The notes under the pieces: generated by a model
What the model was told of the DNA's origin: nothing
The model's input: only the letters and a program-made list of their open reading frames with translations
Databases searched by the model: none
From: Subdoligranulum variabile
Lineage (GTDB): Bacteria; Bacillota; Clostridia; Oscillospirales; Ruminococcaceae
Assembly: GCF_025152575.1 (NCBI RefSeq)
Contig: NZ_CP102293.1
Location: 496,001-560,000 of the forward strand
Direction of reading: 5' to 3'
DNA: 64,000 nucleotides
Translations under genes and position numbers: made by a program
Shown: in pieces, positions 1 through 64,000 of the stretch
Layout: each line of letters opens with the position of its first letter
Position numbering within the stretch: the first letter of the stretch is position 1

Positions 1-640
1 TGGGCGCGTGGATCTTGTGGCCGGATACTGCCAGCGTATCCACCCCGGCCCACTTCTGCAGGTCGATGGGAAGGCGCAGCCACGCCTGCACCGCATCCAC
101 ATGGAAATGGGTACGGCTGTTGCGCGCCTTGATCCCCGCCGCCAGGGCCGCAATGTCCTGTACGGCACCGGTCTCGTTGTTCACCGCCATGCAGGAGGCC
201 AGTACGGTATTCTTGTCCACCGCGGCCAGGAACTTCCCCGTATCCAGATGTCCGTCGGCCTCAGGCAGGATTTCCACTACCTCAAAGCCCTCGTTTTTCA
301 GCGCGCGCGCCGCAAGCTGCACGCTGGGGTGTTCGAACCCGGACACCACCACTTTGTTGCCCCACTGCCGCCGGGGCATCGCCGCACCCCAGATTGCCAT
401 ATTGTTTCCCTCGGTGCCGCAGCCGGTGAAGTAGATCTCATCGCTGCGGCAGTGCAGCGTCTTGGCAATACGGGCCCGGGCGTTTTCGATGCCGTCCTGT
501 GCAGCCACCGCCGGGTCGTAGAGGCTGCTGGGATTGGCCCACAGTTCCACCAGCGCATCGTGGATGACCTCGGTCACCGCCGGGTCGATGCGGGTGGTTG
601 CGGCATTGTCCAGATAATGAAGCTGAGGGTCGGAAAGCAT
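1..640 (-). CDS. cysteine desulfurase (NifS/IscS-like), 3' end cut by window edge
   Basis: A PLP-dependent class V aminotransferase fold enzyme that would take sulfur from cysteine for Fe-S cluster or thio-cofactor assembly. Reading from the ATG at 638-640, the protein begins MLSDPQLHYLDNAATTRIDP, the typical NifS start with the DNAATT motif. Further in are CGTEGNNMAIWG (cofactor phosphate region), NNETGAVQDI and, at the edge, VSGHKIHAP, whose lysine is the PLP Schiff-base residue. The active-site cysteine loop lies outside the window, so the NifS/IscS/SufS subtype cannot be decided. It runs leftwards, and the gap to the aldo/keto reductase is about 150 bases. Confidence 0.9.
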   Translation of the reverse strand, partial: MLSDPQLHYLDNAATTRIDPAVTEVIHDALVELWANPSSLYDPAVAAQDGIENARARIAKTLHCRSDEIYFTGCGTEGNNMAIWGAAMPRRQWGNKVVVSGFEHPSVQLAARALKNEGFEVVEILPEADGHLDTGKFLAAVDKNTVLASCMAVNNETGAVQDIAALAAGIKARNSRTHFHVDAVQAWLRLPIDLQKWAGVDTLAVSGHKIHAP

Positions 641-792
641 ACTGATTCCTCACATTTTTGCACAAAATTATACAGGATAAATTATACACGCCCGACGTCC
701 GAAAAACAACCGCCCCCGCAAAATTTTTTCCGCTTTTTGGCACAGAAATGCCGCGGAACGGCGCAGCACCGTCCCGCGGCAAAAATGTACGT

Positions 793-1806
793 TTATTCGC
801 CGAAATCTTCTGCAGCCTTCTTCATCATGCTGCGAATGGGCAGATTGTAGGGGCAGCGGGTCTCACAGGCACCGCACTGCACACAGGCGCTTGCCTTGAC
901 CTGGAGGGTCGCGTACCGCGCCCGTCCCCAGTCTGCCAGACCGTAGCGGTTGAGATACCCCTGGAAGAGAAAAACGTTGGGAATGGAGATGCCCACCGTG
1001 CAGGGAGCACAGTAGTTGCACCGCCGGCAGAACTGGGTCCCCAGCGCATCCCGCACCTTCTGGCAGGCAGCCTGTTCCTCCTCGGTCAGCGGCGCGACGT
1101 TCTCCGCTCCTTTGACGTTGCCTTCCAGTTCCTCAACAGCCGCCATACCGGGGATGGCCACTGTGACGTCGGGGTTGGACAGCACGTACCGCAAGGCCAG
1201 ACGCCCATCCTCAATGGCACCGCCTGCCAGCGGCTTCATATCAATGAAACCTTTGCCGGCTTCGGCACAGCGCCGGATGAGCTCTGCCCCCTGCTGCTCC
1301 ACAATGTTGTACGGGAACATGATGGTTTCGATCTCCGGCACCGCCAGAGCAGCCTCAAACACCGCCGCCAGATGGGCGGTCAGGCCGATATGCCCCACCA
1401 CACCTTTGGCCTTGGCTTCCAGCAGCGCCTCCATCGAACCGCCGGGCGCCAGGATCTTTTTCAGGTCCTCCATGCTAGGATTGTGGAACTGATACAGTTC
1501 AATATGGTCGGTGCGCAGGTTGGCAAGGCTGGCGGCCAGCTCCGCTTCCATGTCAGCCTTGGTCAGCGCGCGGCACTTGGTGGCCAGCACAAAGGAATCC
1601 CGAAGTCCCAGCTCTTCCAGGGACTGACCGATCCAGCTTTCGCTGACGGTGTAGGCACGGGCGGTATCGATATAATTGATGCCCGCCTCATGGGCCGCCT
1701 TGAGCAACGCCCGGGTGCCGGGCTGGTCAATGCGCTGGATGGGAATGCCGCCGAATCCCAGCCGGGAAATCTTCAGACCGGTCTGGCCCAACTGTACATA
1801 TTGCAT
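793..1806 (-). CDS. aldo/keto reductase with C-terminal 4Fe-4S domain
   Basis: 337 aa. The N-terminal two thirds is an aldo/keto reductase TIM barrel starting MQYVQLGQTGLKISRLGFGG. Catalytic-tetrad candidates are the Asp and Tyr in YIDTARAYTVSE, the Lys in LATKCRA and the His in LYQFHN. The C-terminus carries two ferredoxin-like cysteine clusters: CRRCNYCAPC (Cx2Cx2Cx2C) near residue 262 and CVQCGACETRCP (Cx2Cx2Cx3CP) near residue 310. This fused architecture is common in anaerobic Clostridia and suggests electron input from ferredoxin instead of, or besides, NAD(P)H. The substrate is unknown. It stands alone and is divergent from proC. Confidence 0.88.
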   Translation of the reverse strand: MQYVQLGQTGLKISRLGFGGIPIQRIDQPGTRALLKAAHEAGINYIDTARAYTVSESWIGQSLEELGLRDSFVLATKCRALTKADMEAELAASLANLRTDHIELYQFHNPSMEDLKKILAPGGSMEALLEAKAKGVVGHIGLTAHLAAVFEAALAVPEIETIMFPYNIVEQQGAELIRRCAEAGKGFIDMKPLAGGAIEDGRLALRYVLSNPDVTVAIPGMAAVEELEGNVKGAENVAPLTEEEQAACQKVRDALGTQFCRRCNYCAPCTVGISIPNVFLFQGYLNRYGLADWGRARYATLQVKASACVQCGACETRCPYNLPIRSMMKKAAEDFGE

Positions 1807-1891
1807 ACGATTCGCCTCTTTTTGCAGTTTTTGCTCACGTTTGTATTATAGCAAATTTCCCGCGGAATTCCAGTCCCCATGCAGCTTTTGA

Positions 1892-1947
1892 TTGACAAAA
1901 CCGTACAGGTGCGATACGATTACAGCTGTAATGTATTATGATATAAT
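1892..1947 (+). promoter_or_regulatory. proCBA promoter region
   Basis: TTGACA at 1892-1897 is followed after 17 nt by TACGAT at 1915-1920. A better -10, TATAAT at 1942-1947, lacks a good -35 at the right distance. Either or both could be used. The proC ribosome binding site GGAGG lies at 1984-1988. Confidence 0.55.
1919..1932. promoter_or_regulatory. perfect 14-bp palindrome in the proC promoter, candidate operator
   Basis: ATTACAGCTGTAAT is a perfect dyad. It overlaps the end of the first possible -10 (1915-1920) and lies just upstream of the second (1942-1947), a position typical of an operator. The binding protein is unknown. Confidence 0.4.
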
Positions 1948-1997
1948 AATAGTGTAGAAATCGTATAAACACCAGACTACAACGGAGGAATACTGCC

Positions 1998-2801
1998 ATG
2001 AAATACGGGTTTATCGGCTGCGGCAATATGGGCGGCGCCGTCGCACGTGCCGTTTGCAAAGGAGCCGGTGCCGGCGATGTACTGCTTGCCAACCGCACGC
2101 CGGCCAAAGCGCAGGCACTGGCTGACGAACTGGGCTGCGCCTGCGGCACCAATGAACAGGTGGCGAGCATCTGCGATTTCATCTTTCTGGGCGTCAAGCC
2201 ACAGATGATGGAAGATATGCTGGACGTGCTGGCCCCGGTACTGGAATCCCGCGCCGAGAGCCGGCCCTTTGTACTGGTGACGATGGCCGCCGGGCTGTCG
2301 ATGCACCAGATCCGCCAGATGGCGGGCAGCGGTTACCCCATCATCCGGATGATGCCAAACACCCCTGTCGCCCTGGGGGCCGGCATGATCCAGTACTGCT
2401 ACGATGATGTGGAACCCGAGCAGCTGCAGGAATGGCTGTGCGCCATGGCTCCTGCCGGTCAGCTGGATGAGGTTCCGGAAAATCTGATCGACGCCGCCAG
2501 CGCCGTATCCGGCTGCGGTCCGGCCTGGGTCTATCAGTTCATTGAGGCCCTGGCGGACGGCGGTGTAGCCGCCGGGCTGCCCCGTGCCAAGGCCCAGGAA
2601 TATGCCGCCCAGACCGTGCTGGGCAGCGCCCGCATGGTGCTGGAAAGCGGCCAGCACCCCGGCGCCCTGAAAGACGCCGTCTGCAGCCCGGGCGGGTCCA
2701 CAATCCAGGGAGTACGCCTGCTGGAGCAGCGGGCTTTCCGCGGTGCGGTGACCGACGCCGTTCTGGCAGCCTACGAAAAAACGAAGGAATTGGGGAAATA
2801 A
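1998..2801 (+). CDS. proC: pyrroline-5-carboxylate reductase
   Basis: 267 aa, the usual family length. It catalyses the last step of proline synthesis, NAD(P)H-dependent reduction of 1-pyrroline-5-carboxylate. The N-terminal Rossmann motif GCGNMGGAVARAV lies at residues 7-19. The C-terminal dimerisation and substrate domain holds SGCGPAWVYQFIEAL and the signature GGSTIQGVRLLE. The start is set by GGAGG nine bases upstream. It is first in proC-proB-proA, with 4 nt to proB. Confidence 0.96.
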   Translation: MKYGFIGCGNMGGAVARAVCKGAGAGDVLLANRTPAKAQALADELGCACGTNEQVASICDFIFLGVKPQMMEDMLDVLAPVLESRAESRPFVLVTMAAGLSMHQIRQMAGSGYPIIRMMPNTPVALGAGMIQYCYDDVEPEQLQEWLCAMAPAGQLDEVPENLIDAASAVSGCGPAWVYQFIEALADGGVAAGLPRAKAQEYAAQTVLGSARMVLESGQHPGALKDAVCSPGGSTIQGVRLLEQRAFRGAVTDAVLAAYEKTKELGK

Positions 2802-2805
2802 ACAT

Positions 2806-3582
2806 ATGCGAATCGTCGTCAAGGTCGGCACCAGTACCCTCGCCCATCCCAGCGGTCTGCTCAACATTCGCCATACCGAAGCTCTTGTCAAGGTGTGGAG
2901 CGATATCAAAAATGCCGGTCACGAACTGATTGTCGTTTCTTCGGCAGCCACCGGCCTGGGGGTGGGCAAGCTGCAGATCCAGAAGCCCAAGGATATCACC
3001 ACCAAGCAGGCAGCCGCCGCTGTGGGCCAATGCGAACTGATGTATACCTATGACCACCTGTTCGGCCAGTACAACCATACGGTGGCGCAGATGCTGCTGA
3101 CCTGGGAGGACTTCGACCACGAAAACCGGCTGCGCAATCTGCGCAGCACGCTGGAACGTCTTTTGCAGCTGGGCGCGATTCCCATCATCAATGAGAACGA
3201 TCCCATCGCCATCGAGGAATACTCCCTGGGTGATAATGACACCCTGGCGGCCCTGGTGGCGCAGTGCATCCACGCCGATCTGGTGGTGCTGCTGTCCGAC
3301 ATCGACGGCCTGTACACCGCCGACCCGCACAGCGATCCCCACGCCCGCCTGATCCCGGTGGTGGAGGAGATCACCCCCGAGATTGAACGTCTGGCCGGCG
3401 GCGCCGGTTCCTCCCTGGGGACCGGGGGCATGCTGACCAAGGTGGTGGCCGCCAAGCGCGCCACCAGTGCCGGTGTGGATATGATCATTGCCAACGGCGC
3501 CCACGCAGAGGTGTTGTATGACATTCTGGAAGGCAAACCCGTCGGCACACGTTTTATCGGAAAGAAGGAGGGATTTCAATGA
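2806..3582 (+). CDS. proB: glutamate 5-kinase
   Basis: 258 aa. It phosphorylates the gamma-carboxyl of glutamate, the committed and normally proline-inhibited step. It has the amino-acid kinase fold with KVGTSTLAH at the N-terminus, [11 protein letters not shown] and [10 protein letters not shown] in the middle and [15 protein letters not shown] near the C-terminus. The length corresponds to the kinase domain only; the C-terminal PUA domain of the E. coli enzyme is absent, as in many Firmicutes. It ends in an ATGA overlap with proA, suggesting translational coupling. Confidence 0.96.
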
Positions 3583-4871
3583 CCACCCGGGAAATTTTGC
3601 AGCTAGCCCAGGGCGCCCGCATGCCTCTGACCCTGGCAGACACCCATGTGAAGAATGAGGCGCTGGAAGCCATGGCTGTAGCCCTGATTGCCGCCCAGGA
3701 TGAGATTCTGGCAGCCAACCGGAAGGATCTGGATGCCGCCCGCGGCCGCATCAGCGATGTGATGCTGGACCGGCTTGCCCTCACCTCCAGCCGTCTGACC
3801 GATATGGCCAAAGGCATCCGGGAAGTAGCCGCTCTGCCCGACCCTGTGGGCACGGTGCTGCGCAAAATCGTCCGTCCCAACGGGCTGGTCATTGAAAAGA
3901 CTGCGGTGCCTATGGGCGTCATCGCCATCATCTACGAAAGCCGCCCCAACGTCACCAGCGATGCTGCCGCCCTGGCCATCAAGGCCGGCAGTGTCTGTGT
4001 GCTGCGCTGCGGCCGGGATGCCTGGGGCAGCTGCCACGCCATCGTGCAGGCCTTGCGGGCCGGTCTGCGCAAGGCACATCTGCCGGAATGCGCCGTCAGC
4101 CTGATTGAAGACACCAGTCATGCCAGCGCCAACGAATTGATGACTGCCGACGGGCTGGTGGATCTGCTGATTCCCCGGGGCGGCGCCGGCCTGATCCGTG
4201 CCTGCGTGGAGAACGCCACCGTTCCCTGCATCCAGACCGGCACCGGGATCTGTCACGTCTATGTGGATGCGGCCGCCGACCTGGATATGGCCCTGCGCAT
4301 CGTGGAGAATGCCAAAACCAGCCGTCCCAGTGTCTGCAATGCCGAGGAGGCACTGCTGGTCCACCGTGATGTAGCCGCCGACTTCCTGCCCAGGCTGAAG
4401 AAATGCCTGGTGGATGACCGGGCTGCCGCCGGGATGACGCCGGTGGAACTGCACCTGGATCCCGCGGCCGCCGCCATCATTGACGGAGTTCCTGCTGCGC
4501 CGGAAGATTTTGACACAGAGTATCTGGATTATAAACTCAGTGTAGCGGTGGTGGGATCCCTGGAGGATGCCATCACGCACATTGCCCGGCATTCCACCCA
4601 TCACAGCGATGCCATCGTCACCGCAGACAAGGTGGCGGCCCAGCGTTTTGCCGCCTGCGTGGACAGCGCTGCGGTCTACATCAACGCCAGCACCCGCTTT
4701 ACCGACGGCGGAGAGTTCGGCCTTGGCTGCGAGATGGGCATCAGCACCCAGAAGCTTCACGCACGCGGTCCCATGGGACTGGCAGAGCTTTGCACCTACA
4801 AGTATATTATCCAGGGCAACGGTCAGACCCGCGGCGGTGCCGCGTCAATGCTGCAGACCCCCTGCGGCTGA
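3579..4871 (+). CDS. proA: glutamate-5-semialdehyde dehydrogenase (gamma-glutamyl phosphate reductase)
   Basis: 430 aa. It reduces gamma-glutamyl phosphate, the ProB product, to glutamate semialdehyde with NADPH. It has the aldehyde dehydrogenase fold: [20 protein letters not shown] for cofactor binding, [20 protein letters not shown], and the catalytic cysteine in [15 protein letters not shown] (about residue 251). The C-terminal [20 protein letters not shown] is typical of ProA. The start overlaps the proB stop (ATGA), and AAGGAGG lies upstream. Two hairpins follow the gene. Confidence 0.97.
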
Positions 4872-4888
4872 TTTTCTGTAAAAACACC

Positions 4889-4926
4889 CATGCCCCGCTG
4901 CACCGGAAGTGGTGCTGCGGGGCATG
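4889..4926 (+). terminator. hairpin after proA
   Basis: CATGCCCCGC pairs with GCGGGGCATG, and an inner GCACC/GGTGC extends the stem across one T-T mismatch. It is followed only by ACTTT, so it may be a weak terminator or an RNA-stability hairpin ahead of the stronger terminator at 4947. Confidence 0.55.
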
Positions 4927-4946
4927 ACTTTACCCAGTTGCTGCAA

Positions 4947-4981
4947 AAAACGGAGGCCCGAAATCTCGGGCCTCCGTTTTT
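4947..4981. terminator. bidirectional intrinsic terminator between proA and the GH25 gene
   Basis: A perfect 15-bp stem (4947-4961 with 4966-4980) with loop AATC. It has A-runs before and T-runs after, so it works for both convergent genes. Confidence 0.9.
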
Positions 4982-4991
4982 GTGTTCAGAA

Positions 4992-7019
4992 TCAGCCGAT
5001 ATTCATATCGACTGCGGTAGAAATGCCGTTCACACGGCCGGAACCGGTGTACTGCCAAATGTTGTACTTGTAGTTGAAGCTGAGAGTGTCCCGATACTGG
5101 GCAATCCAGGTATTGTACTTGCTGATGTTGGCAAAGTTCAACGCATTGTAGAACCAGCTGGCGTAAGAGTACACACCGGCCTTGTACCCTGCGTTGCGGA
5201 TGGTCTCGCAGAAAGCCACGGCGCAGGCGGTGCGCTCGTTGGCGCTGATGGCATTGGCACGACCGCCGGCCACCGATTCGGTATCATAGTAGACGCCCAG
5301 CGGCAGCGAATACCCGCTGACCAGGCTCAGCACCATGCTGGCCTCCTCTACGGCCTCGGCCTCGTTGATTGCCTGGCTGTAGAAGTAAACGCCCACCTTC
5401 AGGCCCGCGTTGATGGCGCCCTGGATGTTCTTCCGATAGGTGGAATCCTCCACCAGCGCACCCGTGCCGTATCCGCGGTAACCGCAGCGGATGATGGCGA
5501 AGGTGATGCCGTCCGCCTTGACCGCGTTCCAGTCGATGTTGCCCTGGAACTTGGAGACGTCGATGCCGCGGGCCGTGCGGTTCAGCGCACCGTCCGCACC
5601 GAAGGTGTAGACGTCGCCCTGGATGACCTGGTTGCCGGTGACCGGCTCATGGGTGGCCGGATCATAATAGTATGTAGCACCGTCGATTTCCTGCCAGCCG
5701 GTGTAGACGTACTCGATCTTCTCGGTGCTGGTGACGGCAAACTTGTACTCGGCCAGTTTGCTGGCCTCAATGGAATCCGGCCAGCCCGCCGTGGGATCCT
5801 GGGACGGCGTGGGCGTGGCTGTGACCACCGGAGTCGGCGTCGGAGTAACCGTAGGCGTCGGAGTGGGTTCCGCCGTGGGCGTCGGGGTGGGGGGCACCTC
5901 CGGTGTGGGTTCCGGCGTTGCCGTGGCAGTTGCCTCAGGCGTAGGCGTCGGAGTGGCAGGGACTTCCGTAGGCGCAACCGTGGCCGTGGGAGCCGGCGTC
6001 TCATTGGTCTCGCCCTCCTCCCCCAGAAGATCGATTTCCCCGGAGGCGGTGCCTTCGCTGGTGCGATGGGCCATGCTCATGGTGCGGCCGGTGCTGCCCA
6101 GATTCACAATGGAATCCGCGGCGCCGGGCAGCCACACCGACATGGCGCTGTAGGCGGAATAGCTGCTGTCGCGCTTGGCACCGGTCAGTTCCTGGGTGCC
6201 GTCCTTGTAGACCGGCAGGTAGGAAGACTCGCTGCCGTCGGTAAACAGCAGGTGTCCGCTGCTGCTCAGCTTGGCCGTGTACACCGTGGTGCGGCTCTTC
6301 TCTTCCTTGGCACTGTCCGCATACTGGACCGTATCGGTCACTTCTTCGGCGATGGGCGCCGCGCCGGCGGTATTCACCGCAGAGTCCTCGGCACTCTCAT
6401 TGACCTGGCTGGACTGCATGATCTTGTCCTTGACCGCGTTCACATCCGCCTTGTAGACGACTTTCTCCTCCACGGTCACCGTCGTGCTCTCAGGCACCAC
6501 GTACCCGTCGATGGGCTGGATCGTCACGGTATAGTCGCCGGGATCGACTTCCTCGGCCAGTGCCGTGCCGGTCTCGGTGTCTACCGCATAATCGGTAGCC
6601 TTGCCCTCGGAATCGGTCAGAGTAACCGTAGCCTCCACGCCGGTCAGCGGGATCTTGCCGGCCGCTTCCTCCTCCGGCTGCGCGGACGGCGAGGGAGAGG
6701 GCGTCTGGGCGCTCTCTGCCGTTGTCTGCTCCATCGTATAGAGCTGCACGCCCACATCCTGCTGGATCACACTGATATCCGCCAGCAGTGCGATATCCGG
6801 TTCGGGCGTCGGGGACGGGGTGGGTGTGGCCGTGACCACCGGTTCCGGGGTGGGTGTGGCTTCCGGCGCCGGGCCCGGCACAAAGGAGGCCGCAAATACC
6901 CCCAGGCCGATGCTCGCCGTCAGCACCACCGCAGAACTGCCCGCCACCAGCTTGTACAGCGGCAACCGCGCAAAGGCGTTGCCGGAAAAATATTTCATGG
7001 GATTCCGCTTGTTGAACAT
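4992..7019 (-). CDS. membrane-anchored GH25 lysozyme-family hydrolase with Pro/Thr-rich linkers
   Basis: 675 aa from the ATG at 7019, chosen because GGTGAGGTAAGG precedes it and the promoter lies at 7077-7106, downstream of the longer reading-frame start. A short basic N-terminus is followed by one hydrophobic segment (LYKLVAGSSAVVLTASIGLG, an uncleaved anchor or signal). Then come a PTP-rich linker, a small beta-sandwich-like region (VEATVTLTDSEGKATDYAVD; Cna-B or SpaA-like, inferred), a second long PTP-rich linker, and a glycoside hydrolase 25 domain from about residue 485 to the end. The GH25 domain begins GIDVSKFQGNIDW; YYDTES carries the acidic Asp/Glu pair expected at the active site. 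The family cleaves peptidoglycan between MurNAc and GlcNAc, so it is probably a cell-wall remodelling enzyme held outside the membrane. Confidence 0.85.
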   Translation of the reverse strand: MFNKRNPMKYFSGNAFARLPLYKLVAGSSAVVLTASIGLGVFAASFVPGPAPEATPTPEPVVTATPTPSPTPEPDIALLADISVIQQDVGVQLYTMEQTTAESAQTPSPSPSAQPEEEAAGKIPLTGVEATVTLTDSEGKATDYAVDTETGTALAEEVDPGDYTVTIQPIDGYVVPESTTVTVEEKVVYKADVNAVKDKIMQSSQVNESAEDSAVNTAGAAPIAEEVTDTVQYADSAKEEKSRTTVYTAKLSSSGHLLFTDGSESSYLPVYKDGTQELTGAKRDSSYSAYSAMSVWLPGAADSIVNLGSTGRTMSMAHRTSEGTASGEIDLLGEEGETNETPAPTATVAPTEVPATPTPTPEATATATPEPTPEVPPTPTPTAEPTPTPTVTPTPTPVVTATPTPSQDPTAGWPDSIEASKLAEYKFAVTSTEKIEYVYTGWQEIDGATYYYDPATHEPVTGNQVIQGDVYTFGADGALNRTARGIDVSKFQGNIDWNAVKADGITFAIIRCGYRGYGTGALVEDSTYRKNIQGAINAGLKVGVYFYSQAINEAEAVEEASMVLSLVSGYSLPLGVYYDTESVAGGRANAISANERTACAVAFCETIRNAGYKAGVYSYASWFYNALNFANISKYNTWIAQYRDTLSFNYKYNIWQYTGSGRVNGISTAVDMNIG
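5796..5996 (-). repeat. low-complexity PT/TPTP-coding linker
   Basis: Codons for Pro, Thr, Glu and Ala repeat in a near-hexanucleotide pattern, giving runs such as PTPTPTAEPTPTPTVTPTPT between the N-terminal region and the GH25 domain. A shorter copy of this composition lies at about 6790-6880. Such DNA can slip, so the linker length may vary between strains. Confidence 0.75.
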
Positions 7020-7076
7020 CCTTACCTCACCGTTTGCTTGTATCAAAAAATGAATGGGTATAAAACTACATGTAAA

Positions 7077-7106
7077 ATCATACCACAAAGGCGCGTGGCT
7101 CTGCAA
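7077..7106 (-). promoter_or_regulatory. promoter of the GH25 gene
   Basis: On the minus strand, TTGCAG (7101-7106) is followed after 18 nt by TATGAT (7077-7082). This supports the start at 7019 over any start further upstream. Confidence 0.6.
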
Positions 7107-7384
7107 GGGGAAAACACCTTGTTTCGGCTGGAAACAGCTGTAAAATTTTGACAATTTTTTGTTGACGGAATCCCACGAATTGGCGGCAAAAATCCTGACA
7201 TTTGCTTCTTTTCTCATCCATGTGGGGGCCCTGTGCCGATACAGGTACCACAGATTGTATTGTACACATCCACCACGCCTTCGTCAGCGCTCGCTCGCCC
7301 TGCGCAGCAGGGTTTTGCGCTTTATACCTTATAATAAGGCGTCCGTTCAGCAGCAGTCCGGACTTTGATTGCCTGATTTTTGCC
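7107..7384. other. intergenic stretch without a recognised gene
   Basis: This is the gap between the GH25 promoter and the thiT promoter. It contains a TATAAT-centred palindrome (CTTATAATAAG, about 7328-7338) without a convincing -35, and otherwise nothing I can name. Confidence 0.5.
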
Positions 7385-7412
7385 TTGACAAACGCCTGCG
7401 GACGTGTATACT
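7385..7412 (+). promoter_or_regulatory. promoter of the TPP riboswitch-thiT unit
   Basis: A perfect -35 TTGACA (7385-7390), 16 nt spacing and TATACT (7407-7412). Transcription would begin near 7419, just upstream of the aptamer. Confidence 0.8.
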
Positions 7413-7429
7413 GGGTACTGGACATAAAA

Positions 7430-7525
7430 ACAGGGGCGCTGAGGGGCATCCTCGGCTGAGATCGAAGCGAACCGCAGCTTCGGGTCACCTCGAACCTGAT
7501 CCGGATAATGCCGGCGTAGGAAGTT
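7430..7525 (+). ncRNA. TPP riboswitch (THI element)
   Basis: Contains the conserved THI-box blocks in order: GGGGCGCTGAG-type P1/P2 start, CTGAGA at 7456-7461, ACCTGATCCGGATAATGCC (7494-7512) and GCGTAGGAAG (7514-7523). A terminator follows at 7555, and the downstream gene is a thiamin transporter. Thiamin pyrophosphate binding should favour termination. Confidence 0.95.
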
Positions 7526-7554
7526 TGACCCACTATAGATGTCATACTGCGTTT

Positions 7555-7590
7555 GCGCCTGCTGTTTTTGCAGGCGCTTTTCTTGTTTTT
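7555..7590 (+). terminator. expression-platform terminator of the TPP riboswitch
   Basis: GCGCCTGC (7555-7562) pairs perfectly with GCAGGCGC (7570-7577), followed by a T-rich tract. It lies between the aptamer and the thiT ribosome binding site (GGGGAGGAG, 7606-7613). Confidence 0.85.
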
Positions 7591-7622
7591 ATGTACCGTT
7601 AATTCGGGGAGGAGTAATCTCA

Positions 7623-8189
7623 ATGACCAAGACCTATTCCAAAACGCGCACTCTCGTGGAGTGTGCCCTGATGATCGCCCTGGGCACCGTTCTGGCGAAC
7701 ATCAAAATCTACGAGCTGCCCAACGGCGGTTCCATCACGCTGTTCAGCATGTTACCGTTCATCCTGATTTCGTTCCGGCACGGCGTGAAATGGGGCCTGT
7801 TCACCGGCTTTGTCAACAGCCTGCTGCAGATGCTGCTGGGCTTCTACGCACCCCCGGCGCCTGGCCTGCTGCCGCTGGTAGGAATGATCCTGCTGGACTA
7901 TGTGCTGGCTTTCACCCTGCTGGGCCTGGCCGGTGCCATTGCGAAGCCATTCTCCAACCGACTTGTTGGCGTCGCGGTAGGCACCGCTGCCGTCTGCGTC
8001 CTGCGGTTCCTGTGCAGCTTTTTGTCCGGTGTTCTGATCTGGGGTAACCTCAGCGATGGTCTGCCCGCCTGGATCTACAGCCTGACCTACAATGGCAGCT
8101 ACATGCTGCCCGAGACCATCCTCACCACGGTGGCCGCCGTTCTGATCTGCAAAGCTGCCCCGCAACTGTTCCATGACCAGCAGCAATAA
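7623..8189 (+). CDS. thiT: thiamin ECF transporter S component
   Basis: 188 aa with about six hydrophobic segments. It starts MTKTYSKTRTLVECALMIAL, followed by YELPNGGSITLFSMLPFILI and FRHGVKWGLFTGFVNSLLQM, a pattern typical of ThiT. The S component binds thiamin in the membrane and works with a shared EcfA/EcfA'/EcfT module encoded elsewhere. The call is strengthened by the TPP riboswitch directly upstream. The start is set by GGGGAGGAG nine bases upstream. Confidence 0.93.
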   Translation: MTKTYSKTRTLVECALMIALGTVLANIKIYELPNGGSITLFSMLPFILISFRHGVKWGLFTGFVNSLLQMLLGFYAPPAPGLLPLVGMILLDYVLAFTLLGLAGAIAKPFSNRLVGVAVGTAAVCVLRFLCSFLSGVLIWGNLSDGLPAWIYSLTYNGSYMLPETILTTVAAVLICKAAPQLFHDQQQ

Positions 8190-8199
8190 TTCATCTTTT

Positions 8200-8228
8200 G
8201 CGTCCTGTGCCGGCAGGACGCATTTTTT
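8200..8228 (+). terminator. terminator of thiT
   Basis: GCGTCCTG (8200-8207) pairs with CAGGACGC (8214-8221), followed by six T. Confidence 0.88.
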
Positions 8229-8488
8229 GTTCCATTTGAAGACGTTATAAAAATAACTTTCATTCCATTGTTTCGATTTTTTATTTTTTTAGGTATAATT
8301 TCTTATTTTGTTAACGTTTTGACTAATTTTCAGGTTACTTTTTCGTTCTTTTGACAAATTGTTTAAATTTGCTTTCTTTTTTGTGAAGAATGTGTTAATA
8401 TGGTGACAACAAAGTGTGCGGTTCTAAGAACCAGGGAAGCCGCATACCACGTTAGAGGAATCCATCTGATTTTTGGAGGAATGCTTTT
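8229..8488 (+). promoter_or_regulatory. AT-rich upstream region and hairpin leader of nagE
   Basis: A strongly AT-rich stretch with TTGACA at 8351-8356 but no convincing matching -10, and a TTAATAT box near 8395. In the leader, GTGTGCGG (8414-8421) can pair with CCGCATAC (8440-8447), and an inner GGTTC/GAACC (8420-8424 with 8428-8432) offers a competing hairpin. It resembles a short antiterminator-type element, but I cannot assign a family. The ribosome binding site is GGAGG at 8475-8479. Confidence 0.4.
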
Positions 8489-9964
8489 ATGATGAAGTAT
8501 CTGCAAAAGCTCGGCAAGGCCTTGATGCTGCCTGTCGCCGCGCTTCCTATCTGCGGCATCCTCATGGGCCTGGGCTACGCGTTGGCTCCGGCTGCCATGG
8601 GTGCTGAAGGTGCCACCACCGGCTTTGCTTACACGGCCGGTTTCATTCTGATCAAGGCCGGCGGCGCCCTGATCGACAACATGGCCTGGCTGTTCGCTGT
8701 TGGCGCTGCCGTAGGCCTGTCCGATGACCATGACGGCACCTCTGCTTTGGCCGGCCTGGTCAGCTACCTGATGATGACCCAGCTGCTGAGCACCGGCGTG
8801 GTCAGCGCTCTCCCCTTCATGAACCTCGTGGAAGGCACTTCCACCTACATCGCCTTCCAGAAGACCGCCGGCAACGCCTTCATCGGCATCCTGGCCGCGA
8901 TCATCGGTTCCACCTGCTACAACAAGTTCAAGAGCACCCAGCTGCCTGACTGGCTGGCCTTCTTCAGCGGCAAGCGCTGCGTGGCCATCGTCACCGGCCT
9001 GGTCTCCATCGTTGTTTCCGTCATCCTGCTCTTCGTCTGGCCCATCATCTTCAATGCACTGGTCCTGCTGGGCGACGGCATCGTCAGCCTGGGCGGCGTT
9101 GGCGCTGGTCTGTACGCCTTCTTCAACCGCCTGCTGATCCCCACCGGCCTGCATCACGCTCTGAACAACGTGTTCTGGTTCGACACCATCGGCCTTGGCG
9201 ACCTGACCCACTACTGGGCCGGTGAAACCTCCGCCGACGTGGGCTGGAGCCTCGGCATGTACATGTCCGGCTTCTTCCCCTGCATGATGTTCGGTATCCC
9301 CGGTGCGGCTCTGGCTATGGTCCACACCGCCAAGAACAAGAAGGCTGCCATCGGCCTCGTGACCTCCGCTGCTATCTGCGCGTTCGTCTGCGGCGTTACC
9401 GAGCCCTTCGAGTTCGGCTTCATGTTCCTCTGCTTCCCCCTGTACGTTGTGTACGCTCTGCTGTACGGTATCTTCACCGTCATCACCTACTACGTTGGTT
9501 TCCGCGCCGGCTTCATGTTCTCTGCCGGTGCCACTGACCTGGTCTTCTCCGCTTCCCTGCCGGCTCATGCCAACACCTGGATGATCATTCCTCTGGGCAT
9601 TGCCGCTTTCGTGGTCTTCTACGTGGTCTTCCGCTTCGCCATCACCAAGTTCAACCTGGTGACCCCGGGCCGTGAGGATGAGGACGCCGATGCTGCCGAA
9701 GCCAATATCACCCTCGCCAACAACGACTTCACTGCCATCGCCAGCGGCGTTCTGGCTGCCATCGGCGGCAAGGGCAATGTCACCAACGTGGACTATTGCG
9801 CGACCCGCCTGCGTTTTGAGGTCAAGGACAGCACCGCTGTGAATGAGAAGGCTGTCAAGGCCGCCGGCGCTGCCGGTGTCATTCGTCCCAGCAAGAACGC
9901 CTGCCAGGTCGTCATCGGCCCCAAGGTCCAGTTTGTCTACGACGAATTGAAGAAGATGCTGTAA
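8489..9964 (+). CDS. nagE: PTS transporter subunit IICB, N-acetylglucosamine-type
   Basis: 491 aa. The IIC domain occupies about residues 1-390: many membrane segments, the glucose-family N-terminus QKLGKALMLPVAALPICGIL, LIPTGLHHALNNVFWF and GVTEPFEFGF. The IIB domain follows at about 410-491, with the phospho-accepting cysteine in VDYCATRLRFEV. No IIA domain is fused, so a separate IIA is needed; one lies at 53036-53548. Specificity for GlcNAc is inferred from nagB and nagA directly downstream. Two adjacent ATGs (8489 and 8492) are both possible starts. Confidence 0.88.
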   Translation: MMKYLQKLGKALMLPVAALPICGILMGLGYALAPAAMGAEGATTGFAYTAGFILIKAGGALIDNMAWLFAVGAAVGLSDDHDGTSALAGLVSYLMMTQLLSTGVVSALPFMNLVEGTSTYIAFQKTAGNAFIGILAAIIGSTCYNKFKSTQLPDWLAFFSGKRCVAIVTGLVSIVVSVILLFVWPIIFNALVLLGDGIVSLGGVGAGLYAFFNRLLIPTGLHHALNNVFWFDTIGLGDLTHYWAGETSADVGWSLGMYMSGFFPCMMFGIPGAALAMVHTAKNKKAAIGLVTSAAICAFVCGVTEPFEFGFMFLCFPLYVVYALLYGIFTVITYYVGFRAGFMFSAGATDLVFSASLPAHANTWMIIPLGIAAFVVFYVVFRFAITKFNLVTPGREDEDADAAEANITLANNDFTAIASGVLAAIGGKGNVTNVDYCATRLRFEVKDSTAVNEKAVKAAGAAGVIRPSKNACQVVIGPKVQFVYDELKKML

Positions 9965-10013
9965 GAGTTCTTACAGCGCCAGGATAAAGGTACTGGTTCC
10001 CTTTATCACCTCC

Positions 10014-10051
10014 GCCGGGGGCGGGCGCGAAGCCTGTCCCCGGCATTTTTT
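10014..10051 (+). terminator. terminator of nagE
   Basis: A 13-bp G/C-rich stem (10014-10026 with 10032-10044, two G-U pairs) with loop GCGAA, followed by six T. Confidence 0.85.
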
Positions 10052-10091
10052 CGCAGCAGTTCCCTTTGGACATGCTTTCTTCACGGTTCTG

Positions 10092-10100
10092 TGCTATACT
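10092..10100 (+). promoter_or_regulatory. extended -10 promoter of nagBA
   Basis: TGCTATACT is an extended -10 without a good -35 at 17 nt. It lies about 55 nt before nagB and after the nagE terminator, so nagBA can be transcribed independently. Confidence 0.5.
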
Positions 10101-10155
10101 GGCATTAAGTATGGAGGAGGCTCCTCTCCCCCACCATCATCAGGAGGTATTTCGT

Positions 10156-10884
10156 ATGAAAATCATCCGTGCAAAAGATTATTATGATATGTCCCGCAAG
10201 GCGGCCAACATCATCTCCGCTCAGGTCATCATGAAGCCCAACTGCGTGCTGGGCCTGGCTACCGGCGGCACCCCCGTGGGTACCTACAAGCAGCTGGTGG
10301 ACTGGTACAACAAGGGCGATCTGGACTTCTCCGAAGTGACCACCGTCAACCTGGACGAGTACCGCGGCCTGCCCCGCGAACATTCCGAGAGTTACTGGAG
10401 CTTCATGCACCGCAACCTCTTCGACCTGGTCAACATCAACCCCGCTTCCATCAACCTGCCCGACGGCACCAATATGGATGCCGAGGCAGAATGCGCCCGC
10501 TACGACTACGTCATCAAACGGGTAGGCGGCATTGATCTGCAGCTGCTGGGCATCGGCCACGACGGCCACATCGGCTTCAACGAGCCGGGCGAGGCGTTCG
10601 AGCTGGGCACCCATTGCGTGGACCTGAAACCCGAGACCATCGAGGCCAACAAACGCTTCTTTGAAGGCAATGAGGATCTGGTCCCCAAGCAAGCATACAC
10701 CATGGGCATCAAGACCATCATGCAGGCCCGCAAGGTCCTGATGGTCGCCAACGGCAAGGACAAGGCCGAGATCGTCAAGAAGGCGTTCTTTGGCCCCGTT
10801 ACGCCGGAAGTCCCGGCCAGCATCCTGCAGATGCATCCCGACTTCATCCTGGTCGGCGATGAGGAAGCCCTGAGCCTGATCTGA
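10156..10884 (+). CDS. nagB: glucosamine-6-phosphate deaminase
   Basis: 242 aa. It converts glucosamine-6-P to fructose-6-P plus ammonia. It starts MKIIRAKDYYDMSRKAANII; AGGAGG at 10142-10147 decides the start. LGLATGGTPVGTY binds the phosphate, VNLDEYRGL holds the catalytic Asp, and GIGHDGHIGFNEPG holds the active-site His and Glu. The length is that of the short Firmicutes form, lacking the C-terminal allosteric extension of E. coli NagB. It is followed by nagA after 19 nt. Confidence 0.96.
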   Translation: MKIIRAKDYYDMSRKAANIISAQVIMKPNCVLGLATGGTPVGTYKQLVDWYNKGDLDFSEVTTVNLDEYRGLPREHSESYWSFMHRNLFDLVNINPASINLPDGTNMDAEAECARYDYVIKRVGGIDLQLLGIGHDGHIGFNEPGEAFELGTHCVDLKPETIEANKRFFEGNEDLVPKQAYTMGIKTIMQARKVLMVANGKDKAEIVKKAFFGPVTPEVPASILQMHPDFILVGDEEALSLI

Positions 10885-10903
10885 GGGCAGGAGGAACAGC
10901 CAT

Positions 10904-12034
10904 ATGATTATCCGTAATGCGAAGGTCTTCTCCGACGGCTGCCGTTTTGTGGAGAAGGATCTTGTCATCCGCGACGGGCGCATTGTGTTCGGTGCAGCCC
11001 CCCAGGAAGGCGAGGAAGTTATTGATGCCAAAGGCGCCTATGCCCTGCCGGGTCTGGTGGACATCCACTTTCACGGCGCCGTGGGACACGATTTCTGCGA
11101 TGCCGACGAAGCCGGCCTGCAGGCCATCGCCGATTTTGAGGCCAGCAAAGGCGTGCTGGCCATCTGCCCCGCTACCATGACCTTCAGCGAGGAGATCCTC
11201 AACGGGATCATGGATGTGGCGGCTGCCCACAAGAACGAGCGAGGTGCAGACCTCGTGGGCATCAACATGGAAGGACCCTACATCAGCCCCGACAAGGTGG
11301 GTGCCCAGAACCCCAAGTATGTGATGGCCGCAGATGCCGGAATGTTCCGCCGCCTGCAGGCGCGCAGCGGCGGACTGATCCGGCTGGTGGACGTAGCCCC
11401 CGAAGTACCGGGCAATCTGGACTTCATCAAGGAATGCCACAACGAGGTACGGATTTCCATCGCCCACACCTGCGTGGACTATGAGACCGCCAAAACCGCC
11501 TTTGCGGCCGGTGCCTCCCACATGACCCACCTGTACAACGCCATGCCCGGCATCACCCACCGTGCCCCCGGCCCCATCATCGCGGCGCTGGAGGATGGTG
11601 CAGAAGTGGAGCTCATCACCGACGGCGTGCACATCCATCCCGCCGTGGTGCGCTTCACCTTCAATACCTTCGGCGACGATCACGTGATCCTGATTGCCGA
11701 CAGCATGATGGCCTGCGGTCTGCCGGATGGCCAGTATTCTCTGGGCGGTCAGGCCGTTACGGTCCGTGGTCCCCGCGCCACACTCACGGAGCAGCCCGGG
11801 ACCATCGCCGGCAGCGCCACCTGCCTGTATGACTGCATGAAACATGCGGTTCTGGAGATGGGCGTACCCCTGGCCAGCGCTGTGCGGGCAGCCTCCCTGA
11901 ACCCGGCACGCAGCATCGGCGTGGATGCTGACTACGGCAGTCTGGACGCCGGTCGCTGGGGCAATGTGATCCTGGCTGACGAGAAGCTCAACATTCTGCA
12001 GGTCATCCGCAAGGGTGAAGTGATTAGCGACTGA
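10904..12034 (+). CDS. nagA: N-acetylglucosamine-6-phosphate deacetylase
   Basis: 376 aa. It removes acetate from GlcNAc-6-P delivered by the PTS. It has the amidohydrolase fold: the early metal motif LVDIHFHGAVGHDF, the metal-ligand glutamate in NMEGPYIS, SIAHTCVDY and HLYNAMPGITHRAPG for metal and substrate binding, and the catalytic aspartate in LIADSMMACG. The ribosome binding site GCAGGAGG overlaps the end of nagB. The two genes together explain growth on GlcNAc from mucin or peptidoglycan. Confidence 0.96.
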   Translation: MIIRNAKVFSDGCRFVEKDLVIRDGRIVFGAAPQEGEEVIDAKGAYALPGLVDIHFHGAVGHDFCDADEAGLQAIADFEASKGVLAICPATMTFSEEILNGIMDVAAAHKNERGADLVGINMEGPYISPDKVGAQNPKYVMAADAGMFRRLQARSGGLIRLVDVAPEVPGNLDFIKECHNEVRISIAHTCVDYETAKTAFAAGASHMTHLYNAMPGITHRAPGPIIAALEDGAEVELITDGVHIHPAVVRFTFNTFGDDHVILIADSMMACGLPDGQYSLGGQAVTVRGPRATLTEQPGTIAGSATCLYDCMKHAVLEMGVPLASAVRAASLNPARSIGVDADYGSLDAGRWGNVILADEKLNILQVIRKGEVISD

Positions 12035-12074
12035 CAGTATTCACAATTTTGTATAAAAATTTGTGACAAGGCCA

Positions 12075-12103
12075 TTGCAAATTGTATACTCTTTTGTTAT
12101 AAT
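12075..12103 (+). promoter_or_regulatory. promoter of ireB
   Basis: TTGCAA (12075-12080), 17 nt, TATAAT (12098-12103). A near-consensus housekeeping promoter. Confidence 0.85.
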
Positions 12104-12138
12104 ATAGGTATTATTACGCTGAGAAAGGGGAACTGGAT

Positions 12139-12390
12139 ATGCCGATCTCTGAGCCGACTGCCGTATTTTCCATCCGCGATGATCGTGATATGGAAATCAA
12201 ACAGGCTGTTCTGCAGGTCTATCGCGCGCTGGAAGAGAAGGGCTACAACCCCATCAACCAGCTGGTAGGCTACATCCTGTCCGAGGATCCGACCTACATC
12301 ACGACCTATAAAAATGCGCGTGCGATCATCCGCCGCATTGACCGTGACGATTTGCTGCAGGCCTTGGTGCGCGATTACGTCAAAGGGTAA
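12139..12390 (+). CDS. ireB: IreB family regulatory phosphoprotein (UPF0297)
   Basis: 83 aa. It closely follows the UPF0297/YrzL pattern: FSIRDDRDMEIKQAVLQVYR at the N-terminus, then EEKGYNPINQLVGYILSEDP and NARAIIRRIDRDDLL. In Enterococcus faecalis the homologue is phosphorylated by the Ser/Thr kinase IreK and affects cephalosporin resistance. The family usually sits beside ruvX (yqgF); here it is a single-gene unit with its own strong promoter and terminator. Confidence 0.92.
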   Translation: MPISEPTAVFSIRDDRDMEIKQAVLQVYRALEEKGYNPINQLVGYILSEDPTYITTYKNARAIIRRIDRDDLLQALVRDYVKG

Positions 12391-12406
12391 TATCCTCCAA
12401 AAAAAG

Positions 12407-12442
12407 AAATCCCGTGTGCTGTGACAGCACACGGGATTTTTT
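12407..12442. terminator. bidirectional terminator between ireB and the PLP lyase gene
   Basis: A perfect 15-bp stem (12407-12421 with 12425-12439), loop TGA, flanked by A-rich and T-rich tracts. Confidence 0.9.
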
Positions 12443-12450
12443 ATGGTTGA

Positions 12451-13710
12451 TCACGCAAAGAAGGCATTCTGTACGGCGTTGAGCACCGCAGCGCGTCCCG
12501 CCGTAAAGTTGACGCCGCCCTGGAGGTAGCAGGTATAGGGCGCGCGCAGCGGACCATCGCAGGAAATCTCGATGGTGCTGCCCTCGGTAAAGCTGCCGGA
12601 GGCCATAACCACCTGATCGGTATAGCCGGGCTCATCGGCCGGTTCGGGAGAAGCAAAACTGTCAATGGGACTGTTGTGCTGGATACCGGCGCAGAAGCCG
12701 GTCAGAGCCTCGGCGCTGCCGGAATCGAAACAGGTCACAATGTCGTTGTGATCCTCGGTATAGCGGGGCACCGGATGGACCCCCGCCAGCTCCAGCAGAC
12801 ACTGGGCGTAGATGGCCGTTTTCAGTGCCTCACATACAACACCGGGGGCGTAATAAAAGCCCAGGAAGGTGTCCCGCAGGCTGTCCTGGGTGCAGCCCAG
12901 GTCGGCGCCAATGCCCGGCGCCGTGAAACGGTGGCTGCATTTTTCCACCAGGTCGGCGCGACCGGCGATGTAACCGCCGGTGGGGGTGATGCCACCGCCA
13001 GGATTCTTGATAAAGCTGCCGGCGATCAGATCCGCGCCCACCGCCAGCGGTTCCTGGGTCTGGGTGAATTCCCCGTAGCAGTTATCCACAAAGATAATCG
13101 CCTTGGGGTTGGCTTGGCGGGCCGTTTCTGCCACCTTACGGATGGTCTCCAGATCAAAGGCGTTGCGCTGGGTGTAACCGCGGCTGCGCTGGATGTGCAC
13201 CACCGTCGCCGTCTTGGCCTTTTGGGCAATCAGGTCATAGTCCGGCGTATGGTCCGGCAGCAGCGGGCATTCATCGTACTGCACACCGTACTCCCGCAGA
13301 GTACCGCAGCCCTTGCCGGCCTCGCCGATGCCGATGACCCCTTCCAGCGTATCATAGGGGCGGCCGGTAGCTGCCAACAGGGTATCGCCGGTGCGCAGCA
13401 GGCCGAAGAGCGCTACCGTCAGGGTGTGCGTGCCGCTCATGAACTGAGGACGCACCAGCGCAGCCTCTGCTCCCATGCAGCGGGCAAAGACCTCTTCCAG
13501 CTTGTTGCGGCTGTCATCCCAGACGCCGTAGCCGCTGGACCCCCAGAAATGCCGTGCTTCCACGCCGCAATCGGTAAAAGACCGCAGCATCTTGAGCTGA
13601 TTGTAGTCCCGGATTTCCTCTACATGAGCAAATTGCTCCCGGCAGAGCTCCAGCGCCCGGCGATCCAGCGCCAGAACTTCCGGTTTGATATCATAAAACT
13701 GTTCGATCAT
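12451..13710 (-). CDS. PLP-dependent methionine gamma-lyase-like protein (aluminum-resistance/YnbB family)
   Basis: 419 aa from the ATG at 13710, chosen because it overlaps the upstream GNAT stop as ATGA; an ATG four codons earlier (13722) is possible but has no spaced ribosome binding site. It has the Cys/Met metabolism PLP fold: ARHFWGSSGYGVWDDSRNKL, VDNCYGEFTQTQEP, and the Schiff-base lysine in SFIKNPGGGITPTGGY. The family is widespread next to glutamine synthetase or hfq in Bacilli, but its reaction is poorly established. I would not call it a true methionine lyase. Confidence 0.85.
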   Translation of the reverse strand: MIEQFYDIKPEVLALDRRALELCREQFAHVEEIRDYNQLKMLRSFTDCGVEARHFWGSSGYGVWDDSRNKLEEVFARCMGAEAALVRPQFMSGTHTLTVALFGLLRTGDTLLAATGRPYDTLEGVIGIGEAGKGCGTLREYGVQYDECPLLPDHTPDYDLIAQKAKTATVVHIQRSRGYTQRNAFDLETIRKVAETARQANPKAIIFVDNCYGEFTQTQEPLAVGADLIAGSFIKNPGGGITPTGGYIAGRADLVEKCSHRFTAPGIGADLGCTQDSLRDTFLGFYYAPGVVCEALKTAIYAQCLLELAGVHPVPRYTEDHNDIVTCFDSGSAEALTGFCAGIQHNSPIDSFASPEPADEPGYTDQVVMASGSFTEGSTIEISCDGPLRAPYTCYLQGGVNFTAGRAAVLNAVQNAFFA

Positions 13711-14489
13711 ACTGTTTTCCATTTCCGTGTCGTTTGTTGTAAAGTTCCCGTCTGTCCGAAACCCAGGCGGGTATAAAACGTTTGCAGGGCCGGCGCACTG
13801 GCAAAGCGTACAGTGCGTTCTGCCGCCATCTCATTGGCCAGCCGGACGATCAGCCAGCCGGCCAGTCCCCTGCCCCGCCAGCCCGGCGCCGTCACTCCTG
13901 CCGAGAGATAGGCTTCTGTGTCGCTTTTCTCATAGCATCCCACGGTGCAGACAGGCGAGCCGTGGTCCAGCAGTGCCCGACAGCATCCGATGCCGTGGGC
14001 TATGGAGGTGCAGGCCAGCGAATAGAACTGTTCCTGTTCCCCTTCACTGTCCGGAAAGACCAGACGGCTCACCGGCAGCATGGACGGATGTTCTTCCAGT
14101 GTCAGTTCCGGCGGAGGCGCGCAGAGCACTGGCAATTGCTTTCCCCGGGGCAGTTCCCACAGCAGCAGCGGTTCCGACCGCTGCCAGTCGTCCAGGAGTA
14201 TCTGCTCGCTCAGCAATCGGTCCACCTGCAAAAAACGAAGGAATCCCTGCAATTCTTCCGCAGCTTCCTCCCCTGCTTCCCCTTCCGGCAACCGCCCGCA
14301 AAGGGTGGCTGTGCCGCCCCGCAGCGCCAGAGCCGCGCTGCCCGGCAACAGGTAGAAACTCCACCCGCTGGCCGGATGCTGACTGAACAATGTGCAGTGG
14401 GTGCCCATGGTAGCCGCAAAGTAGGGTTTGTCTTGGATGCGCCGGGCAAACTCTGCACGGTGCGCAGGCGTGGTGACGGATTGAATCAT
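13707..14489 (-). CDS. GNAT family N-acetyltransferase
   Basis: 260 aa. The C-terminal 100 residues form a GNAT core: acetyl-CoA loop VTAPGWRGRGLAGWLIVRL, then a late FYTRLGFGQTG motif. The N-terminal 150 residues (FYLLPGSAALALRGGTATLC) are unlike a second GNAT core and have no function I recognise. Substrate unknown. It lies between murD (21 nt upstream) and the PLP enzyme (4-nt overlap), probably one transcript. Confidence 0.75.
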   Translation of the reverse strand: MIQSVTTPAHRAEFARRIQDKPYFAATMGTHCTLFSQHPASGWSFYLLPGSAALALRGGTATLCGRLPEGEAGEEAAEELQGFLRFLQVDRLLSEQILLDDWQRSEPLLLWELPRGKQLPVLCAPPPELTLEEHPSMLPVSRLVFPDSEGEQEQFYSLACTSIAHGIGCCRALLDHGSPVCTVGCYEKSDTEAYLSAGVTAPGWRGRGLAGWLIVRLANEMAAERTVRFASAPALQTFYTRLGFGQTGTLQQTTRKWKTV

Positions 14490-14510
14490 AGGGATTCCTT
14501 GTGCATTCTG

Positions 14511-15908
14511 TTATTGCAGAGCCATGACGATGCGCTTGTAGTCGCGGCCCCGAACTTCAAAGTTGGGATAAAGGTCAAAGGAGGCGGAGGCGGGCGAAAG
14601 GCTGACCACATCTCCCGGCACCGCCGCGGCGCGGGCCTTCTCCACGGCATCCTGCATGTTGTCGGCATGGACGATCTTGAGATCGCTGTTCGGGAAGTCG
14701 GGATGCTCCCGTACGGCCTTTTCAATGCGCGGGGCGGTGGCGCCCATCAGCACCAGCGTCTTGACGTGCGCCAGGATCTCCGGTGCCAGCGGCTCATAAG
14801 GGATCTTCTTGTCGTAGCCGCCGGCGATAAGGATGATCTTCTGGTCGAAGCTGCGCAGCCCGGCAATGGTCCGCGTGGGGCTGGAGGCGATAGAGTCGTT
14901 GTAGTAGGTCACCCCGTCCAGCGTGCGGACCGGCTCGATGCGGTGCTCCACGCCGGTAAAGGTGGAAGCTACCTGGCGCATGGCCTCCACCGGCACACGG
15001 CCCCAGACCGCCGCAATGGCTGCCAGGAGATTCTCCACGTTGTGCAGACCGCGCAGCTTGACCTCGGAACGGGCCACCACGGGCGTGACGGTGCCGTTTT
15101 CTGCATAGCAGAGCGTATCGTCCTCGGCGCGCAGGAACGCCCCGTTGTCGGTCTCATGCAGGCGGGTGAACCAGACCTGCTCCCCCTTGCAGTCGCTCTG
15201 CATGGAACGGCTGATTTCGTTCTCATAGCCCAGCACCGCACGGCAGGGCGGTACCTGCCACAGCAGAATGTTGCGCTTGGCGTCGATGTATTCCTGCATA
15301 TCCTTGTGATGATCCAGATGGTTGGGCGTCACATTGGTGACCACCGCCACCTTGGGGCTGCGGCGCATGCTGATCAGCTGGAAGCTGGACAATTCCACCA
15401 CCGCTACAGCCTCCGGCGTGACATCGGCCAGCTGGGGCAGCAGGGCGGCACCGATATTGCCCCCCAGGAAGACCTTGCGGCCTGCGGCCTCCATCATCTT
15501 GGAGATCAGCGTGGTCGTGGTGGTCTTACCGTCCGAACCGGTGACGGCGATGATCTCACAGGGGCAGAACTCGAAGAAAAGCTCCACCTCACTGGTGACC
15601 ATGGCACCGGCTTTCAGGGCGGCCTGCAGTTCGGGCTTGTAGTATTCGTAGCCCGGCGTACGCATAATGATATCCTGACCGGCAAAACCATCGGTGTAAT
15701 GCTCGCCCAGGCTCAGGTTCACCTGCAGGCGGCGAAGCGTCTCGGCATAGTTGCCGAACTCCTCCACACTCTTTTTCTGGTCGCAGAGCGTGACCTTGGC
15801 GCCCAGCTCCACAAACTGTTCAATGCAGCGCTTATGACTGACGCCCGCGCCGATAAAGGCAACTTTCTTGCCGCGGATCAATTCCTGCAACTGTTCAATG
15901 GGCAGCAT
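14511..15908 (-). CDS. murD: UDP-N-acetylmuramoylalanine--D-glutamate ligase
   Basis: 465 aa from the ATG at 15908, with GGGGAGAG upstream. It adds D-Glu to UDP-MurNAc-L-Ala in cytoplasmic peptidoglycan precursor synthesis. The Mur ligase ATP loop TGSDGKTTTTTLIS lies at residues 123-136, VTPNHLDHH in the central domain, and NDSIASSPTRTIAGLRSF near the C-terminal domain boundary. Here murD is not in a dcw cluster; it stands with an acetyltransferase and a PLP enzyme. Confidence 0.95.
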   Translation of the reverse strand: MLPIEQLQELIRGKKVAFIGAGVSHKRCIEQFVELGAKVTLCDQKKSVEEFGNYAETLRRLQVNLSLGEHYTDGFAGQDIIMRTPGYEYYKPELQAALKAGAMVTSEVELFFEFCPCEIIAVTGSDGKTTTTTLISKMMEAAGRKVFLGGNIGAALLPQLADVTPEAVAVVELSSFQLISMRRSPKVAVVTNVTPNHLDHHKDMQEYIDAKRNILLWQVPPCRAVLGYENEISRSMQSDCKGEQVWFTRLHETDNGAFLRAEDDTLCYAENGTVTPVVARSEVKLRGLHNVENLLAAIAAVWGRVPVEAMRQVASTFTGVEHRIEPVRTLDGVTYYNDSIASSPTRTIAGLRSFDQKIILIAGGYDKKIPYEPLAPEILAHVKTLVLMGATAPRIEKAVREHPDFPNSDLKIVHADNMQDAVEKARAAAVPGDVVSLSPASASFDLYPNFEVRGRDYKRIVMALQ

Positions 15909-15982
15909 GATACATCTCTCCCCTGCTGTTGAATTTTTCGTCTTTCTTATTATACTCAAGGACCGGCCCCACTGCAACAAAA

Positions 15983-16004
15983 TCGGCCCGCCTGCGCGGG
16001 CCGA
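15983..16004 (-). terminator. terminator of prs
   Basis: A 9-bp perfect G/C-rich stem (15983-15991 with 15996-16004). On the minus strand it is followed by TTTTG. It lies between prs and murD. Confidence 0.8.
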
Positions 16005-16019
16005 AATCACATTTTAGGG

Positions 16020-17189
16020 TTATTCCTGACCGCCCATGGGAATGCCATGCTTTTCCAGCAGGGCGCGGATCTTGGTCATCGGATCGATGATGCTGGAAAC
16101 ACTCTTGTCGTGGTTGATGGCAGCGATGAAGTAGGCGGTGTACTTGGACACGTCCACATCGTAGTACCACTCACGCTCCAGCAGTTCGGGCTTGCGGTAG
16201 GTCAGGTTGGTGCCCAGCACGGCTTTCAGGATACCATCGTTGTAGGCCTTGTCAAACTTCTCCAGGCCGGCGGTAAACAGCGGGAAGGTGGCACAGGTGA
16301 AGATGTTGCGGGCACCGCGCATCTTCAGCTCATAGGCGATGTCCAGCATGGATTCGCCGGAGGCAATGATGTCGTCAGCGATGAAGACGTCCTTGCCCTT
16401 GACGCTTTCGCCCAGATATTCGTGAGCTACGATGGGGTTGCGGCCGTTGACCACGCGGCTGTAGTCCCGGCGCTTGTAGAACATACCCAGGTTGCAGCCC
16501 AGCACGCTGGAATAGTACATGTTACGGTTCATGGCGCCCTCGTCGGGAGAGACGATCATGAAGTGATCCTTGTGGAAGCTGACCTCCGGCACGTGATGCA
16601 GCAGGCACTTGAGCACCTGATAGGTGGGCATCACGTTGTCGAAGCTCATGGTGGGCACGGCGTTCATAACGCGGGGGTCATGGGCATCAAAGGTGATGAT
16701 ATTCTTGACGCCTACCGAGCGCAGCTGCTGCAGGGAGAACGCGCAGTCCAGACTCTCGCGGCTGACGCGGCGATGCTGGCGGCCGCCGTACAGGCTGGGC
16801 ATGATGACGCTGATGCGGTGGGCACGGCCGGAAACCGCCTGGATCAGACGCATCAGATTCTGGAAGTGATCGTCGGGAGAGAGGTGATTCTCGTACCCGA
16901 ACAGCTGGTAGGTAACACTGTAGTTGCCCGGATCGACGAAGATAAACAGATCGTCGCCGCGGGTCGAGGCCTTGACCAGGCCCTTGGCATCACCGGACTG
17001 AAAACGCGGGCAATCCGAAGGGATGATGAACGACTCCACATCCATGCCGACCTCACGCGCCCAGCGGACCAGATGACCATCCACCAGTTTGCAGAGTTCT
17101 TCGGCACCAGGGCAGGCGATCAAGCCCAGATCAGCAATTGCATCTTCTTTGGCAAAAAAATCGCGCGGGCCAAGATTTTGTTCAGCCAT
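16020..17189 (-). CDS. prs: ribose-phosphate pyrophosphokinase, long divergent clostridial form
   Basis: 389 aa from the ATG at 17189 (AAGGAG upstream); classical PRPP synthetases are about 315 aa. It makes PRPP from ribose-5-P and ATP for purine, pyrimidine, His and Trp synthesis. Visible features are IVSPDEGAMNRN, the PRPP-binding loop VFIADDIIASGES, and ISVIMPSLYGGRQHRRVSRE, which corresponds to the ATP-binding flag region. About 70 extra residues lie mainly at the N-terminus and after the PRPP loop. Classical regulatory residues cannot be assumed conserved. Confidence 0.9.
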   Translation of the reverse strand: MAEQNLGPRDFFAKEDAIADLGLIACPGAEELCKLVDGHLVRWAREVGMDVESFIIPSDCPRFQSGDAKGLVKASTRGDDLFIFVDPGNYSVTYQLFGYENHLSPDDHFQNLMRLIQAVSGRAHRISVIMPSLYGGRQHRRVSRESLDCAFSLQQLRSVGVKNIITFDAHDPRVMNAVPTMSFDNVMPTYQVLKCLLHHVPEVSFHKDHFMIVSPDEGAMNRNMYYSSVLGCNLGMFYKRRDYSRVVNGRNPIVAHEYLGESVKGKDVFIADDIIASGESMLDIAYELKMRGARNIFTCATFPLFTAGLEKFDKAYNDGILKAVLGTNLTYRKPELLEREWYYDVDVSKYTAYFIAAINHDKSVSSIIDPMTKIRALLEKHGIPMGGQE

Positions 17190-17454
17190 ACGTGTTTGCT
17201 CCTTACTTCCATCATAAAATTCATATTTGTCTTCAAGGGGCACACAACCCCATTTATTAGTATTGTAGCACAGCGGCCGGATAAAATCAGCCCTGTGACG
17301 CAAGTTTTTCGACAAAATCAGCATTTTCTGCATTTTAAATATGATTGTTCAGGGGCTGTCGCAAGAATTCTGTCGGATTTTACAAAAAATTTGCATTCGA
17401 CCTGTTTCCCTGTTTTTGAGGGTGCCGGTTAAAGGTCCAAAAGGAAAAAATGGA
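17190..17454 (-). promoter_or_regulatory. prs upstream region with extended -10 promoter
   Basis: On the minus strand TGCTACAAT (extended -10; TACAAT at 17262-17267) lies about 70 nt before prs. No strong -35 is seen. No gene or recognised riboswitch is visible in the rest of the gap. Confidence 0.45.
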
Positions 17455-17489
17455 CAAAAAAACAGCGTTTGCTGTTACGCAAACGCTGT
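17455..17489 (-). terminator. terminator of the ribosomal-protein cluster, after rplQ
   Basis: ACAGCGTTTGC pairs with GCAAACGCTGT (17462-17472 with 17479-17489). Seven T follow on the minus strand. Confidence 0.93.
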
Positions 17490-17508
17490 ACGATTTGAAT
17501 CCAGTCGA

Positions 17509-17850
17509 TCAGACCAGTTCGATGATCGCCATCTCGGCAGCATCGCCGCGACGGGGGCCGATCTTGTAGATGCGGGTGTAGCCGCCGTTACGGTCGGCGT
17601 ACTTGGGGCCGTACTCGTCGATGACCTTCTTGGCGATATCCTCCTTGGTGATGTAGGAGAAAACCTGACGCTTTGCGTGCAGATCTTCCTGCTTACCGAG
17701 GGTGACCATCTTCTCGGCCATGGAACGAACTTCCTTGGCGCGGGTAACGGTGGTCTCGATCTTGCCGTTCTCAAACAGATAGGTCACCATCGCGCGCAGC
17801 ATGGCGTTGCGGCTGTCGGTGGTACGACCGAGTTTTCTGGTACCGGGCAT
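17509..17850 (-). CDS. rplQ: 50S ribosomal protein L17
   Basis: 113 aa. It begins [20 protein letters not shown], the diagnostic L17 N-terminus, and has the short bacterial length. It is the last gene of the cluster, directly after rpoA (43 nt) and before the terminator at 17455-17489. Confidence 0.97.
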
Positions 17851-17893
17851 TCCGTTTCACTCCTTATACTTGGTATCCGCGTGTCGCGGGGGG

Positions 17894-18853
17894 TTAGTTT
17901 TCGTCGTCCTTGGTCAGAGAGAAACCAAGGCTGTCCAGCTTGGCCATGACTTCCTCCAGGCTCTTGCGGCCCAGATTGCGAACCTTCATCATTTCGTCTT
18001 CGCTCTTGTTGATGAGGTCGCCCACCGTGTTGATGCCGGCGCGCTTCAGGCAGTTGAAGGAACGGACGCTCAGATCCAGCTCTTCAATCGTCATCTCCAG
18101 CGCCTTCTCACGGCCCTGATCGTCGTTATCGACCATGATCTCGGTCTCGCCGGTCTCGTCGCAGAGGTTCACAAACAGGTTCAGATGCTCGGTCAGCACG
18201 CGGGCCGCCAGGCTCAGGGCTTCCTGCGCATTGCAGGTGCCGTCCGTCCAGACCTCGATGATGAGCTTGTCATAGTCGGTGATCTGGCCTACACGGGTGT
18301 GATCCACAGTGTAGTTGGCTTTGAGCACGGGGGTATAGATGCTGTCGACGGGCAGGGTGCTGATGTCGTTTTTCTCGATCAGCGCCAGTTTGTTGCGCTC
18401 GGCGGGGACATAGCCGCGGCCTTTGTCAAAGGTCAGTTCCATGACCAGCTTGGCACCCTCGCCCAGGGTGGCGATGTGCCACTCGGGGTTGAGGATCTCC
18501 AGGTCATCGCCGCCCTTGATGGAGCCGGCAATGAGTTCACAAGGACCAACGGCCTCTACACGGACGGTCTTGGGGCTTTCGCCGTAGATCTTGGCGGCGA
18601 TGCCCTTCAGGTTCAGGACGATCTCGGTCACGTCCTCACGTACACCCTCGATGGTGGAAAACTCATGCACCACGCCGTCGATCTTGACGCTGGTGACAGC
18701 CACACCGGGCAGAGAGGACAGAAGCACACGACGCAAGCTGTTGCCCAAGGTCGTGCCGAAACCGCGCTCCAGCGGCTCGACGACGAACTTACCGTAGCGA
18801 CCATCCGGGGAAAGGCTGGCCGTTTCGATCTTGGGGCGTTCGATCTCCATCAT
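17894..18853 (-). CDS. rpoA: DNA-directed RNA polymerase subunit alpha
   Basis: 319 aa. The N-terminal assembly domain covers about residues 1-225 ([37 protein letters not shown]). A flexible linker follows, then the C-terminal DNA-binding domain at about 245-310 ([20 protein letters not shown] and [15 protein letters not shown]), which contacts UP elements and activators. AGGAGG lies six bases before the first of two consecutive ATGs. Confidence 0.98.
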
Positions 18854-18928
18854 AAAAACCCTCCTTGTTTCGCTGGCACCGGAAAGTGCCAGTCAGGTTG
18901 GAAAAATCGTAGAAAAAAGCTAAGAGGA

Positions 18929-19531
18929 TTACTTGGAGTACAACTCGACGATGAGGTGCTCAGCGATGGGCACATCGATGTCCTCGCGCACGGGCATCTT
19001 GACGACGGTGCCCTTCAGAGCGTTCTTATCGCGCTCCAGCCAGGAGGGCAGCAGCACGACGGGAGCGTCCTCGCCCAGCAGCTTGCTGAACTTGACGGAG
19101 GAACGGCTGGACTCGATGACTTCGATCACATCGCCCGGCTTAACCAGATAAGAGGGGATGTTGACACGCTTGCCATTGACAGTGAAATGGTTGTGGGAAA
19201 CCAGCTGACGAGCGTCGCGGCGGGTCTTGGCAAAGCCCAGACGGTAGACGACGTTGTCGAGACGGCGCTCGACCAGAACCAGCAGGTTGACACCGGTCTG
19301 ACCCGGCATACGGGTCGCGGTCTCGTAGTAGGTGTGGAACTGCTTTTCCAGGATACCGTAGACGAACTTGACCTTCTGCTTCTCGTTGAGCTGGGTGGCG
19401 TACTCGCTCTTCTTCTTTCTCATCTGGCCGCCGGGGTTACGATTGGTGGTCTTCTTGCCGTAACCCATAACAGCAGGAGAAATGCCGAGAGCACGGCAAC
19501 GCTTGGCGATCGGTTGGGTATTTTTAGCCAT
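18929..19531 (-). CDS. rpsD: 30S ribosomal protein S4
   Basis: 200 aa. The central S4 RNA-binding domain reads ERRLDNVVYRLGFAKTRRDA. The N-terminus has one cysteine (AKRCRALGIS) in place of the Cys4 zinc cluster of the C+ form, so this is the zinc-independent type. In other bacteria S4 represses its own operon by binding a leader pseudoknot; no such leader was found here. Confidence 0.97.
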   Translation of the reverse strand: MAKNTQPIAKRCRALGISPAVMGYGKKTTNRNPGGQMRKKKSEYATQLNEKQKVKFVYGILEKQFHTYYETATRMPGQTGVNLLVLVERRLDNVVYRLGFAKTRRDARQLVSHNHFTVNGKRVNIPSYLVKPGDVIEVIESSRSSVKFSKLLGEDAPVVLLPSWLERDKNALKGTVVKMPVREDIDVPIAEHLIVELYSK

Positions 19532-19551
19532 AACTCAAATTCTCCTTTCAA

Positions 19552-19956
19552 TCAAACGCGGCGGCGTTTGGGCGGGCGGCAGCCATTGTGGGGAATGGGA
19601 GTCACGTCACGGATCATGGTGACTTCCAGACCGGTTGCCTGCAGGGCGCGGATGGCGCTTTCACGGCCGGAACCGGGGCCCTTGACGTAGACCTCAACGG
19701 TCTTCATGCCATGCTCGATGGCGGCCTTGGCGGCAACCTCAGCGGCGCTCTGCGCAGCGTAAGGGGTGCTCTTGCGGGAGCCGCGGAAGTTCAGCGCACC
19801 AGTGCTGCACCAGGAAACGGTGTTGCCCTGAGTGTCGGTGATGGTCACGATGGTGTTGTTGAACGTGCTCTGAATGTGAGCAGCACCGGCGCTGATATTC
19901 TTGCGCTCTCTTTTCTTAGTGCGGGTTTTTGCCGCAGTAGCTTTATTAGCAGCCAT
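19552..19956 (-). CDS. rpsK: 30S ribosomal protein S11
   Basis: 134 aa. It contains [20 protein letters not shown] and the C-terminal signature [19 protein letters not shown]. It lies on the 30S platform. The order rpsM-rpsK-rpsD-rpoA is canonical; 20 nt separate it from rpsD. Confidence 0.98.
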
Positions 19957-19970
19957 GTCTCAGTTCCTCC

Positions 19971-20342
19971 TTACTTCTTTTTGTTCGCGACGGTGCGCTT
20001 GGGACCTTTGCAGGTACGCGCATTGGTCTTGGTGCGCTGGCCGCGGCAGGGAAGGCCCTTGCGATGGCGCACACCACGGTAGCACTGGATCTCGGTCAGA
20101 CGCTTGATGTCAAGCGCGACGTTGCGGCGCAGGTCGCCCTCTACCATGATGTTGTTTTTGTCGATGTAGTCACGGATCTTGGCTTCCTCGTCAGAAGTCA
20201 GGTCCTTGACGCGGGTATCAGGGTTAATTCCGGTTCCGGCGAGAATCTCGTCGGCAGTGGACTGACCAATACCGTAAACATAAGTCAGACCAACCTGGAT
20301 CCGCTTCTCGCGAGGCAGATCAACACCAGCAATACGTGCCAT
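19971..20342 (-). CDS. rpsM: 30S ribosomal protein S13
   Basis: 123 aa from the ATG at 20342 ([20 protein letters not shown]), preferred over a start nine codons upstream because GGAGGTGC precedes it. The helix-two-turn-helix segment [16 protein letters not shown] and the basic C-terminal tail ([20 protein letters not shown]) that touches tRNA are both present. Confidence 0.97.
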
Positions 20343-20455
20343 AAAGCACCTCCATAAATAACATCCCATGTCCTGGTCGGGGCCTGCGCCGGGAATCTAC
20401 GCACTTGGCCCCCAAGCGTTTTGGGTACGGTTTCCGCGGAATGCTCCGCGGACCT

Positions 20456-20569
20456 TTAGCCCTGACGCTGCTTATGCTTCGGATTGGCGCAGATGACCAT
20501 CACGCGACCTTTGCGCTTGATGACCTTGCACTTCTCGCAAATGGGTTTCACGGAAGGTTTTACCTTCAT
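20456..20569 (-). CDS. rpmJ: 50S ribosomal protein L36
   Basis: 37 aa. The product begins [20 protein letters not shown] and has the C-C-C-H zinc set (CEKC, then Cys 27 and His 32), so it is the zinc-binding C+ form. AAGGAGG precedes the ATG. The position between infA and rpsM is the normal one. Confidence 0.97.
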
Positions 20570-20608
20570 GATGTTAACCTCCTTTTCAAAACACAAGGCG
20601 ATTCAATT

Positions 20609-20845
20609 TTACTTGGAACGCCAGGTGATCCGGGCCTTGGTCAGGTCGTAGGGTGACATTTCCATCGTGACTTTGTCGCCGGGCAAAATACGGATGAAGT
20701 TGGTCCGCAGCTTACCGGAAATGTGAGCCAGCACGGTGTGGCCGTTGGGCTTGCCCTCTTTGTTGAGCAGCTCGACCTTGAACACGGTGTTGGGCATGGC
20801 CTCCCGTACGATACCTTCTACTTCAATGACATCTTCTTTAGACAA
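20609..20845 (-). CDS. infA: translation initiation factor IF-1, TTG start
   Basis: 78 aa, an S1/OB-fold protein that occupies the A site of the 30S subunit during initiation. [20 protein letters not shown] and [20 protein letters not shown] are diagnostic. The family is normally about 72 aa; six extra residues sit in the loop [13 protein letters not shown] where most homologues have a short ENGH turn. The only start that gives the standard N-terminus is TTG at 20845, with AAGGAGG seven to eight bases upstream. Confidence 0.95.
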
Positions 20846-20871
20846 GCTGATTGCCTCCTTGAAGGGTTCCG

Positions 20872-21123
20872 TCAGTCTGCACGCGCCGCATCGTAGGCGG
20901 CGATGGCATCACTGAGTGATTGATCGCTTTTCAGAAGCTCGTTCGCAAGAACAGTGGTCGTGGGAGCCACATGCTTGGCTTTTTTCCGCTTCGGGTCCCC
21001 TACCTTGCGCAGGTTTCCGTCCGCGAGCCAGAGCATCGGCCCGTCCACGGCCAAAACAGCCAGCGTGCGGGTCTTGTCCCGACCGGCCTTGGAGCGTACC
21101 AGCTGACCTATTACAAAGTCCAT
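20872..21123 (-). CDS. KOW domain RNA-binding protein (L14e-like)
   Basis: 83 aa. The N-terminal 45 residues form a KOW-like fold: [20 protein letters not shown], then [21 protein letters not shown] basic segment PKRKKAKHV and a helical tail follow. Proteins like this sit between map and infA in many Clostridia; the exact role is unknown, presumably on the ribosome or on RNA. The start overlaps the end of map by 13 nt. Confidence 0.85.
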
Positions 21124-21884
21124 CCGGGTTCCTCCCAGCCGTGGGTCAGGACCTCGGCACCGGCCGCTGTGATGGCGAGGGTGTGCTCGAAATGAGCTGC
21201 CAGACCACCGTCACAGGTTTTGACCGTCCAGCCGTCCTTTAACGTCTTTACCGCGTACTTATGCTGGCATACCATCGGTTCGACGGCGATGCACATGCCC
21301 GGCACCAGGCGCGGGCCGCGTCCGGGGGTGCCGTAGTTCGGCACTTCGGGGTCTTCGTGCAGTTCCTTGCCGACGCCGTGGCCGACAAAGCTCCGCACCA
21401 CCGAGAAGCCGTTCTCCTCGACGTACTCCTGGACCGCATGGCCGATATCCCCGATCCGGTTGCCGCCCCGCGCCATGGCAATGCCGCGGTGGAGGCTTTC
21501 CTTGGTCACATCCAGCAGCCGCTGGGCTTCCAGGTCGAGCTTGCCGCATCCGTAGGTGCAGGCGTTGTCGCCGTTGAAGCCGTCGATCTTGCAGCCGGTG
21601 TCGATCGAAACGATGTCGCCGGGGCGGATCTGCTGCTGGCGGTTGGGGATACCGTGAATGACCGTGTCATTCACACTGATGCACGCCGTAGCCGGGAAGC
21701 CGTACAGGTGCAGGAAGTTGGGTCTTGCACCGTGGCGCACGATAAAGTCGTAGATGATTTTGTCGATCTCCGCCGTGGTGATACCAGGCTCGATCGCTTC
21801 GCCGCCGGCTTTCAATGCAGCCGCGCTGATGGCGCAGGCTTTCCGCATTTTTTCCAGTTCAGCGGCATTCTTGATTTGGATCAT
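21111..21884 (-). CDS. map: methionine aminopeptidase, type I
   Basis: 257 aa. It removes the initiator methionine from new proteins. The metal ligands are in view: DTGCKIDGFNGDNA (first Asp of the pair), GHGVGKELHEDPEVPNYGTP (His), VEPMVC (Glu) and HFEHTLAIT (Glu). The N-terminal extension with an SH3-like site is absent, as usual for bacterial type Ia. It lies 7 nt from adk. Confidence 0.96.
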   Translation of the reverse strand: MIQIKNAAELEKMRKACAISAAALKAGGEAIEPGITTAEIDKIIYDFIVRHGARPNFLHLYGFPATACISVNDTVIHGIPNRQQQIRPGDIVSIDTGCKIDGFNGDNACTYGCGKLDLEAQRLLDVTKESLHRGIAMARGGNRIGDIGHAVQEYVEENGFSVVRSFVGHGVGKELHEDPEVPNYGTPGRGPRLVPGMCIAVEPMVCQHKYAVKTLKDGWTVKTCDGGLAAHFEHTLAITAAGAEVLTHGWEEPGWTL

Positions 21885-21891
21885 GGATAAA

Positions 21892-22524
21892 TTAAGCCTC
21901 CAAAAGCTTGAGAAGGAACGCGGTGGTGGCCTCGATGGAACCCTGGTCGGGAACCTCGACGAGCTTGCCGCGCTGCCGGTAGAATTCCACCAGCGGCTCG
22001 GTCTGCTCGTGATAGGCTTTCAGCCGGTCCAGTACGGTGGCAGGCTCATCGTCCTTGCGGATGACCAGCTCACCGCCGCAGCGGTCACACACGCCCTCTT
22101 TGGCGCTGGGTTTGTTGATGATATGATAGCTTGCACCGCAGTTGGCGCAGACGCGGCGGCCGGACATACGCTGGATGATCGCCTCATCGGCAACCACCAG
22201 ATTGATGACCTTGTCGATCTCCACGCCCATCTGCTCCAGGGCTTCGCCCTGTGCGATGGTGCGCGGCATGCCGTCCAGGATAAATCCCTTCGCGCAGTCG
22301 GGCTGCGCCAGGCGCTCCTTCACGATGCCGACGATGACGTCGTCCGGCACCAGAGCACCCGCGTCCATAAAGCTCTTCGCCTTTTGGCCCATAGGCGTGC
22401 CCTCTTTGACAGCAGCACGCAGAATGTTACCGGTCGAGATGGTGGGGATACCCAGCTTATCGCAGAGGATCTCTGCCTGGGTACCCTTCCCGGCGCCAGG
22501 GGCGCCCAAAAGGATCATTTTCAT
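21892..22524 (-). CDS. adk: adenylate kinase, zinc-type lid
   Basis: 210 aa. It interconverts ATP + AMP and 2 ADP. Walker A is LGAPGAGKGTQAE at about residues 5-17, and the AMP-site block is FILDGMPRTIAQGEAL. The LID carries CANC and CDRC, four cysteines that bind structural zinc in Gram-positive enzymes. The order secY-adk-map is standard. Confidence 0.97.
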   Translation of the reverse strand: MKMILLGAPGAGKGTQAEILCDKLGIPTISTGNILRAAVKEGTPMGQKAKSFMDAGALVPDDVIVGIVKERLAQPDCAKGFILDGMPRTIAQGEALEQMGVEIDKVINLVVADEAIIQRMSGRRVCANCGASYHIINKPSAKEGVCDRCGGELVIRKDDEPATVLDRLKAYHEQTEPLVEFYRQRGKLVEVPDQGSIEATTAFLLKLLEA

Positions 22525-22539
22525 CGCACATTCCCTTTC

Positions 22540-23844
22540 TTATTCCAGGAACCCTTTGTGGTAACGGGCGGTCATATAACCTTCCAGCGCACGGCCGGTC
22601 TCCAGCGCAACACCGACGACGATCAGCAGGCTGGTACCACCCAACTGGATGGAGGTGCCGGTGATGTTGCCGAGGATGATGGGCAGGCCCGCGACGATGG
22701 CCAGGAAGATCGCACCGATCAGGGTGATCTTGGACAGGGTCTTGGTGATGAAATCACTGGTGGGCTTGCCGGGACGGATACCGGGAATCGTACCGTTATT
22801 CTTACGGAGCTGGTTGGCGATATCTACGGGATTGTACTGAATCGCAACATAGAAGTAGTTGAATGCCACGATCAGCAGGACATAAACGATGAGGTAGAGC
22901 GCGCTGTTGTAATTGAATGCGCTGAAGAACGCATACAAATACGGATGAGCAGCGGCATCCAGGTTGATGAACCGGAAGATCAGGCCCGGCAGGCTGCACA
23001 GCGTCGAGGCGAAGATGATCGGCATAACACCGGTCATATTGACCTTGATGGGAATGTAGCTGGCCTGGCCGCCGTACATCTTGCGGCCCACAACGCGCTT
23101 GGCATACTGCACGGGGATGCGGCGCTCGGCGTTGGTCAGAATGACCACGAAGATCACCGCCACCAGCGCAAGCACCAGCAGAGCGGGCAGGAAGAAGTAG
23201 AACTGGGGTTCACCGTTCTGGGCGCGGCCCACGATATTGGTCACCGCCGTGTAGACGGAGGACCAGCGAGCCACGATGCCGGCGAAGATCAGCAGCGAAA
23301 GACCGTTGCCGATGCCCTTGGAATCAATCTGGTTGCCCAGCCAGGTGCAGAGCTGCGAACCGGCGGTGAAGGCCAGAATGATGACCACGGCCGTGAAGAT
23401 ACCGGCAAAACCGTCGGTGTACTTCAGTGCGCCCATGTTGCGGATGATGAAGTAGTAGCCGATGGACAGCATCAGACCGATGGCCGCGCCCACGTAGTTG
23501 GTGATGCGGCGCATCTTGCGTTGCCCTTCCTCCCCTTCCTTGGTGAGGTTTTCCAGGTACGGAATGGCTACTGCCAGCAGCTGCATGATAATGGAGGCGT
23601 TGATGGCGGGCTGCACACCCAGAGCGAAGATTGTGCACTCGCTCAGGGCGCCGCCGGACATCATGTTCAGGTACTCCAGCATATCACCGGTGCCGCCGGC
23701 GAACATGGAGGACAGCGCGCTGGCCGTGATGTACGGCACAGGGATCGCGCAGCCCAGACGGAACAGAACGAGGATCAGCAAGGTGAACAGGAGCCGTTTG
23801 CGAAGATCATCGATCTTCCAGGCATTCCGGAAGGTTTCAAACAC
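22540..23844 (-). CDS. secY: protein translocase subunit SecY, GTG start
   Basis: 434 aa with ten hydrophobic segments, the channel of the Sec translocon. Signature blocks include GCAIPVPYITASALSSMF, IDSKGIGNGLSLLIFAGIV and AERRIPVQYAKR. The start is GTG at 23844, one base after the rplO stop. Its Shine-Dalgarno (GAGGTGA) lies inside the end of rplO, so the two are translationally coupled. Confidence 0.97.
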   Translation of the reverse strand: MFETFRNAWKIDDLRKRLLFTLLILVLFRLGCAIPVPYITASALSSMFAGGTGDMLEYLNMMSGGALSECTIFALGVQPAINASIIMQLLAVAIPYLENLTKEGEEGQRKMRRITNYVGAAIGLMLSIGYYFIIRNMGALKYTDGFAGIFTAVVIILAFTAGSQLCTWLGNQIDSKGIGNGLSLLIFAGIVARWSSVYTAVTNIVGRAQNGEPQFYFFLPALLVLALVAVIFVVILTNAERRIPVQYAKRVVGRKMYGGQASYIPIKVNMTGVMPIIFASTLCSLPGLIFRFINLDAAAHPYLYAFFSAFNYNSALYLIVYVLLIVAFNYFYVAIQYNPVDIANQLRKNNGTIPGIRPGKPTSDFITKTLSKITLIGAIFLAIVAGLPIILGNITGTSIQLGGTSLLIVVGVALETGRALEGYMTARYHKGFLE

Positions 23845-23845
23845 C

Positions 23846-24283
23846 TTACATCACCTCAGCCTTCCCGCCTGCTTTCTCGATTTTTTCTTTGGCAGAGGCA
23901 GTGTAGGCAGCGACCTTGACGTTGACAGCCTTGGTCAGCTCGCCATTGCCCAGCACCTTGACGCCGTCCAGCGTCTTGGAGATGATGCCGGCCTTCAGCA
24001 GGGCCTCGGCATCGACGGTCGCGCCGGCCTCGAACTTCTCGAGGTCAGATACCTTGATGGTAACATACTTGGTCGCGAAAATGTTGTTGAAACCGCGCTT
24101 CGGCAGACGACGCTGCAGAGGCATCTGGCCGCCTTCGAAACCGGCCTTCTTGACGCCGGAACGGGCTTTCTGACCCTTGTGGCCGTAGCCAGCGGTCTTG
24201 CCGTTGCCGGAACCGGCACCGCGGCCCTTGCGGGTCACGGCCTTGCGGGCGCCAGCGGACGCTTTCAGTTCATGAAGTTTCAT
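23846..24283 (-). CDS. rplO: 50S ribosomal protein L15
   Basis: 145 aa from MKLHELKASAGARKAVTRKG (ATG 24283; AAGGAGGTGC just upstream). The glycine/lysine-rich segment GRGAGSGNGKTAGYGHKGQK is typical of the L15 N-terminal extension that threads into 23S rRNA. Confidence 0.97.
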   Translation of the reverse strand: MKLHELKASAGARKAVTRKGRGAGSGNGKTAGYGHKGQKARSGVKKAGFEGGQMPLQRRLPKRGFNNIFATKYVTIKVSDLEKFEAGATVDAEALLKAGIISKTLDGVKVLGNGELTKAVNVKVAAYTASAKEKIEKAGGKAEVM

Positions 24284-24300
24284 GCTTGCACCTCCTTGCA

Positions 24301-24480
24301 TTACGCCTTGGTCACGACGACCAGGTGGGAGATCTTGGCGATCTTGCCCTGGGTAGCCGCGTTGTCAGGCTGCTCGGTAACCTCACCGGGACGGTTCAGG
24401 CCCAGAGAGTGCGCAACGGCGATCTGCTCTTTGCCGCGGCCGATCAGGCTCTTGGCGAGACGAATGGTAACCTTTTCCAT
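24301..24480 (-). CDS. rpmD: 50S ribosomal protein L30
   Basis: 59 aa from the ATG at 24480 (MEKVTIRLAKSLIGRGKEQI). An in-frame start 11 codons upstream lies inside rpsE and is less likely, because AGGAGGGT directly precedes 24480. L30 is the small bacterial-type protein next to rpsE and rplO. Confidence 0.95.
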   Translation of the reverse strand: MEKVTIRLAKSLIGRGKEQIAVAHSLGLNRPGEVTEQPDNAATQGKIAKISHLVVVTKA

Positions 24481-24493
24481 TGTAGTACCCTCC

Positions 24494-24997
24494 TTAACCC
24501 AGGATCTCGGCAACGGTCTTGCCGCGCTTGGCCGCGACGCTCTCGGCGTCGGTCAGGCCGCACAGACCTGCGAAGGTGGCAGCAGTGACGTTGATGGGGT
24601 TATTGGAGCGCAGGCTCTTGGCACGAATGTCCTTGATGCCGGCGCACTCGAGCACCGCACGGACGGGACCACCGGCCAGAACGCCGGTACCGGGAGCGGC
24701 GGGACGCATCAGAACGCGGCCGGCGCCAAACTCACCAACGATCTCGTGGGGAATGGTGCTGCCCTTCATGCAAACCTTGCGCATGTTCTTCTTGGCAGCG
24801 CCCTCGCCCTTGCGGATGGCCTCGGGAACTTCGCCGGACTTGCCGACGCCGTAGCCGATGTTGCCCTTGCCGTCGCCGACGACGATCAGCGCGGCAAACT
24901 TCATGACGCGGCCACCCTTGACGGTCTTGGAAACGCGGTTGATGGAGACGACCTTGGTGATCATGCCGTCATCTTGTTCTCTTCTCTGCATGGCCAT
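24494..24997 (-). CDS. rpsE: 30S ribosomal protein S5
   Basis: 167 aa. The double-stranded RNA-binding N-terminal domain reads [20 protein letters not shown], followed by [20 protein letters not shown]. The C-terminal block is [17 protein letters not shown]. An alternative in-frame ATG two codons in is possible. Confidence 0.97.
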
Positions 24998-25015
24998 TGT
25001 ATCTTCTCCCTCCTC

Positions 25016-25375
25016 TTACAGTTTCAGGCCGGCTTCGCGGGCGCCCTCAGCAAGCGCCTGCACACGGCCCTGGTAGACGAAACCGCCGCGGTCGTAGACC
25101 ACTTCGGTAATGCCCTTCTCGAGGCACTTCTTGGCGATGGCCTCGCCAACCTTCTTGGCAGCCTCAATGTTGCCGCCGTAAGCGTTGAAATCTTTGTCCA
25201 TGCTGGACGCGCTGGCCAGGGTGACACCCTTGGTATCATCGATAACCTGGGCGTAGATGTGCTTGGCAGAGCGGAAAACATCCAGACGGGGACGCTCGGC
25301 GGTGCCGCTGATCTTGCCGCGGACGCGGCGGTGACGGCGAAGACGAGCTTCGTTCTTATCAGCCTTATTGACCAT
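25016..25375 (-). CDS. rplR: 50S ribosomal protein L18
   Basis: 119 aa, contacts 5S r[23 protein letters not shown] and [20 protein letters not shown] are diagnostic, ending [15 protein letters not shown]. Confidence 0.97.
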
Positions 25376-25393
25376 AATGTTTCTCCTCTCCTA

Positions 25394-25942
25394 TTATTTA
25401 CCCTTGCCGGCTTTGCCTTCCTTGCGGATGACATACTCGCCAACATAGCGGATACCCTTGCCCTTGTACGGCTCGGGCGGGCGCTTGCCGCGGACTTCGG
25501 CGGCAAACTGACCGACTTCCTGCTTGTCGATACCGACGATGCTGAAGTGCAGCGCGTCTTTCAGTTCGATCTTGATGGTGTCGGTCTCCTCCACCTCAAC
25601 GGGGTGAGAGAAGCCCAGCGTCAGGACCAGCTTGTTGCCCTGCTTGGCAGCACGGTAGCCGACGCCCTGGATCTCCAGGTCTTTCTTGAAGCCTTCGGTA
25701 ACACCGACCACCATGTTGTGGATGATGGTGCGGGTCAGGCCGTGGAGGCTGCGGGCCTCCTTCTCGTCATTGGGGCGGGTAACCAAAATCTCATTGCCCT
25801 CAACGTTGACGTTCATGAGGGGATGGTATTTGGAATGCAGGGTACCCTTGGGGCCCTTCACGGTGATGGCGTGCTCGGCCGCGTCGACCTTGACTTCCAC
25901 ACCCGCGGGAATGACGATGGGTTTTCTTCCAATTCTCGACAT
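25394..25942 (-). CDS. rplF: 50S ribosomal protein L6
   Basis: 182 aa with the two duplicated L6 folds. MSRIGRKPIVIPAGVEVKVD opens the first domain, and the C-terminal signature KGKRPPEPYKGKGIRY-type block is present (RGKRPPEPYKGKGIRYVGEY). 18 nt to rplR. Confidence 0.98.
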   Translation of the reverse strand: MSRIGRKPIVIPAGVEVKVDAAEHAITVKGPKGTLHSKYHPLMNVNVEGNEILVTRPNDEKEARSLHGLTRTIIHNMVVGVTEGFKKDLEIQGVGYRAAKQGNKLVLTLGFSHPVEVEETDTIKIELKDALHFSIVGIDKQEVGQFAAEVRGKRPPEPYKGKGIRYVGEYVIRKEGKAGKGK

Positions 25943-25959
25943 TGTCTATTGCCCCTTTC

Positions 25960-26358
25960 TTACCACACAAAGGCGAGGACTTCACCGCCGACGTGAGCAG
26001 CACGGGCAGCCTTGTCGGTCATGACGCCTTTAGAGGTGGAGATGATCGCGGTGCCCAGGCCCTTCATGACCTTGGGCATATCTTCGCAGTTGGTGTAAAT
26101 ACGCAGGCCCGGCTTGGAAACGCGCTTCAGGCCGGCGATAACCGGCGTACCATTTTCCTGGTACTTGAGGGTCAGGGTGATGGTCCCCTGCTTGTTGTCC
26201 TCGGTCACTTTCATACCCTTGATGTAACCCTCGTCAACCAGGATCTGGCAGATCGCCTTCTTCAGGTTGGAAGCAGGGATATCCACGGAAGGGTGTTTGG
26301 CAGTGCTCGCGTTGCGGATGCGGGTAAGCAGGTCCGCGATGGGATCGGTGATTTGCAT
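25960..26358 (-). CDS. rpsH: 30S ribosomal protein S8
   Basis: 132 aa. [20 protein letters not shown] at the N-terminus and the C-terminal [19 protein letters not shown], the 16S-binding signature. In E. coli S8 represses the spc operon; no S8-site mimic was identified here. Confidence 0.98.
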
Positions 26359-26426
26359 GCCACTAACCTCCTTAGGTTGTGTTTCTCAAAGTGTTGATTT
26401 TCGTTCAGACAGAAGCAATCAAGGGC

Positions 26427-26612
26427 TTACCAGGAAGCCTTCTTGACGCCGGGGATCTCGCCCTTGTAAGCCAGCTCACGGAAGCAGATACGGCAAACAC
26501 CGTACTTGCGCAGGTAAGCATGGGGACGGCCGCAGATCTTGCAGCGGTTGTAAGCGCGGGTCGAGAACTTGGCGGGACGCTGCTGCTTGAGCTTCATAGA
26601 AGTTTTTGCCAT
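26427..26612 (-). CDS. rpsN: 30S ribosomal protein S14, zinc type
   Basis: 61 aa. The short zinc-binding form has CKIC and CRIC pairs ([20 protein letters not shown]) instead of the 89-100 aa zinc-free form. AGGGAGG upstream. It sits between rplE and rpsH. Confidence 0.97.
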
Positions 26613-26626
26613 GTTGGTTCCCTCCC

Positions 26627-27166
26627 TTAGTTAGCGAACGGAGCGCCCAGAGCCTTCAGCAGCTCCTTGGCTTCCTCGTCGGTCTTGGCGGTGGTGACGA
26701 AGCAGATGTCCATGCCGCGGATCGCGTCGACCTTGTCGAAGTCGATCTCGGGGAAGATGATCTGTTCCTTCAGGCCGAAGGCGTAGTTGCCGCGGCCGTC
26801 GAAGGAGTTGCCGTTGATGCCGCGGAAGTCGCGAACACGGGGCAGCGCCACATTGAACAGGCGATCCACGAACTCGTACATACGCTCACCACGCAGGGTG
26901 ACCTTGGCGCCGATGGGCATGCCCTGGCGCAGCTTGAAGTTTGCAACGCTCTTCTTGGCCTTGCAGACGACGGCCTTCTGACCAGTGATCTGGCCCAGGT
27001 CGGCGATGATGGCATCGATGACCTTGGCGTTCTCTTTGGCTTCGCCGGCGGCAACATTGATGATGACCTTATCCAGCTTGGGGATCTGCATAACGCTCTT
27101 GTAGCCGAACTTCTTGTTCAGGGCCGGAGCGATCTCGTTGACATACTGTTCTTTCAAACGTGCCAT
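26627..27166 (-). CDS. rplE: 50S ribosomal protein L5
   Basis: 179 aa, binds 5S rRNA and helix 84. [20 protein letters not shown] and [20 protein letters not shown] are diagnostic; the C-terminal [20 protein letters not shown] is standard. Confidence 0.98.
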
Positions 27167-27180
27167 TGTGTACTCCTCCC

Positions 27181-27495
27181 TTACAGTTCAGCGCCGCACT
27201 TGCGGCAAACGCGGACGTTCTTGCCGTCCTTGACGGAATGGGCAACGCGGGTGGGCTTGCCGCACTTGGGGCAGACAGGCTGCACCTTGCAGGCGTAGAT
27301 AGCGCCCTCGGCCTTGACAATGCCGCCCTGCTCACCCTGACGGCGAGGCTTGACGTGCTTGGTGACCATGTTCAGGCCCTCGACGATGACCTTGCCCTCT
27401 TTCGGGGAAGTCTGCAGGACCTTGCCGGTCTTGCCCTTATCCTTGCCGGAGATGATCATGACGTTGTCGCCGGTTTTAACATGAAGATTGTTCAT
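27181..27495 (-). CDS. rplX: 50S ribosomal protein L24
   Basis: 104 aa. The KOW motif [20 protein letters not shown] starts near residue 10. The C-terminus carries two CxxC pairs (VCPKCGKP and VCRKCGAEL), a putative zinc ribbon seen in some Gram-positive L24 proteins. Confidence 0.97.
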
Positions 27496-27511
27496 TCTTA
27501 TTAAAACCTCC

Positions 27512-27880
27512 TTACAGCGATTCGGGAGCCAGGCTCAGGATCTTGGTGAAGCCAGCGTCGCGCAGTTCACGCGCCACAGGTCCAAAGATACGAGTGCCCT
27601 TGGGGCTCTTGTCGGCCATGACGATGACGGCGGCGTTCTCATCGAAACGGATGTAGGAACCGTCGTCACGGCGCAGGCCGTGCTTGCTACGGACGATGAC
27701 GGCCTTGACCACGTCGCCCTTCTTCACGGTACCACCGGGAGCAGCCTTCTTGACGCTGCAAACCACGATGTCACCGATGTTTGCGTATCTCTTGCGGGTA
27801 CCGCCCAGTACACGGAAGCACATTAACTCCTTGGCACCGGTATTGTCGGCCACTTTGAGATAAGTTTGCATCTGAACCAT
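27512..27880 (-). CDS. rplN: 50S ribosomal protein L14
   Basis: 122 aa. [20 protein letters not shown] is the conserved start, and [20 protein letters not shown] the conserved end. The cluster continues from rpsQ without a visible new promoter. Confidence 0.98.
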
Positions 27881-27913
27881 CTTTCAGGTCCTCCTTTCAA
27901 AGTACCAGGCTGA

Positions 27914-28168
27914 TTATTTCGCTTTCTCGATGATCTTGACCAGGCGCCAGTTGACGTCCTTGGAGAGTTTACGGGTCTCCATGATCTCGACGCGGTCGCC
28001 GATGCCGGCTTCGTTGTTCTCGTCATGGGCCTTGAACTTCTTGGTGCGCTTCAAGATCTTCTTGTACAGAGGGTGCTGGACGCTGTCCTTGACGGCGACG
28101 ACGATGGTCTTGTCCATCTTGTCGGAGACAACGGTGCCCACACGGGTCTTTCTCAGATTACGTTCCAT
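27914..28168 (-). CDS. rpsQ: 30S ribosomal protein S17
   Basis: 84 aa, OB fold. [20 protein letters not shown] and the [20 protein letters not shown] signature are in place. The last gene of the classical S10 section. Confidence 0.98.
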
Positions 28169-28183
28169 GTTTTACCCTCCCTC

Positions 28184-28381
28184 TTACGCGTTTTTCGCAT
28201 TCTTCTCGGCCAGGACGGTCATCACACGGGCGATGTCCTTCTTCACGGTCTCGATCCGAATGGGGTTGTCCAACTGGTTGATGGCGTGCTGAAAGCGCAG
28301 GTTGAAGAGTTCGGCCTTCAGGTCCTTGAGCTGCTTGTTCAGCTCGACATCGGTCATTTCGCGCAGTTCAGTGGCTTTCAT
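28184..28381 (-). CDS. rpmC: 50S ribosomal protein L29
   Basis: 65 aa, helical. [20 protein letters not shown] and [20 protein letters not shown] are typical. It starts in an ATGA overlap with the end of rplP. Confidence 0.97.
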
Positions 28382-28818
28382 TCAGCGTCACCCTCCTTTA
28401 CAGTGTCAAGCTCCTCGCGCTTGACGAATTTGCAGCGGACCGGCAGCTTGTGGCTGGCCAGACGCAGGGCCTCGCGGGCGGTCTCCTCGCTGACATCAGC
28501 CAGCTCGAAGAGCACGCGGCCCGGCTTGACAACGGCTACCCAGTACTCCGGGCTGCCTTTACCGGAACCCATTCGGGTGCCGGCCGGCTTCTCGGTAACA
28601 GGCTTGTCGGGGAAGATCTTGATCCAGACCTTGCCGCCACGCTTGATATAACGGGTCATGGCAACACGGGCCGCCTCGATCTGGTTGGAGGTGATCCAGG
28701 CCGGCTCCAGTGCGATCAGGCCGTAATCGCCCTGATTCACCTTGTTGCCGCGCATGGCCTTGCCGGTCATGCGGCCGCGCTGGACGCGGCGGTACTTAAC
28801 ACGTTTCGGCAGTAACAT
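28378..28818 (-). CDS. rplP: 50S ribosomal protein L16
   Basis: 146 aa from [20 protein letters not shown]. The ATG at 28818 overlaps the rpsC stop as TAATG, so a longer start inside rpsC is unlikely. [20 protein letters not shown] marks the tRNA-contacting core near the A site. Confidence 0.97.
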
Positions 28819-29522
28819 TACTGTTTGCCTCCTTCCTTCTTGGCGGGGGCTTTGGCGCCCTTCAGGATCTCGCCTTTGTAGATCCAAACCTTGACGCCAA
28901 CCTTACCATAGGTGGTGTTGGCCTCGGCGAAGCCGTAGTCGATGTCGGCGCGCAGAGTCTGCAGGGGGATGGTGCCCTCATGGTAGCTCTCGGTGCGGGC
29001 GATATCGGCACCGGCCAGACGGCCGGAGCAGGTCACCTTGATACCCTTGGCCGGCGTAGCGCTGCGGTCACGGGGCTGCATGGCGTTGCGGATGGCCTGC
29101 TTCATGGCGCGGCGGAACGCGATGCGGCGCTCCAGCTGGGAAGCAACATCCTCAGCAACCAGCTGAGCATTGGTGGTGGTGCCCTTGACTTCGATGATGT
29201 TCAGGTTCACAGCCTTGCCGGTGAGCTTGGCAAGCTGCTTCTCGAGCTTGGCGCTCTCAGCGCCGCCCTTGCCGATCACGATGCCCGGCTTCGCGCAGAA
29301 GACGTTGACCTTCACGCGGGGAGCACCGGTCTGGCTGTCGACGGTACGCTCGATTTCGATCTTGGGAACGCCGGCAGCGTACAGCTGCTTCTTCAGGGTC
29401 TTGCGGATCTTGTGATCCTCGACCAGGGTGTCGCCGAATGCCTGCTTAGAGGTAAACCAGCGGCTGTCCCAATCTTTAATTACACCCACGCGCATGCCGT
29501 GGGGATTGACTTTCTGGCCCAT
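28818..29522 (-). CDS. rpsC: 30S ribosomal protein S3
   Basis: 234 aa. It has an N-terminal KH domain ([20 protein letters not shown]) and a C-terminal domain ([40 protein letters not shown]). It forms part of the mRNA entry tunnel. A short lysine-rich tail ends the protein. Confidence 0.98.
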
Positions 29523-29534
29523 TTGTTTACCTCC

Positions 29535-29870
29535 TTACTCTTTCTCTTTCAGCACAACAGTCATGTGGCTGGTGCGCTTGAGGATGCGGTACGCACGGCC
29601 CTGGGCGCGCGGCATAATGCGCTTGAGGGTGGGGCCGGGGCAGACATAGCATTCTGCAACGTACAGGTTGTTGCGGTCCATGTTGAAGTTGTTTTCCGCG
29701 TTTGCGGCAGCAGAGTTCACCAGTTTGAGAAGGGGCTCGCAGGCGGCCTTCGGGGTGTACTGCAGGATAGCCAGCGCTTCGTCCAGGGGTTTGTTACGGA
29801 TGAGGTCCATCACGATCGAAACCTTGCGGGGACTAATGCGGGCGTAACGGAGAATTGCCCGTGCTTCCAT
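29535..29870 (-). CDS. rplV: 50S ribosomal protein L22
   Basis: 111 aa. The signature is [20 protein letters not shown], followed by the extended hairpin [20 protein letters not shown] that lines the exit tunnel. Confidence 0.98.
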
Positions 29871-29887
29871 TCGATGTTCCTCCTCTC

Positions 29888-30163
29888 TTATTTGCCGGCG
29901 GTCTTGCCGCCGCCGTGGCCGGTGAACTTGCGGGTGGGAGCAAACTCACCCAGCTTGTGACCGACCATGTCCTCGGTAACGTACACGGGCACATGCTTGC
30001 GGCCGTCATGGACGGCGAAGGTGTGACCGACGAACTCGGGGAAGATGGTGGAGGAACGGCTCCAGGTCTTCACGACGCTCTTCTTGCCGCTCTCGTTCAT
30101 GGCCTCGACCTTTTTCATCAGGGAAGGCAGAACGTAAGGGCCCTTCTTGGTGCTTCTAGACAT
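29888..30163 (-). CDS. rpsS: 30S ribosomal protein S19
   Basis: 91 aa. [20 protein letters not shown] and [20 protein letters not shown] are diagnostic; the C-terminal [20 protein letters not shown] is complete. Confidence 0.98.
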
Positions 30164-30179
30164 TGTTCAATTACCTCCC

Positions 30180-31010
30180 TTAGCCATTGGCGCGCTTGAC
30201 GATGAACTTGTCGCTGCGAGCCTTGTGTTTGCGGGTCTTCAGGCCCAGAGCGGGCTTGCCCCACGGAGTACGCGGGCTGGAATGACCAACCGGAGCGCGG
30301 CCTTCGCCACCGCCGTGCGGGTGATCGCAGGGGTTCATGACGGAACCACGGCTGCCGGGACGGACGCCCATGTGGCGCTTGCGGCCGGCCTTGCCCAGGT
30401 TGACGTTCTCGTGGTCCAGGTTGGAAACCACACCAATGGTGGCGATGCAGTTCAGACGAACGTTGCGCATCTCACCGGAGGGCAGACGGACCAGCGCGTA
30501 ACCATTCTCCTTGGCCATCAGCTGAGCCATGACGCCAGCGGAACGGACCAGCTGGCCGCCCTTGCCGGGGTAGAGCTCGATGTTGTGGATCATGGTACCC
30601 ACGGGGATGTTCTCGAAAGGCAGAGCGTTGCCGGGCTTGATATCGGCGTTGGGGCCGGCCATGATCTTGTCGCCGACCTTCAGGCCATCGGGAGCCAGGA
30701 TGTAGCTCTTGACGCCGTCCTCGTACTCCACCAGAGCGATGAAGGCGGAACGGTTGGGATCGTATTCCAGCGTCTTGACGGTGGCGGGGACATCAAACTT
30801 GTTGCGCTTGAAGTCGATGACACGGTACTTGACGCGGTTGCCGCCGCCATGATGACGGACGGTGATCTTGCCGGTGTTGTTGCGGCCGGCATGCTTTTTC
30901 TTGGACTCGAGCAGGCTGCGCTCCGGCTCCACCTTGGACAGCACGCTGTAATCGGTAACAGTCATGCCACGGCGGCCGGGGGTAGTCGGCTTGTACTTTT
31001 TAATAGCCAT
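30180..31010 (-). CDS. rplB: 50S ribosomal protein L2
   Basis: 276 aa, essential for peptidyl transferase assembly. It has [20 protein letters not shown] and the C-terminal block [20 protein letters not shown] with the conserved histidine. About 100 nt separate it from rplW. Confidence 0.98.
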
Positions 31011-31112
31011 GATGTTCTCCTTATTGTTATCTTATGAATTTTTATCGGGGTCATATCCCCATAAGCGAACCCCTCGGCGGGGTTCTGAACGGCAGGAGAC
31101 CTGCCGGGGTCA

Positions 31113-31406
31113 TCAGACCATGCTGTTGAAGAACTCGATCTCCTTGGAGTCGGGAGTCAGGGTCACGATCGCCTTCTTGCTCTTGGCGGTGTAACCGGCA
31201 TGCATGCCCTGGCGGCGATAACGGCCGCGCACCGAAATGGTGTTGACCTTGGCGACCTTGACGCCGAACAGTTCTTCCACCGCCTTGGCGATGTCGATCT
31301 TGGTGGCGTCGGTGGCAACCTTGAAGGTGTACTTCTTATCGGCCAGACCAGCCATGGAGTTCTCGGTGATGACGGGGGCGAGAACGATGTCCTGTGCGAA
31401 TTTCAT
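31113..31406 (-). CDS. rplW: 50S ribosomal protein L23
   Basis: 97 aa from the ATG at 31406, which overlaps the rplD stop as TGATG; a GTG one codon earlier is also open. MKFAQDIVLAPVITENSMAG and IAKAVEELFGVKVAKVNTIS are standard. L23 docks trigger factor and SRP at the tunnel exit. Confidence 0.96.
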   Translation of the reverse strand: MKFAQDIVLAPVITENSMAGLADKKYTFKVATDATKIDIAKAVEELFGVKVAKVNTISVRGRYRRQGMHAGYTAKSKKAIVTLTPDSKEIEFFNSMV

Positions 31407-32026
31407 CACGCATATACCTCCTCAAGTTTCTTGGCGGCGTCCACGCTGAGGATCAGCTTGTCGGCGTTGACCACGTCGTAGGTGTTGACGCCGGTCGCGG
31501 CGGTCTTGACACCGGGGATGTTGGCAGCGCTCTTGACGAACTTCTCATCCAGAGCGTCGTTGACGATCAGGTTCTTCTTGCCGGCGCCCACAGCAGCCAG
31601 GAAAGCAACCACGGTCTTGGTCTTGTACGCATCGGCGGCGATCTTGTCGACGATGATCAGGTTGCCGTTGGCAGCCTTGTCAGACAGAGCACTGAGCAGA
31701 GCCAGGCGCTTGACCTTCTTGTTGATGGTGTAGTAGTAGCTGCGGGGCTTGGGGCCGAGGGCAACGCCACCGTGGGTCCACTGCGGAGCGCGGATAGAAC
31801 CCTGGCGAGCATGGCCGGTGCCCTTCTGGCGCCAAGGCTTCTTGCCGCCGCCGCGGACTTCCTTGCGGATCTTGGTGTTCTGGGTGCCCTGGCGCTGGTT
31901 GGCCAGGAAGTTGACGACTGCCTCGTGGACAGCCTTCTCGTTCGGGGTGATCCCGAACACGGCGTCGGAAAGCTCAACGGTGGAAACCTTCTTGCCGTTC
32001 ATATCGACGACATCAAACTGTGCCAT
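31406..32026 (-). CDS. rplD: 50S ribosomal protein L4
   Basis: 206 aa. The internal tunnel loop is GGGKKPWRQKGTGHARQGSI. In gamma-proteobacteria L4 controls this operon by attenuation and translation block at the S10 leader; the hairpin-rich rpsJ leader here makes such feedback worth testing. Confidence 0.98.
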   Translation of the reverse strand: MAQFDVVDMNGKKVSTVELSDAVFGITPNEKAVHEAVVNFLANQRQGTQNTKIRKEVRGGGKKPWRQKGTGHARQGSIRAPQWTHGGVALGPKPRSYYYTINKKVKRLALLSALSDKAANGNLIIVDKIAADAYKTKTVVAFLAAVGAGKKNLIVNDALDEKFVKSAANIPGVKTAATGVNTYDVVNADKLILSVDAAKKLEEVYA

Positions 32027-32040
32027 TGTGTTTTCCTCCT

Positions 32041-32673
<633 letters not shown>

Positions 32674-32778
32674 TGTTTTGTCCTCCTGTAAAGGTTATTG
32701 GTTGGTGGTTTCCCATCAACATGACCTCTCCGCTGTTTGTTCACAGCGAGATGGTTGCTCTCGATTCTTACATCGGGT

Positions 32779-32814
32779 GCCGGCGGTTCGCAGATCACGG
32801 CTGCGCGTACCGGC
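32779..32814 (-). promoter_or_regulatory. stem-loop in the rpsJ-rplC intergenic region
   Basis: The minus-strand RNA folds as CCGGT/ACC-gCCGG around CGCAG/CTGCG. A TATAAT sequence lies just upstream of it (32815-32825 region). The 163-nt gap is much longer than the usual 15-30 nt in this cluster, so the structure may be a processing site, an internal promoter or a protein-binding site. Confidence 0.45.
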
Positions 32815-32836
32815 TATTATAATGTAAGAGGTTCGA

Positions 32837-33148
32837 TCACAGCTTGATCTCGATGTCAACGCCCGCGGGGAGCTGCAGGCTCATGAGAGCCTCCACCGTC
32901 TTGTTGGACGGCTTCAGAATGTCGATCAGACGCTTATGGGTGCGGGTCTCGAACTGCTCACGGCTGTCCTTGTACTTGTGGACAGCGCGCAGGATCGTGA
33001 CGATCTCCTTGTCGGTGGGCAGGGGGATCGGGCCGGACACGCGGGCGCCGGTGCGCTTCGCGGTCTCCACGATCTTCTGTGCCGCAGCATCGATCAGGGA
33101 TGCATCATAGCTCTTCAAACGAATTCTGATTTTCTCTTTGACTGCCAT
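32837..33148 (-). CDS. rpsJ: 30S ribosomal protein S10
   Basis: 103 aa. [20 protein letters not shown] and [20 protein letters not shown] are diagnostic; S10 is also NusE in antitermination complexes. It is the first gene of the cluster. AGGAGGCG lies eight bases upstream. Confidence 0.98.
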
Positions 33149-33493
33149 TGCTTTCGCCTCCTAATAAAATTTGTGCCTTAGGCGAGCCGATAAATCACAC
33201 ACGTTTCCGGGCGTTCAACCTTCTCGCATGACAAAATCCGGTGAACCGTTTACATACAGTTCTCCCGGAAAGAATCATCACAAAGTCAGTCGAACATTGG
33301 TCCGTGCCGCAGAATGCAGCGCCGTACATATCCCTTTGTTTCCGTAATTCTTTCGCCCGGTTCTAAGATCGGACATACTCCGCGGAAAAACCCGTCTGCC
33401 TATCGGCGGACGGCAACCTCCCGCATCAACGCATATCGCGGCTTGCGCAGAACGCTTGTGACATTCCGCCCAAGCCTTTCGCAGCCGAGAATG
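33149..33493 (-). ncRNA. structured 5' leader of the S10 operon
   Basis: About 340 nt separate the promoter from rpsJ and contain no convincing gene. On the RNA, a helix forms between 33347-33360 and 33264-33275 (GAAAGAAT with ATTCTTTC plus CCGG with CCGG). It encloses ACAAAG/CTTTGT and a small GCTGC/GCGGC hairpin. A further hairpin lies at 33243-33262. This architecture suggests a ribosomal-protein leader; the ligand (L4 or S10) is inference. Confidence 0.55.
33386..33413 (-). terminator. attenuator-like terminator hairpin in the rpsJ leader
   Basis: On the RNA, CCGTC (33413-33409) pairs with GACGG (33396-33392) and GCC with GGC (33407-33405 with 33400-33398) around one C-A mismatch, loop GATA, followed by G and five T. 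It lies about 75-100 nt into the transcript. Confidence 0.6.
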
Positions 33494-33522
33494 ATTATAG
33501 CACACGTTTCCCGGCGTTGCAA
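33494..33522 (-). promoter_or_regulatory. promoter of the S10-spc-alpha cluster
   Basis: On the minus strand TTGCAA (33517-33522), 17 nt, TATAAT (33494-33499). A near-consensus promoter matching the expected high expression. Confidence 0.9.
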
Positions 33523-33594
33523 GTGTTTTTTGGGCGATTTTCTAAATTTTTTTGAAAAAATTCTGCGTTTTGCCGAAAGAAGATGTTCTTTGCC

Positions 33595-34566
33595 TCAGAA
33601 CGGCGGATCTGCAGTTTCCACCCGCCAGCCATCCTTGGTCTCCGCCAGCACGGTGGGCGCATAATAGAGCCTTCCCGCCCCTTCGGGCAGCGGTTCCCCC
33701 GCCTCATCGGTCACAACCACACAGATTCCCGCAAATTTCAGGCTGCCGTCGGGCTGCATTTCCGGTTCAGTATGGGTGTAGCCGGATTGCGGGATGAGGG
33801 AATCGAAGGGATACCCCTGGATGAGAAGCACATTCCCGTCCCCTTCCGCATAGTAGGCGGCGGGAGCATCGCCGCGCCAGGGCCGGGGCTCCACCAGCAT
33901 TTGCAGGGCATTTTCCGTATAGATCGTGGAAAAATAGCGTTCCGCCCCGGAGAAGGTGGTAAAACGGACGCCGTCCATCACCTGGCGATAGTCTCTGATC
34001 TCCGCGGGTTCACAGGTAACCCCCTGCCCTTCTGCCTCTGCATTGTAATAGGCCAGGGCCAGCACTGTGGCGGCACTGCGGGGCAGCGAAGCCGGTACCT
34101 GATAGCTGCATTCCTGATACGCTTCCGGCATGGAGGGGACCGTGATTGTGACCAGGGCCTCCTCCGTCCGGGGGATGGCATAGGCTTCGGAGAGCAGCAG
34201 GTCCGCCGTGTTGCCGGCCAACACCCCGCCGCTTCCTTCCTCCACCTTCGGATTCAGTGCCCGAAGATCAGACTCTGCAAAGCCGGTTTCCTCCGCCAGC
34301 TGCGCCCAGGTCTTTCCCCACCAGTTTCCTTTATAATAAAGCGGCAGGGTCTGCTGCGGAAAGGGCGTTCCATCCCGCAGGCAGGCAGTATAATCCTCGT
34401 CGATGTCGATCTGTTCTTCCCAACCGACACCAGCTTCTTCCGGCGTGGCAGCCGGACGCTCCGTGAGCGCCGCTCCCGAAGAGGAAGCCGCGGCAGGCGC
34501 ATCGGCGGCTGCGCAGGCCGACAGCAGCAGACACAGCGGAGGTACAAGATACAAGGCTCTTTTCAT
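33595..34566 (-). CDS. lipoprotein of unknown function
   Basis: 323 aa. The signal peptide ends in a lipobox (LCLLLSAC, Cys about residue 18), so it should be lipidated and face outwards. An Ala/Ser/Pro spacer follows. Residues 75-125 (YYKGNWWGKTWAQLAEETGF and LRALNP) loosely resemble a LysM-type repeat. The rest has no domain I recognise. It lies just downstream of a second lipoprotein on the same strand. Confidence 0.7.
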   Translation of the reverse strand: MKRALYLVPPLCLLLSACAAADAPAAASSSGAALTERPAATPEEAGVGWEEQIDIDEDYTACLRDGTPFPQQTLPLYYKGNWWGKTWAQLAEETGFAESDLRALNPKVEEGSGGVLAGNTADLLLSEAYAIPRTEEALVTITVPSMPEAYQECSYQVPASLPRSAATVLALAYYNAEAEGQGVTCEPAEIRDYRQVMDGVRFTTFSGAERYFSTIYTENALQMLVEPRPWRGDAPAAYYAEGDGNVLLIQGYPFDSLIPQSGYTHTEPEMQPDGSLKFAGICVVVTDEAGEPLPEGAGRLYYAPTVLAETKDGWRVETADPPF

Positions 34567-34639
34567 GCAGCCCTCCTCATCGATACAGCGCCATTTGCAA
34601 TATACAATTCGTATTAAGTCCTTATTTTATACGTATTGT

Positions 34640-35719
34640 TCACGCTGTGGGTGGTTCCGTACGCACCCAGCCGCCGTCTTCCTTGACCCAGAGGGTGCTC
34701 CCCTCCCAGGCCACCCCCGCTTTCTCACAAGGAATCACCTCGGCGCCGGTGTCATCCAGCAGGCCCCAGGCATCCCCCTGGCGCACCACAGCATAGCCGT
34801 TTTGCATATGGGCAGCCCAGGCGGCATCCGGCTTCACCTCACCGGTGGTTTGATCCCGCGCAGTGTCGCAGACCGGATCATAGACCGCTTCGGTAACCAA
34901 GTTTCCTTCCCGGTCCAGGTAGGCCCAATGCCCCTGCGTTTCCACGGGAGCCAGTGCTTCATCGAAAAACCACCCGGCCTGATCCAAGTCGGGCGTAAAG
35001 TTGGCATACCCCTGGCGGCTTATGTACCACCATTTGATCGGCGCCCCATCGCCACAAGCGCTTTCCACCAGCGGGCCGGGCCACGCTGGATCCCCCGCCC
35101 CGCCTTCCAGATGAGCGCTGTAGACCGGCAGCAAATCTCCATAGAGATCCCACAGCTGATCCGCCAGTGGAATTTCCTGCATAGGGATCACCTGCCCCTG
35201 TTCACTGAGACGATAACAGTACAGCCCCGTCAGATCAGCGCCTGATCGGTCCAGCCCCGGCGCGTCCAGATTGTAAAAGAAACTGTTGCTGAGGCCGCCA
35301 TGTCCTCCGCAGAGAGTGCCGTCCCCCGAAGCCTCCAGGTGGGCTGCGTATTCGTCGAATTTCTCAGCGCCGAGGGAAGCAAACCAGATCCAATGTCCCG
35401 CCGCACCGCACTGGCTCACCGGTGAAGCGGCTTTGCAGGGCAGTAGCTCTGTCCCGTCGGCACGCATCAGCCCCCACAGACCGTTCTGCTCCATGGTGAA
35501 GTATCCCTCACAGGGACGGGCGGGCGCAGAATCGTAACATACCGGGGTGCGGATTTCTTCATAGGGCAGACCCGGTTCCGGGGTGGCGGCGGGAGTCACC
35601 GTGGGAGTCTCCGATGGCGCCGGAGTTTGCGCGGCTTCCGATGTTGCCGCGGAAGGCACAGCCGCGTTGCAGCCGGTCAGCAGAGCCGCCGACAGTAAAA
35701 CAGGCAGAATACGTCTCAT
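34640..35719 (-). CDS. WG-repeat lipoprotein
   Basis: 359 aa from the ATG at 35719; the reading frame runs further upstream but there lies in the rqcH terminator. The signal peptide ends in LLTGCNAA (lipobox). After a Ser/Thr/Pro-rich linker come WG-type repeats such as MEQNGLWGLMRADGTELLPC, GHWAYLDREGNLVTEAVYDP and GDAWGLLDDTGAEVIPC. WG repeats form beta structures of mostly unknown binding role. Confidence 0.75.
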   Translation of the reverse strand: MRRILPVLLSAALLTGCNAAVPSAATSEAAQTPAPSETPTVTPAATPEPGLPYEEIRTPVCYDSAPARPCEGYFTMEQNGLWGLMRADGTELLPCKAASPVSQCGAAGHWIWFASLGAEKFDEYAAHLEASGDGTLCGGHGGLSNSFFYNLDAPGLDRSGADLTGLYCYRLSEQGQVIPMQEIPLADQLWDLYGDLLPVYSAHLEGGAGDPAWPGPLVESACGDGAPIKWWYISRQGYANFTPDLDQAGWFFDEALAPVETQGHWAYLDREGNLVTEAVYDPVCDTARDQTTGEVKPDAAWAAHMQNGYAVVRQGDAWGLLDDTGAEVIPCEKAGVAWEGSTLWVKEDGGWVRTEPPTA

Positions 35720-35767
35720 AAAGGCCTCCTTCCGGGACGATTCATCTTTTTTCTTCAGTATACCACA

Positions 35768-35801
35768 AAAGCCACACACCGCACAGGCGGTATGTGGCTT
35801 T
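35768..35801 (-). terminator. terminator of rqcH
   Basis: A 15-bp stem (35768-35782 with 35787-35801, one wobble) with a 4-nt loop and TTTTG on the minus strand. Confidence 0.88.
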
Positions 35802-35818
35802 GTCATACAATTTACATT

Positions 35819-37573
35819 TCAGTGTTTTTTCAGCTGCTCTTCAAGACCGGGACGGGGCGTGACATACACCGTGGTGTACACGTTGTACAGCACCATACCG
35901 GGCTTGGCGCCGTTGGCTTTCCAGATGTTTTTCACCTCGGTGGTGTCCACCGCCACCTTGGCGCCGCCGTTCTGGCTGGAGTGAAGCACCGCCAGTTCGG
36001 CCGCCTCCTGTCTGGTGGTATCGGGAATATCCTCGCCGTGGCTCATGACCACGCAGTGACTGCCCGGCGCTTTTTGCACATGGAACCACAGATCCTTGCC
36101 CCGGGCCGTGTGCAGCGTCAGTTTGTCGTTCTGCAGATTGTTGCGGCCCACCAGAATTTCAAACCCGTCACTGGAGATATACCGCAGGAAATCCGCCGGT
36201 TTCTGCTTGCGGTCCCGCTGTTTGTAGTACTTGAGATATCCCTGGCTCTTGAGTTCAGCGCGGATCTCGTTGAGAGCCGCCTCACCGGGCGCTGATTCCA
36301 CCTCGTAAAGTACCGTTCCCAGATATTCGATCTCTGCTTCGCCGTCCACCAGCAGTTTCTGCAGCATGGCGTGAGCCGTCTGCTTTTTCTTATAGTCCTT
36401 GAAATATTTCTGGGCATTCTCGTTGGGACCCAGGCGCGGATCCAGCCGGATGGTCACGTCCTCGCCGGTATAGTAGTTCTGCACCGTCACCTGGCGGTCG
36501 CCCTTGTGAACGGCCCAGAGGTTGGCCTGCAGCAATTCCCCGTAGAGACGCAATGTATCTGCCTTGGCTGACTGAGCCAGTTCCTCTTTGCGGGCCGCCT
36601 GCTTGCGCACCGCACGCTCATGCATATTGTGCACGGCTTTGTACAGTTCCCGGCTCTTCTGCCGCAGACGTTCGGCGCGATCTTTGGTGGCGTAGTAATC
36701 CTCCAGCATCTCGCTGTAGGTGGGATACTGGGTCAGGATGGCCTCGGTTCCATACTGGCGCGGCGTAAAGAAACTGAACTCCACCGGCTTGGCTGTGCCG
36801 TCCGGCTGGGGCAGCCGCACCGCCGTGGGCGTACCGCCCGCCGCGTGCTCCTCCTTCAGCGCATCCAGTGCCGCCGCCAGTTTGCTGCGCTCCGCGCTGC
36901 CAAGATCGCAGGCCAGGGCCGGGGTTTCTCCCAGCGCCCGGCAGACAGCCTCCCGCACCACAATGGGGCCGACGCCCGCCACGACCTTGCCCAGCGCCGA
37001 AGCTACCGGCAGGTCCTTCTCGCAGGCAGCCGCCACGATAGAGGCCGCGCTGGTTTCCAGGAAATCCGGACGGTTGGGTTTGGGCGGCAGGGTGTAAGGC
37101 AGACCGGGCAGCAGCTGCCGGACCTCGCTGTCCTCAAAATCCACCCGCTTGAGAGCATCGATGATCCGGCCGCTCTGTACCAGCACGAGGTTGGAATAGC
37201 GGCCCATCAGTTCCGCCGCCAGGGTATTGGTGACCAGGTCGCCCATCTCGTTGGTACAGCGGAAGTCAAAGTACACGATGCGGTCCCCCGGCTCCCTACG
37301 AAGGTCAATCAGCCGTCCGCCCGTCAGGTGCTTGCGCAGCAGCATACAGAATCCCGGGGGCGTCAGCGGATTCTCAAAAGATTCCTTCGTCAGACAGACG
37401 CGGGCCGAACCGCTGCGGGCTGACAGCAACAAACGATGGGTATCGGTGCGGGTGCGCAGCGTCACCAGCACTTCATCGCGGGTGGGCTCGAAGATCTTGT
37501 CGATCTTGGCGTCCAGCAGCGTCGCCTTGAGTTCGTCGGCGACCAGCGCCAGCGTTGCGGCATCCAAAGACAT
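35819..37573 (-). CDS. rqcH: RqcH (Rqc2/NFACT family) ribosome quality control factor
   Basis: 584 aa. The NFACT-N domain starts MSLDAATLALVADELKATLL and includes FRCTNEMGDLVTNTLAAELM. A long coiled-coil lies at about 285-430, and the NFACT-R domain holds LVGRNNLQNDKLTLHTARGK and DLWFHVQKAPGSHCVVMSHG. In B. subtilis RqcH binds split 50S subunits carrying stalled chains and adds C-terminal alanine tails for degradation. Older databases call the family fibronectin-binding protein. Confidence 0.94.
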   Translation of the reverse strand: MSLDAATLALVADELKATLLDAKIDKIFEPTRDEVLVTLRTRTDTHRLLLSARSGSARVCLTKESFENPLTPPGFCMLLRKHLTGGRLIDLRREPGDRIVYFDFRCTNEMGDLVTNTLAAELMGRYSNLVLVQSGRIIDALKRVDFEDSEVRQLLPGLPYTLPPKPNRPDFLETSAASIVAAACEKDLPVASALGKVVAGVGPIVVREAVCRALGETPALACDLGSAERSKLAAALDALKEEHAAGGTPTAVRLPQPDGTAKPVEFSFFTPRQYGTEAILTQYPTYSEMLEDYYATKDRAERLRQKSRELYKAVHNMHERAVRKQAARKEELAQSAKADTLRLYGELLQANLWAVHKGDRQVTVQNYYTGEDVTIRLDPRLGPNENAQKYFKDYKKKQTAHAMLQKLLVDGEAEIEYLGTVLYEVESAPGEAALNEIRAELKSQGYLKYYKQRDRKQKPADFLRYISSDGFEILVGRNNLQNDKLTLHTARGKDLWFHVQKAPGSHCVVMSHGEDIPDTTRQEAAELAVLHSSQNGGAKVAVDTTEVKNIWKANGAKPGMVLYNVYTTVYVTPRPGLEEQLKKH

Positions 37574-37603
37574 AGTTTCACTCCTTCCGGCCCATGGCCG
37601 GCA

Positions 37604-38362
37604 TCAAACGTTCAGATACGTATACGGATCGGTGTCCGACGACGCATGACGCACTTCCAACTGCGGGAACGCCGTATGCAGCCGGGCTGCCAGCACGTCG
37701 GCAATTCCCTGCTCGGTGCCCCAGTGCCCTGCCACCACCAGGCCAACCCCCTTTTGCCTGGCCAGCAGCGCAATATGATGGGCCGCTTCACCGGTAACCA
37801 GACAATCGGCCCCTTCGTCGATGGCCTCCTGCAGGTAGCTGCCACCGCCGCCACTGACTTCCGCCAGGCGGGTCACCGGCCTGCCGGTGTCCACAAACTT
37901 CACACCGCTGTGCAGCGTTTCGGCGCAGAACTGTGCGATAGCTCCGGTGGTGGTAGGCCGCACCGTACCGATTCGGCCGCAGTTTTCCGCGAAATTGCGG
38001 CGGTCCTCCCGGGAGATTCCCAAAAGATCCGCCAGCGTGTCATTGACACCGCCGGGCGCCGCATCCAGGTTGGTATGCATACAGATACCCGAGATACCGT
38101 TCTGCAGCAGCATGGCCGGGACGTCCGCCGCTGTAATCCGCTTCATGGGATCAAAAATCACCGGATGATGGCTGACGATCAGCTGGCAGCCTGCGGCGGC
38201 AGCTTCCCGCACCACATCGGCCGTGATATCCAGAGCCGTTAGCACCTTGTCCACCGGGCGTCCCGCGTCCACGAGAAGCCCTACGTTGTCCCAGCTGCAG
38301 GCCAGTTCCGGCGGCGCAATGGTTTTGAGTTCCTGCAAAATTTCCTGTACAGTCACAGACAT
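37604..38362 (-). CDS. Nif3-like dinuclear metal centre protein
   Basis: 252 aa from the ATG at 38362. Conserved features of the Nif3/DUF34 family include ACSWDNVGLLVDAGRPVDKV, the metal motif LIVSHHPVIFDP, MHTNLDAAPGGVND and, near the end, VAGHWGTEQGI. The family forms a toroidal hexamer with two metals per subunit; GTP cyclohydrolase-like activity has been proposed but is not settled. It overlaps trmK by 10 nt, the common trmK-nif3 pair of Firmicutes. Confidence 0.93.
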   Translation of the reverse strand: MSVTVQEILQELKTIAPPELACSWDNVGLLVDAGRPVDKVLTALDITADVVREAAAAGCQLIVSHHPVIFDPMKRITAADVPAMLLQNGISGICMHTNLDAAPGGVNDTLADLLGISREDRRNFAENCGRIGTVRPTTTGAIAQFCAETLHSGVKFVDTGRPVTRLAEVSGGGGSYLQEAIDEGADCLVTGEAAHHIALLARQKGVGLVVAGHWGTEQGIADVLAARLHTAFPQLEVRHASSDTDPYTYLNV

Positions 38363-39027
38363 GAGCGTTTCTCCAATTCTTGTATAAGGACATCCACCGC
38401 GTCGGCCTCCGCACCGGGTGCAAGTCCCAGACGGTATTTTTTCAATTTGCCATTCTGCTGGGCACAGTAGGCCCCGAAGCCCGGCTGCCCCTCGGTTTTG
38501 CCGCAGAGGCATTCCAAACCGTCCGGTTCATGTTCCGTGCCGGCATACCGGGCGTTCATGACCGCGTACCACCGCCCGGCCGCCTGGGCAAGGGTTTCCC
38601 CCCGCATCTCGAAGCCACGGCGCGCCAGCCAGCGGCGCAGAATGCTGTGCTTGGTGGCCGGAACCAGAACGAGGTTATATCGTTGATCGAAGACCCAGGG
38701 GGCCGCTTCCAGTATTTCCATAATGGTTTCGGCGCCCATGCCGGCGATGACAATGTCATCCACCTCCCCCGGCGCCACCACCGAAAGGCCGCTGCCCAAC
38801 CGGCACTGAACCCGCTCCCCGTAGGGCGCACAGCGTCGGCGGGCCTTCTCCAACGGATCGGGACGAAGGTCACAAGCCAAAACAAGCGGGCAGCGACCGC
38901 TGCCCGCCAGTGCGGCGCTTAATTTGCCATGGTCGCAGCCGATGTCCGCAGCAGCATGCCCCGGCCGTACATAGGCGAAGGCTGCCGCCAGACGGGCATC
39001 CAGCCGCGGCGGATTACTGGTGTGCAA
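38353..39027 (-). CDS. trmK: tRNA (adenine22-N1)-methyltransferase, TTG start
   Basis: 224 aa. It methylates A22 in the D-loop of tRNA with SAM. The SAM motif is AAADIGCDHGKLSAAL, followed by DDIVIAGMGAETIMEILE. The family N-terminus is recovered only from a TTG at 39027, inside the last codons of the DUF1858 gene, without a clear ribosome binding site; coupling to the upstream gene is likely. Confidence 0.9.
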   Translation of the reverse strand: MHTSNPPRLDARLAAAFAYVRPGHAAADIGCDHGKLSAALAGSGRCPLVLACDLRPDPLEKARRRCAPYGERVQCRLGSGLSVVAPGEVDDIVIAGMGAETIMEILEAAPWVFDQRYNLVLVPATKHSILRRWLARRGFEMRGETLAQAAGRWYAVMNARYAGTEHEPDGLECLCGKTEGQPGFGAYCAQQNGKLKKYRLGLAPGAEADAVDVLIQELEKRSCL

Positions 39028-39220
39028 AGTAATCGTTCAGCTGGGCCACGAGGGCGTCGGCATCCACACCGTGAACGGCGCAGGCCTGCTCGACGGTCTC
39101 ACCATGGGCGGCCATGCAGCCCAGGCAGTGCATGCCGGTGGCCAGGAAGATGGGCACGCAGCCCTGGGCGGGGTCGTTGTTGAGGATCTCGGCGATGATG
39201 GTATCTTTCGTAACAGTCAT
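39014..39220 (-). CDS. DUF1858 domain protein
   Basis: 68 aa from the ATG at 39220 (MTVTKDTIIAEILNNDPAQG; AAAGGAAC upstream). The conserved cysteine pair is in GMHCLGCMAAHGETVEQACA. DUF1858 proteins are small helical, possibly redox or metal-linked, proteins common in anaerobes. Its function is unknown. It overlaps trmK by 14 nt. Confidence 0.85.
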   Translation of the reverse strand: MTVTKDTIIAEILNNDPAQGCVPIFLATGMHCLGCMAAHGETVEQACAVHGVDADALVAQLNDYFAHQ

Positions 39221-39249
39221 GGGAAATGTTCCTTTCTGATGCAAGTTTT

Positions 39250-41517
39250 TTATGAAACCGGCTGCCAGGAGGCGTAAAGACTGAACCCCTGGAGCTGGGT
39301 CAACAAAGTAAGCATGACTACCGACAGTACCGCTCCATGGGCGGCACCGCGGCGCAGGGTGAGCTGGCGGCCGTTATGCACAAGCAGAAGGGCCAGCGGG
39401 AGAACCGGCAGCAGGTAACGTCCCTGCATGCCGAAGAGTGTCTGGTAGTTGATGGGAGTCCAGTTGAGGGCCGCGGCAAAAACCGCCAGCACCACGCAGA
39501 CCAGAATGCCCACCGTTCCCCAGGATGTTCGGCGCGCCAACAATGGAGGTTCCTCCTGCCGGGGCAGGGCGGCTGCCAGCAAAGCCAGCAACAGACCAAC
39601 ACCAATCAACCAGCTGACATCGATACGGTAGACGATGGGTTCCCCCAGCGTCGTACCCAGCAGCCCCTGGAGCCAGAGCGCGCCCTGCTCGGGCAGCGTG
39701 CGCAGCAGCAGTTTGACGGTGGCGTTCAAATTGCGGCAGATATAGCCGAAGGAGAAAGTCCAGATGGAATCACCGTTGGGATTCACCATCAGGAGCTGGT
39801 CTGGTGTCAGGCCTCCGCCCATGTGGGAAAGGGCGCAAACACCACCCACCACAACAATGAACGCAACCGCAGCCATGCCGCGCCAGAACCACCGTCGTCC
39901 CGTTGATGTGCTGCGCAATCGCCGGTAGAGCACACAGACCAACACCAGCAGAGTGAGAACAGCCAGACCGCCGGCAGCCAACACAGCGCGGTTCATGTCA
40001 CGGGCTGCATAGGCCAGTTCCGACAGGTTGACAAGGGTCCAGAGCATTCCGGCGAGCAGCAGGATGCCCAGCTGCACCAGCCGCCCCGGGCGAACCGACA
40101 GACCACGCAGTGAAAGCGTTGCCGCCGCGGATGTCCGGCGGGGATCAAGGTTTTCCGCGGGGATGGTCAAACAGAGAAGAACAACCGGCAGATAAATGGC
40201 CTTGGCCGGTGCCACTGCCGCCGCCAGAACAGCCAGCAGCACAAGCTGCCACCGGGCAGCGCGGCGGGACCGCAGCGCCATGCAAAGTGCCGTGAACAGA
40301 AAGACCGTCCCCAGCACGGATGCATCGGGAGAAAGACTGGCTGCAAGCTGCAGGGACATCGGCAACAGCGCCACGCAGGCGAAAATCCCACGCAGTACGG
40401 CCGGTGCCATGGCCACGGCGGCCGCCGCCAGAACCAGGTAGAGAACCAGGTTGGCCATGCGCCCCCAGGTCAGCATGGTGTAAAAGTTTTTGCCCTGCAG
40501 CCGGGCCAGCCAGATGCCGAACGCCTGCGCCCAGTAGTTCCCGCTTCCCTGCCCGGCTTCTGCCTGGCTGGATTGCGTCAATTCGTTGGGACTGCCGGTA
40601 TCCTGCAGCGCAGCCTGCGCCTGTGCCTTATAGGCAAATATTCCGATCTCCCCGGTTTTGGTTCTGAAATAGGGAGCATCGCAGGCACGCACCCGCAGAT
40701 TCCCACTTTCGTCGGCAGGTTGCTGGCCGCTCCAGACGCTGGCCCTCTCATAGGCCGCTGCCAGATGTGTGTACTCATCTGGAGCCACCAGAGCCGGTGT
40801 CACCTGGAGGAAACCGCATCCCAGTGCGAGGCCTGCCACCGCCACCAGCAGCGCCAGCGGCGCGTGCAGCACGGCCAGAAATACAGCGGCAAACGCGGCA
40901 GTGACCAGCGGGGCCGTCAACCTTTCGGCCAACTCTGCCGGCCAGGGGCCGGAATAGTCCGCCACCAGCTGAATCGCCAGCGTGGCATCCACCGGTTCCC
41001 CGTCCGCGTCACCACGATACAGCGGCATGCCATCCACTTCCCCTTCGCTGGCCCAGAGGCCCAAAGGACCGTCCCAAGGGACAGCGTTGTACAGGTGAAC
41101 CGTCAGAACCTCGTCTTCTTCGGGGATATAGGGATTTTCCACTGTAAAAGCAGTAAAGGTGTTGTCAAAAATATTCAGGAAATTTCCTGCGGCCTGCGCA
41201 ATCTGGGTACCGTCCTCCGCAAATACGTCCACCATGAGCATCCCCGACTTGTACAGCTGACCGTGGGTGCTGAAGTTCAGCCGCACACCATAGAACGACT
41301 GTCCGGCCCGGAGCGTAATCTGTTGGGTAAGCCCCTCTTCCGGAATATCGATGACCTGGCTGTAGTCATCGTTCAGAATTTCATAGACGGGCTGGTTACC
41401 CAGACGATCCTGCAGATCGTATCCAACCCAACGGCAGAGCAGCCAGACGGCCATCGCCGCCAGCAAAGCTGCCAGCAAGGCAAGCAAGCCCCGGCGGATA
41501 CGGGAAGAATTCGGCAA
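39250..41517 (-). CDS. DUF2142 family multi-pass membrane protein
   Basis: 755 aa if translation starts at TTG 41517 (AAAGGCGG about eight bases upstream). The upstream ATG at 41616 lies before the TATAAT promoter (41561-41566) and is therefore unlikely. About 12 hydrophobic segments follow an extracytoplasmic domain (residues about 40-200). LVAPDEYTHLAAAYERASVW is the characteristic DUF2142 motif. These proteins resemble GT-C glycosyltransferases and may act on surface polysaccharide, but the substrate is unknown. Confidence 0.8.
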   Translation of the reverse strand: MPNSSRIRRGLLALLAALLAAMAVWLLCRWVGYDLQDRLGNQPVYEILNDDYSQVIDIPEEGLTQQITLRAGQSFYGVRLNFSTHGQLYKSGMLMVDVFAEDGTQIAQAAGNFLNIFDNTFTAFTVENPYIPEEDEVLTVHLYNAVPWDGPLGLWASEGEVDGMPLYRGDADGEPVDATLAIQLVADYSGPWPAELAERLTAPLVTAAFAAVFLAVLHAPLALLVAVAGLALGCGFLQVTPALVAPDEYTHLAAAYERASVWSGQQPADESGNLRVRACDAPYFRTKTGEIGIFAYKAQAQAALQDTGSPNELTQSSQAEAGQGSGNYWAQAFGIWLARLQGKNFYTMLTWGRMANLVLYLVLAAAAVAMAPAVLRGIFACVALLPMSLQLAASLSPDASVLGTVFLFTALCMALRSRRAARWQLVLLAVLAAAVAPAKAIYLPVVLLCLTIPAENLDPRRTSAAATLSLRGLSVRPGRLVQLGILLLAGMLWTLVNLSELAYAARDMNRAVLAAGGLAVLTLLVLVCVLYRRLRSTSTGRRWFWRGMAAVAFIVVVGGVCALSHMGGGLTPDQLLMVNPNGDSIWTFSFGYICRNLNATVKLLLRTLPEQGALWLQGLLGTTLGEPIVYRIDVSWLIGVGLLLALLAAALPRQEEPPLLARRTSWGTVGILVCVVLAVFAAALNWTPINYQTLFGMQGRYLLPVLPLALLLVHNGRQLTLRRGAAHGAVLSVVMLTLLTQLQGFSLYASWQPVS

Positions 41518-41560
41518 AGGTATCGCCGCCTTTCTTACAGGATTTGCGTTGATCGCTGCT

Positions 41561-41590
41561 ATTATACCGCAACTGCGGGAAAAGCGCAAA
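41561..41590 (-). promoter_or_regulatory. promoter of the DUF2142 gene
   Basis: On the minus strand TTGCGC (41585-41590), 18 nt, TATAAT (41561-41566). Initiation near 41554 excludes the upstream ATG. Confidence 0.65.
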
Positions 41591-41618
41591 TCCTCACTTG
41601 GCAGGGGGAACAACAAAC

Positions 41619-41650
41619 CGCGCCCCAGTCGGAACCGACCGGGGCGCGGA
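41619..41650 (-). terminator. terminator of the zinc-ribbon gene
   Basis: CCGCGCCCC (41619-41627) pairs with GGGGCGCGG (41642-41650), followed on the minus strand by TTTGTTGTT. Confidence 0.8.
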
Positions 41651-41691
41651 GTGGAAATTCAAACTCGTGTTACACGTTTACACGCGCAAAA

Positions 41692-41970
41692 TCAGCCGTT
41701 CTCTTTCATCTTCGCAAAGCACTCGCTGCAGTAGACCGGGCGGTCCTCACGCGGCTGGAAAGGAACTTTGCAGGCTTTGCCGCAGCTGGCGCAAACGGCG
41801 TCGAACATCTGGCGCTCACCGCGGGTAGCGTTCTTGCGGGCATCGCGGCAGGGCTTGCAGCGCTGGGGCTGGTTCTCGAAACCACGGCTGGCGTAGAACT
41901 CCTGCTCGCCGGCGGTCCAGACGAACTCCTTGCCGCATTCCTTGCATACCAAAGTCTTGTCTTCGAACAT
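41692..41970 (-). CDS. zinc-ribbon domain protein
   Basis: 92 aa from the ATG at 41970 with AGAGGAGA upstream. There are two treble-clef-like zinc sites: CKECGKEFVW with CKPC, and CASCGKACKVPF with the late CSEC in DRPVYCSECF. The same module is frequent in Oscillospiraceae genomes; its role is unknown, presumably nucleic-acid or protein binding. It lies beside a sigma factor gene. Confidence 0.85.
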   Translation of the reverse strand: MFEDKTLVCKECGKEFVWTAGEQEFYASRGFENQPQRCKPCRDARKNATRGERQMFDAVCASCGKACKVPFQPREDRPVYCSECFAKMKENG

Positions 41971-42109
41971 AATGGGTATCTCCTCTGTTTGTATTTGCCC
42001 GCGGAAGAATCTAAACCAACACATATGGAATGGACCAACGAACTGATTTTAGGCGCTACTGGGGGCAGGTTGATATATGACCAGGCAGATGCCTGAATCC
42101 AAATGGGGC

Positions 42110-42652
42110 TTACCCGCGCAGCTTGCGGCGGGCACGGGCCAGGGCATTGGCCACCGCCTTGGGAGTGGTGCCAAGCGTACGGGCGGTCTGGGCTACCGGC
42201 TGCCCATGAAGGCTTGCCACCAGTGCACGGCGTTCCAGCACCGAAAGTTCGGTCTGCATGCGCTGCAGGGTGTCGGCGTAGCGTTCCCCGGCAATGGCCA
42301 GTTCCTCCGGCCCCGGCTGGGGAATGTTCTCGGCATCGGGCAGCGGCACGCTGAAATTCAGCGGCGCATGCTTCTTGCGCAGGGCCGCGCGCTGCGCGTC
42401 CTGCTGGGCATGATGGATGCAGGTAGCGGCATAGGAGGCAAACGGCGTTCCGGCAGCAGACCGGTAGCCGCGCACGGCCTGAAACAAACCGATCAGGCCT
42501 TCCTGTACCGCGTCCTCAAAGTCCAGACCGGGCGCCCGGTAGACCGCCGCCCCCTTGCGGATGGCAGGCATCATACGGGCAATCAACGCGGCCAGGGCGG
42601 TATCGTCCCCCTGCTGTGCACGCACAAGCAGGTCATCGTCCACTTTTTGCAT
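42110..42652 (-). CDS. RNA polymerase sigma-70 family factor
   Basis: 180 aa. Region 2 is DFEDAVQEGLIGLFQAVRGY plus FASYAATCIHHAQQDA, and region 4 is LSVLERRALVASLHGQPVAQ with TLGTTPKAVANALARARRKL. There is no region 1.1 or 3 of normal size. It resembles the SigH/sporulation-type factors of Clostridia. No anti-sigma gene is adjacent. Confidence 0.85.
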   Translation of the reverse strand: MQKVDDDLLVRAQQGDDTALAALIARMMPAIRKGAAVYRAPGLDFEDAVQEGLIGLFQAVRGYRSAAGTPFASYAATCIHHAQQDAQRAALRKKHAPLNFSVPLPDAENIPQPGPEELAIAGERYADTLQRMQTELSVLERRALVASLHGQPVAQTARTLGTTPKAVANALARARRKLRG

Positions 42653-42773
42653 GAAAACTTCTCCATCAGGCAGATGCGAACACCTTTATAATACCCGTAA
42701 TGGCAGCATTTGTCAAACATTTTTTATGCAGCCTGCCGAAAGCTCTCGCCGTTGTTTTGTGCATTCCGGGGGC

Positions 42774-42802
42774 TTGTAATTCGCGGGGCAAACTGCTATA
42801 CT
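42774..42802 (+). promoter_or_regulatory. promoter of the Na+-pump unit
   Basis: TTGTAA (42774-42779), 17 nt, TATACT (42797-42802) with an upstream TGC (extended -10). Transcription would start near 42809. Confidence 0.75.
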
Positions 42803-42810
42803 GAAAAATA

Positions 42811-42920
42811 CAGGTAAAAGGGAGTAAGCGGCACGGCTGTGCATCTGCAAACCGTGCGTTCGGCCTCGTCATCACGGGTACCTTGTGTCCCCGGGGTCCT
42901 ACCCAAGCACTGAGACTTTT
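42811..42920 (+). ncRNA. candidate cation-sensing riboswitch (yybP-ykoY-like)
   Basis: AAAAGGGAGTAAG at 42816-42828 and CTGAGACTTTT at 42910-42920 match the two ends of the yybP-ykoY (Mn2+) aptamer and form its P1. Between them a GCACGG/CCGTGC stem (42831-42836 with 42852-42857) and TCGTCATCACGGGTA ... TACCC (42876-42880 with 42900-42904) form the two arms. The 3' strand of P1 is also the 5' strand of the terminator at 42913. The downstream gene is a sodium pump, which is unusual for this class. Confidence 0.6.
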
Positions 42921-42957
42921 GCCGCAGTCGGTGTACGATTGCGGCAAAAGTCTTTTT
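42913..42957 (+). terminator. expression-platform terminator before the Na+-pump gene
   Basis: A perfect 14-bp stem (42913-42926 with 42940-42953) followed by T. It shares 42913-42920 with the aptamer closing stem, so the two are mutually exclusive. Ligand binding should therefore turn the gene on. Confidence 0.88.
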
Positions 42958-42993
42958 TGTTGCTCCCCACACAGACAAAGGAGGAACCTCTGT

Positions 42994-44127
42994 ATGAACG
43001 TTGTACAAACCTTCGCCGGCCTGTTTGCCAACTTCGGCAACCTGACCTGGCAGATGGTGGTCATGTGGGTCATCGGCGGCCTGCTGATCTACCTGGGCAT
43101 CGTAAAGAAAATGGAGCCCAGTCTGCTGCTGCCCATGGGCTTCGGCGCGATTCTTGTGAATCTGCCGCTGTCCGGTGCCATCACCCAGGGCGACACCGAG
43201 GGACCCATCACCGCGCTGTTTGAGGCGGGCATGTCCAACGAACTGTTCCCGCTGCTGCTCTTCATCGGCATCGGTGCCATGATCGACTTCGGCCCTCTGC
43301 TGGAAAAGCCCTGGCTCATGCTCTTCGGCGCAGCAGCCCAGTTCGGCATCTTCTTTACGCTGGCGGTGGCCGGTCTCTTCTTTGATCTGCCCGATGCAGC
43401 CTCCATCGCGGTGATCGGCGCTGCCGACGGTCCTACCGCCATCTTTGTGGCGAACACACTGGGCAGCAAGTATCTGGGCGCTATCATGGTGGCCGCCTAC
43501 AGCTACATGGCCCTGGTACCTATCGTACAGCCGCCGGTCATCCGCCTGTGCACCACCAAAAAAGAGCGTCTTATCCGCATGCCCTACAAGAAGGGCAGCG
43601 TGACCAAGACCACCAAGATCCTCTTCCCCATTGTGGTGACCATCCTGGCCGGTCTTGTGGCTCCTGCCAGCGTGGCACTGGTGGGCTTCCTGATGTTCGG
43701 CAATCTGATCCGGGAATGCGGCGTGCTCAACTCCCTGTCAGAGACAGCACAGAATGTGCTGGCCAACCTCATCACCATCGTGTTGGGCCTGACCGTTGCA
43801 GGACAGATGACCGCCGACAAATTCGTCAAGCCCGACACTCTGCTGATCCTGGCCCTGGGTCTGGTGGCCTTCATCTTCGACACGGCGGGTGGTGTCTTCT
43901 TCGCCAAGTTCCTGAACCTCTTCCTGCCGGCAGACAAAAAGATCAACCCCATGATCGGTGCCGCCGGCATCTCGGCCTTCCCCATGAGCGGCCGCGTCGT
44001 CAACCAGATGGGCCTGGCCGAGGACAATCAGAATTTCCTGCTGATGTACTCCATCAGCGTCAACGTCTCGGGGCAGATCGCGTCGGTCATCGCCGGCGGC
44101 CTGATCCTCACCCTGATGGGCATGTAA
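42994..44127 (+). CDS. sodium ion-translocating decarboxylase beta subunit
   Basis: 377 aa from the ATG at 42994 (AAAGGAGG upstream). About ten hydrophobic segments. Conserved OadB/GcdB/MmdB blocks: MGFGAILVNLPLSGAI, IGAADGPTAIFVANTLGSKY with the membrane Asp, and NPMIGAAGISAFPMSGRVVN. In known enzymes this subunit couples decarboxylation of a biotin-bound carboxyl group to Na+ export. No alpha or biotin-carrier subunit lies nearby, so the substrate is open and the partners must be elsewhere. Confidence 0.9.
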   Translation: MNVVQTFAGLFANFGNLTWQMVVMWVIGGLLIYLGIVKKMEPSLLLPMGFGAILVNLPLSGAITQGDTEGPITALFEAGMSNELFPLLLFIGIGAMIDFGPLLEKPWLMLFGAAAQFGIFFTLAVAGLFFDLPDAASIAVIGAADGPTAIFVANTLGSKYLGAIMVAAYSYMALVPIVQPPVIRLCTTKKERLIRMPYKKGSVTKTTKILFPIVVTILAGLVAPASVALVGFLMFGNLIRECGVLNSLSETAQNVLANLITIVLGLTVAGQMTADKFVKPDTLLILALGLVAFIFDTAGGVFFAKFLNLFLPADKKINPMIGAAGISAFPMSGRVVNQMGLAEDNQNFLLMYSISVNVSGQIASVIAGGLILTLMGM

Positions 44128-44140
44128 GGAGGATTGCTGT

Positions 44141-44275
44141 ATGAACATTGCATCGCTTGCTACGACCCTGCCGATGATGCTTGTGGGGATGCTGGGCATC
44201 TTTCTCGTCATCGGGGTCATCATCCTGGCGGTTTACCTTTTAAATAAGGTGACCCATCACAGCAACGAATCCTGA
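44141..44275 (+). CDS. 44-aa membrane peptide, OadG-like small subunit
   Basis: 44 aa (MNIASLATTLPMMLVGMLGI at the start), with AAGGAGG seven bases before the ATG and only 13 nt after the beta-subunit stop. A single hydrophobic helix covers about residues 10-35, followed by a short polar tail KVTHHSNES. By position and form it should be the small gamma-type subunit that stabilises the Na+ pump. It lacks the long linker and metal-binding tail of classical OadG. Confidence 0.75.
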   Translation: MNIASLATTLPMMLVGMLGIFLVIGVIILAVYLLNKVTHHSNES

Positions 44276-44285
44276 ATTTCATAGA

Positions 44286-44325
44286 AAACGGCCCCGCAGC
44301 CGATAGCTGCGGGGCCGTTTGTTTT
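44286..44325. terminator. bidirectional terminator between the Na+-pump unit and degV
   Basis: A perfect 15-bp stem (44286-44300 with 44306-44320), loop CGATA, A-run before and GTTTTG after. Confidence 0.9.
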
Positions 44326-44333
44326 GGGAAAAA

Positions 44334-45182
44334 TCAGACGGGTTCCTTGGCCACGAAGACGATGCCCGCGGCACGAGGGCCCACATGGGTGCCGATGGTG
44401 GCGCCGATCTGGCAGGTGCGCACGCCCTCCAGTTTGAGGTTCTGGGTCAGGTAATGATGTACGGGGCCGGCGGTAGCTTTGTCATCGCTGTACAGCACGA
44501 CACAAGGGTAATTGGTATCAATACCGCCCAGCTCGTCCAGCTGCTTGAACAGCGCCACCAGGGCACCGGGACGTCCGCGGCCCTTACCAGCCAGCTTGAC
44601 GGTGCTCTCGTACAGCGAGATCACCGGCTTGATTCCCAGCGCACCGCCCACAATGGCCACCGCAGCCGAAACACGCCCGCCTTTCTGCAGATGTTTGAGG
44701 CTGTCCACCACGGCAATGATGCGCACCCGCTTTTTGAAGCGTTCCAGCACATCGACGATCTGCTGGGCGGAAAGTCCCATATCCCGCAGGCGCAGCGCCT
44801 CGCGCAGGATTACAGCCTCTCCCTGGGTAGCTGTCTCGGAATCCACCACATAGACCGGCGTGTCCACGTCATTGGCGGCCAGCATGGCGCACTGGTAGGT
44901 ACCGGACAGTTTCTGCCCCACCGTGATGACGATGGCCTCGTCCCCCGCCAGTTCGGCATCGGTGAAAGCCTCGATAAAGGCGGCCGGGCTGGGCTGGCTG
45001 GTGCGCGGCAGCTTGCTGTCGGTGGCCAGCCGCTTGAAAAATTCATCCTTGGTCATCCGGCCGTCATCCTCCACAGAGGAGCCGTCCTCAAAGGTGATGG
45101 ACATGGGAACCACATAGACGCCGGGCTGTGCCAGGTCCTGTGCCGTCAGGTCGGCGGCGGAATCGGTAATGATGCGGATCAT
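44334..45182 (-). CDS. DegV family fatty acid-binding protein
   Basis: 282 aa. It starts IRIITDSAADLTAQDLAQPG, followed by TSQPSPAAFIEAF and VITVGQKLSGTYQCAMLAAN, the classic DegV pattern. The family binds a fatty acid and, as FakB, presents it to the FakA kinase for phospholipid synthesis. Which fatty acid is bound cannot be told. It is followed by the terminator at 44286. Confidence 0.93.
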   Translation of the reverse strand: MIRIITDSAADLTAQDLAQPGVYVVPMSITFEDGSSVEDDGRMTKDEFFKRLATDSKLPRTSQPSPAAFIEAFTDAELAGDEAIVITVGQKLSGTYQCAMLAANDVDTPVYVVDSETATQGEAVILREALRLRDMGLSAQQIVDVLERFKKRVRIIAVVDSLKHLQKGGRVSAAVAIVGGALGIKPVISLYESTVKLAGKGRGRPGALVALFKQLDELGGIDTNYPCVVLYSDDKATAGPVHHYLTQNLKLEGVRTCQIGATIGTHVGPRAAGIVFVAKEPV

Positions 45183-45227
45183 AATCTTCCCTCGCTTTGC
45201 AGGTTGATGGAACGGCAGGCATGCCGT

Positions 45228-46592
45228 TTACGGTTTGGGGTCTTCCTGGATACCCAGCAGGCCGGCCGCCGTGTCGGGGTCCAGCTGCTGGACAGCTTCC
45301 AGTTTGCGGGTGATGGCCCGGCTGCGCGGGCCAATGAGTTCCTCCAGATCGGAACCTGTCTGGTTGAGGTGCCGCTGCATCTGCTGCAGACCGGCACCGA
45401 ATTTTTCAAATTCCGTTTTGACGGCGCCCAGCACTGTCCATACCTCACCGGAGCGTTTCTGGATGGCCAGGGTTCGGAAGCCCATCTGCAGGGCATTGAG
45501 CAGCGCCGCCATGGTGGAGGGTCCCGCCACCGTGATCTGGTAATCCCGCTGCAGCGTTTCGGTCACTCCACTGGAAACCACCTCGGCATACAGCCCCTCA
45601 AAGGGCAGGAACAGAATGCCAAAACTGGTTGTGTAGGGCACCTCGATGTATTTGTCGTGTATATCCTTGGCTTCCTGGCGCAGCACGCTGTACAATGCTT
45701 TGCGCATGGCGGCGGTAGCCGCCGCATCCCCCCGCTGCTGTGCTGCCTGCAGGTGGGCATAGGTATCGCCGGGGAACTTGGCGTCGATGGGCAGCCAGAC
45801 CGTGCCGCTCTGCCCCGGCAGCTTGACCGCAAATTCCACCCGGTTGTTGCTGCCCGGCACAGTGGCCACGTTGGTCTCGTACTGACCGGGCGCCAGGATC
45901 TGTTCGAGAATGGCCCCCAGCTGGACCTCTCCCAGAATGCCGCGGGTCTTGACCCCCGAGAGCACCTGCTTGAGACTGCCCACATCGGCGGCCAGGTTCT
46001 GCATCTCGCCCAGGCCCTTGTAGACCTGTTCCAGCTGCGCGCTGACCGTACGGAAAGAATCGTTGATCCGCTTTTGCAGGGTGTCCTGGAGCTTTTCCTC
46101 CACGGTACCGCGGATCTCGTCCAGCTTCTTATTATTGTCGGCCCGGATGACGTTCAGTCCCTGTACCAGTGCGCCCCGTACGCCATCCAGCCGGGTGGCG
46201 TTGGAATCCTCCAGGTTTTTCAGCCGGTTTTCCAGCATGGTCAGCTGGGCCAGCAGCGCATCGCTGGCCGCTTTCTGGCGGGCGGCACCCGCCCGGTCGA
46301 TGGACTCCAGCCGTGCCGTGCTGGCCGAGGCGTTCTGCCGCTGGTTCTCCGCCAGTACCGCCGAAAAATCCCGCAGGCTCGCGGTGGTGGTGCGGGCGGT
46401 TTCTCCCTGCATAGCCCGCAGCTGTTCGGCCAGCAGGTCGGTTTCTCCCTGCAGCACAGGGGTCATCGCCCGCACAAAATCATCCGCCGTGTCGCCTTTG
46501 GGCGGCTTGCGGCCGCTGCGCACCAGCAGTACCGCCAGCAGCACGTCTCCCAGCAGGGCCAGCGCCAGCAGCAGATACAAAATCCATTCCAT
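45228..46592 (-). CDS. rmuC: RmuC family DNA recombination protein
   Basis: 454 aa from the ATG at 46592. One N-terminal transmembrane helix (MEWILYLLLALALLGDVLLA), then a long coiled-coil (about residues 50-215). A nuclease-like RmuC domain follows: GILGEVQLGAILEQILAPGQ, VWLPIDAKFPGDTYAHL and FGILFLPFEGLYAEVVSSG. In E. coli RmuC limits inversions at short inverted repeats; its biochemical action is unproven. Confidence 0.92.
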   Translation of the reverse strand: MEWILYLLLALALLGDVLLAVLLVRSGRKPPKGDTADDFVRAMTPVLQGETDLLAEQLRAMQGETARTTTASLRDFSAVLAENQRQNASASTARLESIDRAGAARQKAASDALLAQLTMLENRLKNLEDSNATRLDGVRGALVQGLNVIRADNNKKLDEIRGTVEEKLQDTLQKRINDSFRTVSAQLEQVYKGLGEMQNLAADVGSLKQVLSGVKTRGILGEVQLGAILEQILAPGQYETNVATVPGSNNRVEFAVKLPGQSGTVWLPIDAKFPGDTYAHLQAAQQRGDAAATAAMRKALYSVLRQEAKDIHDKYIEVPYTTSFGILFLPFEGLYAEVVSSGVTETLQRDYQITVAGPSTMAALLNALQMGFRTLAIQKRSGEVWTVLGAVKTEFEKFGAGLQQMQRHLNQTGSDLEELIGPRSRAITRKLEAVQQLDPDTAAGLLGIQEDPKP

Positions 46593-46697
46593 AAGTTTGT
46601 AATCCTTCCGGCGGCCCTGGGCAAAGTATACCACATCCGGCCACCTGATACCAAGTACAAGTGTTCAATCTTCTGGTCGATGTCTCGACCTTTTTCG

Positions 46698-47084
46698 TCA
46701 ATGAATCAGCAGAAGTGCGACCCCCGCCGCTCCGATGGCCAGCGCCAGCAGTTCGGTTTCCAGGCTTTTGCGTTCCAGCACCGGGCGCTGGGGATTGTAC
46801 CATACCAGCACACTCTTGCCCTTCTGACTGTCGTGATTGAACCAGAAGGAATCGTTGGTCTCCAGTTCCAGCCGCTCACCGCCGGCATGGATTTCCACCA
46901 GGTAACGGTATCCGCCCGCCCCCTGGCGCGGATTGGTACGCTCCGCCTTGCGGCAGGCCAGGATCCGCCCCGGCAGCAGCGTGGCACCCCGCACCGTGCG
47001 GTACTTTTCCCACAGGGTAACAACGGCCAGAGCCAAAAACAGGATGCCCAGCACCCGGTAGACGATCATCAATGGCATCGGCAT
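46698..47084 (-). CDS. small membrane protein, DUF3592-like
   Basis: 128 aa. An N-terminal hydrophobic helix (LMIVYRVLGILFLALAVVTL), a soluble middle with GGYRYLVEIHAGGERLELET and KGKSVLVWYNPQRPVLERKS, and a second helix at the C-terminus. This layout matches DUF3592-type proteins. The function is unknown. Confidence 0.7.
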   Translation of the reverse strand: MPMPLMIVYRVLGILFLALAVVTLWEKYRTVRGATLLPGRILACRKAERTNPRQGAGGYRYLVEIHAGGERLELETNDSFWFNHDSQKGKSVLVWYNPQRPVLERKSLETELLALAIGAAGVALLLIH

Positions 47085-47120
47085 GGTTTGTTTTCCTTTC
47101 CCGTTTCACAATATGGTATT

Positions 47121-47149
47121 ATCATACCCTGCTTTGCAGAAAGGTGCAA
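47121..47149 (-). promoter_or_regulatory. promoter of the DUF3592-like gene
   Basis: On the minus strand TTGCAC (47144-47149), 17 nt, TATGAT (47121-47126). Confidence 0.6.
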
Positions 47150-47220
47150 GAGGGAGACCGGCAAATATCCCTTAGAGGGGACTTCCAAATGGGCAGCGGC
47201 TGCTTTTCCTGTTTAAAGTA

Positions 47221-47249
47221 TTGACTAAGTTGGGCACATTTGCTAGAAT
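47221..47249 (+). promoter_or_regulatory. promoter of the yerC-like gene and galM
   Basis: TTGACT (47221-47226), 17 nt, TAGAAT (47244-47249). About 55 nt before the ATG at 47307. Confidence 0.75.
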
Positions 47250-47306
47250 GAGTTCAACAACACTCCAATCTTGGAGCAATATTTACAAAGACAGAAGGAG
47301 GCGCCT

Positions 47307-47624
47307 ATGCGCCCGCAAACTCCGCAGCAAGAAGAACGCAGCACCGCTCTGTATGAGGCGATTCTGCGACTGAACACCCTGGATGAATGCATCCGCTTTT
47401 TTGACGATCTGTGCGCCGTGACCGAACTGCGCACCCTGGAGCAGCGCTATGCTGTGGCGGGGTGTCTTCTGCAGGGCAAGGTGTACAGCGAGATCCGGCG
47501 GGAGACCGGGGCTTCCAGTGCCACGGTCAGCCGGGTCAACCGCATGCTCAACTACGGCACCGGCAGCGTGGCCGCCAGCGTCCGTGAAGATCTGGCCCGG
47601 CAGAAGCCGGACGACGAAGCCTAA
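47307..47624 (+). CDS. yerC: TrpR/YerC-like DNA-binding protein
   Basis: 105 aa from the ATG at 47307; AAGGAGG at 47295-47301 decides against the ATG at 47271. Helical protein with the TrpR-like helix-turn-helix: LRTLEQRYAVAGCLLQGKVY followed by SEIRRETGASSATVSRVNRM. YerC/YecD proteins share the Trp-repressor fold but are not known to bind tryptophan. It is followed by galM after 12 nt and may regulate it. Confidence 0.88.
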   Translation: MRPQTPQQEERSTALYEAILRLNTLDECIRFFDDLCAVTELRTLEQRYAVAGCLLQGKVYSEIRRETGASSATVSRVNRMLNYGTGSVAASVREDLARQKPDDEA

Positions 47625-47636
47625 GGAGGAACTGTC

Positions 47637-48686
47637 ATGTCTGTTTCGATCACCGCTTTCGGCAAAACGACCAGCGGGGAACCCGTCCGGCTTGTGGTAC
47701 TGAAAAACGACCAGCTGGAAGTACATCTTCTGACCTATGCAGCCCTGATTCACAAGATCCTTGTCCCCGACCGCAACGGCAATCCGGTGGATGTGGTGCT
47801 GGGCTACCCTACAGTCCCCGACTACGAACTGAATACCGATTTTATGGGCAAGGCAGTGGGCCGGTTTGCCAACCGCATCGGCGGGGCCCAGTTCCCGCTG
47901 TATGAGGAGATCGTCCACATAACGCCCAACGAGAACGGCAACTGCCTGCACAGCGGTCTGCACGGATTCTGCCACACGGTCTTTGAGGTGGAGCCCACCG
48001 CCGGCGAGACGGACAGTGTCACGATGACCGCCCACAGTCCCGACGGCACCGACGGGTTCCCCGGCAACATGGATTTGGAAATTCAGTACAAGCTCGTCAA
48101 GAGCGGGCTGATGATCCACTACACCGCCACCACCGATGCGCCTACAGTCTGCAGCCTGACCAACCACAGCTACTTCAACCTCAACGGCCATGACAGCGGC
48201 ACCGCGCTGGGCCACCGCATCAGCGTGGATGCCGACGCCTACCTGGAGACCGATGACGGCAGCATCCCCACCGGCCGCCGCATTCCGGTGGCCGGCACCC
48301 CCATGGACTTCACCGAGGAAAAGACCCTGGGTCTGGACATCGAAGCGGATTACCCCGCCCTGAAGCAGGGGTCCGGGTACGACCACTGCTACATCATCCG
48401 CGACACCGGCCTGCGCCATGCGGCCTGGGTCACCGGTCCCCTGACCGGCATCCGGATGGAGGTGCTGACCACCCTGCCCGGTATGCAGCTGTACTCCGCC
48501 AATCATCTGGCGCCGGTCACCGCCTGCAAGGACGGCGCTCATTACCAGAAGCGCGATGCCGTCTGCCTGGAAACCGAGGAGTTTCCCGACGCTCCCAACC
48601 ATCCGGATTTCCCGGATACCACGGTGCTGCCGGATACGCCCTACAGCTCCACCACCATCTACCGCTTCGATCTGGCCCCGCAATAA
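47637..48686 (+). CDS. galM: aldose 1-epimerase
   Basis: 349 aa. It interconverts alpha and beta anomers of galactose or glucose. The active-site histidines are in LHSGLHGFCHTVFEV and LTNHSYFNLNGHDSG; the catalytic glutamate region is AVCLETEEFPDAPNHPDFPD. AAGGAGG lies upstream, in the stop region of the yerC-like gene. Confidence 0.95.
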   Translation: MSVSITAFGKTTSGEPVRLVVLKNDQLEVHLLTYAALIHKILVPDRNGNPVDVVLGYPTVPDYELNTDFMGKAVGRFANRIGGAQFPLYEEIVHITPNENGNCLHSGLHGFCHTVFEVEPTAGETDSVTMTAHSPDGTDGFPGNMDLEIQYKLVKSGLMIHYTATTDAPTVCSLTNHSYFNLNGHDSGTALGHRISVDADAYLETDDGSIPTGRRIPVAGTPMDFTEEKTLGLDIEADYPALKQGSGYDHCYIIRDTGLRHAAWVTGPLTGIRMEVLTTLPGMQLYSANHLAPVTACKDGAHYQKRDAVCLETEEFPDAPNHPDFPDTTVLPDTPYSSTTIYRFDLAPQ

Positions 48687-48696
48687 AAACTGCAAA

Positions 48697-48727
48697 CGCC
48701 TGCCCGGTTGCCGGGCAGGCGCTTTTT
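48697..48727 (+). terminator. terminator of galM
   Basis: An 11-bp G/C-rich stem (48697-48707 with 48711-48721), loop TTG, followed by C and five T. The glgB stop lies a few bases beyond. Confidence 0.88.
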
Positions 48728-48734
48728 GTTGCTG

Positions 48735-50513
48735 TTATTTTTCCTCCAGCCGGTACAGTTTGCCACTGTAGGGCGGCATGGACACAGAGAAGGGGGTGTT
48801 TTCATCGATGATCCCCGTAGCCGGCTGGGCTTCCCGAACGGTGGTGCCACCCCAGCACTGCCAGTCAGTGTCCAGCAGCAGCGTCCAGCGGCCGGCGGGC
48901 AGATCCAGCGTATAGTCCGGCTGGGCTTCCGTCCCGAAATTGAAGACCGCCAGCACCTTGTTCCGATGTCCTTCCCGCAGGATGGCGCAGACGTTCTGCG
49001 CTCCGTGGTCGCAGTCCGCCCAACGGAACGCCGCCGGATTATACTCCCGGGCCCAGAAAGCCTCATTGTCCAGATAAGCCTGGTGGAGTGCCGCGCGGAA
49101 ATGCCGGAAGGCATCGTGGTTGGGATAGGACAGGATCATCCAGTCCTGTTCGCGGCTCTCATCCCATTCCCGCAGCTGGGCAAACTCGTTGCCCATGAAA
49201 TCCAGCTTTTTCCCTGGATGTACCGCCATATACAGGTAGAGGGCCCGGGCCTGGGGGAACTTGCCGTCGTAGTCGCCGTACATCTTCTGGACAATGGTTG
49301 CTTTGCCGTGGACGTTTTCGTCGTGGCTGAAGGGCAGGATATAATGTTCATTCCAGGCATACAGCATGGAAAAGGTCAGTTTGCCCAGATTCTCCCTGCG
49401 CTCCCCGCTGCTTTTCCGGAAATAGTCCAGCGTGTCGTTCATCCAGCCCAGATCCCACTTGTAGTCAAAACCCAGGCCGCCGTACTCCACCGGCGCTGTG
49501 ACCTTGGGATAGTTGCTGGAATCCTCAGCGATCAGCACTGCCGTGGGATGCCGCTGCTGCAGCCCCTGGTTCATATTTTTGAGGAATTCCAAGGTCGAAC
49601 CGTTGACACCCCGGGCCGGTTCCCCCTGCCAGTAGATGAGCCGGGAAACCGCATCCATCCGCAGACCGTCAGCGTGGAAGACCCGCAGCCAATAATCGGC
49701 GCAGGATTGCAGGAAGCAGCGGATCTCGCCCCGGGAATGCATGAAGTTGCAGCTGCCCCACTCGCTCTGTCCCACCGCTGCAGCCGGATACTCGTAGAGC
49801 GATGTGCCGTCAAATTCCTTGAGGCCGTAGCTGTCCACCGCAAAGTGCACCGGCACAAAATCCAGAATCACACCGATTCCCTGCCGGTGGCAGGCATTGA
49901 TGAACTGCACCAGATCCGCCGGGGTGCCGTACCGGCTGGTAGAGGCATAAAAGCCAGTCACCTGGTATCCCCAGCTGCCGTCAAAGGGATGCTCCGCCAA
50001 AGGCATGAGCTCAATGTGGGTGAAACCGTTCTCCCGGCAATAGGCGGGCAGCTGCTCGGCCAGTTCCGCATAGCTGTACCAACTGCCGTCCGGTTTGCGC
50101 TTCCAGCTGCCGGCGTGTACCTCGTAAATGTTCATGGGCCGGTCAAAGCATTTGGTGCGGCCGGCCATCCAGGCTTCGTCGGTAAACCCCTGTGGCATTT
50201 CCGCGATGATGCTGCGTCCGTCGGGGCGCAGTGTCATGGCAAAGCCGTAGGGGTCACAGTGGGCAACGGTCCACCCCTTCGCCCCGGTGACAAGATACTG
50301 ATAGGCCATGCCCGGTTCCGCGCCGGGCACGTCTGCCTCCCAGACTGCGGAACGAGTCTGGATGAGATCTGCTGTGCCGAAGGGGCCTTCCACCTGTACC
50401 CGCCTGGCCGCCGGCGCCCATACCGCAAACCGCGTGCCCCCCGCATGGGGATGCGCCCCGAAAAAAGTATAGGCGTCAAAAGCCCTACCGGTATAAAAAT
50501 CCTGCAGCTCCAT
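48735..50513 (-). CDS. glgB: 1,4-alpha-glucan branching enzyme
   Basis: 592 aa from the ATG at 50513 (AGGAGA upstream). It introduces alpha-1,6 branches in glycogen. One N-terminal CBM48 domain (YTFFGAHPHAGGTRFAVWAP), a GH13 barrel with ADGLRMDAVSRLIYW (catalytic Asp), AVLIAEDSSNYPKV (acid Glu) and FSHDENVHGKA, and a short C-terminal sheet domain. It is shorter than the 630-730 aa E. coli-like forms because the first N-terminal module is missing. No other glycogen gene is adjacent. Confidence 0.93.
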   Translation of the reverse strand: MELQDFYTGRAFDAYTFFGAHPHAGGTRFAVWAPAARRVQVEGPFGTADLIQTRSAVWEADVPGAEPGMAYQYLVTGAKGWTVAHCDPYGFAMTLRPDGRSIIAEMPQGFTDEAWMAGRTKCFDRPMNIYEVHAGSWKRKPDGSWYSYAELAEQLPAYCRENGFTHIELMPLAEHPFDGSWGYQVTGFYASTSRYGTPADLVQFINACHRQGIGVILDFVPVHFAVDSYGLKEFDGTSLYEYPAAAVGQSEWGSCNFMHSRGEIRCFLQSCADYWLRVFHADGLRMDAVSRLIYWQGEPARGVNGSTLEFLKNMNQGLQQRHPTAVLIAEDSSNYPKVTAPVEYGGLGFDYKWDLGWMNDTLDYFRKSSGERRENLGKLTFSMLYAWNEHYILPFSHDENVHGKATIVQKMYGDYDGKFPQARALYLYMAVHPGKKLDFMGNEFAQLREWDESREQDWMILSYPNHDAFRHFRAALHQAYLDNEAFWAREYNPAAFRWADCDHGAQNVCAILREGHRNKVLAVFNFGTEAQPDYTLDLPAGRWTLLLDTDWQCWGGTTVREAQPATGIIDENTPFSVSMPPYSGKLYRLEEK

Positions 50514-50529
50514 GAGAAATTCTCCTGTT

Positions 50530-50557
50530 ATCTTATCATGAAAAAGACAGATGTCAA
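50530..50557 (-). promoter_or_regulatory. promoter of glgB
   Basis: On the minus strand TTGACA (50552-50557), 16 nt, TAAGAT (50530-50535). Confidence 0.7.
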
Positions 50558-50560
50558 ATA

Positions 50561-50594
50561 TAAAAAATTGTACCATACCTACCGGTATGGTACA
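50561..50594 (-). terminator. terminator of mgtE
   Basis: TTGTACCATACC pairs perfectly with GGTATGGTACAA (about 50567-50594, 4-nt loop), followed on the minus strand by TTTTTTATATTT. Confidence 0.8.
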
Positions 50595-50603
50595 AGCACA
50601 AAT

Positions 50604-50620
50604 TTGAACACAGTGTTCAA
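50604..50620. promoter_or_regulatory. 17-bp palindrome after mgtE
   Basis: TTGAACAC-A-GTGTTCAA is a perfect dyad of 8-bp arms, six bases after the mgtE stop and before the terminator. It could be an operator for glgB, or simply extra structure near the mgtE 3' end. Confidence 0.35.
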
Positions 50621-50625
50621 GATAT

Positions 50626-51987
50626 TCAGATTTTCAGAACCGCTTTGGCAATGTTGAAATAGACCAGCAGCGTTGTGGTATCCACAATGGTGGTGATCAG
50701 AGGCGACGCCATAACCGCCGGGTCGATCTTGAGCTTTTCAGCCAGCACCGGCAGAAGGCCGCCGATGAGCTGCGACAACAGCACCGTACACATCAGGGTC
50801 AGGCAGACCACCAGGGCCACAGGTGCCGAGACGCGATCAAAGATCAGCAGCTTGCCGAAATTGCACACCGCCAGGGTCAGGCCGCAGAGCAGTGCAACCC
50901 GGCATTCCCGCCAGAGGATGCGCGGCAGATCATGGGGCTTGATGTCCCCCACCGCCATACCGCGGATGATGGTGGAAGTACTCTGGCTGCCCGCGTTGCC
51001 GCCGGCGTCGGTAAGCATGGGAATGTAGGCGGTGAGCACCGTGACAGCTGCCAGGGCGCTCTCATAGCCCCGGATGACCAGGCTGGAGAAGGTGGCGCTG
51101 ATCATCAGAAAAACCAGCCAGGGGGCACGGCTCTTGTACAGATCCCACATAGACTGTTTAAAGTAGGGTTTGTCGGAGGGACCGATGGCGTTCATCTTGG
51201 CGAAGTCCTCGCTGGCCTCGTCCTGCAGGATGGAGATGGCGTCGTCGATGGTCACAATACCTACCAGGCGTTTTTCGGCGTCCACTACGGGGATGGCCAG
51301 AAAGCCATACTTTTCAAACAGTTGGGAGACATCCTCCTGGTCGGTGGTCGTGGAAACGCTGACCACGTTGGCATCCATGAGATCACGGATGGTCCGCTTG
51401 GGGTCCTTCTCCAGCACCAGCGCCCGAAGCGAGACCACGCCGATGAGCGTGCGGTCCTTGTCGGTCACGTAACAGTTGTTGATGGTCTCCTTGTCAATGC
51501 CGTTGGCTCGGATGGCGTCCATGGCCTGGGTCACCGTCATGTCGGGACGCAGCTCCATGAACTCGGTGGTCATCACGCCGCCGGCGGAATCTTCCGGGTA
51601 TTTGAGCAGTTCGTTGATCATGCGGCGGGTCGCAGGGTCGGCCTGGGCAAGAATGCGCTTGACAACGCTGGCAGGCATCTCCTCCACCAGATCCGTCGCA
51701 TCGTCGACGAACAATTCATCCACCACGGCCTTGAGTTCCTTATCCGTCAGGCCGTCGATCAGATTCTGCTGGGTCTCGGGGGTAAGTTCGGCAAAGATTT
51801 CCGCGGCCAGATCCTTGGGGCACAGCCGGAACAGCACCGGCAGTTTCTCCGGCGGCAGATCCTCAAATACAGCGGCAAGGTCGGGGGCGGGCAGGGTCTC
51901 CATCACATCACGCAGGCTCTGGTACTTCTTGGCATCGTCCAGGTTGGCCAGCATGGTTTTCAGCGTCATGATTGCAGTATCAGACAT
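50626..51987 (-). CDS. mgtE: magnesium transporter MgtE
   Basis: 453 aa from the ATG at 51987. An N-domain of about 125 residues (LPPEKLPVLFRLCPKDLAAE), two CBS domains (about 130-255; TVTQAMDAIRANGIDKETIN and LFEKYGFLAIPVVDAEKRLV) that sense cytoplasmic Mg2+, and a five-helix membrane domain with LTDAGGNAGSQSTSTIIRGM. It imports Mg2+ when the internal level is low. The leader (51988-52160) contains a small reading frame and an attenuator-like hairpin. Confidence 0.95.
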   Translation of the reverse strand: MSDTAIMTLKTMLANLDDAKKYQSLRDVMETLPAPDLAAVFEDLPPEKLPVLFRLCPKDLAAEIFAELTPETQQNLIDGLTDKELKAVVDELFVDDATDLVEEMPASVVKRILAQADPATRRMINELLKYPEDSAGGVMTTEFMELRPDMTVTQAMDAIRANGIDKETINNCYVTDKDRTLIGVVSLRALVLEKDPKRTIRDLMDANVVSVSTTTDQEDVSQLFEKYGFLAIPVVDAEKRLVGIVTIDDAISILQDEASEDFAKMNAIGPSDKPYFKQSMWDLYKSRAPWLVFLMISATFSSLVIRGYESALAAVTVLTAYIPMLTDAGGNAGSQSTSTIIRGMAVGDIKPHDLPRILWRECRVALLCGLTLAVCNFGKLLIFDRVSAPVALVVCLTLMCTVLLSQLIGGLLPVLAEKLKIDPAVMASPLITTIVDTTTLLVYFNIAKAVLKI

Positions 51988-52015
51988 AAAAAAACTGCCT
52001 CCTTTTCGGCGGCAG
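51988..52015 (-). terminator. attenuator-like hairpin overlapping the mgtE ribosome binding site
   Basis: On the RNA, CTGCC (52015... read from GGCAG at 52011-52015) pairs with GGCAG (from 51995-51999), plus an inner CC/GG (52008-52009 with 52001-52002). Seven T (51988-51994) follow, and then directly the ATG. The AGGAGG Shine-Dalgarno is inside the 3' half of the stem, so folding could end transcription or hide the ribosome site. Confidence 0.65.
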
Positions 52016-52064
52016 CACATTCTATCCTATCCAGGGCAATGCAAAGCACAGCCCAGTCCGGCAC

Positions 52065-52160
52065 TCAGCGCCAGGCAAGGCTTCTCCCCCTACAATAAAA
52101 CAGGATGGCTGCCATATTGATACATCGGTACACGGGACTGGGACTACTGGGCGTATCCAT
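52065..52160 (-). CDS. mgtE leader peptide (31 aa, Pro-rich start)
   Basis: ATG at 52160 with AGAGGTGG about six bases upstream; it ends at TGA 52065-52067. The peptide starts MDTPSSPSPVYRCINMAA. Three prolines in the first nine residues resemble, in type but not by alignment, the MgtL leader of enterobacterial mgtA. It is judged a leader peptide because of its ribosome site, its position and the hairpins that overlap it. I see no homology to a functional protein. Confidence 0.5.
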   Translation of the reverse strand: MDTPSSPSPVYRCINMAAILFYCRGRSLAWR

Positions 52161-52276
52161 GACAACCACCTCTCTTTTTCGTTATATTGTAATAGCAGAT
52201 CTTCATACCCGCCCCTACTTTACCACCTGGGCACAGGTTTCGTCAACCCCAAAACAGACATTTTTTCACAAAAAAA

Positions 52277-52303
52277 GATTCACGCCTGAATTCGGTGTGA
52301 ATC
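52277..52303 (-). terminator. terminator of the Ntn-hydrolase-like gene
   Basis: GATTCAC pairs with GTGAATC (52277-52283 with 52297-52303) with an inner CC/GG, followed on the minus strand by seven T. Confidence 0.8.
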
Positions 52304-52345
52304 TCTGCCAAATTTGTATTGCTGACGCTGCTGCGCGGTATTTTT

Positions 52346-52927
52346 TTACATGACCAGTTCCCGGAAATAAGTGGTGTTCACGCTCTTGTCCTGCTCGGCC
52401 AGTTTGGCAATACAGGCATCCAGCGTATGGGCCACGTCGTCCAGGCTCTTCCACTGGGCAGCCTGGGGCTTGACCTCCTGCTCCAGCCAAGGCCCGATCT
52501 CGGTGTGGGAACAGGCCCCCTCGATCAGATAGGCCCCCGCCCGGGCGGGCTGGGTCTGGGGCACGTACTGTTCGGCACTTCCCAGCGTGGTGAGGACAAA
52601 CTGCCCCTTCCGGTTGCGTCCGCCCACCAGCAGGCGAACCCCTACCGGCTGCACCCGCACCGAGGGCGCTTTCTGGCAAAGAATCTTAACGATCTTTTCC
52701 AGCGTGAGATACTGGGTGTTGTATTCGTCCAGCGCATTGATGATCTGGACTGCGGCCAGGGTATCCCCCGCAAAACCCACCAGCACATTCCGGTTGACTT
52801 TACGGACCTTGGGCACATCCTCGCTGACGACCTTGGGCTGCTGGCCGGTGATGGGTTCCTCCACCATGCGGCCGTCACTGACCATGGCGCAGAAGGCTTC
52901 GCCGCATACGGCTAAAATCGCACTCAT
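52346..52927 (-). CDS. proteasome/HslV-like Ntn-hydrolase fold protein
   Basis: 193 aa. The order MSAILAVCGEAFCAMVSDGR, then VRKVNRNVLVGFAGDTLAAV, then GVRLLVGGRNRKGQFVLTTL follows the beta-strand plan of HslV and proteasome beta subunits, including the FAG motif. Removal of Met1 would expose Ser2 rather than the usual Thr. No hslU is adjacent; mgtE lies downstream. Catalysis is not proven, and the fold assignment is by pattern, not by search. Confidence 0.55.
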   Translation of the reverse strand: MSAILAVCGEAFCAMVSDGRMVEEPITGQQPKVVSEDVPKVRKVNRNVLVGFAGDTLAAVQIINALDEYNTQYLTLEKIVKILCQKAPSVRVQPVGVRLLVGGRNRKGQFVLTTLGSAEQYVPQTQPARAGAYLIEGACSHTEIGPWLEQEVKPQAAQWKSLDDVAHTLDACIAKLAEQDKSVNTTYFRELVM

Positions 52928-53035
52928 AGGGCAACTTCCTTTTCTTCAGGTTGGGCGCAGGCTGCCGCCCCCGCCGTCTGGTATTGTACCATACAAATAG
53001 GGCGCACCGCAAGGTGCGCCCTACAAGATGCCTGA

Positions 53036-53548
53036 TTACTTGCTGATCTTCAGCAGATCGGCGCCCGGCTCCACACTGCCGGAAGCCACCAGCTCCACGT
53101 CCTTGAAGTCGTCGGTGTTGGTGACGACGGTGATGACCACCGCCGGATGGTTGGCCGCTGCGATCTTGGCCAGGTCCATCTCCAGCAGGAGCTGGCCCTT
53201 CTTGACCTTGTCGCCTTCCTTGACTTTGGGGCTGAAGCCGTCGCCTTTCATCTCGACGGTGTCAACGCCCACGTGGATCAGCACTTCCACGCCGCCGTTG
53301 CCTTCCAGACCCAGGGCATGGCCACTGCCGGGTGCCTGGGTGATGGTGCCGTCCACCGGGGCGTAAACCTTGCCCTCGGTGGGATCAATGCCGCAGCACT
53401 TGCCCAAAATTCCCTGCGCAAACACTTCGTCGGGAATCTGTTCCATCGGAACGACGGTGCCCTTGGCGTCCGCCGCCAGCGTCATCGGAAAAGAGGGCGC
53501 TGCCGGAGCAGCCTCCGGCTTCTTTTTCAAAAAGTCAAAAAATCCCAT
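53036..53548 (-). CDS. crr: PTS glucose-family IIA protein
   Basis: 170 aa from the ATG at 53548. After a short Ala/Pro-rich lead comes the EIIA-Glc fold: VYAPVDGTITQAPGSGHALG with the first active-site His region, and VEVLIHVGVDTVEMKGDGFS with the phospho-accepting His. It is free-standing, so it can serve IICB proteins that lack IIA, such as NagE in this window. Confidence 0.92.
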   Translation of the reverse strand: MGFFDFLKKKPEAAPAAPSFPMTLAADAKGTVVPMEQIPDEVFAQGILGKCCGIDPTEGKVYAPVDGTITQAPGSGHALGLEGNGGVEVLIHVGVDTVEMKGDGFSPKVKEGDKVKKGQLLLEMDLAKIAAANHPAVVITVVTNTDDFKDVELVASGSVEPGADLLKISK

Positions 53549-53601
53549 GATGTACAACTCTCCTTTGTCTGACCCGCGGCGCGGGCAGGTGGTATGTGAT
53601 T

Positions 53602-53630
53602 ATTATAACGCACTCCTCCGCAGAAAGCAA
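53602..53630 (-). promoter_or_regulatory. promoter of the IIA gene
   Basis: On the minus strand TTGCTT (53625-53630), 17 nt, TATAAT (53602-53607). Confidence 0.75.
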
Positions 53631-53644
53631 CGAAAATTTGGTCT

Positions 53645-54211
53645 TCACAAAAGTTCTTTCACCGCGCGGATCGCCTGCCAGGTGATTGCCGCCATCTCGT
53701 CGGGGGAAGGCTGATACCCCGCCGTCTGCCAGGCAGCAATGCTGCCGAAGCATCCGTTGATGGCAAAGGCCAGCAGATACTGCTGCCGCGGCGTACCGCC
53801 GTCGGGCGTCAGCTGCCCAAGGCAGCGCTTGGCGATCATCTCCTTGGCGCTGCGGGTAAACTCAGACTCCCAGCTTTTGCCGTACAGCGCACGGCAGACA
53901 TCCGGATTGTCGTTCAGATAGTGGAACAGCGCCACCAGCGCGGGCGGAACATCATCCTGGGAGATGTTGGGCACCAGGGCATCCATCAGTTCACACAGAT
54001 GATCCAGCTGGGCCGCCTCCATCTGTTCCATCAGGGCATAAATATCGGCATAGTGGAAATAAAACGTACCACGGCTGATCCCGGCCAGTTCGGTCAACTC
54101 CCGAACGGTGATCTCCCGCAGGTCTTTTTTTTGCAGCAGGCTGATCAGCGCCTGGTACAGCCGCTGTTTGGTCATGCGCACACTGCGATTGGCATCGCCT
54201 TTGGCGTTCAT
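53645..54211 (-). CDS. TetR/AcrR family regulator
   Basis: 188 aa from the ATG at 54211. The N-terminal helix-turn-helix is ITVRELTELAGISRGTFYFH (about residues 35-55), preceded by TKQRLYQALISLLQKKDLRE. The C-terminal ligand domain ends in a helix pair typical of the family. The promoter contains a dyad overlapping the -35, consistent with self-repression. No obvious target transporter is adjacent; the HD gene is divergent. Confidence 0.88.
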   Translation of the reverse strand: MNAKGDANRSVRMTKQRLYQALISLLQKKDLREITVRELTELAGISRGTFYFHYADIYALMEQMEAAQLDHLCELMDALVPNISQDDVPPALVALFHYLNDNPDVCRALYGKSWESEFTRSAKEMIAKRCLGQLTPDGGTPRQQYLLAFAINGCFGSIAAWQTAGYQPSPDEMAAITWQAIRAVKELL

Positions 54212-54259
54212 CGCATGCACCACCTTTCCAGGGTACTTTGGACAGGGTTTTATACATAA

Positions 54260-54288
54260 AGCATAACGTTTTTTGACATAAATGTCAA
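54260..54288 (-). promoter_or_regulatory. TetR-gene promoter with overlapping operator dyad
   Basis: On the minus strand TTGACA (54283-54288), 17 nt, TATGCT (54260-54265). A perfect inverted repeat TTGACAT-aa-ATGTCAA (54273-54288) covers the -35 and is the best candidate operator. Confidence 0.65.
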
Positions 54289-54345
54289 GTTTTTTCATCC
54301 AGTTCCCGTTTTTATGTGCATTTTGTCCGAAGTTTTCTGCATGTT

Positions 54346-54373
54346 TTGCAGTTTTGCCAAATCGTGGTACAAT
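54346..54373 (+). promoter_or_regulatory. promoter of the HD-domain gene
   Basis: TTGCAG (54346-54351), 16 nt, TACAAT (54368-54373). Confidence 0.6.
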
Positions 54374-54408
54374 GGCAGAAAAAGGATTGCTTCAAGGAGG
54401 TATCCGCC

Positions 54409-55182
54409 ATGTTACTGGACCGCCAGCGTGCCCTGCAGGCGTTCGCCGCATATGCCGCCCACTATAACGCCCAGGATCCCAAGGTAAAGCTGAAGATCGA
54501 CCATACCTACCGCGTGGCGGCCCTGTGCGACCGCATCGCCTCCAGCCTGGAGATGGCCCGTTCCGATGTGGATCTGGCCTGGCTCTGCGGCCTCCTCCAC
54601 GACGTGGGCCGTTTTGAACAGCTGCGGCAGTACGGTACCTTCAACGATGCCCAGTCCATCGACCATGCAGCCATGAGCGCCCGGGTACTCTTTGCGGAGG
54701 GGCGCATCCGGGACTACCTGGACGAAACCGATGAGGATGAACTGTTGCGTACAGCGGTGGCCTGGCACAGCGCCTACCGTCTGCCGGAAGGACTGGATGA
54801 CCGCACACTGCAGTTCTGCCAAATCCTGCGGGACGCCGACAAGGTGGACATTCTGCGGGTAAACGTGGAAGTTCCCATGGAGGAGATCTACAACGTCACC
54901 ACCGAAGCCCTGCGGCAAAGTCCTGTCTCCCCTGCGGTGCTCCAGGCGTTCTACGAACACCACTGCGTGCTGCGGGCGCTGAAACAATTCCCCGCCGACA
55001 ACGCCGTGGGGCATGCCTCCCTGGTGTTCGAGCTGTGCTATCCCGAGAGTCTGCGGGCGGTGGCGCAGCAGGGCTGGCTGTGGAAGCTGCTGGACTTTCC
55101 CACCGACAATCCCGATACTGCCGCAGCCTTTGTTGCCGCCCGGGAGGAGATGCACCGCTGGCTGGAGCAGAAGCTGGCATGA
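54409..55182 (+). CDS. HD domain phosphohydrolase-like protein
   Basis: 257 aa from the ATG at 54409 (AGGAGGT upstream). HD metal residues: IDHTYRVAALCDRIA (first His), CGLLHDVGRFEQLRQYGTFN (His-Asp) and the later Asp in LRDADKVDILRVN, with IDHAAMSARVLF between them. HD proteins hydrolyse phosphate esters or nucleotides; the substrate is unknown here. Confidence 0.85.
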   Translation: MLLDRQRALQAFAAYAAHYNAQDPKVKLKIDHTYRVAALCDRIASSLEMARSDVDLAWLCGLLHDVGRFEQLRQYGTFNDAQSIDHAAMSARVLFAEGRIRDYLDETDEDELLRTAVAWHSAYRLPEGLDDRTLQFCQILRDADKVDILRVNVEVPMEEIYNVTTEALRQSPVSPAVLQAFYEHHCVLRALKQFPADNAVGHASLVFELCYPESLRAVAQQGWLWKLLDFPTDNPDTAAAFVAAREEMHRWLEQKLA

Positions 55183-55190
55183 CCCAAAAG

Positions 55191-55224
55191 AAAAAAGCAT
55201 CCGCCCGCAGGCGGATGCTTTTTT
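55191..55224. terminator. bidirectional terminator between the HD gene and the NSS gene
   Basis: A perfect 15-bp stem with A-run and T-run built in (55191-55205 with 55210-55224), loop CGCA. Confidence 0.93.
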
Positions 55225-55227
55225 GAT

Positions 55228-56604
55228 TCAGATCAATCCCTGGACCAGGATCACCACGATGAGCAGGGGCAGCACAAACTGGAAGTAAGGTTTGAACACC
55301 CGGGGCATCTTGAGGCCCTTGCCGGTATTGCATTCCTCCATATATTTGTCGTAACCCCAGCCCCAGCGGCTGACGCAGAACAGCAGGTAGACCAGACTGC
55401 CGATGGGTAGCAGCAGGTTGGAGACCAGGAAATCTTCAATATCCAGGACCTGGCCGCCGGCGGGAGCGTTGGGCAGCGGTACCGAGAAGTACCACAGGTT
55501 GTACCCCAGCACGCAGGGCATACTGGCCAGCAGGATGAAGATGCCGCAGATCAGGGTCGCCTTTTTCCGGCTCCAGCCGAAGCAGTCGATACAGCTGGCC
55601 ATGATGTTCTCAAAGACCGCCAGCACGGTGGTGAAGCTGGCAAAGGTCATGAACAGGAAGAACAGCGCACCCCAGAGCCGGCCGCCGGCCATATTGACGA
55701 ACACCCGGGGCAGGGTCTGGAAGATCAGGGAGGGGCCGGCGTTTGGTTCCACCCCGAAGGCGAAGCAGGCCGGGAAGATGATGAGGCCAGCGCAGATCGC
55801 CACAAAGGTGTCCAGAGCACAGATGCGCACCGCCTCACCGGGAAGAGTGTGCTCCTTGGTCATGTAGCTGCCGAAGATCTCCATGGCCGCAATGCCGAGG
55901 CTCAGGGTAAAGAAGGACTGGTTCATGGCAGCCGTAATCACGTTGCCCAGTCCCACCTCGGAGGCCCGCTGGATGTCGGGCAGCAGGTAGAAGGCAAGGC
56001 CCTCCTTGCCGCCGTCCAGCATGATGCTGTTCACTGCCAGCACCACGATGAGGACCAGCAGGGCCAGCATCATCCACTTGGAAATGCGCTCCAGGCCTTT
56101 CTGCAGACCGAAGGAGCAGACCAGGAAGCCGCCCACCGTGATGATGGCCATAAAGACGGTCAGTTCCGCAGGGTTCGCCAGCATGGCGCTGAACACGCCG
56201 TCCACGGCGCTGTTATCAATGTCCGCAAAAGCGCCGGTGGCAAATTTGTAGAAGTAGTCCAGCATCCAGCCGGCTACGGTGGTGTAGTACATCATCAGCA
56301 CGCAGCAGCCGATGATGCAGAACCAGCCGTGAATGTGCCATTTGCTGTTTTTGGGCTCCAGCGCCTTGTAAGCGCCCACCGCACTCTGGCGGCTGGCACG
56401 GCCTACCGCCAGTTCCATCGTCAGCACCGGGACGCCCATGATGACCAGGAACAGCAGATAGAACAGGACAAAAATGCCGCCGCCATTGGCACCGGCCATC
56501 CAGGGGAACTTCCAGACGTTGCCAATGCCGATCGCACAGCCGGCGCTGACAAGAATGAAGCCGAGGCGGGAAGCAAAATGCTCCCGCTGTTTTTGAGATT
56601 CCAT
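55228..56604 (-). CDS. sodium-dependent transporter, NSS (SNF) family
   Basis: 458 aa from the ATG at 56604 (GAAGGATGG upstream). Helix 1 has the LeuT-family motif AIGIGNVWKFPWMAGANGGG with the unwound Na+/substrate segment. About eleven to twelve helices follow. The family takes up amino acids with Na+; the substrate cannot be read from sequence. The threonine aldolase is divergent from it and shares its promoter region. Confidence 0.93.
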   Translation of the reverse strand: MESQKQREHFASRLGFILVSAGCAIGIGNVWKFPWMAGANGGGIFVLFYLLFLVIMGVPVLTMELAVGRASRQSAVGAYKALEPKNSKWHIHGWFCIIGCCVLMMYYTTVAGWMLDYFYKFATGAFADIDNSAVDGVFSAMLANPAELTVFMAIITVGGFLVCSFGLQKGLERISKWMMLALLVLIVVLAVNSIMLDGGKEGLAFYLLPDIQRASEVGLGNVITAAMNQSFFTLSLGIAAMEIFGSYMTKEHTLPGEAVRICALDTFVAICAGLIIFPACFAFGVEPNAGPSLIFQTLPRVFVNMAGGRLWGALFFLFMTFASFTTVLAVFENIMASCIDCFGWSRKKATLICGIFILLASMPCVLGYNLWYFSVPLPNAPAGGQVLDIEDFLVSNLLLPIGSLVYLLFCVSRWGWGYDKYMEECNTGKGLKMPRVFKPYFQFVLPLLIVVILVQGLI

Positions 56605-56638
56605 AGTTTTTCCATCCTTCCTCACACGAATACGACCT

Positions 56639-56690
56639 ATTATAGCGCATTTTACCGGTCATTGCAAGGTTTACCCGTCTGTGGTATACT
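56639..56690. promoter_or_regulatory. overlapping divergent promoters sharing one -35 box
   Basis: The self-complementary hexamer TTGCAA (56662-56667) lies exactly 17 nt from TATACT (56685-56690) on the plus strand and exactly 17 nt from TATAAT on the minus strand (56639-56644). The same -35 would serve the aldolase and the NSS gene. Confidence 0.8.
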
Positions 56691-56721
56691 GTAAGATACG
56701 TGATCGAAAGGAGAATCCGAG

Positions 56722-57774
56722 ATGATTCGTTTTGAGTGTGACTACGGCGAGGGCGCAGCCCAACCCGTACTGGATCTTTTGCAGAAGACCAATCTGGAGC
56801 AGACCCCCGGCTACGGCGAGGACGACTACTGCGCTGCCGCCGCGGAGCAGATCCGCAGGCTGTGCGATGCGCCGGATGCGGCTGTACATTTTTTTGTAGG
56901 CGCCACCCAGGCCAATCTGACCGTCATTGACGCCGCGCTGAAGCCCTGGCAGGGCGTGCTCTGTGCCGAGACCGGCCACATCCATGTCCATGAGACCGGT
57001 TCCATCGAGGCTACCGGCCACAAATGTCTGGCACTGCCTGCCACCGCCGGCAAGATCACGGCGGCCCAGATCCGCGCAGCCGTTCAGTCTCACCGCGCCA
57101 ACCCCAGCCACGAGCATGAAGTCCAGCCCGGCATGGTCTACCTGTCCAATCCCACCGAGGTGGGCACCCTCTATTCCAAGGAGGAGCTCACCGACATTTC
57201 GGCCACCTGCTACGATCTGGGCCTTTACCTCTTTGTGGACGGCGCCCGGATGGCCTACGGCCTGATGAGCCCCGCCAACGACCTGAGCCTGCAGGATTAT
57301 GCCGCCCTGTGCGACGTCTTCTACCTGGGCGGCACCAAGTGCGGTGCCCTGTTCGGGGAGGCTGTGGTTATCACCAACGACGAGCTGAAGGAAGATTTCC
57401 GCTATGCCATCAAGCAGCACGGCGGCATGCTGGCCAAGGGCCGGCTGCTGGGCCTCCAGTTCCTGGCGCTGCTGGATGGCGAAGACGGCAGCGGCTGCAG
57501 CCCCTATTTCACACTGGCCGCCGAAGCCGACCGGCAGGCACTCTCCATCCGGGAAGCTTTCACCGCCAAGGGGATCGGGCTGCTGCATGACTCCCCCACC
57601 AACCAGCAGTTCTTTGTGCTGCCCGACGCCTGGTACGAGGCGCTCTCCCGCCAGTACGCCATGAGCGGCATGGGCAAACCCGACGATGACCACACAGCCG
57701 TACGCATCTGCACCAGCTGGGCGACCCGCCCTGAAGCCGTAGCGCAGCTGATTGCCGACGTCCAGAAACTGTAA
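56722..57774 (+). CDS. low-specificity L-threonine aldolase family enzyme
   Basis: 350 aa. PLP fold type I: FFVGATQANLTVIDAALKPW, ETGHIHVHETGSIEATGHKC, the PLP Asp in LFVDGARMAYGL, and the Schiff-base Lys in YLGGTKCGALFGE. The family cleaves threonine or allo-threonine to glycine and acetaldehyde, or related beta-hydroxy amino acids. AAAGGAG lies upstream of the ATG. Its promoter overlaps that of the amino-acid transporter, suggesting a functional link. Confidence 0.9.
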   Translation: MIRFECDYGEGAAQPVLDLLQKTNLEQTPGYGEDDYCAAAAEQIRRLCDAPDAAVHFFVGATQANLTVIDAALKPWQGVLCAETGHIHVHETGSIEATGHKCLALPATAGKITAAQIRAAVQSHRANPSHEHEVQPGMVYLSNPTEVGTLYSKEELTDISATCYDLGLYLFVDGARMAYGLMSPANDLSLQDYAALCDVFYLGGTKCGALFGEAVVITNDELKEDFRYAIKQHGGMLAKGRLLGLQFLALLDGEDGSGCSPYFTLAAEADRQALSIREAFTAKGIGLLHDSPTNQQFFVLPDAWYEALSRQYAMSGMGKPDDDHTAVRICTSWATRPEAVAQLIADVQKL

Positions 57775-57795
57775 GCTTCTTTATAAAAAGCAAAC

Positions 57796-57830
57796 GCACC
57801 TCAGCAGGAATCCCTGCCGGGGTGCTTTTT
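57796..57830 (+). terminator. terminator after the threonine aldolase gene
   Basis: GCACC/GGTGC and GCAGG/CCTGC pair around a 3x3 internal loop (57796-57825), followed by five T. Confidence 0.8.
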
Positions 57831-58032
57831 GCATCTATTCAAATGGCGCGGGGCGCCTTGTAGGTTGTCTGCGCCGGACCGGGGCAGCAGCTCCTCGCAT
57901 GGTCCGACGGCAGTAAATCGGGTCTTTGGTTGTTTACCTTGACTTCCCTTACAGTATACGCCCCGATTGTGTCCGAGTTGTCACACCATTTTGAACCTTT
58001 TATGAATTTGGAAAATTTCGGAAGCGGTATCC

Positions 58033-58731
58033 TCAGCGCTGGATCCGCTTGTCACAGCGGACCGCCAGCCGGGTGCCCACCGTCTGCAGGATCTGGACCA
58101 GAATGACCAGCAGTACGGTGGCGAAGATCTCCAGCACCACATTGAAGCGGTAATAGCCGTAGTTGATGGCGATCTTGCCCAGGCCGCCGCCGCCGATGAT
58201 GCCGGCCATGGCGCCGTAGCCCATGATGGTGGTGGTGGCAATGGTCACATTGGAGATCAGGCTGGGCATGCTCTCGGGGATCATGACCTTGGTGATGATC
58301 TGCAGCGGCGTAGCGCCCATGCTCTGGGCTGCCTCAATGACGCCGGCGTCCACCTCCCGGATGCTGGTCTCCACCAGGCGTGCCACAAAGGGGAAGGAGG
58401 CAATGACCAGCGGCACGATGGAAGCCGGGGTACCGATGGAAGTGCCCACGATGAGCCGGGACAGCGGGATGACGATGATCATCAGGATCAGGAAGGGCAC
58501 GCTGCGCAGCAGGTTGATGAAGGCATTGAGCACGCTCATGACCCAGCGGGGCAGCGGACGGACGCCGCCCTGCTCGCCGGTGACCAGGCAGACACCCAGC
58601 GGCAGGCCGATGACCAATGCCAGCAGCGTGGCAACGGCGGTGGACCAGATGGTCTCCCAGGTTTCAAAAGGTATGGTGGGCAAAATCTGCAGGAAGGTCG
58701 CCCACTCTTTGCTTGCCAGGAACTCTGCCAT
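58033..58731 (-). CDS. metI: methionine ABC transporter permease
   Basis: 232 aa with five to six hydrophobic helices. It contains the ABC permease loop EAAQSMGATPLQIITKVMIP and the typical MetI N-terminus (FETWETIWSTAVATLLALVI). It starts in a TGATG overlap with the metN stop. It is the last gene of metQ-metN-metI. Confidence 0.94.
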   Translation of the reverse strand: MAEFLASKEWATFLQILPTIPFETWETIWSTAVATLLALVIGLPLGVCLVTGEQGGVRPLPRWVMSVLNAFINLLRSVPFLILMIIVIPLSRLIVGTSIGTPASIVPLVIASFPFVARLVETSIREVDAGVIEAAQSMGATPLQIITKVMIPESMPSLISNVTIATTTIMGYGAMAGIIGGGGLGKIAINYGYYRFNVVLEIFATVLLVILVQILQTVGTRLAVRCDKRIQR

Positions 58732-59729
58732 CAGCCGTTCACCTCCTCATAGGTAATGCCGGGATAGTTCTTGATATAGTCGATGGCCTTGGCGGCGTTT
58801 TCATCGTCGGGCAAAGCCAGCAGCATGCTGCCCAGCGTCTGGCCGTTGACGATGCGGGTGTCCGCCGCCAGGATGGACACCAGGGCACCGCACTGGATGG
58901 CCAGGCTGGCCACCAGCGGTTTGTCGGTGGTCTGGGTGCCGTTGAAGGCGACCCGAACCAGCTTGTGGCCGGGCAGCGATTCCGCCTTGGGCGCTCCGGC
59001 CGGGTACACCAGCCGCTTGGCCGCTGCGGAGGTGGGATGGCTGAAGATAGCCTGCACGTCCCCTTCCTCCACCACGGTGCCCTCATCCAGAATGGCGACG
59101 CGGTTGCAAATCTCCTCCACCACGCTCATCTGATGGGTGATGACTACCACCGTGATGCCCAGTTCCCGGTTGATCTTCTGGATCAGCTGCAGGATGGCAT
59201 GGGTGGTGTTGGGGTCCAGGGCGCTGGTGGCCTCGTCGCAGAGCAGGACCTTGGGATCGGTGGCCAGGGCGCGGGCAATGGCGATGCGCTGTTTCTGGCC
59301 GCCCGAAAGCTGGGCCGGATAGGCTTCTGCCTTATCGGGCAGACCCACCAGTTCCAGCAGTTCCCGGGCGCGGGCTTCGGCTTTTTCTTTGGGCACCTTG
59401 GCCAGTTCCATCGGGAACATGATGTTGCGCAGGCAGGTGCGCTGCATCAGCAGATTGAACTGCTGGAAGATCATCGTGATGTCCCGCCGGGCCGCGCGCA
59501 GTTCCCCGGCGCTGAGCGTTTCCATCCGGCGGCCATCCACCGAAACGCTGCCCTCGTCGGGGCGCTCCAGCATATTGATGCAGCGCACCAGCGTAGACTT
59601 TCCGGCGCCGGACATACCGATGATGCCGTAGATGTCCCCGTCCCGGATGGTCAGGTTGATGTCGTTGAGCGCGACCACCGTGCCGCCCTTGGTGGCGAAA
59701 CGCTTGGTCAGGTGTTGCAATTCGATCAT
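58731..59729 (-). CDS. metN: methionine ABC transporter ATP-binding protein
   Basis: 332 aa. Walker A GMSGAGKST at residues 38-46, signature LSGGQKQRIAIARALATDPK, and Walker B VLLCDEATSALDP. The C-terminal 75 residues form a NIL-type domain (LVRVAFNGTQTTDKPLVASL), which in E. coli MetN binds methionine and inhibits transport. It lies 104 nt after metQ with a hairpin between. Confidence 0.96.
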   Translation of the reverse strand: MIELQHLTKRFATKGGTVVALNDINLTIRDGDIYGIIGMSGAGKSTLVRCINMLERPDEGSVSVDGRRMETLSAGELRAARRDITMIFQQFNLLMQRTCLRNIMFPMELAKVPKEKAEARARELLELVGLPDKAEAYPAQLSGGQKQRIAIARALATDPKVLLCDEATSALDPNTTHAILQLIQKINRELGITVVVITHQMSVVEEICNRVAILDEGTVVEEGDVQAIFSHPTSAAAKRLVYPAGAPKAESLPGHKLVRVAFNGTQTTDKPLVASLAIQCGALVSILAADTRIVNGQTLGSMLLALPDDENAAKAIDYIKNYPGITYEEVNG

Positions 59730-59750
59730 GGGTTTTCCCCCTCATTCTAC

Positions 59751-59784
59751 AATAGGGAACGGGCATGCTCGCCCGTTCCCTATT
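59751..59784 (-). promoter_or_regulatory. metQ-metN intergenic hairpin
   Basis: A perfect 14-bp stem (59751-59764 with 59771-59784), loop of six, without a T-run on the minus strand (TTGTAG follows). It is more likely an RNA-stability or partial-termination element than a full terminator. It could give more binding protein than ATPase. Confidence 0.6.
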
Positions 59785-59833
59785 GATTGTACCTTACCCG
59801 CCGTACGGTTGCAAGGTATTTCGTTATTTTTTA

Positions 59834-60724
59834 TCAGAAAAGGGCCACCACAGCACCGTCGTAGGTCTCGTTGATGAAGTCCTTGACCTCCTGGCTCTGA
59901 AGCGCCTTCAGCAGAGCCTGGATGGCGGGGTCGTTCTCGTTGCCTTCCTTGACGACGAGGACGTTGGCGTAGGTCTGGGCGGCCTCAGAGTTGGCATCCT
60001 CGGTGGCCAGGGCGTCGGTGCCTACCGAGAAGCCCGCTTCCAGCGCGTAGTTGCCGTTCATGACCGCGTAGTCCACGTCAGCCAGCGTGCGGGGCAGCTG
60101 GGCCGCTTCCAGCTCCTCCACCTGCACGTTGTGGGGATTCTCGGTGATGTCGTTGACGGTGGCAGTCAGACCGGCATCCTCCCGGATGGTGATGATGCCC
60201 TGGGCAGCCAGCAGCTGCAGGGCGCGGGCCTCGTTGGTGGTGTCGTTGGGCACCGCAATGACGGCGCCGTCGGGGATTTCATCCAGGGACTTGGTCTTGC
60301 CGGGGTAGATGCCCAGCGGCTCATAGTGGATATCGCCAACACTCACCAGATGAGTGCCGTTCTCCTCATTGAAGGAGTCCAGGTAGGGCTGATGCTGGAA
60401 GTAGTTGGCATCCACTTCCCCGCTCTCGGTCACCATGTTGGGCTGCACATAATCGCTGAATTCGATGATGTCCAGCGTGATGCCCTGCTCTGCCAGCAGG
60501 TCCTTGGCCACGTTGAGGATCTCGGCGTGGGGCGTCGGAGAGGCGGCTACCTTGATGGTGGTGCCGGCCAGATCACTGCCGGTCTCGGCGGTGGAGGCAG
60601 CTGCCTCGGAAGACGCAGCTTCGGACGAAGCGGCAGAGGACTGGGGAACCGAAGCGGTGGAGCCGCAGGCGGCCAGGCTCAGGGCCAGCGTACCGGCCAG
60701 GGCAGCAGAAATCAACTTTTTCAT
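59834..60724 (-). CDS. metQ: methionine-binding lipoprotein
   Basis: 296 aa. Lipoprotein signal with lipobox LSLAAC (Cys about residue 20), then a Ser/Ala-rich spacer. The NlpA/MetQ fold follows: TIKVAASPTPHAEILNVAKD, YVQPNMVTESGEVDANYFQH and VIAVPNDTTNEARALQLLAA. It delivers methionine, possibly also its sulfoxides or D-form, to MetNI. AAGGAGA precedes the ATG. A leader with an attenuator lies upstream. Confidence 0.95.
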   Translation of the reverse strand: MKKLISAALAGTLALSLAACGSTASVPQSSAASSEAASSEAAASTAETGSDLAGTTIKVAASPTPHAEILNVAKDLLAEQGITLDIIEFSDYVQPNMVTESGEVDANYFQHQPYLDSFNEENGTHLVSVGDIHYEPLGIYPGKTKSLDEIPDGAVIAVPNDTTNEARALQLLAAQGIITIREDAGLTATVNDITENPHNVQVEELEAAQLPRTLADVDYAVMNGNYALEAGFSVGTDALATEDANSEAAQTYANVLVVKEGNENDPAIQALLKALQSQEVKDFINETYDGAVVALF

Positions 60725-60793
60725 AATCAGGTTCTCCTTTTTTGTGTTTGGTTGGTGGTGTTTTTTCGTACGGGCAGGTCCCTCAACCTGCCG

Positions 60794-60838
60794 TCACATT
60801 CGTACACCGGGCTGTTTGTACACCGGACCACGTTCCAT
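60794..60838 (-). CDS. second small leader reading frame before metQ (14 aa)
   Basis: ATG at 60838 with an excellent AAGGAGG about eight bases upstream; it encodes MERGPVYKQPGVRM and ends at 60794. It lies between the attenuator terminator and metQ, with a repeated CCGGTGTAC inside. Its role is unknown; it might couple translation or be a second regulatory peptide. Confidence 0.4.
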   Translation of the reverse strand: MERGPVYKQPGVRM

Positions 60839-60866
60839 GATAAATTTCCTCCTTTTCGGATAGAAG

Positions 60867-60909
60867 CCAAAACAAAAGCGGGGCGTCGAAATGGCTTCGA
60901 CACCCCGCT
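60867..60909 (-). terminator. metQ attenuator terminator
   Basis: A 14-bp stem (60896-60909 with 60877-60890, one G-U pair), loop GCCAT, followed on the minus strand by TTTGTTTTGG. It sits 13 nt after the leader-peptide stop. Confidence 0.9.
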
Positions 60910-60921
60910 GTGTTTCTTTCC

Positions 60922-61017
60922 TTACGCGTTCAGATTTGCGCATGAGAAAGCAGGCACAGGCTGCCGAAGCAAACTGCACATGCACATCATCATACCAAAA
61001 CGGCTGCTGCAGTTCAT
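60922..61017 (-). CDS. Met/Cys-rich leader peptide of the metQNI operon
   Basis: 31 aa, ATG 61017, TAA 60922-60924, with GAGGAAAGGGG upstream. The peptide starts MNCSSRFGMMMCMCSLLR: four Met and two Cys within six residues (9-14). It is followed at once by a strong terminator, and the transcript starts only about 57 nt upstream. This is the classical layout of an amino-acid attenuation leader. The CTT CGG codons (17-18) lie in a segment able to pair with the terminator. Confidence 0.8.
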   Translation of the reverse strand: MNCSSRFGMMMCMCSLLRQPVPAFSCANLNA

Positions 61018-61075
61018 TGTCCGTGTACCCCTTTCCTCACAAATCCGATAAGCCCAATCGGCTTCTCTGGGTAAG

Positions 61076-61104
61076 AGTATAGCGCCCCACAATGTATATG
61101 TCAA
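61076..61104 (-). promoter_or_regulatory. promoter of the metQNI operon
   Basis: On the minus strand TTGACA (61099-61104), 17 nt, TATACT (61076-61081). Near-consensus, as expected if control is exerted by attenuation. Confidence 0.88.
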
Positions 61105-61172
61105 CACTTTTTGCATAAAACAGGGCATTTTTCGGAATTCTATACAAACAAAGGCAAAAATCCGCAAAAGGG

Positions 61173-61216
61173 TTGCCAATTTCCTACAAATATGGTATGG
61201 TAATAGTAATCTACTA
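61173..61216 (+). promoter_or_regulatory. promoter of the Rrf2 gene with candidate operator
   Basis: TTGCCA (61173-61178), 17 nt, TATGGT (61196-61201). Just downstream, TAGTA-atc-TACTA (61204-61216) is a perfect dyad over the likely start of transcription, a suitable autoregulatory site. Confidence 0.55.
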
Positions 61217-61236
61217 CACAGAAAGAGGAACCCTGC

Positions 61237-61653
61237 ATGAAATTTTCGACCCGCGACCGCTATGCTTTGCGACTGATGGTGGAGCTGGCCAACCACGGCG
61301 ACGGGCTGGTCCCCCTGAAGGAAATCAGCGACACCCAGCAGATCAGCCTGAAATATCTGGAACAGATCATCACGCCCCTGGCCAAAGCTGGACTGGTGAC
61401 CAGCGTGCGTGGTGCCCAGGGCGGCTACCGTCTGGCCCGCCCCGAGGAAGAAATTACCGCCGGGGAGATCCTGCGCGCCGTGGAAGGAGAACTGACCGCC
61501 ATTCCCTGCTTGGGCGCCAATATGGAATGCCCCCGCCGGGATCAGTGCCAGACCATCGGGTTCTGGTGCGGGCTGAACGATCTGATCAACCAGTATGTGG
61601 ACGGTGTGACACTGGCCGCCCTGCGAGCCCAGAAAGGCGCCGCTTTGGAATAA
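61237..61653 (+). CDS. Rrf2 family regulator with three-cysteine cluster
   Basis: 138 aa. The winged helix is at the N-terminus (FSTRDRYALRLMVELANHGD), with QQISLKYLEQIITPLAKAGL and SVRGAQGGYRLARP. Cysteines in IPCLGANMECPRRDQCQTIG (Cx6Cx5C) resemble the Fe-S ligand set of IscR, though the spacing differs by one from IscR. CymR, the cysteine regulator, belongs to the same family but lacks such a cluster. It is divergent from metQNI. Confidence 0.9.
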   Translation: MKFSTRDRYALRLMVELANHGDGLVPLKEISDTQQISLKYLEQIITPLAKAGLVTSVRGAQGGYRLARPEEEITAGEILRAVEGELTAIPCLGANMECPRRDQCQTIGFWCGLNDLINQYVDGVTLAALRAQKGAALE

Positions 61654-61663
61654 CAGCAAGCAG

Positions 61664-61707
61664 AAAAGCCCTCCGCAATCTCTGATGAGAACGCGGAGGG
61701 CTTTTTT
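61664..61707. terminator. bidirectional terminator between the Rrf2 and SGNH genes
   Basis: A 13-bp stem (61664-61676 with 61693-61705), 16-nt loop, A-run before and six T after. Confidence 0.88.
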
Positions 61708-62990
61708 CAGCTTTGCGCCTGGTCCTGCACCGCATTGGGATCTGCGGTGCTCGTATTTTCCGTAGTCGTTGTAGTGCTGGTCTGATCGGTAGTCGGGGTG
61801 GTATCCGGAACCGACTCCGTCGGTGCCGGAGCCTGGGTCGGATCGGGCACCGGCGTCTGCGTCGGGTCCGGAACCGGGGTCGGTGTGGCCGGCACCGGCG
61901 TCGGTTCCGGCGTAGCCGGCACGGGGGTTGCCTGCTGCACAGGCGGTTCGGTCGGCGCCGGAGTCTCCACCACGACGGGTTCCTGGTAGACCGACTCCGA
62001 CTGCGGTGCCTCGGTAGGCGCCGTGGAGCTGGCCGACGAGGTCGTGGTCACATTGGACGCAGTGGAAACCGAAACATCCTTATCGCCGATATGTTTGGCC
62101 ACATTCTTTACGGTGGGACGATCATCCTCGGTGATATAGCTGTGGGTGCGCACATACTCGAACAGGTCATCCATAGCAGCCTTGGTCAGATGGATGCCGT
62201 CGCTGGACTCCACATAGCCGCTCTTGGCATAACCGGAGGAGGAATCTTTGAGCACTTCGGCGCTGTTGAGGAACTTCCAGCCCTTTTCCTTGCACATTTC
62301 CACCAGGGCCTTGTTATATTCGTCCACCTGGGACTGGGTCAGGTTCTGGTTGGAGTGCACCTTTCCCAACGGCGGAATGGAGTTGACAATGATGTCCACG
62401 CTGGGGTAGGCATCCACAATGGACTCGATGCCCTCCTGATAGGCCTCCACAAAACTGTCGGCGGAATAGCTGGGGCTCAGATCGTTGGTACCGAAGGTCA
62501 GGATCACCCGTTTGGGCTGCATCAGCGAAACCGCCTTGGCCATTGTCACATAGTTGGAATAGCCCTGCAGCTGCACACAGGCATAGGTGGCCAGGGAACG
62601 GGCGCTCATGCCCACCGAACCGATGGCGTTGTCATAGGTACAGTAATCAAACATCCGGTACATACGGGCCGTGTTGCTGTCCCCCAGGAAGAGGGTTTCA
62701 TCCACGTATTCCTGGCCGGCATCGTCGCTCTTCTCCAGAATTGTGGAGGAATACTGGGTCTTGTCAATGGTGTTCTGGTCCTTGTCGTAACCGCTCTCGG
62801 TCACAAGGGATTCGCTCTCAGCCGAGTCGCTGTCGGCATCCTGGCCCAGGCTGTCCAGCCCGCCCACCAGCACAAAGGAGATTGCCACACTGATCAGCAG
62901 CATCAGGCTGCACAATCCCATCACAATGTACATTTTGCTGCGTATATCCAACGGCTCTTTTGCCGCCTGCTTCTTCTTTTTGCGTGCCAT
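61707..62990 (-). CDS. membrane-anchored SGNH/GDSL hydrolase with Pro/Thr-rich tail
   Basis: 427 aa. A lysine-rich cytoplasmic start and one transmembrane helix (MYIVMGLCSLMLLISVAISF), then an SGNH domain at about residues 95-280. It holds the nucleophile Ser in TLFLGDSNTARMYR, Asn in TFGTNDLSPSYS and the Asp-x-x-His in SSDGIHLTKAAM. The last 130 residues are Pro/Thr/Ser-rich. Possible activity is de-acetylation of cell-wall or exopolysaccharide; this is inference. Confidence 0.85.
   Translation of the reverse strand: MARKKKKQAAKEPLDIRSKMYIVMGLCSLMLLISVAISFVLVGGLDSLGQDADSDSAESESLVTESGYDKDQNTIDKTQYSSTILEKSDDAGQEYVDETLFLGDSNTARMYRMFDYCTYDNAIGSVGMSARSLATYACVQLQGYSNYVTMAKAVSLMQPKRVILTFGTNDLSPSYSADSFVEAYQEGIESIVDAYPSVDIIVNSIPPLGKVHSNQNLTQSQVDEYNKALVEMCKEKGWKFLNSAEVLKDSSSGYAKSGYVESSDGIHLTKAAMDDLFEYVRTHSYITEDDRPTVKNVAKHIGDKDVSVSTASNVTTTSSASSTAPTEAPQSESVYQEPVVVETPAPTEPPVQQATPVPATPEPTPVPATPTPVPDPTQTPVPDPTQAPAPTESVPDTTPTTDQTSTTTTTENTSTADPNAVQDQAQS
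61745..61985 (-). repeat. low-complexity PTP-coding tail of the SGNH protein
   Basis: Repeated codons for Pro, Thr and Asp give runs such as TPVPATPEPTPVPATPTPVP and near-identical PVPDPTQ units. Similar composition to the linker of the GH25 protein at 5.8 kb, which suggests both span the cell wall. Confidence 0.7.
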
Positions 62991-63116
62991 TGCATTTCCT
63001 TTCGCGCAGAATGTTCCATCTCACCTTGTTTTTGGATGCATACAGTGGCTATTGTACACTATTTTTGGCCGAAGCGCCAGTCTTTTCTCAATTTTTACAT
63101 ATTTTAGTGTCAAAAA

Positions 63117-63146
63117 AACAGCCCTCTGCCGAAGCAGAGAGCTGTT
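63117..63146 (-). terminator. terminator of the ECF S-component gene
   Basis: A 13-bp stem (63117-63129 with 63134-63146), one mismatch or wobble, tetraloop CGAA, followed on the minus strand by seven T. Confidence 0.85.
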
Positions 63147-63150
63147 TCTG

Positions 63151-63804
63151 TTATTCTTTGGGCAACAGATGCGCCCGCCGCAGCGCCGGTTCCAGCGCCA
63201 GATACAATACCACTGCACAGACCGTGGAAAGCAGCGAGTTAACCAGCGTCACACCGCCGGTGATCTTGATGAAGACCGTGGCAACCTCCACGGGCTGTCC
63301 GAAAATGTACCGGTCCCGGAAATATCCAACCAGAGGATCGGTGAAAACATTCACCAGCAGGCCGCTGAAAGCGCTGAGGGTCACCCGGGCCAGATAACGG
63401 CCTTTGCCATCCTGCCGATGGCTGCGCAGGTGCAGCAGCCGGTGGGCTATCAGACCGCAGACAATGCCGATGATGAACTTGAGGATGAAGGTGGTGAAGG
63501 CATAGCCGGGGTCACCAGCGATCACATCCGCCAGCGCCAGGCCAATGGCACCCGCCAGACCGCCCGAAACGCCGTCCAGCAGCATAGCCGTCAATGCCGT
63601 GAAGGTATTGCCCAGATGAAAAGAGGACCCGCCCGCGAAGGGGATCCGGAAAAACTCATAGGCCACAAAACTCAGGGCAGCCATCACACCCACCAGACTG
63701 ATCCGCTGCACCGTAAACTTGGTCCGCGTCAGTGCCGCAATCAGCAGGGCCACCGCCACTGCCCCAAACAGCAGCAGCCACATCGTTGCCGTATCCATAT
63801 CCAA
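63151..63804 (-). CDS. ECF transporter S component, substrate unknown
   Basis: 217 aa with about six hydrophobic segments. The block IPFAGGSSFHLGNTFTALTA, followed by LLDGVSGGLAGAIGLALADV, is typical of the ECF S-component superfamily (vitamin or metal uptake with EcfAA'T). No riboswitch is visible in the short leader, so the substrate cannot be inferred. The GntR-type gene is divergent. Confidence 0.8.
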   Translation of the reverse strand: MDMDTATMWLLLFGAVAVALLIAALTRTKFTVQRISLVGVMAALSFVAYEFFRIPFAGGSSFHLGNTFTALTAMLLDGVSGGLAGAIGLALADVIAGDPGYAFTTFILKFIIGIVCGLIAHRLLHLRSHRQDGKGRYLARVTLSAFSGLLVNVFTDPLVGYFRDRYIFGQPVEVATVFIKITGGVTLVNSLLSTVCAVVLYLALEPALRRAHLLPKE

Positions 63805-63842
63805 AACACTCCTTTATCGCTTTCCTTCCCGTAAAGGGATGG

Positions 63843-63871
63843 TTGACAAATTCTTTCCTGCAGGGTATGCT
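63843..63871 (+). promoter_or_regulatory. promoter of the GntR-type gene
   Basis: TTGACA (63843-63848), 17 nt, TATGCT (63866-63871). A TATAAT on the minus strand (63875-63880) may be the -10 of the ECF gene, with a poor -35. Confidence 0.65.
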
Positions 63872-63949
63872 CCTATTATAGCGTTTTCTGGCTCCGGATA
63901 AATGCCCAGTTTTTGATTTTTTTATGGTGCCAGTTTGGAGGAAAATTCC

Positions 63950-64000
63950 ATGATTGAATTGAAGTCCGAGGAGAAAGCCCCACTGTACGAGCAGCTCTAT
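63950..64000 (+). CDS. GntR family regulator, N-terminus only
   Basis: Only 17 codons are in the window: MIELKSEEKAPLYEQLY, with GGAGG at 63937-63941. An aligned LYEQLY after a short acidic lead is typical of GntR winged-helix N-termini, including MocR/PdxR-type fusions to aminotransferases. The product type is therefore a guess from a short piece. Confidence 0.55.
   Translation, partial: MIELKSEEKAPLYEQLY

Follow-up and report, generated by a model that had tools for sequence, protein, structure and literature searches.

A putative Met/Cys-codon attenuator in front of metQNI in Subdoligranulum variabile and similar leaders at other clostridial metQ loci

Introduction

In the attenuators of the trp, his, leu, thr, and ilv operons, a leader ORF carries a run of cognate codons, the antiterminator strand is located downstream in the ORF, and an intrinsic terminator follows. 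The leader of the metQNI operon of the gut bacterium Subdoligranulum variabile described here resembles these systems in its codon run, in the antiterminator strand just downstream of the run, in its terminator, and in its position before a cognate operon, but it combines Met with Cys codons and precedes an operon for uptake. In addition, the untranslated leader is ON in our folding model, whereas untranslated trp leaders terminate, a behavior that is typical of such attenuators but does not define them.

The mechanism class is known. For the Met/Cys specificity there is a single precedent, itself a prediction: the metL leader (...CMCRRMCAF) of Streptomyces lividans, a predicted attenuator before metNIQ (PMC8079986). 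According to the accessible part of that report, metL is, like the present leader, a short Met/Cys-containing leader directly before metNIQ, but its mRNA is leaderless and, in the authors' description, has no typical Rho-independent terminator; the present leader possesses a Shine-Dalgarno (SD)-led ORF, a strong terminator, a complementary antiterminator, and conservation in Clostridia. Cys codons in an upstream ORF (uORF) are also a feature of the actinobacterial cys-operon leaders (PMC1262725) and of uORFC-8-2, which precedes cysS in Rhodobacterales and has a U-run terminator (PMC8632094). The accessible parts of these two reports mention no Met component, and the genes and phyla differ from ours; the actinobacterial survey states, in the same part, that its authors saw no conservation of RNA structure upstream of methionine operons (PMC1262725). 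The histidine leader peptides of bacilli, as far as the accessible part of the report goes, are likewise Firmicutes leader peptides at genes that carry a T-box elsewhere, but they contain His codons and precede hisS or hisZ (PMC2965389). Among the papers listed from the open-access literature, a scope outside of which most subscription papers and all preprints fall, we found no Met leader in Firmicutes, nor any account of the clostridial breadth of terminator-bearing leaders or of the second uORF (ORF2) described below.

Here, we report a computational analysis of the leader in a 64,000-nucleotide stretch of the genome (contig NZ_CP102293.1, positions 496,001 to 560,000), hereafter called the window, and of its counterparts at other metQ loci.

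Results

The window genome is a single contig of 3.24 Mb, and its closest metQ relatives, among the matches listed, are those of Gemmiger. MetQ, MetN, and MetI scored above the Pfam gathering scores but under the curated cut-offs of the best NCBIfam methionine-transporter models; the NIL and Lipoprotein_9 domains fit a MetNIQ transporter, with methionine as the presumed substrate. The features of the locus are summarized in Table 1. The strong promoter pointed out in a preliminary description lies on the minus strand, matches the consensus at 11 of 12 positions, and is the top one of the eight promoter-like sites listed in 56000-64000. The 31-codon frame (ORF1) with a ribosome site, claimed in the same description, was confirmed, with GGAAAGGGG preceding its ATG. 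The terminator proposed to follow ORF1 is also present, but the distance from the stop codon to the stem is 12 nt and not 13 nt. The complementary segments, GCTTCGG (60970-60964) and TCGAAGC (60900-60894), are found exactly where they had been placed, and the pairing can be longer: GCTTCGGCA (60970-60962) pairs with TGTCGAAGC (60902-60894) and 60960-60956 with 60908-60904, giving 14 pairs in total. The window leader folds more strongly than expected by chance (z = -4.39). As had been noted, neither a SAM riboswitch nor a T-box is present; the Rfam search of 60600-61350 detected none. Rfam matches of the leader to SNORD126, mir-1253, and P31 were weak, all under the gathering scores, and were rejected; the ORF1 peptide matched no NCBIfam or Pfam model.

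Table 1. Features of the metQNI locus, in window coordinates
Feature	Position	Strand	Remarks
Rrf2-family regulator (divergent)	61237..61653	+	IscR/CymR-like; under both equivalog cut-offs
-35 hexamer	61104-61099	-	TTGACA
-10 hexamer	61081-61076	-	TATACT; 17-nt spacer to -35
Putative transcription start	near 61069	-	leaves ~52 nt of leader before ORF1
ORF1 (leader peptide)	61017-60922	-	MNCSSRFGMMMCMCSLLRQPVPAFSCANLNA; 31 codons + TAA
Putative regulatory codons 9-14 of ORF1	60976..60993	-	ATG ATG ATG TGC ATG TGC
Putative antiterminator, 5' strand	60956..60970	-	in ORF1; GCTTCGGCA, one unpaired base, CCTGT
Putative antiterminator, 3' strand	60894..60908	-	also terminator 5' arm
Intrinsic terminator hairpin	60909-60877	-	14-15 bp; 15 pairs by scan, 9 G-C
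T-rich tail of terminator	60876-60867	-
ORF2 (second conserved uORF)	60794-60838	-	MERGPVYKQPGVRM; strong AAGGAGG site; between terminator and metQ
metQ	59834..60724	-	methionine-binding lipoprotein (Lipoprotein_9); NCBIfam/Pfam
metN	58731..59729	-	ATPase with NIL domain; NCBIfam/Pfam
metI	58033..58731	-	permease; NCBIfam/Pfam

The first set of metQ loci comprised the best 80 of at least 449 relatives: 10 loci of the Gemmiger group (L009-L018) and 70 non-Gemmiger loci. The leader is present in nine of the Gemmiger loci (L010-L018); the tenth, L009, allows no judgment, as its sequence begins at metQ. The same layout is found upstream of the Gemmiger metQ loci, and a long terminator stem is kept in each, while its sequence differs. 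The start of the same Rrf2 gene was seen by eye in several of these loci. The preliminary description had named, as a test, conservation of the Met/Cys run in relatives together with compensatory changes in the stems. The run is kept: the codons M9, M10, M11, C12, and M13 do not vary in any of the 12 distinct Gemmiger-group leaders, and codon 14 is Cys in eight and Tyr in four of them. The residues of ORF1 past the run are also conserved in Gemmiger. The compensatory changes turned out to be weak in Gemmiger, with one pair exchanged on both sides, and better in one motif-anchored subgroup of other Clostridia, as detailed below.

An SD-led ORF2 with the core [GS][PS]-x-[YC]-[KR]-QPG-[VI]-RM followed by UGA, UGU, or UGC occurs in 11 of the 12 Gemmiger-group leaders; ORF2 is absent in the remaining one, L015. 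Its third codon positions vary (GTA/GTC/GTG, GGT/GGC, and AAA/AAG), so that the ORF2 peptide seems to be under selection, and CGA-ATG-TG is invariant. Among the Gemmiger-group leaders, no conserved RNA structure was found around ORF2, and the downstream sequence is not conserved. With one mismatch allowed, the motif matched 5 of 138 family genomes; a second match in the own genome lies inside a long coding frame and was rejected.

Met/Cys-rich SD-led short ORFs (sORFs) were also found at the 5' end of the met operon in 17 of the 70 non-Gemmiger loci from the best 80 of at least 449 (L021, L024, L025, L031, L035, L036, L046, L048, L051, L052, L059, L061, L063, L065, L066, L069, and L075). This count is a lower bound, because at least 300 nt precede the first gene (by the operon rule) in only 50 of the 70 loci and less than 300 nt in the other 20. 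When the SD demand was dropped, the other 53 loci yielded 17 Met/Cys-rich short frames, seven sense and ten antisense, none of which was seen at a met operon start. Two sORFs were rejected as not being located at an operon 5' end: one in L078, inside a long frame reading as metN by eye, and one in L024 at 1001/1007. In L035 (2079-2450), two tandem Met/Cys leaders, each with its own terminator, precede one met operon.

A second set consisted of 60 of 68 metQ matches from another clostridial family, probably Lachnospiraceae, eight matches being left out. Counted by position upstream of metQ, Met/Cys-rich SD-led sORFs occurred in sense in 20 of the 60 loci and in antisense in none of the 60. Some genomes occur in both sets; by eye, no leader peptide of one set recurs in the other. 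These leaders had been selected on Met/Cys content; a terminator follows the leader in 33 of 33 cases (14 Gemmiger rows, a metF leader described below, and 18 leaders of the 17 loci) and, by rule, in 19 of the 20 second-set leaders, the exception, L244, showing a shorter hairpin. The leader peptides of other clades have the Met/Cys composition in common, with unrelated sequences. Apart from these features, an operator-like inverted repeat like CCTATTGACATAGTAGG was seen by eye over the -35 box in several leaders of the second clade (L063, L075, L244, L246, L261, and L268). Six metQ matches (L211-L216) belong to open frames of 570-668 aa, a length that hints at fusion of MetQ to a further part of the transporter.

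A composition-blind test covered every SD-led sORF of 10-50 codons with a terminator-like stem shortly behind it at 130 non-Gemmiger loci, namely 70 of the best 80 of at least 449 and the 60 of the second set, with some genomes counted twice. At least five Met/Cys in 10 residues were present in 26 of 48 sense frames and in none of the 14 antisense frames, a small sample. The enrichment of sense over antisense was 5.1-fold for Met and 3.3-fold for Cys, with Asp (2.6-fold) next, and the pair of Met and Cys ranked first among 190 residue pairs. At least three non-start Met residues are found in 37 of the 38 non-Gemmiger leaders and at least three Cys in 32 of the 38; Cys outnumber non-start Met in L066, L242, and L268. 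Met is the constant element of the leaders, with a probable contribution of Cys, and the joint presence of both codons suggests that a shortage of either may open the operon. In the same 38 leaders, some of which are related, the enrichment of the Arg-Met dipeptide was marginal (p 0.04), and CGA accounted for 14 of 31 Arg codons before Met versus 12 of 100 other Arg codons. The codon pair CGA-ATG recurs in L046, L048, L059, L063, L066, L075, and ORF2 of the window.

The part of the ORF past the first regulatory codons was compared with the 5' arm and loop of the terminator. For the window, where the target also included AACACA just before the stem, the energy was -28.2 kcal/mol; 300 codon shuffles gave -18.2 (p 0.003) and 300 dinucleotide shuffles -19.4 (p 0.010). 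Among the 14 Gemmiger rows (12 distinct), p was below 0.05 in nine by codon shuffle and seven by dinucleotide shuffle; the other five and seven rows, respectively, fell short of it, L012 and L013 being clearly negative. Complementarity reached p<0.05 in 20 of the 38 non-Gemmiger leaders, and 0.01 in 11, and fell short of 0.05 in 18; L244, whose short hairpin escaped the terminator rule, is outside this count. In a swap control, 13 leaders had their own terminator among the best 10% of all 38, and for five leaders it was the best. Since related leaders are not independent, combined p-values are overstated.

Pairing in Gemmiger was found in 83.3% of cells in register versus 33-57% when slid. One of the 14 pairs changed on both sides, a number that 498 of 500 shuffles reach (average 2.0), whereas the covariation score was matched by only 5 of 500 shuffles; we regard the antiterminator covariation in Gemmiger as weak. 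A Cys-Arg-Met type subgroup of 12 leaders, anchored on TCCC[GA][GA] in the ORF and [CT][CT]GGGA downstream, showed 84% in-register pairing versus 36-54% when slid. Nine contiguous pairs are present in all 12 leaders, with two-sided exchanges at four; the motif anchors impose four of the nine and nearly impose two, so that only three pairs are free evidence. In general, the shared arm is constrained by the terminator's own stem, and the covariation of the antiterminator is therefore not fully separate evidence.

To model the effect of the ribosome, a footprint of 28 nt was masked and the RNA was folded as far as the terminator loop; for the window, the score was taken from the seven arm nucleotides that pair best. 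When the A site was placed at codon 9 or 10, these nucleotides paired with the ORF at 0.99; the value was 0.55 for codon 11, 0.18 for the stop codon, and 0.99 without a ribosome. The whole-arm means of 52 leaders (all rows, duplicates included) were 0.56 for the stalled, 0.30 for the stop, and 0.50 for the free state. The stalled value exceeded the stop value in 44 of the 52, although the stalled state has an advantage here, being represented by the highest of the values for three stall positions; in several other leaders the two are equal because the stop codon is located far downstream. The predicted behavior of the window leader fits a switch that would be ON upon stalling, OFF upon complete translation, and ON when untranslated. 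Since one and the same enzyme charges initiator and elongator tRNA-Met, an untranslated leader that is ON, as predicted here, would be sensible for methionine.

At the gathering thresholds of Rfam, T-boxes (RF00230) were found near the met operon start in L028, L058, L072, L084, and L088, and SAM riboswitches (RF00162) in L042, L070, and L071; no match to either was obtained in the window, in the scanned leader loci, or in the 60 second-set loci. None of these eight of the 130 metQ loci has a leader. Given 8 positives for the SAM riboswitch or T-box and 37 for the leader among the 130 loci, mutual exclusion of the two kinds of element is suggestive but not strong; by these methods, many metQ loci have none of the three. 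The own genome contains one SAM riboswitch, before a gene reading as metK by eye, and 10 T-box matches elsewhere, some under the gathering score; its own metF and metA sit directly behind other coding frames by eye.

A first pattern search gave 23 matches, including six Gemmiger-type leaders and one metF leader; the remaining 16 were not accepted as leaders by frame or peptide. The metF leader, MGRFGQNSNMMMCMCGMMMRSALFGVLRSRRV, followed by a terminator, is located in another genus of the same family, in a genome (G084, 89% complete) without a MetQ match. No leader was found before metF or metA in 30 + 30 loci of the order (the best-scoring of 60 and 75 genomes matched). An exact search for MCMCRM in 250 genomes found six matches: three are second-set leaders (G808, G764, and G691), one precedes a gene reading as metN by eye (L303), one precedes a cyclase-family gene (L331), and one (L315) is, according to the scan, not within an sORF. 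With one mismatch, 62 of the 250 genomes matched, and a reversed control pattern also matched many; only exact matches or those in an SD-led sORF were therefore considered. The follow-up, which covered 30 loci and three stretches as part of all matches, found a one-mismatch sORF with a terminator two genes before an NMT1-type binding protein, possibly of a sulfonate transporter (L327), and another two genes before an Rrf2 gene (L302). The leaders in L331, L327, and L302 hint at a wider sulfur regulon.

Discussion

The comparison among relatives, with MMMCM codons invariant in 12 of 12 leaders and Met/Cys leaders with terminators in other Clostridia, argues for the ribosome-mediated attenuator responding to Met and/or Cys that the preliminary description had proposed. 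We consider it very probable that a ribosome-mediated transcription attenuator precedes metQNI and senses Met-tRNA, with a contribution of Cys-tRNA. This judgment is based mainly on the sense and antisense counts of the second set (20/60 versus 0/60), the complementarity (20/38), the blind test (26/48 versus 0/14), and the invariant codons (12/12). What we observed directly is the anatomy of the leader, the conservation of this anatomy, the lack of such a leader at the loci where a SAM riboswitch or T-box was detected, and the statistical complementarity.

From these, we infer translation of ORF1, stalling, read-through, and the nature of the signal as follows. Transcription would start some 52 nt ahead of ORF1, which a ribosome would translate behind the polymerase. 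When charged tRNA-Met and tRNA-Cys are ample, the ribosome would pass the MMMCMC codons and cover GCTTCGGCA, the terminator would form, and transcription would stop. When charged tRNA-Met or tRNA-Cys is scarce, the ribosome would stall early in the run; in the model, one of codons 9-11 then occupies the A site. The stalled ribosome would leave GCTTCGGCA free to pair with the nascent 5' arm of the terminator, and the polymerase would enter metQNI. Because many relatives have the same design, the operon probably opens when ribosomes run short of Met or Cys.

The signal might instead be cysteine, or sulfur status in general, with Met codons that are merely incidental. Actinobacteria are reported to have Cys leaders, in the part of the survey accessible to us (PMC1262725), 32 of the 38 non-Gemmiger leaders contain at least three Cys, which outnumber non-start Met in L066, L242, and L268, and an MCMC leader lies two genes before the NMT1-type binding protein of a possible sulfonate transporter. 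Such a signal is nonetheless unlikely, since 37 of the 38 leaders contain at least three non-start Met, 4 of 12 Gemmiger-group leaders have lost the Cys of codon 14 whereas all 12 keep the four Met codons of the run, and the leaders are mostly located before the methionine transporter (partly a search bias) and, in one case, before metF. The conserved post-run residues of ORF1 and the conserved ORF2 core in Gemmiger would suit a nascent-peptide arrest of the SecM or TnaC type, in which the peptide itself and not the codon supply stalls the ribosome. Other clades, however, keep only the Met/Cys richness of ORF1 and no fixed peptide, which fits tRNA supply better and makes arrest very improbable.

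The peptides of other clades, alike in composition and not in sequence, also speak against ORF1 being a small functional protein, for example a Met/Cys metal-binding one, whose transcript is merely ended by the terminator. In favor of such a protein, residues of Met and Cys runs typically bind copper. The complementarity of the ORF RNA to the terminator and the occupation of the same place by SAM riboswitches or T-boxes at other metQ loci nevertheless leave the functional protein an extremely remote prospect. The Rrf2/IscR/CymR-like gene, which is divergent from the window leader and whose start is seen in several Gemmiger loci, is a possible additional control of metQNI. That it controls the promoter while the leader acts as a constitutive partial terminator is quite improbable, because neither the conservation of the Met/Cys codons nor the complementarity would then be explained; Rrf2 control and attenuation are mutually compatible.

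The attenuator may also be part of a two-layer checkpoint for sulfur amino acids, an extension that we regard as doubtful. Because the stalled and the uninitiated leader both favor the antiterminator, ORF1 would read three tRNAs, elongator Met-tRNA, Cys-tRNA, and initiator Met-tRNA. After read-through, the ORF2 peptide ...QPG[VI]RM with the following UGN would act as a nascent-chain or Cys-codon stall gating the translation of metQ, and a related class of Met/Cys leaders in Clostridia and Actinobacteria would replace SAM riboswitches and T-boxes at metNIQ.

The silence of Rfam, NCBIfam, and Pfam at the window leader implies that such elements are easily overlooked. Methionine is a special amino acid in that it also starts every protein. 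If our reading is true, methionine uptake in Clostridia would be subject to a third kind of control at the RNA level, beside the SAM riboswitches and T-boxes that precede this operon elsewhere, and in this third kind translation itself would serve as the measure of tRNA charging.
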